Shown here one piece after another: positions 1-30,800 of a DNA stretch of 30,800 nt (positions are counted from its first letter, which is position 1; every line of letters starts with the position of its first letter). Below the pieces are notes generated by a model that worked only from the letters and a program-made list of their open reading frames with translations, made no database searches and was not told where the DNA came from. The translations under genes were made by a program, and so were the position numbers. Origin of the DNA: a virus; IMG/VR virus record IMGVR_UViG_3300046500_000077, positions 1-30,800 of that record. One strand, 5' to 3'.

Positions 1-955
1 GACTAGGGACCAACAGCCCGGCGGTACTGGACGCTGCGCCCTGACTGAGCATCGCGCTAGTCACGAACATCTCTGCGCCCTGAGCCGCTGACAGTTGGCC
101 AAGGGTGACCGCGTTGAGGATGGCTAGACCGTTCTCCCCCTGCAAGGCAGTGAGGATGCGGTCAGGCGCTATGTGGGTCCAAATCTCCTGTACGGCCGTT
201 ACAACGCCCCGGGACGTCCGGGCCACCTCTTCGTACCGGGCCTCAGCCAAACGCCGTGAGGCAGCCGTTGAGCTACCCGCACGGGCTTCTCTCAGGTTCG
301 GCCGTGACTCCCCCGGCGCATCCGGCCTAGGGGTTGTCTTGATGGTGGCAGCGGGCTTCGTCGGGGGCTTCGGCTTCGCGTCCGGGAAAGGCTCACCCTT
401 GGCAGTCAGGATGTCCCGTAGCCGGTCCTTGCCCTCATCAGTGATGACGAATGACTGACCGCTGTACGCCTCAGCTTCGCGGCTGCCACCTAGCATGGAC
501 TTGCCGCCCCGGCCAACCTTCTTTAGGAAGCCTTCGGCAGCAAGTTCCCGGATGGCTTGCTGTTGCTTGCGCGACCGGTTACCCAGGTAGACGCGATAGG
601 TCTTGCCGTCTTCCGCCACCTGTTCAGCGTGAAGCGCCTGCCGTAGGACAGTCTCAATGTCCTTGTCATCCGGCGTGTACTTCCGGCCAGCGGCAGCGTT
701 CGCCTTACGCTTCTTGACTGCCTCATCCTTCTGGGCAGCCTTCTTGGCCTCAGCCGTAGCCGCATCCTTGGCCGCTGAGCGTGCCCGGGATTCACTGGCG
801 TACTTCTCAGACTCAGCCATGAGCCGCTGAGCTTCCGGACCAGAGTCATCCCACCCGGCTGCCTCAATGACAGCGTCTAGTTGGCGGTTGATCTCCTTGA
901 GAGTGTCCAGAAGCTCAGCGTCAGTCATGTTCTTCGGAGACTTACGCCGTGCCAT
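1..955 (-). CDS. MuF-like head morphogenesis / capsid maturation protein, N-terminal part
   Basis: Open reading frame from an ATG at 955 that runs off the left edge, with 318 codons visible and no stop. AGGGGGCACC precedes the ATG, and the gene starts 8 bases after the portal stop. Residues 1-90 are charged and helical (Ala/Lys/Glu-rich). Residues about 95-190 look like a winged helix (AIRELAAEGFLKKV, then FVITDEGKDRLRDIL). A Pro/Lys linker follows. From about residue 245 the sequence (VTAVQEIWTHIAPDRILTAL, ALNAVTLGQLSAAQGAEMFV-like helices) resembles the helical start of actinophage MuF-like or capsid maturation proteins. Position after the portal supports a head role. The family call is inference; the catalytic or C-terminal part lies outside the window. 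Confidence 0.75.
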   Translation of the reverse strand, partial: MARRKSPKNMTDAELLDTLKEINRQLDAVIEAAGWDDSGPEAQRLMAESEKYASESRARSAAKDAATAEAKKAAQKDEAVKKRKANAAAGRKYTPDDKDIETVLRQALHAEQVAEDGKTYRVYLGNRSRKQQQAIRELAAEGFLKKVGRGGKSMLGGSREAEAYSGQSFVITDEGKDRLRDILTAKGEPFPDAKPKPPTKPAATIKTTPRPDAPGESRPNLREARAGSSTAASRRLAEARYEEVARTSRGVVTAVQEIWTHIAPDRILTALQGENGLAILNAVTLGQLSAAQGAEMFVTSAMLSQGAASSTAGLLVPS

Positions 956-963
956 GGTGCCCC

Positions 964-2385
964 CTATTCAGCGGGGACAACATCCCCTGACGTGATATCC
1001 GGCTTCGGTCCGTACAGGGCGGCAATGCTTCCGCCGGTAATGGCGGCAGCCTGGTCATCCCGCATGGACTTCCAACGCTCAATCTCTTCGGGCGTGGTGT
1101 CCGGCATGCGCTCCCATAGGGCTTCATCCGGCACGTTGATTGCCTTGTACTTCGTCAGGGCATCCGCGTACTGAGCCTCAGAACGGAACTGAGCGTCACG
1201 CCAGACGACAGACCCCATGCTGATTGCCTCAGCGCGGGAAGCGTCGCCAGACGCCAACGCCTCAAGCCTCATCAGTTCGCGTAGCGCCGCGCCAAAATAG
1301 CGTTGTCTTTCTTGCACCTTCGCCACTAGCCCGGCTTCGGAAGCCACCAGGGCATCAGCGCTGATGTTGACCATCTCCCCGGTCAGGTAAGACGGGGGCG
1401 TGCGCGTCTGGGCAGCAATGTGCCGGACGGCAGTCTCAATCACGCTGGTGTAGTTGGTCAGGTCAGCGGCACTGAACTCCGCAATCTGTGCGCCTTCGCG
1501 CTCAAGCCAGAGAAGGCGGTCACGCCGGAACCGGTCAATGGGCAAATCCTCTTCCCCAATGACTTCGCCGTCCTGGTCAAGGATCTCCTTGGTTGGCCGG
1601 TCCATCCCCAGCACAGCACGCGCGGGCACGGCCCGTTCATCAGCCGCCGTCATCAGGTGAGCCCACAGGGTGTTCACGCTGTCCTGTAGCGGGGCAACGC
1701 TGGCAATCTCACTGGTGGGCTTCCCGCGCAAGCGTGCACGGTTCTCAAGCGCCACCAGGGGCACCACCTTGAGCGGGTTAGGCAGCGTGCCAGCGGACAC
1801 CCAACCAGACCCCCCGAAGGTGGCTGACAGTTCGTGCCCGTAGCCGTCTAGCTGACCGACCGTCCGCACCCACAGGTACACGGCATCCGGGTAGAACAGG
1901 CTGGCCCGTTCCTGGTCACCATCACGCCACAGCAGAAGACCAGCGCGACGAACACGGCGCTTGCCGGGAACGTAGTCAACGATGGCCTGCCGCACGTCGT
2001 GAAACGTGATCTCCGTATTGATGCCGTCCGGCTTCCAGACCAGACCGAAGGAGCGACCGGCAATCAGCGCCTCAAGGAAGGCTAGGCCAACCTCAACGTC
2101 AGCCTCATTCCGTCGCCACGCGTCCCACGCCTGTGGGTCAATCGTCCCGTCATTCAGGCGGAAGGCGATAGGCACCAGGCGCTCAACGGTCGCATCCGGG
2201 ACCACCTGACACCAGTTGTCAGAGAAGTCATCGAACAGCGAACCGGTCTGGCCCTTGAACTCCGGGGACGCGAACTTAAGCGGCACGTTCCCGTTGTAGT
2301 AGTTGGACCAGACCTCAGCGGCACCAGCACGGCGCTTTAGCTTGCCGTACAGCCGGTTCAGGTCATCTAGTGGCGTCAGCGCCAT
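964..2385 (-). CDS. Phage portal protein
   Basis: A 473-residue protein. The length and the order TerS, TerL, this gene, MuF-like protein fit an HK97/SPP1-type portal, the dodecameric ring at the capsid vertex through which DNA enters and leaves. Visible portal-like features are the N-terminal Leu-rich helix followed by YYNGNVPLKFA, the acidic helical middle, and a C-terminal segment with PPSYLTGEMVNISADAL (the conserved portal pattern of PP, YLTGE and SADAL) followed by long helices. The ATG at 2385 is chosen because GGGGAGGG lies 5 bases upstream; an in-frame start at 2406 would begin inside the operator-like palindrome. That palindrome (2404-2425) fills the gap to the terminase gene. Confidence 0.93.
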   Translation of the reverse strand: MALTPLDDLNRLYGKLKRRAGAAEVWSNYYNGNVPLKFASPEFKGQTGSLFDDFSDNWCQVVPDATVERLVPIAFRLNDGTIDPQAWDAWRRNEADVEVGLAFLEALIAGRSFGLVWKPDGINTEITFHDVRQAIVDYVPGKRRVRRAGLLLWRDGDQERASLFYPDAVYLWVRTVGQLDGYGHELSATFGGSGWVSAGTLPNPLKVVPLVALENRARLRGKPTSEIASVAPLQDSVNTLWAHLMTAADERAVPARAVLGMDRPTKEILDQDGEVIGEEDLPIDRFRRDRLLWLEREGAQIAEFSAADLTNYTSVIETAVRHIAAQTRTPPSYLTGEMVNISADALVASEAGLVAKVQERQRYFGAALRELMRLEALASGDASRAEAISMGSVVWRDAQFRSEAQYADALTKYKAINVPDEALWERMPDTTPEEIERWKSMRDDQAAAITGGSIAALYGPKPDITSGDVVPAE

Positions 2386-2403
2386 GCGCCCTCCCCGGGT
2401 CGG

Positions 2404-2425
2404 CACCTACGGATTTTCGGAAGTG
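2404..2425. promoter_or_regulatory. Operator-like palindrome, copy 1
   Basis: CACCTACG / spacer GATTTT / CGGAAGTG, filling the gap between the terminase stop and the portal gene. It is the only full copy seen inside the structural block; a repressor bound here could block elongation, as proposed for phiC31 inverted repeats and mycobacteriophage stoperators. Confidence 0.75.
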
Positions 2426-2426
2426 G

Positions 2427-4136
2427 TTATGCGGAAGCGGCACGCGCCTTCTTGAGGGGTCGACGTACGTAGCCGTCCATGGCCATCACGGCAGCGGCAA
2501 TGCCATCAATGCGGGCACTGGACTTCTGCCGGTTCGGCTTGACGGGTCGGAAGTTGTCGTTGCCGTCCGTCAGGATCTCTACGCATGAGGCATGCCAGCG
2601 AAGCACGGGATTCCCGCCATGCCGGATCTTGCCTTCACGCAACATGCGCTCAAGTTCCTTCGAACCAGGGCCCATGCCTAGGTAGGTCTGTGCGACCGGC
2701 ACCAGGTCAACGCCCCGGGTCTTATGGTCAACACGCTGCACAAGCTGACCGGCAAACATGCGGTCATAGCTGATGCGCTGGACATTCAACCGGCGGCAAT
2801 CGTCAATGATCTGACGCTCAATCGCGGCATAGTCAATGGCGTCACCTTCGGTTAGCTGAATCCAGCCTTCCCGGACCCACAGCCGAAGCGGCACCTGTAG
2901 CTGTGCCTCAAGTTCGTCAACCCGCTCTTCTGGTAGCCAGAAGCGGGAGATCAACTCAAGCTCAACACCAGGCTGCCGGGACTCAACGGCCATGACCCAC
3001 GCGGACATGTCCGACACGGCGGATAGGTCGACGCCACCCCACGCGCGCCGGTAACGGAACTTCTTGTCATCGACTTCGCCAGCGTTCGCGTCCCACATAG
3101 GCATGGGAAGCCAGCGGGTTGCAGCGCGCATGCGTCGATTCAGAGACAGGCGGCAGAACGTTGGGAAGTAAGAGGGGGTGGACTTCGCCTTAGCGGCTTC
3201 ACGGCGCATGTACGCCAGTGACGGGCTGGTGCCTAGACCAGGGTTGGCCTTGTACCAGGTGGCTTCGTCAAAGGGGTCATCCGCCTCTTCGGCAGCCCAA
3301 ATGACCCCGTAGTGACCAGGGTCATCAATGACGCCCTCAGATAGGCGACGAGTATAGACATGCTTTTCGTCATAGATCGAACCCTCTTCGCCTTCATCAG
3401 CAGTCGTGATGAAGACAACCAATGGCTGATCACGTGCGCCTGTGCCGGTCTCGATAGCGTCGACTAGGTCACGCTTCTTGTGAACGTGGACTTCGTCAAC
3501 GATGGCCCCGGACACGTTCAGTCCGTGGGCGGTCTCGGCAATCTTGGACAGCGCCCGGAAGACGCCACCAGTACGGGGCACCCGGATGACTCCGCGCAAG
3601 ACCTCAACGCGTCCCTTGACGGCATTGGAAGTCAGCGCCATGCGCTTAGCGTCATCGAACACGCGCTCAGCCTGTGGCAGCGAACCAGCCGCCGCGTAGA
3701 CTTCCGCACCGTGTTCCCGGTCAGCCAACAGGAGCGTGAGCCCAATGCCGGAAGACAGGGTTGACTTGCCGTTCTTACGCGGAACCTCAATCCAGACGGA
3801 CCGGATCACGCGCACTTCCCGCTCAATCTCCGGGTCATACCACAGCCACCCGAAGACGGGGGCGATAACCCAGACGATTTGCCACGGGGCTAGCTTGAGG
3901 GGGCTTGAACCCCATCTGCCCTTCGTGTGCTTGAAAGACTCAGTGGCCTTGATGGCACGCCGGGCAGCATCCACGTTGAAGTAGGCACCCGGTTGCTTGT
4001 CAGCCTGCATGGCCAGCACCAGGGGGCGAGACTGAGCCGCTGCCTGAATCTCTTCGGGCGAAAGTCCTAGCTCAATCAGCGCGTCATACGGGACCGGCAG
4101 CGCGTCTAGCGCCTCAGTCGAAAACGTCCCCGTCAT
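2427..4136 (-). CDS. terL: Terminase large subunit (packaging ATPase and nuclease)
   Basis: A 569-residue protein of the HK97-like TerL family; it pumps DNA into the prohead and cuts concatemers. Residues 119-126 (PRKNGKST) are the Walker A motif and D214-E215 (GAIVDEVH) the Walker B/catalytic glutamate. The RNase H-like nuclease starts near GGVDLS (D370), and a late acidic motif lies in RIDGIAAAVMAMD (about D544). The ATG at 4136 follows GGGGGAGACG and lies inside the end of the TerS gene (23-base overlap), the usual coupling of terminase subunits. Longer in-frame starts lack a good ribosome binding site. Confidence 0.96.
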   Translation of the reverse strand: MTGTFSTEALDALPVPYDALIELGLSPEEIQAAAQSRPLVLAMQADKQPGAYFNVDAARRAIKATESFKHTKGRWGSSPLKLAPWQIVWVIAPVFGWLWYDPEIEREVRVIRSVWIEVPRKNGKSTLSSGIGLTLLLADREHGAEVYAAAGSLPQAERVFDDAKRMALTSNAVKGRVEVLRGVIRVPRTGGVFRALSKIAETAHGLNVSGAIVDEVHVHKKRDLVDAIETGTGARDQPLVVFITTADEGEEGSIYDEKHVYTRRLSEGVIDDPGHYGVIWAAEEADDPFDEATWYKANPGLGTSPSLAYMRREAAKAKSTPSYFPTFCRLSLNRRMRAATRWLPMPMWDANAGEVDDKKFRYRRAWGGVDLSAVSDMSAWVMAVESRQPGVELELISRFWLPEERVDELEAQLQVPLRLWVREGWIQLTEGDAIDYAAIERQIIDDCRRLNVQRISYDRMFAGQLVQRVDHKTRGVDLVPVAQTYLGMGPGSKELERMLREGKIRHGGNPVLRWHASCVEILTDGNDNFRPVKPNRQKSSARIDGIAAAVMAMDGYVRRPLKKARAASA

Positions 4137-4599
4137 CGTCTCCCCCATTCTCAGGCGGCTGAATGCGCCCACGGGCAGACGGACTGAGTCCTAGCTCTCC
4201 GATATAGCGGGCAAGTTGTGAGCGGTACTGGCCTAGGACCGTGGTCCATCCGTTCTTCTGCCAGCCGCGTTCGCCTTGCATCAGCACGCCATCCCGGGAC
4301 AAGGAACGCTCACCCTGGTCAATGCGCGCGACACAGACGCAATAGTCAGTCAGGACCACAGTGTCAACAGCGCCGATACCGGCCGTGTACTTGAGCACTG
4401 GGATAACCCGGGACCACTCAGCGGACGCCACTTCACGGCAACGCTTGATGCCAGCGGCAGACCCCGGGAAGACAACAGCCCAGTCAGGCTCAGTCAGCTC
4501 AGCCGGGGGCGTCACAATGCCGGGGTTGACAGGGCGCTTGCCGGGGTTGCCCTCACGGACCACCTGTAGGGCGGGCTTCGTCCGTAGTGGGTCGGCCAT
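4114..4599 (-). CDS. terS: Terminase small subunit, P27 family
   Basis: A 161-residue protein that should recognise the packaging site and recruit TerL. Family signs are the early GKRPVN, the TEPDW...EWSRVIPVL helix pair, the central TDYCVCVARID helix, and the near-C-terminal LGLSPSARGRIQ typical of P27-type small terminases, followed by an acidic Asp/Gly tail. The start at 4599 is set by AAGGAGGTGCCCTC directly upstream, one of the strongest ribosome binding sites here. An in-frame ATG 10 codons further up (MTEREGG) would place this site inside the gene and is less likely. It overlaps the start of TerL. Confidence 0.9.
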   Translation of the reverse strand: MADPLRTKPALQVVREGNPGKRPVNPGIVTPPAELTEPDWAVVFPGSAAGIKRCREVASAEWSRVIPVLKYTAGIGAVDTVVLTDYCVCVARIDQGERSLSRDGVLMQGERGWQKNGWTTVLGQYRSQLARYIGELGLSPSARGRIQPPENGGDDDGDVFD

Positions 4600-4635
4600 G
4601 AGGGCACCTCCTTCACGCTCAGTCATCCCGCGCAA

Positions 4636-4731
4636 ACGGGTCAGGTTGCGGCGCTAGCTTTTTGCCTCCCTGCCGAGTGTCTGTGGGCACGGGAGGGGGT
4701 CACCCCCCAGGTGGGTGGTCACACAGCGCGA
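4636..4731. other. GC-rich intergenic region upstream of TerS, possible cos/packaging region
   Basis: This stretch before TerS contains an imperfect hairpin (CCTCCC-TGCC paired with GGGCA-C-GGGAGG, about 4672-4695) and a G/C-rich tract GGGGGTCACCCCCC. No ORF fits. A position beside terminase and HNH genes is where cohesive ends are often found in HNH-associated actinophages, but nothing in the sequence proves a nick site. It could also be a weak terminator for the 110-residue gene, although no T-tract follows on the minus strand. Confidence 0.3.
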
Positions 4732-5064
4732 TCAGGTCACCCGAACGGCCAGCAAGGTCAGCGACACGTTGTCAACATCCAGTGCAACGGCCTGCCCATA
4801 GTCACCAGGGGCGAACGGACCGAACGCCTTAGACGTGTTGGCAGGCACACTGACCACGCGTGGTGTCACGGGCTGCCCGTCCACGGTCCTGGTCAAGCTG
4901 ATGGTCACGTTGTATGCAGTGTCAACGCTTGTGTTGCGAACGATCAGACCAACGCGACCATCATTAGGCAGCGTGTGACCATTGAGCGTGTCACCAATCA
5001 GCGCATCAGGCATGACAGTGCCATCACGTGTGACAGCAACAACAGGGATCTCTACCCTTGCCAC
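4732..5064 (-). CDS. Conserved small beta-rich phage protein, unknown function
   Basis: A 110-residue protein. GTG at 5064 directly follows the HNH stop codon and has AGGAGTAAGTGA in front. The sequence alternates hydrophobic and polar residues (VEIPVVAV, VGLIVRNTS, YNVTISLTR, VSLTLLAVRV) with no long helix, signal peptide or cysteine, suggesting an all-beta, Ig-like or decoration-type fold. Being between the HNH endonuclease and TerS suggests a virion or packaging role, for example head decoration. The fold is inferred from residue pattern only and no specific family is recognised. Confidence 0.75.
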   Translation of the reverse strand: MARVEIPVVAVTRDGTVMPDALIGDTLNGHTLPNDGRVGLIVRNTSVDTAYNVTISLTRTVDGQPVTPRVVSVPANTSKAFGPFAPGDYGQAVALDVDNVSLTLLAVRVT

Positions 5065-5427
5065 TCACTTACTCCTCTCAGCGTGCCAACCACCAGGCTG
5101 ATGCCGGGCGGTCTCCTTGTTATGACAGGGGGCACATAGGGGTCTTAGGTGGGTGGGGGTATCAGGGTCAACACCCCGGGCTATCAGCTCACGGCGTGAT
5201 AGGGGGTGGTGGTCAGCAACAGTGGCCTGTGCAGTGCAGAGCACACACCAGGGATGCGCGTACAGGTACGCCTTACGTATGCGCTGCCAGCGGGTAGACC
5301 CATACTGGCCAGCCCCACGCTCCTTGCGTATCTGCCAGTCCTGAGCCCTGTGAGCCTCACAGCGACCACCAGAGACAAGCTCCGGGCAGCCGGGCACAGA
5401 GCACGGGTTACGCGGCCTAGACGGCAT
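5065..5427 (-). CDS. HNH endonuclease next to terminase
   Basis: A 120-residue zinc-binding HNH nuclease. It has an N-terminal Cys/His cluster (C9, C14, C23, H26), then C61-x2-C64, the D72-H73-H74 catalytic start, and C98-x2-C101-H102-N103. In HK97-like cos phages, HNH proteins encoded beside the terminase work with TerL in cohesive-end cleavage, so a packaging role is more likely than homing. The ATG at 5427 is preceded by CGGAGGTGACCAC, and this ribosome binding site is one arm of the operator-like palindrome at 5433-5454. Immediately downstream is the 110-residue beta-rich protein. Confidence 0.9.
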   Translation of the reverse strand: MPSRPRNPCSVPGCPELVSGGRCEAHRAQDWQIRKERGAGQYGSTRWQRIRKAYLYAHPWCVLCTAQATVADHHPLSRRELIARGVDPDTPTHLRPLCAPCHNKETARHQPGGWHAERSK

Positions 5428-5432
5428 GTGGT

Positions 5433-5454
5433 CACCTCCGAAAATCCGTAGGTG
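5433..5454. promoter_or_regulatory. Operator-like palindrome, copy 2
   Basis: CACCTCCG / spacer AAAATC / CGTAGGTG. It lies between the tRNA-Thr gene and the HNH gene, and its GGAGGTG arm is also the HNH ribosome binding site. Fourteen copies occur in the window. Confidence 0.75.
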
Positions 5455-5461
5455 CCGATTG

Positions 5462-5533
5462 AGCCCCCTGGTGGATTCGAACCACCGCACCATGTTTACG
5501 AGACATGTGCTCTGCCCATTGAGCTAAGGGGGC
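5462..5533 (-). tRNA. tRNA-Thr (anticodon CGT)
   Basis: Complete cloverleaf on the minus strand. The acceptor GCCCCCT pairs with AGGGGGC, the D-stem is GCTC/GAGC, the anticodon arm is CATGT-CTCGTAA-ACATG, and the T-arm is GTGG-TTCGAAT-CCAC. The anticodon CGT reads ACG (Thr). The 3' CCA is not encoded. Confidence 0.95.
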
Positions 5534-5535
5534 GA

Positions 5536-5620
5536 AGTCCGCTGGGAGGGATTCGAACCCCCACGCCGCAAGGCATCCGGGTCTAAGCCGGACGTGTCTT
5601 CCGTTCCACCACCAGCGGGC
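5536..5620 (-). tRNA. tRNA-Leu (anticodon TAG)
   Basis: An 85-nt class II tRNA with a long variable arm (TGCCTTGCGGCG region). The anticodon arm is TCCGG-CTTAGAC-CCGGA, giving anticodon TAG, which reads CTA. The T-arm is GGGGG-TTCGAAT-CCCTC. The acceptor has a C-A mismatch at the second pair (GCCCGCT against AGCGGAC). CTA is rare in high-GC hosts, so this tRNA could help late phage translation (inference). Confidence 0.92.
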
Positions 5621-5699
5621 ACGCTGTGCGGTCTCCCCTTTAGCTCAGGGCTCCGTCTACACAGCGGCAGGGCAGGGCATTACCGGCAACGCCCCGCAG

Positions 5700-5772
5700 T
5701 AGGTCAGGTGGGACTTGAACCCACAGCATCCCGGTTAAGAGCCGGACACTCTACCAATTGAGCTACTGACCT
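5700..5772 (-). tRNA. tRNA-Lys (anticodon CTT)
   Basis: Perfect 7-bp acceptor AGGTCAG/CTGACCT, anticodon arm TCCGG-CTCTTAA-CCGGG with anticodon CTT, and T-arm GTGGG-TTCAAGT-CCCAC. No encoded CCA. Confidence 0.95.
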
Positions 5773-5845
5773 AGGCGGCAAGGGAACCTCTATCACCCAT
5801 TGCCAATGCGCACCCTGAACCATTACTTACGTGCGCTTCCTATCG

Positions 5846-5918
5846 CTGTCCCGGCTGGATTCGAACCAGCAACCCCCGGGGTAACAACCCGGCGCTCTGC
5901 CCATTGAGCTACGTGACA
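5846..5918 (-). tRNA. tRNA-Asn (anticodon GTT)
   Basis: Acceptor TGTCACG/CGGGACA with one internal A-G mismatch, D-stem GCTC/GAGC, anticodon arm CCGGG-TTGTTAC-CCCGG giving GTT, and T-arm GCTGG-TTCGAAT-CCAGC. Discriminator G. Confidence 0.93.
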
Positions 5919-6027
5919 TTGAGGGTTACTCGCCGCTCACTTTGCTTGTGACTAGCAAGCCAGTGTGAGCCGGTTTCACCCAGGGTGCTTATCGTCGGTC
6001 CGGTCAGGGACCTATTGTGAGCACCAG

Positions 6028-6112
6028 TGCCGCATCAAGGATTTGAACCAAGGACTTCCCCTCACCCATGGGCCCATGGTGGGGGCGCTCTTCCAGACTG
6101 AGCTAATGCGGC
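6028..6112 (-). tRNA. Degenerate tRNA-like gene, anticodon uncertain
   Basis: The acceptor stem (GCCGCAT/ATGCGGC) and D-arm (GCTC...GAGC) are perfect, and the T-loop TTCAAAT is present, but the T-stem has two mismatches (CTTGG against CCTTG). The region of the anticodon arm instead holds a near-perfect palindrome (CACCATGGGCCCATGG, with flanking CCCC/GGGG), so a normal 5-bp stem with a 7-base loop and T33 cannot be drawn convincingly. GGG (Pro) is one possible reading. It may be a decayed tRNA or one altered by palindrome insertion. Confidence 0.5.
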
Positions 6113-6115
6113 AAG

Positions 6116-6189
6116 CGCTTCGTACCGGATTCGAACCGGTGACCTTCGCCTTGACAAGGCGCTGCCCTAAGCCACTAGGCCAACGAAGC
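6116..6189 (-). tRNA. tRNA-Asp (anticodon GTC)
   Basis: Perfect acceptor GCTTCGT/ACGAAGC. The anticodon arm CGCC-TTGTCAA-GGCG gives GTC, and the T-arm is ACCGG-TTCGAAT-CCGGT. It is the first tRNA after the candidate promoter at 6322-6338, so it should lead the cluster transcript. Confidence 0.95.
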
Positions 6190-6193
6190 AAGC

Positions 6194-6239
6194 GGCTTCG
6201 CCTTGCAACCCGGGGAGAGAAGCCAGGGAAGGCGAAGCC
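6194..6239 (-). other. Hairpin in the leader of the tRNA cluster
   Basis: An 11-bp perfect inverted repeat, GGCTTCGCCTT (6194-6204) and AAGGCGAAGCC (6229-6239), between the candidate promoter and the first tRNA. It could be a processing signal or RNA stabiliser. No ORF is seen in 6190-6526. Confidence 0.45.
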
Positions 6240-6321
6240 ATGTGAGGGGCAGGGTCCATCTGTCCGCCGGACCTTCGAGTCAGTTCTACGTGCGCGGGAA
6301 ACCCCCGCCCTCAAGATGTAT

Positions 6322-6338
6322 CTAGTGAGTCGAATGCC
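6322..6338 (-). promoter_or_regulatory. Phage promoter-like motif, copy a (tRNA cluster)
   Basis: Minus strand GGCATTCGACTCACTAG, a match to the 13-copy consensus. It lies upstream of the tRNA genes and 30 bases downstream of the 90-bp element R1, so it probably starts the tRNA transcript. Confidence 0.6.
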
Positions 6339-6368
6339 AACCCGCCGGGGCCTGATCCTGGGGCGCTG

Positions 6369-6458
6369 TGTAGGAATGTAGGAAGTGAGTGAGGTCTCTG
6401 AATCCCTATAGAAACCCTTATGGATTATGAAGAGTGATACAGAAACTACATTCCTACA
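6369..6458 (-). repeat. 90-bp repeat element R1 with 13-bp inverted ends
   Basis: Bounded by TGTAGGAATGTAG and CTACATTCCTACA, with a conserved interior CTATAGAAACCCTTA and GATTAT. The second copy at 24033-24122 has the same 90-bp length. Both lie just upstream (minus-strand sense) of a GGCATTCGAC-type motif of the CTCACTAG subtype, so a promoter-activating or protein-loading role is likelier than a mobile element. Confidence 0.8.
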
Positions 6459-6526
6459 TTTATGCAGGTCAGATGGGGTGTTAGAAGCCTGGCACTCAGC
6501 CCCCTCATGCACGCTGACACAACAAA

Positions 6527-6558
6527 GGGCGGGCACCAGCCGAAGCCGACACCCGCCC
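6527..6558 (-). terminator. Rho-independent terminator after the zinc-ribbon gene
   Basis: GGGCGGG / CCCGCCC stem followed on the minus strand by TTTGTT. It ends the integrase and zinc-ribbon transcript before the R1 element and tRNA promoter. Confidence 0.65.
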
Positions 6559-6570
6559 CAGTGACTCAGA

Positions 6571-6780
6571 TCACTCAGCCGTCAGATACCTCACAGCCCG
6601 GACGGCCCGCTTGAGCCCTTCCAGACCGCCCAGCACGTCTACGCACTCTTGGCACGTGTCGCACAGTCCCCCGTCTTCCTGCCCAATGCGGATGCCGCAG
6701 ACAGCGCACTTGTACTTACGCATGCCAGCCCGGTACGCCCGTGCCTCAGCGGCAAGCTCCTCATTCGTCTTGTCTCTCAT
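6571..6780 (-). CDS. Small zinc-ribbon protein
   Basis: A 69-residue protein: a charged N-terminal helix (residues 1-22), then YKCAVCG and GLCDTCQEC, giving two CxxC knuckles of a zinc ribbon, and a C-terminal helix LKRAVRAVRYL. The ATG at 6780 is preceded by GGAGTGGTGGG; an upstream in-frame ATG at 6804 lacks a comparable site. It lies 51 bases downstream of the integrase in the same direction and is probably co-transcribed. It might bind nucleic acid or act with the integrase, but nothing specific can be said. Confidence 0.75.
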   Translation of the reverse strand: MRDKTNEELAAEARAYRAGMRKYKCAVCGIRIGQEDGGLCDTCQECVDVLGGLEGLKRAVRAVRYLTAE

Positions 6781-6831
6781 CCCACCACTCCGCTTGTCAT
6801 GCACACACTGTCACCGTCTGATTGCACTGAG

Positions 6832-8457
6832 CTACATACGGGCTTCGGCTTCCACCTCATCATTCACGGCCATGAGCGCATCAGCCGCCGCATCAAAGAA
6901 CGGGTCACGGATCTCAAGCGATACCCGGCGTTCGTCCAGCGTGCGCCATCCACCAGCGGTACCGGCCAAGATGTCCAGCCGTGCCCCCGCGTTGGTCAGC
7001 ATCTTCCGCCTTCCAGCCGTGTCCGCCTTGACCCACTTTTCATCGTAGGTGCGGCCGGTCCTGATCTCTTCCATGCGGGCTTCAACCTTCTCCCTGGTCT
7101 CAAGCTCCGCCAGCCGGGCGTCAAGGGCGTCAGCGCGGGTCTGCCACGCCTTCTGAGCGGCGCTGGACTTCTGCCGCCCCTGTTGCGCCTGGTGGGCTTC
7201 AAACTCCGCCAGAGTGGCGTCAATCTCCGGCTGTGGGTCATACCCGGGAATGATGCGCGTGGACGTGATCTCAAGCCCACCCAGGATGCGAAGGAACTCA
7301 CGGGTCACGTACTCATCAACCCAGTCAGCGCGGATGTTCATGGGGTGCTTGCAGACCACGCCCCGGGACGCTGCACCACAACGGTACGTAGGCCGCTGAC
7401 CGGGCTTGCCCTCTTGCCGGTTCAGGTACATCTTGCTGCCGCACGAAGAGCAGTGAGCAATGCCGAACAGGAGCGCGTTGGTGTCCTTCCTGACTGAGCT
7501 TTTCACGGTCCGCTCATCCAGAAGGGCACCCACAGCATCAAACTCAGCGCGGGTAAGGATGGGCTCACGGGTGGCCATTACCGGCACACCTTCGCTGTCA
7601 CGCACGGGGAGTTTGCCGCTGAGCTTCCAGCCGATCAGCGTTTCAGAGCGCATGATGCGCGTAATGGTGGTGGCATTCCATCCCGTCGGCTTCTTGACTT
7701 CCCGCCCCTTGAATGCGGACCAGTGGTCAGACGGGGAGGGGACGTTATCGGCATTCAGCGCGAACACAATTGCATTCGCTGTCTCGCCTTCAAGAAGCGC
7801 CTTGATGATGCGCTCAATGACCTTTACGGCGTCCGGGTCCTGAACCAGGGTCCAGCCGCCACCTTCGAGCGGGGCAGGCATGTAGCCGTACGGCGCACGG
7901 GAACCACGCCAGCGGTAAGCCATCATGCGCATTGCCGCCTGAGCGCCGATCACGCGTTCCCGGATGGAGTGGGCTTCCATCTGAGCCGCGAAGGCGAAGA
8001 GCGTGACCATGAGCTGTGACATGGGGTCCAGCGGGTTGCGGAAGTCCAGCACCAGCCGCCCGCCGGGGCCCTCAGCGAAGACGATCATCTTCCGTTCGTC
8101 GCGTGCCCACTTCGCAAGCTCATGCATGTCATCCATGGACCGGATGGCACGGTCAAACCGCCAGAACACCAGGGCGTCAAAGTCATCCGGGCGACGAAGC
8201 CAGGCACCCAGCTCCGGGCGCTGGAAGGGTGTTGTCTTGCTTGCGCTGACTCCTAGGTCAACGGCCTTCCGGTCGGCAAGGTCAATGCCCAGTGCCCCGG
8301 CTGCCCCGTCGTTGGCGTTCTGCTGACGTTCAGGGCTGGTGGTCTCGTCAGTCAGTACGGACAGACGAAGGCAGGACACGCCCCGGAGGTGAGAGTTCAT
8401 AGGGCGTGGTGAGTGAGTCGAATGCTTCGTGCCGCTGACCAGGGCTTTTGCCATCAT
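6832..8457 (-). CDS. int: Large serine integrase, Bxb1-like
   Basis: Up to 541 residues; integrates phage DNA by recombining attP with attB. The resolvase domain starts with RLSVLTDETTSPERQ, whose Ser (S33 here) is the nucleophile and which closely resembles Bxb1 integrase; FWRFDRAIRSM and AQMEAHSIRER follow. The recombinase domain has WRGSRAPYGY, and the zinc domain has CSSCG, YRCG and VVCKH, followed by a coiled coil. Start: SD-like GGGAG lies 8 bases before the ATG at 8457. An internal ATG at 8400 gives a 522-residue protein with Ser at position 14, closer to the family, but lacks an SD; a promoter-like motif lies between the two starts. The attP candidate is immediately upstream. Confidence 0.95.
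   Translation of the reverse strand: MMAKALVSGTKHSTHSPRPMNSHLRGVSCLRLSVLTDETTSPERQQNANDGAAGALGIDLADRKAVDLGVSASKTTPFQRPELGAWLRRPDDFDALVFWRFDRAIRSMDDMHELAKWARDERKMIVFAEGPGGRLVLDFRNPLDPMSQLMVTLFAFAAQMEAHSIRERVIGAQAAMRMMAYRWRGSRAPYGYMPAPLEGGGWTLVQDPDAVKVIERIIKALLEGETANAIVFALNADNVPSPSDHWSAFKGREVKKPTGWNATTITRIMRSETLIGWKLSGKLPVRDSEGVPVMATREPILTRAEFDAVGALLDERTVKSSVRKDTNALLFGIAHCSSCGSKMYLNRQEGKPGQRPTYRCGAASRGVVCKHPMNIRADWVDEYVTREFLRILGGLEITSTRIIPGYDPQPEIDATLAEFEAHQAQQGRQKSSAAQKAWQTRADALDARLAELETREKVEARMEEIRTGRTYDEKWVKADTAGRRKMLTNAGARLDILAGTAGGWRTLDERRVSLEIRDPFFDAAADALMAVNDEVEAEARM
8410..8426 (-). promoter_or_regulatory. Phage promoter-like motif, copy b (integrase)
   Basis: Minus strand GCATTCGACTCACTCAC, 10 bases before the internal integrase ATG at 8400 and inside the longer integrase frame. 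If it is a promoter, the transcript would be nearly leaderless for the short form. Confidence 0.5.
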
Positions 8458-8469
8458 CGCGGGGGCTCC

Positions 8470-8527
8470 CTAGAACACCTAGTTGGGAGCTTTCGGAGAT
8501 CCGAAAGCTACTGACTTACAGTTCTAG
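8470..8527. other. Candidate attP core for the serine integrase
   Basis: A 58-bp concentric inverted repeat. The outer arms CTAGAAC and GTTCTAG are perfect, the inner arms AGCTTTCGG (8488-8496) and CCGAAAGCT (8501-8509) are perfect, and they share one centre at 8498/8499. Over the 29-bp half-sites, 21 positions match. Size, outer-plus-inner arm layout and position just upstream of int resemble Bxb1 attP. The centre would give crossover dinucleotide GA. The function is inferred; a dyad operator for int or for the plus-strand gene is the alternative. Confidence 0.6.
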
Positions 8528-8630
8528 CACATAGCCCCTGGTCAGGGCAGGGTTTCAGACCAACGGCAGGAGCACCAGGCCCCCGAATCAGCGCCCCCAC
8601 GGGTGCCCCCGGCTACCTACCCTTGACGCC

Positions 8631-8960
8631 ATGACTACTGAGCCCAGCAACCTTCGCCGCCTTCCATGGAACAGCCCGGAAGGGACAGCGGACTACGCGC
8701 CACACGGCCTTGTGGACCACATTGCCGACCGCACGGAAGCGGACATCATCGGACGGGCCCGGAACGATGCTGCATACGCCCTGGTGATGTCTCAGCGCCC
8801 CGGGGTGTCGACGGAAGAACTCTGCCGCCTGGTGTCGAAGTTGGCGGGGCACGTGAGGGACGTAACCAGCGTGGCGGACATGCGGGAAGAGCGCTTGAAC
8901 TCCCCTGCCGCGAAAGCCCTTGAAGGTGCCTTGCGCGCTGCACTGGGACAGCCCGGATAG
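8631..8960 (+). CDS. Hypothetical protein, only plus-strand gene
   Basis: A 109-residue protein with ATG at 8631 and no clear Shine-Dalgarno sequence, so it may be translated leaderless. It is acidic and mostly helical; residues 70-100 (STEELCRLVSKLAGHV, DMREERLN) form amphipathic helices, but no classical helix-turn-helix is visible. It diverges from int across the attP candidate and ends at a strong bidirectional terminator. In an integrated prophage it would be at the end opposite int, transcribed into the prophage, a position typical of lysogen-expressed genes. The function is not recognised; an immunity or regulatory role is speculation. Confidence 0.7.
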   Translation: MTTEPSNLRRLPWNSPEGTADYAPHGLVDHIADRTEADIIGRARNDAAYALVMSQRPGVSTEELCRLVSKLAGHVRDVTSVADMREERLNSPAAKALEGALRAALGQPG

Positions 8961-8978
8961 GCCAGCCGGTAGGGTCAG

Positions 8979-9017
8979 CAGAAGCCCCAGGGACACAGCC
9001 CGTCCCTGGGGCTTCTG
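8979..9017. terminator. Strong bidirectional terminator
   Basis: A perfect 16-bp stem (8979-8994 with 9002-9017; core AGAAGCCCCAGGGAC) and a 7-base loop, between the convergent plus-strand gene and the leftward 75-residue gene. Confidence 0.85.
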
Positions 9018-9043
9018 TATGCCCGCCTGAGCGCCTACGGGAA

Positions 9044-9085
9044 GAGCCCCGACCAACCGCCGGGGGAAGCGGTCAGCCGGGGCTC
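9044..9085 (-). terminator. Second terminator hairpin
   Basis: GAGCCCCG paired with CGGGGCTC, with an inner AACCGC/GCGGT stem; minus-strand reading ends in TTCC. It backs up the neighbouring terminator for the leftward accessory operon. Confidence 0.65.
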
Positions 9086-9126
9086 AGGAACCCACCTACG
9101 GGCGCTGATGGCCAGTGGTGGGCTGG

Positions 9127-9354
9127 TCACTCCTTCCGGGTAACGCGTGCATGGTCCGTGACGACACGGCGGAAGAGATCATGACCCGTCCGGCCGGTAT
9201 GGCGAAGGCACCAATCCTGTGCCGCTTCCTGGTCATCCGTGGGCCCTGATGTCCCCTCACAGTCCGGCTTGCCGACACAGAACACTTCGAAGACCCATCC
9301 GCCCTCAGCCACATGCCGGATGGAGTGATCAACGAACCGCATGACCGTGCTCAC
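9127..9354 (-). CDS. Small actinobacterial protein, DUF7848-like
   Basis: A 75-residue protein; its GTG start at 9354 overlaps the stop of the preceding gene by 4 bases (GTGA), so it is translationally coupled. The pattern MRFVDHSIRHV, FEVFCVGKPDCEG, AAQDWCLRHTGRTGHDLFRRVV resembles a widespread small Streptomyces family (recalled as DUF7848: a beta strand, Cys residues and a DW..RH..RTGH..YR motif). Such proteins are common in hosts as well as phages. The function is unknown, and the family assignment is from memory. Confidence 0.75.
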   Translation of the reverse strand: MSTVMRFVDHSIRHVAEGGWVFEVFCVGKPDCEGTSGPTDDQEAAQDWCLRHTGRTGHDLFRRVVTDHARVTRKE

Positions 9355-9671
9355 GCTGCCCCCTCAGTGAGCCCAGCGTGCAACGCCACCTGTTCCGCTA
9401 CGGCCTTGTGGAGACCAACCCAGGTGCCCGCATCAACGGTCTGGGCAAGCTCCTTGGCCGGTTCGCCGTGCTTCTCCTTGAGCCTTTCCACGGGCCAAGG
9501 GGCGGTTGCGTACCAGTGAGCCGCGTTCTCCCGGGACGGCTTTGAGCAGAAGGAAGCCCACCCGGCAGGCAGGGGCGTGGTAACAGAGATCTCCGCTTGC
9601 CCCTGGTCCCGGGTGGGCTCAGAGTCAAGCGACCTTCTCAGCGCGCGTGTGGCGCTGTCCGCTTGGGTCAT
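9351..9671 (-). CDS. Hypothetical protein in accessory operon
   Basis: A 106-residue protein, ATG at 9671 preceded by AGGACAACAGC (weak SD). It is soluble, without signal peptide or membrane segment. The central segment is Trp-rich (GWASFC, AHWYATAPWP) and is followed by an amphipathic helix (PVERLKEKHGEPAKELAQ). It overlaps the downstream 75-residue gene by 4 bases. No family is recognised. It belongs to the segment isolated by terminators on both sides. Confidence 0.7.
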   Translation of the reverse strand: MTQADSATRALRRSLDSEPTRDQGQAEISVTTPLPAGWASFCSKPSRENAAHWYATAPWPVERLKEKHGEPAKELAQTVDAGTWVGLHKAVAEQVALHAGLTEGAA

Positions 9672-9734
9672 TTTGCTGTTGTCCTAACGCGTGGTCAGGT
9701 CCGGCCCATTACCGGACCAATGTGACCAGGGTAA

Positions 9735-9950
9735 CTAGCCGTCAGCGACCGTGTCAGTACCTTCGTCAACCACATAAACCGTGTGCCCCACCTGTACGGA
9801 GTCCGCCCCACCTTGCAGCGCTGCCGCCCCGGCTGACGAAGCCTCAGAAAGTTCATCCTTCGCGAAGTGGTACCAGCCCTGTGCGCTGTCCAGTAGGTCA
9901 GTCACCAGCTCTTCGCGCGTGCCGCTCTTCCGCATGGGTTCAAGTGCCAT
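9735..9950 (-). CDS. Hypothetical protein in accessory operon
   Basis: A 71-residue protein, ATG at 9950, 23 bases after the preceding gene. The SD is poor, so coupling or the internal Met at codon 6 may matter. A helical N-terminal half (REELVTDLLDSAQGWYHFAKDE) is followed by an Ala-rich loop and a beta-like end (VQVGHTVYVVDEG). No domain is recognised. Confidence 0.6.
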   Translation of the reverse strand: MALEPMRKSGTREELVTDLLDSAQGWYHFAKDELSEASSAGAAALQGGADSVQVGHTVYVVDEGTDTVADG

Positions 9951-9973
9951 GGCGGAAGGCTACCCAGACAGCG

Positions 9974-10450
9974 TCAGGCGGCTTCTGTGACCACGGGAGG
10001 ACTGGGGAGCGGGACCAGGTCCGGCACCACCTTCACGGGGCCCACACGGGCGCTGAACCGCTTCGTATGGAACAGCTCACCGGTCTTGACGTAGTAGTCC
10101 CTGATGGCTTCACGCCAGCCGCACATGTACTCACCCACGGGCACGTACTCACGGCGGACCGGGCACCACTCCCACTCACGGATTCCCAGCACCATCCCCG
10201 TTGAGCGGCCACGGGCGTAGATGCGGAACCGCTCCCCCAGCTTCTGACTGGCAATCACCCGCGCGACAGTCCGGCCGTATGTCTGCACCAGGGCGCGGCA
10301 CTCCCCCGCGTTATAGGCGTACTCCTGAGCCAGCGTTCCCGGGTATCCGGGCAGCTCACCCCATGACCAGCCGCCAGCGGGAAGAGGTCTGGACACACGC
10401 AAAAACAGGTGAACATGCGCAATGGGTCCAAGATCAACAAACGTGATCAT
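9974..10450 (-). CDS. Hypothetical protein, first gene of accessory operon
   Basis: A 158-residue protein. The ATG at 10450 has GAGGGGGGTTGC upstream; a longer frame reaching 10528 crosses the likely promoter and is rejected. It is Trp/Tyr/Arg-rich (GGWSWGELPGYPG, REWEWCPVRREYVPVGEYM, WREAIRDYYVKTG), soluble and basic, with a Pro-rich C-terminus. It follows a 240-bp noncoding region with a plausible host-type promoter. The function is not recognised; by position it is a candidate lysogen-expressed accessory gene. Confidence 0.7.
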   Translation of the reverse strand: MITFVDLGPIAHVHLFLRVSRPLPAGGWSWGELPGYPGTLAQEYAYNAGECRALVQTYGRTVARVIASQKLGERFRIYARGRSTGMVLGIREWEWCPVRREYVPVGEYMCGWREAIRDYYVKTGELFHTKRFSARVGPVKVVPDLVPLPSPPVVTEAA

Positions 10451-10689
10451 GAACGCAACCCCCCTCAGTCCGGACACGGTGTGTGTGTTAACACATGCTA
10501 AGCGGAGTTGTTGAATCCACAAGTTCAATACGGAGACTTAACGGGGTGTTGTGACGAATCCGTGAAGATACGCAATGAACTAAACCGCTGGCCCCCTCAG
10601 ACTCGCACAGACGTTCGAAGACAGGCAAATGAATTCGTTTGCTCACCATACGAACCAGTCATGCCCATGCCATTACGCGGACATAAAGA
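10451..10689 (-). promoter_or_regulatory. Regulatory region with host-type promoter candidate
   Basis: A noncoding and comparatively AT-rich stretch. On the minus strand TTGTGG and TAGCAT are spaced by 16 bases (10478-10530 region), a plausible vegetative sigma promoter for the accessory operon. It is followed by the palindrome GTGTTAACAC, and TTGAA/TTCAA dyads surround the -35. No copy of the two main phage motifs occurs here, which sets this promoter apart from the rest of the map. Confidence 0.5.
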
Positions 10690-10712
10690 AAGGCCCCCTT
10701 TCGGGGGCCCTT
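10690..10712 (-). terminator. Rho-independent terminator
   Basis: GGCCCCC-TTTC-GGGGGCC stem followed on the minus strand by TTTCTTT. It ends transcription of the 74-residue gene and insulates the accessory promoter downstream. Confidence 0.88.
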
Positions 10713-10726
10713 CTCATTCTCAGGTA

Positions 10727-10951
10727 CTAGCTCATGCGCTGATAGAAGTCCGTGCACGGCTGGCAAGCGTTGATCTTGCCGACCGGGCCACAGTCCAGAA
10801 CGTTCACAGCGGGAGTGCCCTGAGTCTGGTGCATGAGGCTGTACCGGCACACAGCCCGTGCCGCTACCTCCTTCGCGTACTCAGCGGCTTCCCCGTGGTC
10901 CTTGCCCAGCGCGCGCCCGGTCTCGAAGGCTGCCGCGTAGATGCTGGTCAT
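10727..10951 (-). CDS. Hypothetical small protein
   Basis: A 74-residue protein, ATG at 10951 with AAGGGAAACAGA upstream. It is helical at the N-terminus (YAAAFETGRALGKDHGEAAEYAKEVAARAVCRY), then has a Cys-containing tail (VLDCGPVGKINACQPCTDFY) with three cysteines that might bind zinc or form a disulfide. The pattern recalls small actinophage proteins of unknown role. A strong terminator follows, and an operator-like palindrome lies upstream at 11012-11033. Confidence 0.75.
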   Translation of the reverse strand: MTSIYAAAFETGRALGKDHGEAAEYAKEVAARAVCRYSLMHQTQGTPAVNVLDCGPVGKINACQPCTDFYQRMS

Positions 10952-11011
10952 TCTGTTTCCCTTCGTTGTGGTGGGGCACCAGCTAAGCACCAGCGCCCCA
11001 CCCATGGCAAC

Positions 11012-11033
11012 CACTTACGGATTTTCGGAGGTG
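11012..11033. promoter_or_regulatory. Operator-like palindrome, copy 3
   Basis: CACTTACG / GATTTT / CGGAGGTG, directly after the stop of the 64-residue gene (11035) and upstream of the 74-residue gene. Confidence 0.75.
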
Positions 11034-11034
11034 G

Positions 11035-11229
11035 TCAGTCCTCCCCATCCTCCTGCCGCCATGCGGGGACAATGCCCGACATGGAAGCCCACAGCCAGCG
11101 CGCCTCAGTCTCCTGCATGCTGATGGTGATGGGTCCGCGCACCCGGTCAACGGCCATGATCTCAACGGACCGGTCAGGGTGCTCATGCACCGTGAAAACC
11201 TGAGTGATGTCTAGCTTGATGTGCGGCAT
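11035..11229 (-). CDS. Hypothetical small protein
   Basis: A 64-residue protein, ATG at 11229 with AGGGGAGAGATC upstream. The N-terminal half is probably a beta sheet (IKLDITQVFTVHEHPDRSVEIMAVDRV, RGPITISM), then a Trp-containing helix (ETEARWLWASMSGIV) and an acidic tail. No family is recognised. It lies 10 bases downstream of the secreted 67-residue protein and is probably in the same transcript. Confidence 0.72.
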   Translation of the reverse strand: MPHIKLDITQVFTVHEHPDRSVEIMAVDRVRGPITISMQETEARWLWASMSGIVPAWRQEDGED

Positions 11230-11239
11230 GATCTCTCCC

Positions 11240-11443
11240 CTACGGCTTCAAGGTAACGCGCGGGCCGACTCTATCAGTGTGGGTGTCCGGGCGGTCAACC
11301 ACAGGCTCAGCGGTGACCACGGGGCACATGACCGGGCAGTCATTCAGCGTGGGTGCCTCAGCCGGACTAGCGCTGATCACAGCCGCACTCAGGCAAGCCG
11401 TGCCCCCCACCAGGGCGCTCACTACGATGGCACGAACGTTCAT
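11240..11443 (-). CDS. Small secreted protein with signal peptide
   Basis: A 67-residue protein with ATG at 11443 overlapping the previous stop by one base (TGATG). A type I signal peptide is clear: MNVR, then hydrophobic AIVVSALVGGTACLSAAVI, then SASPAEA, which fits an AxA cleavage near residue 30. The mature part is only about 37 residues, with two Cys (DCPVMCPVV). A secreted or membrane-anchored phage peptide could modify the host envelope or exclude superinfection, but that is speculation. Confidence 0.75.
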   Translation of the reverse strand: MNVRAIVVSALVGGTACLSAAVISASPAEAPTLNDCPVMCPVVTAEPVVDRPDTHTDRVGPRVTLKP

Positions 11444-11688
11444 CACTTAAATCCCCTCTTGACCCATGCAATGCATGCCTGCCACGAACTCTTTCGCTCT
11501 TCGTCTTCCAAGAGCCCAATCTGACAGTCAAGTTGGAGCTTGAGGCCAGCGGCATAGAAGTGAGGAATCCGGATCACCTTACGGACGTTGCCCATGGTGA
11601 CTACCTCAATGTGAGCCCATTTGAAGCCCTCTTCTCCGTCCACCAGTTCAACGCTGGCAATCCTCTTGATGGTCTCACTGTGCGCCAT
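11443..11688 (-). CDS. Hypothetical protein
   Basis: An 81-residue protein, ATG at 11688 with GAAGGGGCCAAC upstream. The first half is beta-like (RIASVELVDGEEGFKWAHIE, VRKVIRIPHF), the second helical (AGLKLQLDCQIGLLEDEERK). It is soluble. Its stop overlaps the start of the secreted 67-residue protein, so the two are translationally coupled. A strong hairpin (11705-11735) lies just upstream. Function unknown. Confidence 0.73.
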   Translation of the reverse strand: MAHSETIKRIASVELVDGEEGFKWAHIEVVTMGNVRKVIRIPHFYAAGLKLQLDCQIGLLEDEERKSSWQACIAWVKRGFK

Positions 11689-11704
11689 GTTGGCCCCTTC
11701 TCCG

Positions 11705-11735
11705 GGGGGAGACTGAACAGCCCTCAGTCTCCCCC
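11705..11735 (-). terminator. Hairpin terminator
   Basis: A perfect 12-bp stem GGGGGAGACTGA / TCAGTCTCCCCC with a 7-base loop, between the 31-residue and 81-residue genes. There is no T-tract, which is common for terminators in high-GC actinobacteria. Confidence 0.7.
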
Positions 11736-11748
11736 ACCTAGCTAACCG

Positions 11749-11844
11749 TCAGAGCTTGACCCATACGAACACGTGCGCGTGCTTCGGGTTGCCGTTGCAC
11801 TCCTTGCCGTGGGTCTTGCACTTGAGCGCCTGTACGTCCGGCAT
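11749..11844 (-). CDS. Very small Cys/His protein (31 residues)
   Basis: ATG at 11844 preceded by GAAGGGAAGCGATC, a good ribosome binding site. The 31-residue product has C9, H12, C16 and H22 or H24 (KCKTHGKECNGNPKHAH), spaced like a minimal zinc-binding module, and ends VFVWVKL. A longer in-frame start at 11964 would run through the operator-like palindrome and terminator and is rejected. It is short, so a non-functional ORF is possible, but SD and placement support it. Confidence 0.6.
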   Translation of the reverse strand: MPDVQALKCKTHGKECNGNPKHAHVFVWVKL

Positions 11845-11913
11845 GATCGCTTCCCTTCGTCGTTGGTGCCTTACGGGGCTAACTATGCATCTTCGTAGGT
11901 GGCCACGTCCAGT

Positions 11914-11935
11914 CACCTCCGAAAATCCGGAGGTG
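11914..11935. promoter_or_regulatory. Operator-like palindrome, copy 4 (perfect arms)
   Basis: CACCTCCG / AAAATC / CGGAGGTG, one of the two copies with perfectly complementary arms. A half-site (CGTAGGTG) lies at about 11894-11901. It is between the dCMP deaminase terminator and the 31-residue gene. Confidence 0.8.
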
Positions 11936-11949
11936 GTCAAAGCAAGAAA

Positions 11950-11976
11950 GCCCGGCGGGCACATGGCCTACCGGGC
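11950..11976 (-). terminator. Rho-independent terminator after dCMP deaminase
   Basis: GCCCGG / CCGGGC stem with an inner GGC/GCC stem, followed on the minus strand by TTTCTTGCTTT. Confidence 0.8.
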
Positions 11977-11995
11977 AAACTCACTGGTCAGGGGC

Positions 11996-12415
11996 TCAGC
12001 GACCCGAAGGGCGCTCATACGTTGTGTCGGGGGTCACAAGCCGTCTGATGCCTGCCGCCCGTATCAGAGTCCAGCAAGCCGGGCAAGGTTCCCGCGTGGT
12101 GTACAGCGTGCTGCCGGGCAACTCCCCTGGTGGCGTATGCCTGATGGCGTTCCGCTCAGCGTGGTCAGCGGTGCAGTTGCTGTAGTCCGAATCCGGCGGG
12201 CACTGTTCGGCGCTCAGGCGACCCCGGGGGCATGCTCCTGCCGACTCACAGCCGGGCACACCAGCCGGGGCACCGTTGTAACCAGTCCCCCTCACTTCGT
12301 TGTTGGCATTCACCAGGATGGCACCCACATGACTACGTGTGCAGTCCGCCCGGCTGGCAGCCCACTCAGCACCAGCCAGGAAGTAAGCATCCCAGGAAGG
12401 GCGCTCAGCGGTCAC
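11996..12415 (-). CDS. Deoxycytidylate (dCMP) deaminase
   Basis: A 139-residue zinc enzyme that converts dCMP to dUMP, the substrate of the ThyX encoded just upstream. Signs are H85-A-E87 (HAERNA, catalytic Glu) and P110-C111-P-A-C114 zinc ligands, with extra Cys residues (C25, C56, C62, C72, C81) as in phage dCMP deaminases with a second zinc site, and the GYNGAPAGVPGC substrate loop. The GTG start at 12415 overlaps the upstream gene by 11 bases. The operon ThyX, lipoprotein, 108-residue protein, deaminase suggests a dTMP supply module. Confidence 0.93.
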   Translation of the reverse strand: MTAERPSWDAYFLAGAEWAASRADCTRSHVGAILVNANNEVRGTGYNGAPAGVPGCESAGACPRGRLSAEQCPPDSDYSNCTADHAERNAIRHTPPGELPGSTLYTTREPCPACWTLIRAAGIRRLVTPDTTYERPSGR

Positions 12416-12731
12416 CTAGCGCCACCCAGAATGCGTTAGAGACTGCCGGGTGAATGACCAGCGTTCGGCCACCCTGAATGCGAAGCCTGCCGCCCTCAAC
12501 GTAAACCTGAATGTGTTGGTCCCACCCCTTCCCCGGGAAGGCGAATTGCACGCGGGCATTGTTCGGAAGCGGCTGATCATCGCTGCCGTAATTCAGCACG
12601 TGGGTATTGGTCTCCCCCACATCAGAGCGAAGGTCCGCATTCATGCGCTCAAGCTCACGGATCTTCCGGCGCGCGTCGCTGAGCTGTTCCTGAGCCCACT
12701 TCGGCAGGCGCGATTCCCTGGGGTCAGCCAT
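12405..12731 (-). CDS. Hypothetical protein with N-terminal coiled coil
   Basis: A 108-residue protein, ATG at 12731 preceded by AAGGAGACCCCGA and overlapping the previous gene by 8 bases. Residues 8-38 (LPKWAQEQLSDARRKIRELE..) form a coiled coil; the rest is beta-like with GKGWDQHIQVYVEGG and RLRIQGGRTLVIHP. I recall similar small actinophage proteins near nucleotide-metabolism genes, without known function. It is translationally coupled to the dCMP deaminase. Confidence 0.78.
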   Translation of the reverse strand: MADPRESRLPKWAQEQLSDARRKIRELERMNADLRSDVGETNTHVLNYGSDDQPLPNNARVQFAFPGKGWDQHIQVYVEGGRLRIQGGRTLVIHPAVSNAFWVALGDR

Positions 12732-12966
12732 TCGGGGTCTCCTTCGCGTACTCAGTGCACACGGTCACAATGTGCGTGCCGGTCACAACCTTGCCGTTGA
12801 CGAACGTCGTGTAAGGCACAAGCTGTGTGGTGTAGTCAAGGCACTCCGGGCCGTCTTCACAGCCGGTCAGGGTCAGCGCCCCCATGGCTGCCAGTCCGGC
12901 AAGCATCATGGCGCGTGCATTGCGCCCCTGAACGAAGTAGTTCGTTGCCGTGCGAGGCTCACTCAT
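12724..12966 (-). CDS. Small phage lipoprotein
   Basis: An 80-residue protein. ATG at 12966 overlaps the ThyX stop region by 8 bases and has GGAGACCCCCT upstream. The N-terminus (RNAR, then [18 protein letters not shown]) is a lipoprotein signal peptide with a lipobox LTGC, so the Cys would be lipidated and the roughly 45-residue mature chain anchored outside the membrane. Mature Cys residues (ECLDY, VCTEY) may form a disulfide. Small phage lipoproteins often act in superinfection exclusion; that role is inference. Confidence 0.8.
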
Positions 12967-13663
12967 AGGGGGTCTCCGGGATGTCCTGAACACTGTTAGG
13001 GGCAACGGCAGTTAGGCGCTCAAGCACCAGTGCGGCGAACTCACGGATCTCAGCGTCAGCGGCTACGTGGTGGCGCTTACCGAGCACGTCACGCCATGCC
13101 CGAAGGTTGCCGGTCACCACCATGTCTACGGGGGCAGCGTTGGGCAGCACAGCCCTTGCAGCTTCCCGGGCAGTCTTGCGCTTGAGTCCGGCAGCCGTCA
13201 GCCGCTCAAACAGCTCCGTGTACGCATCCCGGGCCTCTTCGTAGGCAACCCGCACCAGGTGCTCAGCCTCAGTGTCACGGGCGGCAGGAGGGATCACAGG
13301 CGAAGTCTCTTCGTACGAGACATAGCGCTGACTCACCACGCTGAAACTCAGGTGCCTGTGACGCGTCAGCTCAGCCAACAGCGCACGCGAGACACCACGC
13401 ACCAGGAAGGATGCGGAAGCATGCTCCAACACGCTGTAGTGCCCCTGAGCAAGGATGTTGGCCATGTAGTCCCGGTTTGCTGCCGTAGCCGGGTTGGGAC
13501 GGTTGAAGCTCAGGTAACACAGCCGCCCGGCGGTCTCAGCCAGCCCGTCAGCGTCCGTGACAGACCAGGGGTCAGCATCCTCCGGGCCGTACGCGTCGAA
13601 GCCGTACACGCGCTCTAGAAGGTCCGCATCAAGCGTTGTGGTTGCCAGTAGGTCAACGTTCAA
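12959..13663 (-). CDS. thyX: Flavin-dependent thymidylate synthase ThyX
   Basis: A 234-residue enzyme methylating dUMP to dTMP with FAD, NADPH and methylene-tetrahydrofolate. The ThyX signature [11 protein letters not shown] (R101 to S111, RHRx7S) is present, followed by QRYVSYE, with SVLEHAS (about 77-83) and a C-terminal [18 protein letters not shown] segment for dUMP and folate binding. Start: TTG at 13663, seven bases after AGGAGAG; the longer in-frame ATG-type start would pass through the operator-like palindrome. It works with the dCMP deaminase downstream. Confidence 0.95.
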
Positions 13664-13699
13664 GGTTCTCTCTCCTTCTCCGGTACCACCACAAGGGGC

Positions 13700-13721
13700 C
13701 ACCTCCGAAAATCCGGAGGTG
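13700..13721. promoter_or_regulatory. Operator-like palindrome, copy 5 (perfect arms)
   Basis: CACCTCCG / AAAATC / CGGAGGTG, between the 58-residue gene and thyX, 37 bases upstream of the thyX start. Confidence 0.8.
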
Positions 13722-13734
13722 ACCCCAACAGTCA

Positions 13735-13911
13735 TCAGACGAAGTCCGCGCCCCACTCAAGGAACTTCGCAAGGTCAAGCACTTCGTTCGGGTCAGGGTT
13801 CACGAACCCTGCCTTACGTATCTCAGCGGTTGCGATGCGGTACACATCCACGCGGTCAGCTACTACCCCGGTAGGAGTCGGGTCCTCAAGGGACGCATCA
13901 AGCCGCGCCAT
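13735..13911 (-). CDS. Hypothetical 58-residue protein
   Basis: ATG at 13911 overlapping the stop of the 68-residue gene by one base (TGATG), stop at 13735. The product begins [15 protein letters not shown], continues with a helix [17 protein letters not shown], and ends in [20 protein letters not shown]. It is acidic and soluble. The one-base overlap, normal codon pattern and filled gap make it convincing, although it is short. Function unknown. Confidence 0.7.
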
Positions 13912-14117
13912 CAGCGCACTCCCCCGCCGTAGGTGTCAGCGAACCGAAGGCCATCGTTGATGCGAAGCACGCTGATCAGGTCCTGAGCCTCTTCGAGCGG
14001 CAGCGTGACCGTGCTGATGGTCTCGCCTTCCGGGTTGCGGGTCTGAAACTCCGTCTTGCCGTCCGCCTGCCCCGTGGTCTTGACCCGGTAACCGTTGGTG
14101 AGCTTGTACGTGGCCAC
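13911..14117 (-). CDS. Hypothetical 68-residue protein
   Basis: GTG at 14117 is chosen because AAAGGAGTTTTTCA precedes it. The product starts ATYKLTNGYRVKTTGQ and has a beta-rich first half (KTEFQTRNPEG, TISTVTLP) and a helix EEAQDLISVLRIN. The frame is open further upstream, but that part reads through the promoter-like motif at 14155-14171. It is coupled to the 58-residue protein. No family is recognised. Confidence 0.75.
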   Translation of the reverse strand: MATYKLTNGYRVKTTGQADGKTEFQTRNPEGETISTVTLPLEEAQDLISVLRINDGLRFADTYGGGVR

Positions 14118-14154
14118 TGAAAAACTCCTTTGTTTCGGTCTCTTCGAAGTGGTG

Positions 14155-14171
14155 CTAGGGAGTCGAATGCC
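14155..14171 (-). promoter_or_regulatory. Phage promoter-like motif, copy c
   Basis: Minus strand GGCATTCGACTCCCTAG followed at the fixed distance by CTTCGAAG. It drives the 68-residue/58-residue/thyX block. Its CCCTAG contains the stop codon of the upstream HNH gene, so it is partly coding. Confidence 0.65.
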
Positions 14172-14418
14172 AACCAGCGGCCCACTGGGCAAGCGTCTGG
14201 TCAGACTTGCTGAGGTTGCATGGGGCGCACGCCGGGATGACGTTGGACAGCACGTCACGGCCACCCCGGGCAATGGGCTTGATGTGGTCTAGGTGCTCCG
14301 CTGGTGCGTCGCAGTAGGCGCAGAGTCCGCCCCACCGTGCGAAGACCTCAGAGCGCTTGTAAGGGGCCGGTCTGACCCGTCGCTGAGACAGGTACAGACC
14401 GGCGTACAGGGGTTGCAC
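14155..14418 (-). CDS. Small free-standing HNH endonuclease
   Basis: An 87-residue HNH nuclease. C34-x2-C37, then HLDHIKPIARGG (the HH of the motif), DVLSNVIPACAPCNLSKSD with the Asn, second CxxC and final basic residues. It is a close paralogue of the HNH protein at 20346-20792 over the C-terminal 50 residues. GTG at 14418 directly follows the sigma-like gene's stop with weak SD, so translation is coupled. The last residues and stop are encoded by the promoter-like motif. A homing-type nuclease beside an essential early gene is plausible. Confidence 0.88.
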   Translation of the reverse strand: MQPLYAGLYLSQRRVRPAPYKRSEVFARWGGLCAYCDAPAEHLDHIKPIARGGRDVLSNVIPACAPCNLSKSDQTLAQWAAGWHSTP

Positions 14419-15345
14419 TTACTTGCGTCCACCACGGCCAAGGTTGATGGCGGCAGCCTCAGTGAGTTCCTTCGCCTCAACGTCATCCTTGGCAACGGCC
14501 TTGATGTACCGCTTCGCGAACGCCTTGTGACCCTTCACGCGGGCATCACGCGCCGGAATGATGTCCAGACCCAACGCGGCAGCCAGCCCGGGAAGGTCAC
14601 CAGCGTCCCCCGTGCCGTAGCACTGCACATCACCAATGCCGTACGAGAGACGAAGGGCGTTGGCCTGGTTGTCGCTCATGGTGGCAAGGATGGCGTTCAC
14701 AATGGCGTGCTTCTGCCGCCGCTCTTCGCTGGTGATGTCCTCAGCGGTGACCAGGTCATCCGGCACACCCAGGGAAGACGCCAGCCCCTCAGCCAGGCTG
14801 TAAGACGCCTGGTAGTCCCCCTGAGACACGGAACCGGCCGAAGGGCCATCCACGGTCACAGCCGGGGCGTCAAGGCTTGCAGCGCCCTGCCACGCCATCC
14901 GGGCCGCCTGTGCACGGTCCGCGCTGAGTCGACGTCCCTTCGGGGGCACGGTCTGAGCGAACTTCTCGGCAAGGTAGACATCCCCGTCAGCCTTCTCAAG
15001 CATGGACGCGAACACCTTCAAGGCGTCTTCGTCAGCGCCCTGGTTGCGGGCTTCCCGGACCTTGTCCTTGAGCGCGTTCTCAATGGTGGCCCACATGAAC
15101 GCGTAGAAGGCATCCACGGTGTCACCCTCGAAGCGGGGCAGGGCTTCGAACATGGCAAGCGCGCCATCCTGCCGGAAGTCCTCCCGGAAGTCCTCAAAGC
15201 GCATCCCGTTCTGAGTCATGCGACGGGCGGCAGCGTCAGCCAGCTTCTCAATGCGGCCGGTCATGGCTTCGTTGACAGCCTCAAGCCCGGCAAAGCCGTT
15301 CGTCTGAGCGTCAGCGATCAGGGCAAGGGTCAGGGTCTCGGTCAT
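14419..15345 (-). CDS. Phage sigma-70-like transcription factor
   Basis: A 308-residue protein. Residues about 48-105 (FEDFREDFRQDGALAMFEAL, RFEG, AFYAFMWATIENAL, KDKVREAR) follow the pattern of sigma-70 region 2: the core-binding helix with DLVQEG-like DFRQDG, then FSTY/W-like AFYAFMW and a basic helix. Residues about 206-280 (ERRQKHAIVNAILATMSDNQ, RLSYGIG, LAAALGLDIIPARDARVKG) resemble region 4 with a helix-turn-helix. The ATG at 15345 has AAGGAAACACC upstream; the frame stays open to 15618 but without SD. It should redirect host RNA polymerase to phage promoters, probably the repeated GGCATTCGAC motif (inference). Confidence 0.75.
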   Translation of the reverse strand: MTETLTLALIADAQTNGFAGLEAVNEAMTGRIEKLADAAARRMTQNGMRFEDFREDFRQDGALAMFEALPRFEGDTVDAFYAFMWATIENALKDKVREARNQGADEDALKVFASMLEKADGDVYLAEKFAQTVPPKGRRLSADRAQAARMAWQGAASLDAPAVTVDGPSAGSVSQGDYQASYSLAEGLASSLGVPDDLVTAEDITSEERRQKHAIVNAILATMSDNQANALRLSYGIGDVQCYGTGDAGDLPGLAAALGLDIIPARDARVKGHKAFAKRYIKAVAKDDVEAKELTEAAAINLGRGGRK

Positions 15346-15367
15346 GGCTGGTGTTTCCTTCCGGTTG

Positions 15368-15387
15368 CTCACTCGGGTTTGAGTGAG
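15368..15387 (-). other. Leader hairpin before the sigma-like gene
   Basis: Perfect CTCACTC / GAGTGAG stem with loop AAACCC on the minus strand, starting inside the promoter-like motif copy d. It might be a transcript-start stem or a regulator of translation. Confidence 0.4.
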
Positions 15388-15400
15388 TGAGTCGAATGCT
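15384..15400 (-). promoter_or_regulatory. Phage promoter-like motif, copy d (sigma-like gene)
   Basis: Minus strand AGCATTCGACTCACTCA, 39 bases before the sigma-like start codon. If the sigma-like protein reads this motif, its own gene is autoregulated. Confidence 0.6.
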
Positions 15401-15804
15401 CGGAAGGGGCCTGACCGGGTACCGGATCTCATGTGACGTGGGGCACACCCTGTTTTAGGCATGGGGGTGCCGCAGTAGGTCACGTGGGAGACAGAGCGGG
15501 TTAGACCCCTTGAGCGGGGTTCCGCTTGTCCGAAGATCCGGCCGGGCGCTTCGGCTTTGCTGGTCCTGAGTACATACGTTTTTGCGTAGGTCCGCAACGC
15601 CGTTAAGCGCTGAACCACCTGCTAGACCAGGGACCGGGGCAGACGGTTGCGCGTTGATTCGAAGGCGTAACCAGGCTCATCCCTTGGATGTACCGGTTTG
15701 GCATATGCCGGGGCTGCAAAGATCCTTCGTTACATAGGCAACGGTCCTTAGTTGCACCGTCAGGCAACTGAACTAAAGAATCTTGAAAACTCGCGTTCCG
15801 GTAC
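15401..15804. other. Noncoding region between DNA polymerase and sigma-like gene
   Basis: No convincing gene on either strand. It holds several dyads: AGTTGC/GCAACT within a larger TTAGTT/AACTAA hairpin (about 15750-15780), palindrome GGCATATGCC near 15702, and a locally AT-rich part (15715-15795). Being flanked by replication genes, it is the best candidate in the window for a replication origin or for a regulatory RNA. Confidence 0.4.
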
Positions 15805-15826
15805 CACCTCCGAAAATCCGGAAGTG
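15805..15826. promoter_or_regulatory. Operator-like palindrome, copy 6
   Basis: CACCTCCG / AAAATC / CGGAAGTG. Its right arm forms part of the terminator stem at 15821-15863. Confidence 0.75.
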
Positions 15827-15863
15827 ACTACCCGTGCACCAGCCGGACACAGGTAGTCACTTC
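15821..15863 (-). terminator. Terminator hairpin after DNA polymerase, fused to an operator arm
   Basis: A perfect 12-bp stem GAAGTGACTACC / GGTAGTCACTTC with a 19-base loop, downstream of the polymerase stop. The stem includes the arm of the operator-like palindrome, so repressor binding and RNA folding use the same bases. Confidence 0.6.
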
Positions 15864-15877
15864 GGATGTGACGGGGG

Positions 15878-17782
15878 TTACACGTCAGCGCCGTACAGGC
15901 TTCCCCATGAGCGCTTCCCAATCTCAGCCTCAGCCGTGATGGGCACCCCGAACAGGTCGAAGGTCATGCACTCCTGAATGGTGGCGGCAATGTCCGTTGC
16001 TTCCGCCTTCGGGACACTTGCAAGCACTTCGTCATGAATCGGCAGGCGGAGGTACGGCAACATGCCGCGCTCTTCCAGCGTGATCAGGCTCTGTCCCAGA
16101 CAGTCACGGGCAACGGACTGGCAGGCGTAGTTCACCACGGCGTACATGCGCTCACGGTCCAGCGGAAGGCGACGGCCCGTAACGCTCAGGTGGACCATGC
16201 CAGTCTCGTGAGCTTCGCGCTGCCAGCGGTTAGACATGCGCTTGATTTCAGGGAACACGCGGTCATACTCAGCGAACGTCCGGCGCATGTCTTCCGGGTC
16301 GGCACCAGTCTGCCGGGCAACGCCCTTGTACCCACCCCCGTAGACCTTGCCGAAGCCAGCGCCCTTGAACATCTTGCGGTCAGCCTTCGTGGCACCAGGA
16401 CCCTTGACCAGACGCGCTGTGTACATGTGGATGTCAAACCCGTTCGGGTATTCATCCTTCGGGTACGCGTCCGCGTTCTGAAACCCGTGCTTCATCCGCT
16501 TCACGTCAGCCAGCGCGGCAAGGACACGCATCTCAACGGCACTGAAGTCAGTGGACACCATGACGTGTCCCTCTTCGGCCATCAGCGCACGCCGGATCAT
16601 GTAGTCACCAGACGGCAGCGTTTGAAGCGCCGGACGGGTCACGCTCATACGTCCCGTGCGCGCCTGCATGCTGTTGATGAACGGGTGAATCCGGCCGTCA
16701 GAGTCCATCGTTTCAAGGAAGGTGCCCGTGTAGGCAGAGCGCCACTTACCGGCACGCTTGCTCTTGATGATGGCTTCGGCAAGGGGGTTGGGCTTGCGCG
16801 TGTTCATGCGCTCACCAGACTGGAAGTCAAGGTCAGCGAAGCGGTGCAACACAGCCTTGTCTACCTTGAGCGCCCCGGTTGCCGTCAGCTCATCCGGCTG
16901 CCACTCCTCCCCCATGCCCGCAAGGGCTTCCCGGAGCTGTGCAGGGGCGTTCACGTTGGTCACCCCGTAGCGGAGCGCCTTAGCTTCGAACACGGCTGCC
17001 TCTTCGGCAAGTTGAGCGTCAAGCCCCTTCGTGTACGGCACGTCAAGGACCATGCCCGTTCGCTGCATGATGGCGCAGATACGGGCTATCTCGTGTTCGT
17101 ACTGAATCAGCCGGGGGCGCACTTCCAACATGTCAAGCTCACGGTCAAGACAGGAGTCAAGACGGGCAGCAAAGATGGGGTCAAGTCCCGCGTACAGAAG
17201 GTAAGTCGGGTGCCACAGGTCGATACCCGCCCACCCGGTTGCCTTCGTGAGCTTGAGCGACCGGAAGACGGCCGTCAGGTCTCCCTGAGTGTCCGGGGCC
17301 TTCGGGTCCACGTACCACGCCATGAGGGGTTTGAGGGCAGTGCCCCGCCCACCTTCCTGGGGCTGCCGGGGGTCGACTAGACCGGCCTTGAGACGCGTGT
17401 CAATGGTCTTCGGGGCCATGGCCTCAATGGAGCCGTTGAAGCCGTCCCCGGACGCGTGCCGGTCAATCACAGCCCAGTCAAAGGGCGCGTTGTGAATCTG
17501 AAACTTCGTGATGAAGTCAAGGGCACGCCGGGCGTAGTGCTGGAAGTAGCCACCCAGTTCCCACAGGATCACCCACCCGGTATGCCGGTCACCAAACTGG
17601 ACCGTGCGAAGCCGGTAGGTGGGGCTGTAGATGTCAAGCCCCGTGGTCTCCGTGTCCAGCGCAATGGGGCCACGCTTGTTGGCCTCAACAACCCAGCGCT
17701 TGAACTCCTCAAGGTCATCAAGGTTCTCAGGCACCTTGACAGTCACCGGGTCACCGGCAATGGCGTAAGGGAACGTCTTCAT
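15878..17782 (-). CDS. Family A DNA polymerase with 3'-5' exonuclease
   Basis: A 634-residue replicative polymerase. The proofreading domain is intact: D43 and E45 (LDTETTGL), HNAPFDW with D102, and Y197-x3-D201. Polymerase motif A is TDFSAVEMR with D412, motif B is RKMFKGAGFGKVYGGG (about 469-484), and motif C is H583-D584-E585. There is no 5'-3' nuclease domain, as usual in phage enzymes. Start: ATG at 17782 after GGGAGGAGAGACCCA; a longer in-frame start lies in the operator-like palindrome. It lies just downstream of the primase-helicase. Confidence 0.97.
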   Translation of the reverse strand: MKTFPYAIAGDPVTVKVPENLDDLEEFKRWVVEANKRGPIALDTETTGLDIYSPTYRLRTVQFGDRHTGWVILWELGGYFQHYARRALDFITKFQIHNAPFDWAVIDRHASGDGFNGSIEAMAPKTIDTRLKAGLVDPRQPQEGGRGTALKPLMAWYVDPKAPDTQGDLTAVFRSLKLTKATGWAGIDLWHPTYLLYAGLDPIFAARLDSCLDRELDMLEVRPRLIQYEHEIARICAIMQRTGMVLDVPYTKGLDAQLAEEAAVFEAKALRYGVTNVNAPAQLREALAGMGEEWQPDELTATGALKVDKAVLHRFADLDFQSGERMNTRKPNPLAEAIIKSKRAGKWRSAYTGTFLETMDSDGRIHPFINSMQARTGRMSVTRPALQTLPSGDYMIRRALMAEEGHVMVSTDFSAVEMRVLAALADVKRMKHGFQNADAYPKDEYPNGFDIHMYTARLVKGPGATKADRKMFKGAGFGKVYGGGYKGVARQTGADPEDMRRTFAEYDRVFPEIKRMSNRWQREAHETGMVHLSVTGRRLPLDRERMYAVVNYACQSVARDCLGQSLITLEERGMLPYLRLPIHDEVLASVPKAEATDIAATIQECMTFDLFGVPITAEAEIGKRSWGSLYGADV

Positions 17783-17809
17783 TGGGTCTCTCCTCCCACG
17801 CAAAAGGGC

Positions 17810-17831
17810 CACCTCCGAAAATCCGGAAGTG
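17810..17831. promoter_or_regulatory. Operator-like palindrome, copy 7
   Basis: CACCTCCG / AAAATC / CGGAAGTG between primase-helicase and DNA polymerase genes, 28 bases upstream of the polymerase start. Confidence 0.75.
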
Positions 17832-17854
17832 ACCCCATGCGGTATGCGGTTGTG

Positions 17855-20290
17855 TCAGTCCTGAGCGAAGATGCCCGGACCCGTCTTCGAAGTGGCGCTA
17901 GGGAGTCGAATGCCTACCAGGGCCATCCCCTTAGCCGTACGCGTGCGAGTGATGCCGCGCTCTTCCATGGCCCCGTAGAACGCGCGACGGGTCCAACGCT
18001 CCTTGGCAGGCAGGTTCTCAGCCTCACACCAGTCAAGGTAAGCGTTGAACGCTTCGCCACCATCCATGCGGGCAGAGTCATCCGCCACCAGGACACCCGG
18101 GAAGAAACCCGCCAGCGCGTCACTGGTCTCCTTGTACTCCTTCGTGGCAGCGCTGATGCTGGCAGGGTCTTGCAGCCCGTCACGGAACCACTCAACAGCC
18201 CCACGGACAGCCCACGCGGCAATACCCTTCGCTTCGGCTTCCAGCTTCTTGTCAAGGCTGTAGTCCCGCTCATGCGGAGCAAAGAACCGGGTAAAGGGAA
18301 TCATCTTGACGCGTCGCCAGAGACCTTCGTCCTGACCCCGGAACTTCGGCTTATGGTTCGTCGCCAGCATGAGCAGAAACGAAGGCTTGAATTCGAAGAA
18401 CTCTTGCCGAAGGAACCGGGCGGCAATCATGTCCTTGCCCGTGACACGCTTGAGCACAGCCTCAGACATGGGCTTGCCGGACTCACCCTCAGACGCCATC
18501 ACCAGGCGCGAACCACGGAGCGCCGCAATGTCGTTAGGGATGCCGCCATTCGCCTTCTCTTCGAACGTGGCAAAGGGCGTGGTCTTGCTGATGGTCCGGA
18601 ACACACTGGACAGCGTGTCAGTCAGGACACTCTTGCCGTTCGCACCCTTCCCCCACAGCACACAGAAACACTGCTCATCCGTGTAGCCCGTGATGCCGTA
18701 GCCAATGATGCGCTGCATGTACGGCACAAGGTCAGGGTTGTCCGGGAAGACCTCAGTCATGAACTGTTCCCAGCGGGGGCAGGTGGCAGCCGGGTCATAC
18801 TCGATGTCAAGGCAGTACGTCAACATGTCAGCCTTGTCATGCGCCCGGAGCTTCCCAGTGCGAAGGTTCACGGTGCCGTTGCGGAAGCTCAGAAGGTGCG
18901 GCCGGTTGTCGAAGTCAGACGCCTCAACGTAGACCGTGGGGACCGAACGAAGCTCAGTCATCAGGTCATTGATGCGCGTGGTCATGGTGAACCCACGGGC
19001 TTCCTTGACCTTGCCAGCCAGCACCAGGGCAGCGCCCATGCGGTGAATCTCCTGACGCACCTTGACCTCAGAACGGGACCAGGTACGGCCGTTCCACACG
19101 TAGAAACCCAGACCAGGCGCGAACTTGATACGGCCATCGGACCAGGCAACCAGCGCGTGAGCGTTCATGGCGTCCGTGTCGCCGTAGCGCTCAAGGAGAC
19201 CAGCCAGGATGCGGGCAGCCTCATTGCCCTGGTCCCGGCTGACAATGTCCGCCCCGGTCGCTTCGCTCAACTCTTCGCTGACGGCTTCCCGTTGGGCCTC
19301 TTCCGGCTTCGCTACCGGCTTCGCAGACTTCACGGCCTTGTGCAGGCTCAGGGCAAACGCCATGGGCTCAGACTCGCGCCACTCAGTCAGGTCCGTCTTC
19401 GGTCCCAGCTTCGGAATGGGCAGCGCGTAGACCGGAATGCCGTACGCCTTGAGCCCTTCCGCAAGCGCCATGTTGAAGCCCTGCCCGGCTGTGTCGACGT
19501 CCCCACACGCAATGACCTGTGAACCCTTGAGCCCTTCGGCAAGCTCAGCCAGAAGGTCAGGGTTGGACACCAGGGCAGCGCCCCGGACCATCACCACGTC
19601 ATACCCCACGGAAACCGCTGTAAGCCCGTCTCCGGGCCCCTCAGTGACCAGGGTGACCCCGTAGCCGCCCTGACCCCGGAACACGCCGTACGGGGACCAG
19701 CGGAAGCCTTCCGGGTTGCGCAGAGACAGCCAACGCCCCGGGCACTCCCCCGTGATGTCACGCCCCTGCAAGCCACGCGGCATACCGACGAAGTCACACA
19801 GCGGCACAGTCACCCGGGGGAACGCCTTGAAGGAGCGCGTCAGGTACGGGAAGGGGTCATTCACATCCGGCCCGTCATACCCGATACCCAGTTCATACGC
19901 CGTGTCAGCGTCCATGCCGAAGCGGTCAGCAAGGTAGTCCCGGGCACGCTCCTGCCACTCCCCCTCTTCGGGCAGCCGGTCACGCGCGTCATCAACGTAG
20001 CCAGCAAGGGCGGCAGTCTGAGCAACACCCACAATGGCGGGCTTCTCCTTCGGGACCGTAGCGCCCTCACCATCAGCGTTGAACAGGTCCGGCCACGTCA
20101 GGCCAGCCGCCTTGACCACGTCACCCGTGGGGCAGCCGACACGGCACGTGATGCGGACCTTGTTGTCATCCCCACGCCAGATACGTAGCGACGGGTCAGA
20201 GTCTCCGTGCGACGGGCACAGGGTGATGTACCCGCCGTCTTCGTGCTCACTCACACCTTCGAAGTGGTCCAGCAACTCAACGAACAGCAC
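17855..20290 (-). CDS. Primase-helicase (zinc, Toprim and SF3 domains)
   Basis: An 811-residue multifunctional replication protein. The N-terminal zinc motif is C25, H28, C49, C53 (LCPSHGD, CRVGC). Toprim follows: VTEGPGDG (E217) and GDVDTAGQG (about 263-270, DxD), for RNA primer synthesis. The D5-type SF3 helicase has Walker A GKGANGKS (547-554), Walker B LVMASEGE (596-603), sensor N645 in ATNHKP, and arginine fingers in LWRRVK (R659-R660). GTG at 20290 has AGGAAGG seven bases upstream. The last 20 residues are encoded by promoter-like motif copy e. Confidence 0.95.
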   Translation of the reverse strand: MLFVELLDHFEGVSEHEDGGYITLCPSHGDSDPSLRIWRGDDNKVRITCRVGCPTGDVVKAAGLTWPDLFNADGEGATVPKEKPAIVGVAQTAALAGYVDDARDRLPEEGEWQERARDYLADRFGMDADTAYELGIGYDGPDVNDPFPYLTRSFKAFPRVTVPLCDFVGMPRGLQGRDITGECPGRWLSLRNPEGFRWSPYGVFRGQGGYGVTLVTEGPGDGLTAVSVGYDVVMVRGAALVSNPDLLAELAEGLKGSQVIACGDVDTAGQGFNMALAEGLKAYGIPVYALPIPKLGPKTDLTEWRESEPMAFALSLHKAVKSAKPVAKPEEAQREAVSEELSEATGADIVSRDQGNEAARILAGLLERYGDTDAMNAHALVAWSDGRIKFAPGLGFYVWNGRTWSRSEVKVRQEIHRMGAALVLAGKVKEARGFTMTTRINDLMTELRSVPTVYVEASDFDNRPHLLSFRNGTVNLRTGKLRAHDKADMLTYCLDIEYDPAATCPRWEQFMTEVFPDNPDLVPYMQRIIGYGITGYTDEQCFCVLWGKGANGKSVLTDTLSSVFRTISKTTPFATFEEKANGGIPNDIAALRGSRLVMASEGESGKPMSEAVLKRVTGKDMIAARFLRQEFFEFKPSFLLMLATNHKPKFRGQDEGLWRRVKMIPFTRFFAPHERDYSLDKKLEAEAKGIAAWAVRGAVEWFRDGLQDPASISAATKEYKETSDALAGFFPGVLVADDSARMDGGEAFNAYLDWCEAENLPAKERWTRRAFYGAMEERGITRTRTAKGMALVGIRLPSATSKTGPGIFAQD
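17898..17914 (-). promoter_or_regulatory. Phage promoter-like motif, copy e (DNA polymerase)
   Basis: Minus strand GGCATTCGACTCCCTAG with CTTCGAAG at the fixed distance. It lies inside the 3' end of the primase-helicase gene and encodes its GIRLPSATSK tail. Confidence 0.6.
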
Positions 20291-20322
20291 TGTTCAGCCT
20301 TCCTGTTGTCTTCGAAGGGATG

Positions 20323-20339
20323 TGAGTGAGTCGAATGCC
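20323..20339 (-). promoter_or_regulatory. Phage promoter-like motif, copy f (primase-helicase)
   Basis: Minus strand GGCATTCGACTCACTCA with CTTCGAAG at the fixed distance, 33 bases upstream of the primase-helicase start. Confidence 0.65.
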
Positions 20340-20345
20340 TGCCCC

Positions 20346-20792
20346 TCAGAACGGGTAGCCGGAACCGGCTGCAAGCCCGGGGTCAGGGCCAAACGTCAGC
20401 GACCACTCAGCAAGGGTCTTCGCGCCCTTGCTCAGGTTGCATCGCTGGCACGCGGGCACAATGTTGGACTCAACGTCAGCCCCTCCCTTGCTCAGGGGCT
20501 CAACGTGGTCAAGGTGCGTGGCGTGGTCACCGCAGTAGGCACACGCGTACTTCCAGCGGGCAAGGATGGCTGTGCGGCTGTACGCCACATGTTCCACCCC
20601 GTAGGACTCTGCCCGGCGCTTGTGCGTGATCTCATGGCGCTTGTCAGGGCTCAGCCGGGCGTAATAGCCCTTGATGTGCTGACGCTGACGGTTGCGGCGG
20701 CATGAGGCACAGGCGCTAGACGGCTTCTTGGCCTTCCCAGCTAGGAAAGACTCAGCGGGCTTCCCCCGCCCGCATAGTCGACAGACTTTCAC
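20346..20792 (-). CDS. HNH endonuclease with N-terminal zinc knuckles
   Basis: A 148-residue protein. N-terminal C4-x2-C7 (CRLCGRGK) and CASC form a zinc ribbon; a basic linker follows. The HNH core has CAYCG, HLDHVEPLSKGG, DVESNIVPACQRCNLSKG. It is a longer paralogue of the HNH protein at 14155-14418. The GTG start at 20792 overlaps the stop of the 39-residue membrane peptide (GTGA). Lying just upstream of the primase-helicase, it may be a homing-type nuclease or a replication-associated nickase. Confidence 0.9.
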   Translation of the reverse strand: MKVCRLCGRGKPAESFLAGKAKKPSSACASCRRNRQRQHIKGYYARLSPDKRHEITHKRRAESYGVEHVAYSRTAILARWKYACAYCGDHATHLDHVEPLSKGGADVESNIVPACQRCNLSKGAKTLAEWSLTFGPDPGLAAGSGYPF

Positions 20793-20908
20793 CAGACCCC
20801 CAATGCGAAGCCAAGGAACCAGCCCAGTGCAAACCCCAGGGGCTGAATGAGAATGCAGACGAACAGTTGAAGCGGACGGACACGAACCGGCTTACGCCTG
20901 TGGCTCAT
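20789..20908 (-). CDS. Small membrane peptide (39 residues)
   Basis: ATG at 20908 with AGGTGGGTTC upstream; it overlaps the end of the 60-residue gene by 17 bases and the HNH start by 4 bases (GTGA). The product has a basic N-terminus (SHRRKPVRVRP), then one hydrophobic segment (FVCILIQPLGFALGWFLGFALGV) with positive-inside topology. The two tight overlaps support translation. Function unknown; it is too short for ordinary ORF thresholds. Confidence 0.62.
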   Translation of the reverse strand: MSHRRKPVRVRPLQLFVCILIQPLGFALGWFLGFALGVW

Positions 20909-21074
20909 GAACCCACCTGACATCAGCGCCACGGGTCACAGCCACGAAGAGGGCATCCGCGTAACGGGCCCAATCCTTACGGGAGTTGACACCCGGGCGA
21001 AGCCAAATGGTCACCCCTTCGGACGCTGCCCGCACGTCCCCAATGGCAGGGGCAGAGTCAGCAGACAGGATCAC
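20892..21074 (-). CDS. Hypothetical 60-residue protein
   Basis: GTG at 21074 overlaps the previous stop by four bases (GTGA). Its ribosome binding site GGAGGTG, five bases upstream, is an arm of the operator-like palindrome at 21080-21101. The product has a basic middle (TIWLRPGVNSRKDWARYADALFV) and a beta-like end (RGADVRWVHEP). The DWARYADALF helix recalls small nucleotide-related phage proteins, but no family is certain. Confidence 0.68.
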   Translation of the reverse strand: MILSADSAPAIGDVRAASEGVTIWLRPGVNSRKDWARYADALFVAVTRGADVRWVHEPQA

Positions 21075-21388
21075 TCAGCCACCTCCGGATTTTCGGAAGT
21101 GACCTCAACGAAGTTCGGAGTCACCAGGCGCACATGTTCCGTGGTGATCCACTGAGCGGCAGCCGTCTTGCGCTTCACAAAGCCGGACTCAATCCCAGTG
21201 GGCTGAACCTTGAGCACGGGCACCAACACAGCGCCTACGCCCTCAACTTGAGCCTGTTTGGCAGTGGCCTCAAGGACCACAGCGTCAGCCATCCTGACCC
21301 GGTTCCCCTGACGTGCCGAGTAGGCCACCAGGTCCCCGGGGTGTAGTTCGTTGCCCGCGTAATCCGTGACAACGCCACGCTTAGCCAT
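21071..21388 (-). CDS. Hypothetical protein, C-terminus encoded by an operator
   Basis: A 105-residue protein, ATG at 21388 with AGGAGGTACTGAC upstream, a strong site. It has a beta-barrel-like pattern: GDLVAYSARQGNRVRMADAVVLEA, AVLVPVLKVQ, EHVRLVTPNFVEV, consistent with a small SH3- or KOW-like fold (weak inference). The last residues (VTSENPEVAE) are encoded by the operator-like palindrome at 21080-21101. It overlaps the 60-residue gene. Confidence 0.75.
   Translation of the reverse strand: MAKRGVVTDYAGNELHPGDLVAYSARQGNRVRMADAVVLEATAKQAQVEGVGAVLVPVLKVQPTGIESGFVKRKTAAAQWITTEHVRLVTPNFVEVTSENPEVAE
21080..21101. promoter_or_regulatory. Operator-like palindrome, copy 8, within coding sequence
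   Basis: CACCTCCG / GATTTT / CGGAAGTG. It encodes part of the C-terminus of the 105-residue protein and supplies the Shine-Dalgarno sequence of the 60-residue gene. Confidence 0.75.
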
Positions 21389-21411
21389 GTCAGTACCTCC
21401 TAACGCCTCAA

Positions 21412-21447
21412 GCCCCGCACCCAGTGCATGAGCACCAGGGGCGGGGC
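21412..21447 (-). terminator. Hairpin terminator
   Basis: GCCCCGC / GCGGGGC stem with an inner stem, just downstream of the 84-residue gene stop; minus-strand reading ends in TTGAGG, a weak T-run. Confidence 0.6.
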
Positions 21448-21453
21448 AAGGGG

Positions 21454-21708
21454 TCAGGCAGTGAACTCAGGCAGCGTCTCAGTCTGGGGCTCAGGCGTGC
21501 GCTCATCCTCGTACGCGCTGATGAGCTTGACCGGTCCCGTGGTGTCCAGCTTCCGGGCCTCAACGTTCCGGCCCTTGCCAGACGACTTCACGCCGGGCAG
21601 GTGGTCAACGGACTTCCGGGCAAGGTCAACGCCGGGCGCGATCACCACAGCGGACACGAACTCACCAGGCTGGACAGCGTCAGTGCGGGAAACTTCGTAG
21701 ATGGCCAT
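21454..21708 (-). CDS. Hypothetical 84-residue protein
   Basis: ATG at 21708 preceded by AGGAGAGAACACGC. The product starts AIYEVSRTDAVQPGEFVSAVVIA, has a basic middle (DLARKSVDHLPG, SSGKGRNVEARK), and an acidic Thr/Pro tail. It is beta-rich and small. It is the third gene in the RDF-like, 55-residue, 84-residue run and is closed by a hairpin terminator. No family is recognised. Confidence 0.73.
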   Translation of the reverse strand: MAIYEVSRTDAVQPGEFVSAVVIAPGVDLARKSVDHLPGVKSSGKGRNVEARKLDTTGPVKLISAYEDERTPEPQTETLPEFTA

Positions 21709-21720
21709 GCGTGTTCTCTC

Positions 21721-21888
21721 CTAGGAGTATTCGGGGTCGCCGGTAGGTTCGTCATCCATTTGGAAGCGCCTACGGCGTTCGTGAATTACAGCCTTCGCGG
21801 CTTCGGGCGGGAATGACCACAGGGGCTGACGAACAGTCTCGTCATCAGCCCCCGCCAGCACAGCCGCCCAATTGATGGGCTCAGTCAC
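21721..21888 (-). CDS. Hypothetical 55-residue protein
   Basis: GTG at 21888, two bases after the RDF-like gene's stop, with GAAGAGCGG as a modest SD; stop TAG at 21721. The product begins TEPINWAAVLAGADDETV, has PLWSFPPEAAKAVIHERRRRF, and an acidic end. It fills an otherwise empty gap within an operon and reads with normal phage codon use. Function unknown. Confidence 0.6.
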   Translation of the reverse strand: MTEPINWAAVLAGADDETVRQPLWSFPPEAAKAVIHERRRRFQMDDEPTGDPEYS

Positions 21889-21890
21889 GA

Positions 21891-22592
21891 CTACCGCTCT
21901 TCGGCAATCGCGTCAGCGTAGGAACCCAGCACGGTCATGACCGGCTTCTTGTACTTGACCAGCTCACCGTCATCCGTGGTGAACTCCTCCTGCACAATCT
22001 CAACGCGCACCAGGGCCTCACCCTCAATGCCGTCAAGCGCTTCCTTGACCTCATGCACGGTCTCAGCGAACTGCCACGCCGTAGCAATCCAGCGGCCCAC
22101 ACCCAGTTCGTAGCCCAGACCGGCAAGGCGGAAGGTAACCACCACGTTCGGACCAGGGGCCTTGCCCGCGCGGCTCTTCGCCTTGCGCTCCTTGAGAGTG
22201 CCAGTGCAGCCGCACAGCTCACCACGGTCATCCGGCATCAGGGAGCGGACACCATCACACTCATGGATGGGAAGGCCATTCGGACCCCACTGCATGAACT
22301 TGTCCTCAATGGCGTCAGCGCCGGTAAGCACAAGCTCAACGACAGAAGCGTCAGTCAGGATCTCAAAGTCATGCTCCTTCTCCGGGAACTTGAGCGCCGG
22401 GGTGCCACCCATCAGCTCAGCAATGCCCTTCGCCGTGTCCTCACCGGCAGCCAGAACGCGCCACTTGCCGAGAGAGACCGGCTTGCGCTTCGCATTCTGC
22501 ATGCCAGTGCGGAACTGGTAGGCGTACTCAGGGCGGGCAAACTTCGCCTCGCGCTCTTCGCGCTCCGGGTCGTGAAAGATGCTCTTGTCCAT
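21891..22592 (-). CDS. Gp3-like recombination directionality factor candidate
   Basis: A 233-residue protein. ATG at 22592 follows AGGGGAGATCCCGC. The pattern GKWRVLAAGEDTAKGIAELMGG, EHDFEILTDASVVELVL, ECDGV (C112), LCGCTG (C127, C129), FRLAGLGYELG, ATAWQFAETV resembles the Gp3-like family, which includes the directionality factors of phiC31, phiBT1 and TG1 serine integrases. Such a factor turns the integrase toward excision. The Bxb1-like integrase here would not necessarily use it, since Bxb1 itself uses an unrelated gp47. The family call is from pattern memory. Two promoter-like motifs and a large leader hairpin lie upstream. Confidence 0.6.
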   Translation of the reverse strand: MDKSIFHDPEREEREAKFARPEYAYQFRTGMQNAKRKPVSLGKWRVLAAGEDTAKGIAELMGGTPALKFPEKEHDFEILTDASVVELVLTGADAIEDKFMQWGPNGLPIHECDGVRSLMPDDRGELCGCTGTLKERKAKSRAGKAPGPNVVVTFRLAGLGYELGVGRWIATAWQFAETVHEVKEALDGIEGEALVRVEIVQEEFTTDDGELVKYKKPVMTVLGSYADAIAEER

Positions 22593-22628
22593 GCGGGATC
22601 TCCCCTACTTCGAATGTCTGCGAATCTC

Positions 22629-22687
22629 AGGGGGAAGGGCGGGAATTTCTCGGCCCTGTGGCCGGTTCTGAAACCGCCGTTCCCCCT
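22629..22687 (-). promoter_or_regulatory. Large leader hairpin of the RDF-like gene
   Basis: AGGGGGAAGGGCGG (22629-22642) pairs with CCGCCGTTCCCCCT (22674-22687) at 13 of 14 positions, with an inner GGCC dyad. It lies between promoter-like motif copy g and the start codon, so it would form in the 5' leader. Confidence 0.55.
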
Positions 22688-22698
22688 TCGAAGCTGGT

Positions 22699-22715
22699 CT
22701 AGGGGGTCGAATGCC
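22699..22715 (-). promoter_or_regulatory. Phage promoter-like motif, copy g (RDF-like gene)
   Basis: Minus strand GGCATTCGACCCCCTAG with CTTCGAAG at the fixed distance. Confidence 0.6.
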
Positions 22716-22754
22716 AGCCCCTAGCCGCTGTGTTTCTCGCCTTACAAACGGGGT

Positions 22755-22771
22755 CTAGAGAGTCGAATGCC
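22755..22771 (-). promoter_or_regulatory. Phage promoter-like motif, copy h (tandem)
   Basis: Minus strand GGCATTCGACTCTCTAG, 56 bases upstream of copy g. It is the only tandem pair in the window; both would drive the RDF-like gene. Confidence 0.55.
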
Positions 22772-22800
22772 AGCGCCGTAGGCAGGGCCAGAACGCAGAA

Positions 22801-22832
22801 AAGCCCCCCAGTCCGTGAGGACCAGGGGGCTT
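22801..22832 (-). terminator. Rho-independent terminator after the membrane protein
   Basis: AAGCCCCC / GGGGGCTT stem with inner GGTCC pairing, followed on the minus strand by TTCTGC. Confidence 0.85.
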
Positions 22833-22839
22833 CGCTGTA

Positions 22840-23067
22840 CTACTTCGTGGCAGCCTTCGCGGAGCTGGTAGCCGGGAACACCAGAAGGTATGCCAGGAAC
22901 ACCAGCCAGCCGGACGCGCTGTAGGACAGTGCCGGGATGGCAGGGGCCGCGTTGTGCAGCGCACCAGCAACCAGCATCACGGCCCATGTCTGCAAGCTCA
23001 GCAGGAGCATCGTGCCAAGGAAGAACACGACGAACGCGGCGTAGGCGGCTTTGTTGTCAGCCTTCAA
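22840..23067 (-). CDS. Small two-segment membrane protein
   Basis: A 75-residue protein starting at TTG 23067, eight bases after AAAGGAGAG. Hydrophobic segments at about 9-34 (AAFVVFFLGTMLLLSLQTWA) and about 51-65 (GWLVFLAYLLVF) are joined by a short loop with His and Asn; the C-terminus is Ala/Ser/Lys-rich. It is in its own promoter-to-terminator unit between early genes rather than beside the lysin, so an exclusion or membrane-anchoring role is as likely as a holin. Confidence 0.75.
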   Translation of the reverse strand: MKADNKAAYAAFVVFFLGTMLLLSLQTWAVMLVAGALHNAAPAIPALSYSASGWLVFLAYLLVFPATSSAKAATK

Positions 23068-23103
23068 GGGGGTCTCTCCTTTGTTGGGGTCTTCGAAGCT
23101 GGT

Positions 23104-23120
23104 CTAGGGGGTCGAATGCC
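23104..23120 (-). promoter_or_regulatory. Phage promoter-like motif, copy i (membrane protein)
   Basis: Minus strand GGCATTCGACCCCCTAG with CTTCGAAG at the fixed distance, upstream of the 75-residue membrane protein and ending at the exonuclease stop. Confidence 0.65.
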
Positions 23121-23980
23121 TAGCCCCGTCGCTCCGTCCCCGTGGTGATGAGCTTGCTACCGGCCAGCGGCTTCCCCAGAACCTTCCGGCTGCCCTCACG
23201 CTCCCAATCAACCGTCTTGCGAAGGTGCAGGAACACCCCGAAGGCAGCACGCATGTCAGGGGCGTAGACAGGCACCAGGGACCAGCCGTCAGGAGTCACG
23301 TGAAGCACCACAGCGCCATCAAACGCGGGCATGGGCTCTTCGGTACCGTCCGGGTCAATGATGCGGTCAGCGAAGGCGTAAGCGGCCATCTGTAGCGCCA
23401 CGGAAGGCCACACGGACTTAGACGTCTTCCAGTCGGCAATCACGTCCACCCACACGGCGTTACCGCTGACGTTGTCCGGGTCCAGCGTCCATGTGCCATC
23501 GTCGTTGAGCACCACGCGCAACCGTAGCCACGCGTCGAATGAACCGGCGTACTGGTAGGTGTCGGACCAGGCCACGTCTTCGGCACGCACAAGGACCGGC
23601 TTCACGGTGGCCATGAACTCAGCGAACATGGCGTGATACGGGACCATGTCCGGGTGCAGCCGCCCGATTCGCTGCCCGCGCATCATGCGCTCAAACAGGT
23701 CATGGGCCTTGCTGCCAATCTTGCCCCGGTCGTTGGTGTACCGCCACGCTGCCCCGGCAACCCACTTCTTAGCGCCGCCCCGGTCCCGGTCCGCCATGCG
23801 CTGTAGGTAGTCAATGCTGTCTAGGGCAAGCTCAGCCGCCATGTTCGCGTACCAGCGCGTCAGGAACTTCTTAGGCAACATGTCCACTGTGGTGGTCACG
23901 CTGGGGTAGCGCTTCTCAGGGTCGGTCAACCGGAAGTAGACCCGGCTGCCGCCCTTCTCATCATTCTTGACCTTCGCCAT
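23120..23980 (-). CDS. RecB/Cas4-type PD-(D/E)XK exonuclease
   Basis: A 286-residue protein. The nuclease core is visible: H93 (KAHDLFERM), D149 in GSFDAWLRL, D183-W-K185 in DVIADWKTSK, and the Q197-x3-Y201 motif (LQMAAYAFADR) typical of RecB-family exonucleases. In phages this type processes DNA ends for recombination and replication, or degrades host DNA. ATG at 23980 after GGGTGAGGAC; an ATG five codons upstream is less well placed. A copy of the 90-bp repeat and promoter-like motif j lie directly upstream. Confidence 0.9.
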   Translation of the reverse strand: MAKVKNDEKGGSRVYFRLTDPEKRYPSVTTTVDMLPKKFLTRWYANMAAELALDSIDYLQRMADRDRGGAKKWVAGAAWRYTNDRGKIGSKAHDLFERMMRGQRIGRLHPDMVPYHAMFAEFMATVKPVLVRAEDVAWSDTYQYAGSFDAWLRLRVVLNDDGTWTLDPDNVSGNAVWVDVIADWKTSKSVWPSVALQMAAYAFADRIIDPDGTEEPMPAFDGAVVLHVTPDGWSLVPVYAPDMRAAFGVFLHLRKTVDWEREGSRKVLGKPLAGSKLITTGTERRG

Positions 23981-24011
23981 GTCCTCACCCTTCATCGTCG
24001 TCAGGGTGGGT

Positions 24012-24028
24012 CTAGTGAGTCGAAGGCC
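24012..24028 (-). promoter_or_regulatory. Phage promoter-like motif, copy j (exonuclease)
   Basis: Minus strand GGCCTTCGACTCACTAG (one change in the core), 4 bases downstream of repeat R2 and 32 upstream of the exonuclease start. Confidence 0.55.
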
Positions 24029-24032
24029 CGTG

Positions 24033-24122
24033 TGTAGGAATGTAGGAACTGAACCAGGTCCCGGAATCTCTATAGAAACCCTTAGTGATTATCGAGAGTG
24101 GTGCAGAAACTACATTCCTACA
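24033..24122 (-). repeat. 90-bp repeat element R2 with 13-bp inverted ends
   Basis: Same length and ends (TGTAGGAATGTAG / CTACATTCCTACA) as R1, with interior CTATAGAAACCCTTA conserved. It lies directly upstream of promoter-like motif j. Confidence 0.8.
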
Positions 24123-24208
24123 TTTTGGCTGGTCAGGGGTTCAGCGCTGTGGGGTTGGCGTTCCACCTCCTACATGCGCCGCTGTACGCCCCTCAGACGG
24201 CATGAGAA

Positions 24209-24241
24209 AGCCCCGTCCGACCACTGGGGCCAGACGGGGCT
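24209..24241 (-). terminator. Rho-independent terminator
   Basis: Perfect 9-bp stem AGCCCCGTC / GACGGGGCT followed on the minus strand by TTTCT, downstream of the 73-residue gene. Nothing else is seen between here and R2. Confidence 0.85.
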
Positions 24242-24262
24242 AGAAGGCGCTCAGACAGGCGC

Positions 24263-24484
24263 TCAGGGCTCCACAGGGATAACCACAGCCCCCCGGGCCA
24301 CCCGTGCCGTTGCTCCTTCCGTGCTGCCACAGGGCACAGCGTCACAGACCATCAGGCCACCAGGCAGCGGGCAACTGGGGTCATGGAACAGCGTGCGCGT
24401 GGTCTCATCCACCTTCATCAGCCTCATGGGCCGGACGTACCGGCAGACATGACACATGGTGGGCTGGTCTTCGTTCGCGGTCAT
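24263..24484 (-). CDS. Small zinc-binding protein
   Basis: A 73-residue protein, ATG at 24484 with AGGGGGAACGTT upstream. C11-x2-C14 (TMCHVCRYV) with C38 and C47 (HDPSCPL, MVCDAV) suggest a zinc-stabilised fold. It is a single-gene unit: promoter-like motif k and an operator-like palindrome abut upstream, and a terminator follows. Function unknown; a DNA-binding or host-interaction role is possible. Confidence 0.75.
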   Translation of the reverse strand: MTANEDQPTMCHVCRYVRPMRLMKVDETTRTLFHDPSCPLPGGLMVCDAVPCGSTEGATARVARGAVVIPVEP

Positions 24485-24494
24485 AACGTTCCCC

Positions 24495-24511
24495 CTAGGG
24501 AGTCGAATGCC
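24495..24511 (-). promoter_or_regulatory. Phage promoter-like motif, copy k, abutting an operator
   Basis: Minus strand GGCATTCGACTCCCTAG. It shares one base with the operator-like palindrome copy 9 and ends at the ribosome binding site, leaving room for only a very short leader. Confidence 0.65.
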
Positions 24512-24532
24512 ACTTACGGATTTTCGGAGGTG
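24511..24532. promoter_or_regulatory. Operator-like palindrome, copy 9
   Basis: CACTTACG / GATTTT / CGGAGGTG, directly upstream of promoter-like motif k, the clearest operator-promoter pair in the window. Confidence 0.78.
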
Positions 24533-24540
24533 ACAACGCG

Positions 24541-24577
24541 GGAAGGCCCCGGGTCCTGGGGGAACCTGGGGCCTTCC
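24541..24577 (-). terminator. Terminator hairpin
   Basis: Perfect 10-bp stem GGAAGGCCCC / GGGGCCTTCC with an inner GGT/ACC extension, downstream of the 444-residue gene. Confidence 0.78.
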
Positions 24578-24590
24578 GGTCTGTGGTGCC

Positions 24591-25925
24591 TTACAGCGTG
24601 GCGGCAATCATGGCCGTGATGGCCTTCTTGGCCTCTTCCAGCTTCTTGCGCGCCGCTTCCTTCGTGGCGTCCGTGGCGTTCTCGAAGTCATCCGGGTTGC
24701 CAGTCCCAATGTCCTTGAGGAGCTTGTCAGCCAGCTTCGTCACGCGCTCATCCGGCGTGGTGGTGTCCGCCGTGGTCTCGCCAGCGCCCTCCCCTTCGCC
24801 TTCGCCGCCCTCACCGGCACCCTCACCGGCACCACCAGCGGCCTCAAGCTCCTTGGCCTTCTGCTTTTCCTGGTAGGCAAGGCGCTTGCGCTCAGACTGA
24901 CCGATGGTCGACGTGCCGTACGCCTTAGCGACGAACTCAGACGCGGGGACATCTTCCGGCTTGCCCTCAAGCACCTTCGCCACCCGGGCCCGGCGCTCCG
25001 CTGCCTCTTCCGTGTCCTCATCCAGCGACCGAAGCCACGCGGCACGGACGTCAGAGCGGTAGTCCTGAACCGAGCGCGTCAGCTTCTTGAGCGCCTGCTC
25101 ATTGTCCCAGGTGTGTTCGAAGCCCTCACCGGCCATCTTGATGAGCGCCGTGCCTGCCTTCTTGGCAGCGTCCGAAGCAACCATCAGGTCAGGGTTGTCA
25201 TCCTTGTTGGGGATGCGAGTGACCATGTCGAAGGCGACGGCCGCAACTTCCATGGCCACGTTGGAAGCCTTGAGGTTCAGGCGGACGCCCTCAGCCAGCT
25301 TCTCAGCGCCCATGGCTGCAAGCTCCTGAGTGCCTTCGTACTGGTCCCACGCCTTCTGAACAACCACGCCCTCAGCCGCCTTCTTGGCAACCTCCTTGGC
25401 CTTCGGCTTCTCAACCAGGGTGGCGGCTTCGGCCCACTGGTTGCGCTTCTCCTTCTTGGCCTTGATGGAGTCCTTGCCGCTCAGCGCGCTGATGATGGTC
25501 TCCGTCTCCTCCTTCAACTCCGCCAGCCCCTCAACGTTCTCCGCCTCAGCCAGAGACCGGGCACGCTCAATGTTGGCGTCAATCTGCTCAAGGGCAGCCT
25601 TGCCATCCTCCGTGTTGACGTCCAGCTTCGCGGCGGTCTTCTCAGCCATGGTCTCTCCCGTGTTTCCGTTGGTGTTGCTGACAGACGGAACATTAGCAGA
25701 CTCCGGGGCGTCCGTGTCTGCCACTTCCGAATTTTCGTAGGTGGTCTCTTCGGCAGCCTTCGCCAGCGCCTTGAGGCAGTTCGCGCAGTTCACGTCACCG
25801 CGCACTTCCCGGTATCCCTCAGCCGCGCGGTTGCCGCCACAGATGGGGAGGGACATGTAACCCTGGTGCTTCCGGGCCGCGTGAATCTTGCCGGTCCTGA
25901 GCTGAATGTTGACCATGGTGTCCAT
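24591..25925 (-). CDS. Acidic coiled-coil protein with N-terminal zinc module (two possible starts)
   Basis: A 444-residue frame from ATG 25925 (GAAGGGGCGGGGAC upstream). Residues 1-60 form a small Cys module (PICGG and NCANC). Residues about 61-90 are a polar linker partly encoded by an operator-like palindrome (TTYENSEVAD). A second start, ATG 25649, has its own SD GGGAGAGACC and would give a 352-residue protein (MAEKTAAKLDV...). The rest is Ala/Glu/Lys-rich helix, with a Gly/Glu low-complexity stretch (GAGEGAGEGGEGEGEG) before a short helical tail. No family is recognised. It may be one fused protein or two products. Confidence 0.72.
   Translation of the reverse strand: MDTMVNIQLRTGKIHAARKHQGYMSLPICGGNRAAEGYREVRGDVNCANCLKALAKAAEETTYENSEVADTDAPESANVPSVSNTNGNTGETMAEKTAAKLDVNTEDGKAALEQIDANIERARSLAEAENVEGLAELKEETETIISALSGKDSIKAKKEKRNQWAEAATLVEKPKAKEVAKKAAEGVVVQKAWDQYEGTQELAAMGAEKLAEGVRLNLKASNVAMEVAAVAFDMVTRIPNKDDNPDLMVASDAAKKAGTALIKMAGEGFEHTWDNEQALKKLTRSVQDYRSDVRAAWLRSLDEDTEEAAERRARVAKVLEGKPEDVPASEFVAKAYGTSTIGQSERKRLAYQEKQKAKELEAAGGAGEGAGEGGEGEGEGAGETTADTTTPDERVTKLADKLLKDIGTGNPDDFENATDATKEAARKKLEEAKKAITAMIAATL
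25645..25664 (-). promoter_or_regulatory. Internal ribosome binding site and second start
   Basis: Minus-strand GGGAGAGACC followed by ATG at 25649, inside the long frame 24591-25925. The site is as good as those of neighbouring genes and suggests a separate 352-residue product. Confidence 0.5.
25722..25743. promoter_or_regulatory. Operator-like palindrome, copy 10, within coding sequence
   Basis: CACTTCCG / AATTTT / CGTAGGTG, read in frame as part of the linker of the 444-residue protein, about 75 bases upstream of the internal start. Confidence 0.7.
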
Positions 25926-25996
25926 GTCCCCGCCCCTTCGTTGTGTGCTTGCGTGATCAGTATGGGGGGTGCCGGGACCTGGTTGCAAGTCCCGAC

Positions 25997-26018
25997 ACCC
26001 TACGGATTTTCGGAGGTG
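25997..26018. promoter_or_regulatory. Operator-like palindrome, copy 11
   Basis: ACCCTACG / GATTTT / CGGAGGTG; the left arm is shifted by one base. It lies between the 142-residue and 444-residue genes. Confidence 0.68.
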
Positions 26019-26019
26019 G

Positions 26020-26448
26020 TCAGGCGGTCTCGTTCCAACGCCGGTTCAGCGCGTAGTCAGAGAACACAGCGCCAACGTGGTACTGCCCGTACGAAGAGCC
26101 CTTGCCGTTGCTCACCTGAATGTACTTCGTGCCCTGAACCGTGCTGGTCTTGACCTCAACGGTCAGCCCGAACTCATACGCCTGAGCCACAATCGTTGCC
26201 ACGTGCTCAGCCGGTACGTCCCGGTACTCAAGCCCCGAAGGACCACCCCCGCGCGCCGTGTAGACCTCACCCAGGTCAACCGTGACCTTGCCCATGTCAG
26301 TGCCCTTTCCGTGGAAGGCTGCCCAGCACTCAGCGGACTTGAGCGCCATGCCAGCCGTGTAGTAGCCCGGGGTGGCGAACAGGATGCGGTCACCTTCGCG
26401 GACCTGACCGAAGTGCTTGCCGCTGTTCTCCGTGACCGTGATGTTCAT
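26020..26448 (-). CDS. Hypothetical 142-residue protein
   Basis: ATG at 26448 is set by AAGGAGCGGTCAGG. It is an alternating alpha/beta soluble protein (MNITVTENSG, GDRILFATPGYYTAGMALKSAECW, KVTVDLGEVYTA, AEHVATIVAQAYEFGLTVEVKTST, TKYIQVSNGKG). The last half looks like a helix followed by a beta hairpin. No motif points to a function. It lies between two operator-like palindromes. Confidence 0.77.
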   Translation of the reverse strand: MNITVTENSGKHFGQVREGDRILFATPGYYTAGMALKSAECWAAFHGKGTDMGKVTVDLGEVYTARGGGPSGLEYRDVPAEHVATIVAQAYEFGLTVEVKTSTVQGTKYIQVSNGKGSSYGQYHVGAVFSDYALNRRWNETA

Positions 26449-26518
26449 CCTGACCGCTCCTTCGTTGCTGTTGTTGTGTGCCCAGCTAAGCGCATGCCGC
26501 ACCCCCGGCGCAACCCCT

Positions 26519-26540
26519 CACCTACGATTTTTCGGAGGTG
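26519..26540. promoter_or_regulatory. Operator-like palindrome, copy 12
   Basis: CACCTACG / ATTTTT / CGGAGGTG, next to the terminator at 26553-26592, upstream of the 142-residue gene. Confidence 0.75.
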
Positions 26541-26552
26541 GTCCAACGCAAA

Positions 26553-26592
26553 AAGCCCCCCAGCAAGCCGGTCAGGGCTCACCAGGGGGCTT
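26553..26592 (-). terminator. Rho-independent terminator after the dNMP kinase
   Basis: AAGCCCCC / GGGGGCTT stem with inner GAGCCCTGAC pairing, followed on the minus strand by TTTTTGCG. Confidence 0.87.
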
Positions 26593-26595
26593 CGT

Positions 26596-27153
26596 TCAGC
26601 GCTGTCTCACCAGGAGATCAGTCACCGTGTGCAGATCAAAGACGCTGCCGCCGTTGATCAGGGTCTCATCCGCCGGGAAGGCGTTCAGATCGTTCTCACT
26701 GTCGTGTGTGTCAGTGCTCACAAGGTCAGGGCGCTTGATGCGGACCAGGATGAAGCCAGCCGCCTTGAGCGCTTCGGCTTCGTTCCCGTACCGGCAGTCA
26801 GTCACCACAACCGGCATGTTCCATCCGTCGGCAGCGCTGACCTTCTCCATCAGGACACGCACCCAGAAGTCAGGGTCAAGCTCACGCACGGTCTGACCCA
26901 TGTGTTGGAGCGTCCGGCGGACTTCCGGGTAATTCTCCTTCGCGTAGTCCCACCCAACGTCAGCAATCAGGGACTCAAGCCGGACGCTGACGCCATAGCC
27001 GGTAGGGATGTACGGATTGACTTGCAGTGCCATCCGCTTGAGCGGGTCAGCGAACGCAAGCCGGGTAAATGCCCAGCGCTGGACCAGCCGCAAACCGGCC
27101 GTGTCCTTTCCGCTCCGGGCCTTACCGATAAAGGCAATGTTCTGGTAGCTCAT
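26596..27153 (-). CDS. Deoxynucleoside monophosphate kinase
   Basis: A 185-residue P-loop kinase: IAFIGKARSGKDTA holds the Walker A (GKARSGKDT, residues 10-18), ADPLKRM is the conserved substrate-side segment, RRTLQHMGQTVRELDPDFW the middle helix, and VVVTDCRYGNEAEAL the Walker B-like strand with Asp and Arg. This matches phage dNMP kinases that supply dNDPs for replication. ATG at 27153 has GGAGAGAG upstream; a GTG six bases earlier is too close to that site. The SD is inside a 9-bp hairpin, so translation may be controlled. Confidence 0.9.
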   Translation of the reverse strand: MSYQNIAFIGKARSGKDTAGLRLVQRWAFTRLAFADPLKRMALQVNPYIPTGYGVSVRLESLIADVGWDYAKENYPEVRRTLQHMGQTVRELDPDFWVRVLMEKVSAADGWNMPVVVTDCRYGNEAEALKAAGFILVRIKRPDLVSTDTHDSENDLNAFPADETLINGGSVFDLHTVTDLLVRQR

Positions 27154-27157
27154 ATTC

Positions 27158-27194
27158 ACTCTCTCCGTCCGGGGATTGCCCTTCGGGAGAGAGT
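27158..27194 (-). promoter_or_regulatory. SD-sequestering leader hairpin of the dNMP kinase
   Basis: ACTCTCTCC (27158-27166) pairs perfectly with GGAGAGAGT (27186-27194). In the minus-strand RNA this hides the ribosome binding site GGAGAG before the ATG at 27153. The upstream strand begins at the promoter-like motif l. Confidence 0.5.
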
Positions 27195-27210
27195 GAGTGA
27201 GTCGAATGCC
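27194..27210 (-). promoter_or_regulatory. Phage promoter-like motif, copy l (dNMP kinase)
   Basis: Minus strand GGCATTCGACTCACTCA; at the second-box position the sequence TCCCGAAG is a partial match to CTTCGAAG. Confidence 0.6.
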
Positions 27211-27398
27211 TAGCCCCCTAGGAACACCTTGCAGGCGTCAAGAAGGGCATCAGCCGGGAAGCCAGGCACATAGCGCGACGCTAGCGGGATCACCACTATT
27301 GCCACGCCGTACAGCTTCCGCCGGTTAGCGACGAACCAGGACACTGCCCGGCTTACCTTGTCCAGCCACCCGGCATCAGGCGTGCTGTGATCACCCAT
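27210..27398 (-). CDS. Small membrane protein, holin candidate
   Basis: A 62-residue protein, ATG at 27398; its SD GGAGGTGGTCC is an arm of the operator-like palindrome copy 13. It has an amphipathic N-terminal helix (WLDKVSRAVSWFVANRRK), one membrane segment (LYGVAIVVIPLASRYV), and a hydrophobic C-terminal helix (ADALLDACKVFLG). Being two genes downstream of the endolysin suggests a holin or lysis regulator. The family is not certain. Confidence 0.72.
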   Translation of the reverse strand: MGDHSTPDAGWLDKVSRAVSWFVANRRKLYGVAIVVIPLASRYVPGFPADALLDACKVFLGG

Positions 27399-27402
27399 GG
27401 AC

Positions 27403-27424
27403 CACCTCCGAAAAATCGTATGTA
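27403..27424. promoter_or_regulatory. Operator-like palindrome, copy 13 (degenerate)
   Basis: CACCTCCG / AAAAAT / CGTATGTA; the right arm is the weakest of the family. It supplies the SD of the 62-residue membrane protein. Confidence 0.6.
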
Positions 27425-27466
27425 CAGAGAGTCACGGCCGGCAAAACGCTCCGTGATAATTGCAGG

Positions 27467-27709
27467 TCAGCGGGTCAGGAACGGGACGACTACGCCAACC
27501 AGGGCCCCTAGGGTCGCTGCCACGCCGGACGCACGCCACACACGCTGTTCTAGCGAAGTGACGCGCTCTTCCAGTGCTTCTAGCTCTTCCCGGGTGTCAT
27601 CAAGCGATAGGCGCTCATCTAGCCGGATCACGGCATCAGAAAGCCGCCTCAGTTCGTCGTAAATCTCACGACTGGACACCCACGCGCCCCCACTTTCAGG
27701 CGTAGTCAT
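27467..27709 (-). CDS. Coiled-coil membrane protein, holin candidate
   Basis: An 80-residue protein, ATG at 27709 with AAGGGGCCCCG upstream, nine bases after the endolysin stop. Residues 13-57 form a charged coiled coil (EIYDELRRLSDAVIRLDERL, LEALEERVTSLEQRV), followed by a single C-terminal membrane segment (GVAATLGALVGVVVPFL). This layout is common for small lysis-cassette proteins in actinophages, acting as holin or anti-holin. Together with the 62-residue protein it completes a lysin/holin cassette. Confidence 0.78.
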   Translation of the reverse strand: MTTPESGGAWVSSREIYDELRRLSDAVIRLDERLSLDDTREELEALEERVTSLEQRVWRASGVAATLGALVGVVVPFLTR

Positions 27710-27718
27710 CGGGGCCCC

Positions 27719-28495
27719 TTACGGCTTGACGTTGAATCCATGCTTAGCGCCTAGGCGCGTCAGCGAAGTGGTGCCCGGAATACCGTCAGCATCCTTGCCG
27801 CTGTACCCCATTGCCTTCTGGTGCTTCTTGTACGCCTCAATGGTGGTGGTCCCGTAAGACCCGTCACCGGCATACTTCGCCGCTAGGTAACCCTCAGCCT
27901 TGAGCGCCGCCTCAACTAGCTTCACGCCAGCCGGGTAGGTCTGGTGCCCCTGAGCGGCCTTCGGGTCCAGCTTCGCGGCCTTGATGACCTCAGAGAGATC
28001 AACCGTGGGCTTAGCCGGGACAGCCGCCTTCTTGTACGCCGGACGGCCGAAGCCAAGGATGACGTTCCGGCCACGCGTGCGCCGGTAGCAACCATCCCCG
28101 TTGCCCTGAGAACCGGCAGTGCCCGAAGACGTGTTGCCCTCAATGGTCTTGACGTCAGCACCAGCCGCAGCATCAGCCGTGACTACGCCAACATGGTCAG
28201 CGACCGGGCCACCGTCCCAGGTGAAAAAGACAATGTCACCCTTCTTGACCGCGCTGCCCTTGCTGACCCACTGGCCACGCGCCTTGAACCAGTTCACATG
28301 CGACGGGCAGTAGGCGAAGTGACCGACAACATCAGCGTTGCCCGACTGGTCACCCCACAGCGAAACGGCCATGTCACACCACGGCTGGTGGTTCATGCCG
28401 TACCACTTGCCATGCTTCGTGTCGTTGTTCGCCCCTTCCTTGTAACCAACATCCTTGGAAGCGGCGGCAATCATCGCGTCAGCGGTAGAAGCCAT
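27719..28495 (-). CDS. Endolysin: CHAP amidase/peptidase with peptidoglycan-binding domain
   Basis: A 258-residue lysin. The CHAP catalytic domain covers about residues 1-155: C40 (HQPWCDMAVSLW), H101 (VADHVGVV) and the TIEGN motif (N121) form the catalytic set. After a Lys/Pro linker (about 155-175), residues 190-255 (VKLVEAALKAEGY, DGSYGTTTIEAYKKHQ, DADGIPGTTSLTRLG) are a PG_binding_1-type domain. No signal peptide, so a holin is needed. ATG at 28495 has GAAGGGAAAACC upstream; a longer in-frame start lies before the terminator and motif m. Confidence 0.95.
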   Translation of the reverse strand: MASTADAMIAAASKDVGYKEGANNDTKHGKWYGMNHQPWCDMAVSLWGDQSGNADVVGHFAYCPSHVNWFKARGQWVSKGSAVKKGDIVFFTWDGGPVADHVGVVTADAAAGADVKTIEGNTSSGTAGSQGNGDGCYRRTRGRNVILGFGRPAYKKAAVPAKPTVDLSEVIKAAKLDPKAAQGHQTYPAGVKLVEAALKAEGYLAAKYAGDGSYGTTTIEAYKKHQKAMGYSGKDADGIPGTTSLTRLGAKHGFNVKP

Positions 28496-28533
28496 GGTTT
28501 TCCCTTCGATAGAAGACAGTCCCCCAGTAGTAA

Positions 28534-28550
28534 CTAGGGAGTGGAAAGCC
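28534..28550 (-). promoter_or_regulatory. Phage promoter-like motif, copy m (endolysin)
   Basis: Minus strand GGCTTTCCACTCCCTAG, two differences from the consensus core, 39 bases upstream of the endolysin start. It partly overlaps the terminator at 28547-28574. Confidence 0.45.
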
Positions 28551-28574
28551 CCCGGGACCAGGTCCACGGGGGCT
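28547..28574 (-). terminator. Terminator after the tail genes
   Basis: AGCCCCCG / CGGGGGCT stem with inner GGACC/GGTCC, minus strand followed by TTTCC. It separates tail and lysis transcripts. Confidence 0.75.
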
Positions 28575-28576
28575 AT

Positions 28577-28598
28577 CACTTACGGATTTTCGGAAGTG
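28577..28598. promoter_or_regulatory. Operator-like palindrome, copy 14
   Basis: CACTTACG / GATTTT / CGGAAGTG, between the tail-gene stop at 28600 and the terminator. Confidence 0.77.
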
Positions 28599-28599
28599 C

Positions 28600-29211
28600 C
28601 TACAGGGACGTGAAGCACCCGTTAAAGCCAACCCATGCAGGCGTTGACTTCGTCTGGATGCCGTACAGGCGTAGGTATCCGGTAGTGGTGATGTCCATCT
28701 TGAGCGTGATTCGCTCCGACCCGGAGTCAGAGCACGGGACAGAGATAGTCCGCAGAGAAGCCGGGCGGGCAGTCGTCGGCAGCGCCGTGGTGTTCAGCTC
28801 AAAGTAAGACGGCAGCGAAGTGGGGTAAGAGCTACGGCTGATCCCGCCGCGAAACATAATCGTGTCTTCGCCGTACATGTTCACAACGCGGTACTGAAAG
28901 GTGCCCTGTGAGTTGCCGTTGTTGGTCCAGCCGGACGCTAGGCCAACGCTCTTCCACGTGTTCGTTCCGTACCCGAAGGCCACCCACGCCGTACCGTCGT
29001 ACACGTCCAGCCGCCCAATGTCCTTGAGCCACGTCACCATTCCGGCAACCGGCTTCTTGACAGTGGCACCACGGACCACAGCGGAAGCGAAGGTCATCAC
29101 AACCTTCGGGGTAAGCCCGTCAACAATGCCCTGCCCTAGGGTCTGAGCGTTGGGCTTGTCAGTCAGGGTGGGGTACGTAACGCCCTGCCCGTAGGAGTCA
29201 GTTAGCGGCAT
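28600..29211 (-). CDS. Minor tail / receptor-contact protein
   Basis: A 203-residue protein, ATG at 29211 with AAGGAGACCCACCC upstream. The N-terminal half (YPTLTDKPNAQTLGQGIVDGL, ATVKKPVAGMVTWLKDIGRLDVYDGTAWVAFGYG) is typical of siphovirus tail fibre or tail-tip subunits. The rest is Gly/Ser/Thr-rich and beta-sheet-like (TFQYRVVNMYGEDTIMFRGG, SERITLKMDITTTGYLRLYG). It is the last tail gene before the lysis cassette. Host contact is inferred from position and composition. Confidence 0.78.
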   Translation of the reverse strand: MPLTDSYGQGVTYPTLTDKPNAQTLGQGIVDGLTPKVVMTFASAVVRGATVKKPVAGMVTWLKDIGRLDVYDGTAWVAFGYGTNTWKSVGLASGWTNNGNSQGTFQYRVVNMYGEDTIMFRGGISRSSYPTSLPSYFELNTTALPTTARPASLRTISVPCSDSGSERITLKMDITTTGYLRLYGIQTKSTPAWVGFNGCFTSL

Positions 29212-29223
29212 GGGTGGGTCTCC

Positions 29224-29739
29224 TTAGTAGTCAGTGGCAATCCACCCGAAGGTGGTCACGCTGTCAGTGGTCCGGCGGGACCGAAGTTCAAATGCCATGG
29301 TGCTTACGCTGGCCACGGACCAGTTCAGTTCAGTACCCCCGGAACTGACCGAAGAGATAGGCGTTGCAACCACGGTGGGGGTGCTGGCAAACGCCTTCGG
29401 GAACGTCACGCTTACCGCTGTCCATGTGCCCGTGGTACCGCCCGAAGTGGGGGTTGTGGCCGAACCGGTCTGAATCCTGGGGGTTGTGGTGGTCCGCAGA
29501 GAACCGATACAGACCCACCCACCAGCGGAGCGCAATAGCTCAACGCTGTGCCCCACGGCAGGGGCCTGATAGCTGGACAGCACGCGCACGCTGGGGTACG
29601 TGTCGCCAGCCCTGGTCACGTCAACGGTGCCATCTGAGTTGACCACGCTGACCGTAGCCATAAACGCGTTGGACTCAAGGACACCAGACCGCTTTACGGC
29701 ATCCACAGACGCGTTCAGAAGGCCATCTAGTCCACTCAT
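29224..29739 (-). CDS. Tail protein with C-terminal beta-rich domain
   Basis: A 171-residue protein, ATG at 29739 sharing one base with the stop of the upstream tail gene (TGATG). It has a helical start, then an OB/baseplate-like segment (NAFMATVSVVNSDGTVDVTR, YPSVRVLSSYQAPAVGHSVELL, GGWVCIGSL). The C-terminal half (WTAVSVTFPKAFASTPTVVA, FELRSRRTTDSVTTFGWIA) follows the pattern of phage receptor-binding C-terminal domains (FP..F...P.V, F.W.A). A tail-tip component is likely. Confidence 0.8.
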   Translation of the reverse strand: MSGLDGLLNASVDAVKRSGVLESNAFMATVSVVNSDGTVDVTRAGDTYPSVRVLSSYQAPAVGHSVELLRSAGGWVCIGSLRTTTTPRIQTGSATTPTSGGTTGTWTAVSVTFPKAFASTPTVVATPISSVSSGGTELNWSVASVSTMAFELRSRRTTDSVTTFGWIATDY

Positions 29740-30800
29740 CAGGATTCGTCCGCCTTCCCGCTCACGGTGTTGATAGTGAAGCCCCCATTGCCCACGCTCA
29801 GCGGGATGGAGAAGCTATGGACCACGTGAATCTCAGGCAGGGCGGCAGCCCCGTAGTTCACGCGGATACGGTCGCCAGCGTCCAGCGCGGCATTAGGGAC
29901 GGCTTCCAGAGTCACCGTGCGGTTGGGTGCCCGGTACTTCGCCAGCAAGGCGTTAGCCGTCGCCTGAGCCTGGTTCGTGGTGGTCACCAGGGAAGAGCTG
30001 TAAGCCTTCGTCACCTTGCCGTACGGACCGCCGTAGTACAGCGGGTCACTGGTGCTGGTGATGGTGGCCGTGCCCCGGACGGCAGGCTTGTTGTCAGCGC
30101 TGTTCTCCCCGGTAACGATCACCCGGTTGTAGACGCCATCCGCCGTCAGTTCCATGTTGGCGCTGACCATGACTCCGGCTTCACCCGCTGACACGTCCCA
30201 GACGGGCGTCACAGCCACGTTGAGGGGGTCCGGGATATCTACCAGCCGGAAGGTCCCGGCAGCGTCACAGAACAGCTCACAGCCCACGGAGTCAGCCACC
30301 TCACGGAAGCTGGTCCACGTGTCCGTGTTCGCATCCCACGTCTTCGTAGCCAGTGGCGTTGAAGCCCCCAGGGTCGACGCATCAACGAACGAAGCGCCCG
30401 GGATCACGTTGGGGATGAAGTAACCCAGGAAGGCGGCAGCGTTGGTATAGCCCTTCGTGCTGGTGGCAGAGTCCCACAGTGCACGCTTGAGCAGGATCTC
30501 AAGACCACTCGCCTGAATGGACAGCGGACCCGTGTGAATGTTGCCGCTGACACTGGTGATGACGAACATTCCGGCGGGCACCCGCTCAACGGACCCGTCT
30601 AGGTACTGAATTCCGGTCTCAACGTAAAGGCGCTGCCCGTAGACAGCGAACTTGTCCGTGGCATTGACCGGGAACTGTGCGGGATCAGCAATGGAAAGGG
30701 ACAGTGACCGCCGAACGTCACTGCCCCTATCCACGCTTACCGACCCGTCCGTAAAGGCAATGTCCTCAGCAACGATGCTGCCGTTGTAAATGACATTGAT
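29739..30800 (-). CDS. DUF5047-type minor tail protein, 5' end cut by window
   Basis: The frame is open to the right edge; 353 residues are visible. The first visible residues (INVIYNGSIVAEDIAFTDGS, then VSVDRGSDVRRSLSLSI) are clearly coding and extend the gene past the internal GTG at 30734, so the true start is outside. The domain pattern (DGSV.VDR...RRSLSL, YVETGIQYLDGSVERVPAGMF, DTWTSFREVADSVGCELFCD, GVYNRVIVTGEN) matches DUF5047 siphovirus tail proteins, probably a baseplate/tail-tip component with a gp27-like fold. It ends one base inside the next tail gene. Confidence 0.88.
   Translation of the reverse strand: MNVIYNGSIVAEDIAFTDGSVSVDRGSDVRRSLSLSIADPAQFPVNATDKFAVYGQRLYVETGIQYLDGSVERVPAGMFVITSVSGNIHTGPLSIQASGLEILLKRALWDSATSTKGYTNAAAFLGYFIPNVIPGASFVDASTLGASTPLATKTWDANTDTWTSFREVADSVGCELFCDAAGTFRLVDIPDPLNVAVTPVWDVSAGEAGVMVSANMELTADGVYNRVIVTGENSADNKPAVRGTATITSTSDPLYYGGPYGKVTKAYSSSLVTTTNQAQATANALLAKYRAPNRTVTLEAVPNAALDAGDRIRVNYGAAALPEIHVVHSFSIPLSVGNGGFTINTVSGKADES

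Follow-up and report, generated by a model that had tools for sequence, protein, structure and literature searches.

PhiC31 is a classic phage of Streptomyces, and its integrase is in wide use. Its lytic ("early") promoters are reportedly phage-specific and activated on induction, and we know of no identified factor that reads them. These promoters reportedly resemble one another, lie between early genes, and depend on the lytic cycle, and in this respect they resemble the sites described here. The sigma annotation of phiC31 gp12 is already known, as the protein carries the name "RNA polymerase sigma factor" in RefSeq, which is an annotation only. In a literature search, gp12 was nowhere connected with a set of promoters, with the phiC31 promoter papers of the 1990s lying outside the reach of that search. 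A further phage-encoded sigma factor that has its own promoter set and uses the host core polymerase is T4 gp55. It lacks region 4, recognizes a −10-only element (TATAAATA), depends on gp33 and on the gp45 clamp, and acts at late genes. The bacterial group 3 sigma factors (FliA/WhiG/SigB type) contain regions 2, 3, and 4 and are devoid of region 1.1, which is also the case for the factor analyzed here.

The window, i.e., the whole analyzed stretch of 30,800 bases from an IMG/VR record, is close to the Streptomyces phage Rowa and has the same gene order, with identities of 87% for the primase, 84% for the DNA polymerase, and 94% for the large terminase. On its minus strand, the gene at 14419..15345 (read 15345 -> 14419) encodes a protein of 308 amino acids that is homologous to Rowa gp42 (NC_047906; 78% identity over the full length) and to phiC31 gp12 (NC_001978; 51% identity in the N-terminal half). 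As in Rowa and phiC31, the upstream neighbor is the gene for DNA polymerase I, and an HNH gene follows downstream, as in Rowa. The initial annotation had described a region 2-like block and a region 4-like block near residues 206–280, and both blocks were indeed found in this protein. The gap between the polymerase and the sigma gene (15400-15880) is noncoding. It has a length of about 440–700 nt in all relatives aligned, and blocks such as TTTCAAGATTnTTTAG and GGTTACGCCTTCGAATC recur in many of these; Rfam gave no match in this gap. It may be a leader RNA, an origin, or a host-promoter region.

The window protein could be divided into region 2 (about residues 1–104), region 3 (about 105–160, followed by a 3.2-like linker), and region 4 (about 200–285). 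Region 2 was matched by the Pfam model Sigma70_r2 with an E-value of 2e-7, above the curated cut-off, and the same model matched 16 of 16 members of the family alignment A1. The protein also matched PHROG 15865 ("RNA polymerase sigma factor") with an E-value of 1e-108 and NCBIfam TIGR02937 with 2.9e-11, again above the cut-off; the latter is a superfamily model. Both the sequence and the position after DNA polymerase I place the protein in the PHROG 15865/phiC31 gp12 family. No Pfam region-4 match was obtained when the window protein was searched alone. A profile of 57 family sequences matched the isolated region-4 chains 1tlh_B and 3t72, and a profile of 16 sequences aligned with SigA (8h3v, 1.7e-7) through regions 2, 3, and 4, including the SLDxP linker. 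Region 3, which had been missed initially, is represented in the family alignment by a conserved block between regions 2 and 4 that ends with SLDxP and was read as regions 3.1–3.2; Sigma70_r3 was found in 3 of the 16 alignment members. An AlphaFold model from the single sequence was unusable (pLDDT 40), and the 57-sequence alignment was required for a model with a pLDDT of 88.5. In that model, region 4 is predicted to contain helices at residues 251–258 and 262–284, consistent with a helix-turn-helix. The best 50 matches listed in a Foldseek search of the PDB were all RNA polymerase/sigma entries, e.g., 8x6g_H (SigB) and 5ipl_F (SigmaS); two matches were integrative models, assigned here at the level of the entry. 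The alignments covered most of the length of the sigma factor, but the TM-scores were low (about 0.3) and the rmsd was high, which is expected if the domains are differently placed. Taken together, the profile, family, and structure evidence supports the identification of the window protein as a phage-encoded sigma-70 family factor with regions 2, 3, and 4.

The presence of region 4 and region 3 makes the factor neither gp55-like nor ECF-like. The parallel to T4 gp55 that had been drawn in the initial annotation therefore holds in principle, but not in the architecture and not in the targets: the window factor has regions 2, 3, and 4 and a longer, GC-rich motif, and this motif is found before the primase, polymerase, and integrase genes as well as before late genes. 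An ECF (group 4) factor was rejected because region 3 is present in the family, and a primary (group 1) factor was rejected because the profile matches begin at region 1.2/2, with no additional N-terminal domain. None of the group 3 subfamily cut-offs (FliA/WhiG/SigB type) was reached, and the similarity of family members to FliA/WhiG was weak. The family differs from group 3 in that phiC31-type members have regions 3 and 4 separated by long inserts and that the −35/−10 spacing is not canonical. The insert of the phiC31-type sigma factors (L002:29958-31148 and others) comprises about 80–90 residues and is missing in the window protein. The sigma factors of Sebastisaurus and Heather (L009:30256-31260, L013:30334-31347) have an extra C-terminal segment with CxxC...CxxC pairs that is absent elsewhere and is possibly a zinc ribbon. 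A search of the genome collection did not reveal a close prophage copy.

The window contains a directional motif of about 17 bp, GGCATTCGACTCmCTAG, and every copy points in the direction of transcription. A search for GGCATTCGACTC that allowed one mismatch gave 12 sense copies and 0 antisense copies (0.09 expected per shuffle). A weaker 13th copy (GGCTTTCCACTCCCTAG at 28550) is retained at the same place in Rowa, which carries the window motif in the same sense. The 13 places reported in the initial annotation, one of them before the sigma gene itself, were thus recovered. For motif discovery, seeding from intergenic regions worked, whereas codon bias dominated the k-mers over-represented in whole genomes, and this approach was abandoned. 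All copies are on the minus strand. They are situated before the endolysin gene (28534..28550, the variant copy, with a conserved counterpart at position 17334 of Rowa), before the dNMP kinase gene (27194..27210), after the repressor gene and before a 73-aa ORF (24495..24511; ATG 24484), before the exonuclease gene, which is early gene 1 (24012..24028), after the exonuclease gene and before the Rowa gp31 homologue (23104..23120), in tandem before the RDF-like gene, the Rowa gp32 homologue (22755..22771 and 22699..22715), 49 nt before the DNA primase gene (20323..20339), before the DNA polymerase gene (17898..17914), 55 nt upstream of the sigma gene (AGCATTCGACTCACTCA, 15384..15400), at the 3′ end of the HNH gene before the Rowa gp44 homologue at 14117 (14155..14171), before the serine integrase gene (8410..8426; ATG 8400), and, in a late-promoter position, before the tRNA cluster and the HNH/terminase/portal genes (6322..6338). 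Genes for replication, integration, lysis, and late functions are alike preceded by the motif, in contrast to the late promoters of gp55.

The majority of the copies precede a start codon by about 50 nt, as would be expected for a translation-related or RNA-level signal resembling the start-associated sequences of cluster K mycobacteriophages. The distance to the start codon, however, varies from 24 to more than 170 nt, and the motif changes together with the sigma factor, as described below. In addition, the copy at 6322..6338 is directly followed by six tRNA genes (Thr, Leu, Lys, Asn, Gly, and Asp; 5461-6189, minus strand), which argues against a translation signal. This explanation is therefore regarded as extremely improbable.

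A second family of sites is formed by the palindrome CACCTCCGGATTTTCGGAGGTG, of which 13 copies with up to 3 mismatches were found at 2404-28598 (0 expected). One of them, the operator-like palindrome CACTTACGGATTTTCGGAGGTG (24511..24532, no strand), adjoins the motif copy at 24511. The palindrome is likely to be the operator of the immunity repressor, which is encoded at 24591..25988 on the minus strand (Pfam Phage_Repressor_c, 4e-72). The existence of this family is relevant for the possibility that the directional motif is the site of another phage DNA-binding protein, i.e., an activator or a repressor with sites of the L5 stoperator type, and that other sites are used by the sigma factor. 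Like the L5 stoperators, the motif has an asymmetric sequence and a fixed direction and recurs between genes, but the separate palindromic family fits the repressor and makes the stoperator reading unlikely. The counterpart palindrome of phiC31, CTACTCACGTGAGTAG, differs in sequence from that of the window. AbbeyMikolon has the palindrome CTCACGTGAG in common with phiC31, but not the directional motif, whereas Rowa and phiC31 have the CGACTCnCT core in common, but not the palindrome. These patterns indicate that the two site families evolve separately.

The motifs of relatives were seeded solely from the region before each sigma gene. In 12 of the 12 annotated relatives, the sigma gene is preceded by a copy of a sense-strand motif particular to that phage, with Attoomi being a weak case, and most environmental loci also have one. 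In nearly every relative, the motif is located about 50 nt before the sigma gene. The motif of phiC31 is GGTTGCCGACTCCCTT (11 sites) and thus differs from GGCATTCGACTCmCTAG of the window; in both phiC31 and Rowa, copies are present before the sigma gene and before the tRNA/late region. The motifs of other phages are GTCACCGACTCCCTT (phiBT1 and Lilbooboo), GTCGCCGACTCCCTT (TG1), GGAATCCCCTCCGCTC (Sebastisaurus and Heather), GGCCGCTGACnCC (AbbeyMikolon), and approximately CTTAACCnACTC (Shaeky, Sycamore, and Shady). PhiSASD1 gp13 and Dubu gp36 are divergent family members (E-values of 1e-37 and 2e-32 to the profile). PhiSASD1 contains the motif GGGGACGTCCTCCCC, although the region before its sigma gene yielded no copy, and in divergent members (Attoomi, L078-L094), the motif was weak or not found.

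Phages first need the host polymerase and a host sigma factor, and in phiBT1, a TTGACA stretch was noticed just upstream of the sigma-gene motif by reading the sequence. Both points would fit a host-type promoter for a housekeeping or alternative sigma factor of Streptomyces, with the phage sigma factor as a minor accessory. However, phages of one host species have different motifs, namely phiBT1 and AbbeyMikolon for S. lividans and Rowa and Attoomi for S. azureus, which speaks against a host reader. The motif differences follow the phage sigma factor instead, and no match to an E. coli-type sigma-70 promoter was found around the sigma gene. Recognition by a host factor is therefore considered to be very improbable.

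The covariation of motif and sigma factor was quantified with loci that had been filtered for a confident motif, with the register of two divergent clades set by hand. Motif distance correlated with sigma distance (r 0.62, 44 loci) in a Mantel test, a type of test that overstates significance for related sequences, and the loci represent a small effective number of independent clades. When polymerase, primase, RDF, or ThyX distance was controlled for, r was 0.53–0.58 (44 loci). When the motif was taken from sites more than 1.5 kb upstream or more than 0.3 kb downstream of the sigma gene, r was still 0.62 (43 loci). No other protein family tested was superior to sigma, and sigma retained r values of 0.52–0.78 under control for each non-sigma family. 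The parts of the motif followed different parts of the protein: the 3′ block (positions 12–16) followed region 2 (partial r 0.45), the middle (positions 6–11) followed regions 3 and 4 (0.43 and 0.36), and the 5′ block (positions 0–5) followed region 4 only (0.19), and thus, the order of the domains matches their order on a promoter. An unsupervised ranking of all residues against the motif positions placed residue 268, in the presumed region-4 recognition helix, first for positions 2 and 5. A nearest-neighbor test of domains and half-sites with 31 loci was not significant (p=0.08 and 0.21), and in this test, the 5′ half of L086 went the other way.

A natural exchange of region 4 was found among four groups of loci that differ in the combination of 5′ and 3′ blocks: GGTAAC/GACAG (L044, L073, and L076, with GCTAAC in L073), GGTAAC/GCTAG (L046, L059, L039, and L052), TGCGTT/GACAG (L036 and L034), and TGCGTT/GCTAG (L042). 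In region 2, groups with the same 3′ block resemble each other most, with an identity of 0.86 for the GACAG pair and 0.65 for the GCTAG pair, but 0.43–0.46 for the other pairs. In region 4, the groups with the same 5′ block do so, with 0.59 for the TGCGTT pair and 0.51 for the GGTAAC pair, compared with 0.39–0.45 for the other pairs. L036 is near-isogenic to L073 and L076: its polymerase is 89–90% and its primase 90–95% identical to those of L044, L073, and L076, and residues 1–180 of its sigma factor are 73–100% identical to L073/L076 in 30-residue windows. In contrast, only about a third of its region 4 is identical to L073/L076, and the closest region 4 in the four-group set is that of L042. 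In the approximately 20 kb compared, no gene of L036 was closer to L042 apart from this part of the sigma gene. In the tree of regions 2–3, L036 grouped with L044/L073/L076 (100/100), and a grouping with L042 was rejected (p 5e-32); in the tree of region 4, L036 grouped with L042 (99/93), and a grouping with L044/L073/L076 was rejected (p 0.006, with few columns). The trees support a replacement of region 4 in L036. At syntenic sites, six for L076 and seven for L073, the 5′ block of L036 had identities of only 0.22 and 0.02, respectively, whereas the 3′ block was kept (0.90 and 0.91). The flanks of these sites had identities of 0.45–0.54 (ungapped), and thus, the 5′ block falls below its surroundings. 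The simplest reading of these sequence comparisons is that region 4 reads the 5′ half of the motif.

Given the replacement of region 4 and the matching genome-wide changes of the 5′ half-sites, the motif sites are very likely read by the sigma factor. Correspondingly, the window sigma factor very likely reads its approximately 13 directional promoter-like sites. The connection between protein and motif had been an inference in the initial annotation and now has comparative support from the covariation, the match of half-motifs and domains, and the region-4 replacement. The same results bear on the possibility of another DNA-binding protein. RDF-like and some neighboring proteins keep a small correlation after sigma control (at most 0.25 in well-sampled families and as much as 0.42 in one family of n=15), and the repressor lay outside most of the loci compared. 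However, no other testable family explains the motif as well as sigma, the half-motifs follow the sigma domains in promoter order, and sigma region 4 is the only protein segment of L036 found to follow L042 in about 20 kb. Another reader of the motif is therefore improbable.

In addition to the observed sigma architecture, the directional motif, the covariation, and the natural region-4 replacement, a mechanism can be proposed that we hold with high confidence: the phage sigma factor would redirect the Streptomyces core polymerase to about 13 promoters of its own of about 17 bp, one of them in front of the sigma gene, and silencing in lysogens would be due to the repressor and the palindromic operators. 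A host sigma factor or leakage would produce the first sigma transcripts. The phage sigma factor would then direct the core RNA polymerase of Streptomyces to the phage promoters, probably by direct binding to GGCATT-CGACTC-mCTAG, an almost uninterrupted element of about 17 bp. Region 4 would read the 5′ block, region 3 the middle as an extended −10, and region 2 the 3′ block as the −10 element. The promoter before the sigma gene would generate a positive feedback, and the other motif promoters would drive the replication, integrase, lysis, and tRNA/late units. In lysogens, the repressor would keep the system silent by acting at the palindromic operators.

The position of the transcription start was deduced from signals at a fixed distance. 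An alignment of nine phages at the motif showed a G-A-A purine step at positions 26–28, and the T content falls to 3–10% just after it. In eight annotated phages, the next genes start 24–27 nt (6 cases) or at least 38 nt from the 5′ end of the motif, and no start codon was found between 27 and 38 nt. From these purine and start-codon signals, we infer that transcription begins near +26, counted from the first position of the motif. The integrase ATG at 8400 is in frame and exactly 26 nt from the motif 5′ end, and the resolvase domain begins shortly thereafter; therefore, the integrase start is better set at 8400 than at 8457. For the 73-aa ORF, the distance between the ATG (24484) and the 5′ end of the motif is 27 nt, and the mRNAs of both genes appear to be candidates for leaderless transcripts. 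An arrangement with the motif as a −35 element and a −10 element at +24 to +29 is disfavored, since start codons lie at +24 to +27.

With a start near +26, the motif would span about −26 to −10, and the half-sites of regions 4 and 2 would be about 12 bp apart. The centers of a canonical −35/−10 pair are about 23 bp apart. The distance would thus be about half of the canonical one, and reading by region 4 at about −24 would be unusual. Accordingly, the compact geometry is the least certain of all claims. We tentatively put forward, as a reading that falls somewhat short of being probable, a spacer-less promoter without a −35 box at which region 4 contacts about −26 to −21 beside the extended −10/−10, and which has been reprogrammed in nature by an exchange of region 4 with a genome-wide matching change of the 5′ half-sites. 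To our knowledge, such an architecture has not been described for the sigma-70 family.

The pairing of sigma factors and promoters, their modularity, and the compact promoter of about 17 bp are new as far as our literature search reached. The factor that reads the phiC31 lytic promoters appears not to be established, and gp12 can now be named as a candidate, with the 11 phiC31 motif sites as candidate lytic promoters. Sites are also predicted in phiBT1, TG1, Rowa, and others. Sigma/promoter pairs with half-sites that follow separate domains offer material for studying how promoter specificity evolves. A regulator that changes together with about a dozen sites is a case for evolution, and such pairs might also serve as orthogonal promoter tools in Streptomyces. 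As a minor observation, the loci L046 and L070 belong to one record of 81.7 kb (IMGVR_UViG_3300046690_000279) that contains two family sigma genes about 40 kb apart and may represent two joined phages or a misassembly.
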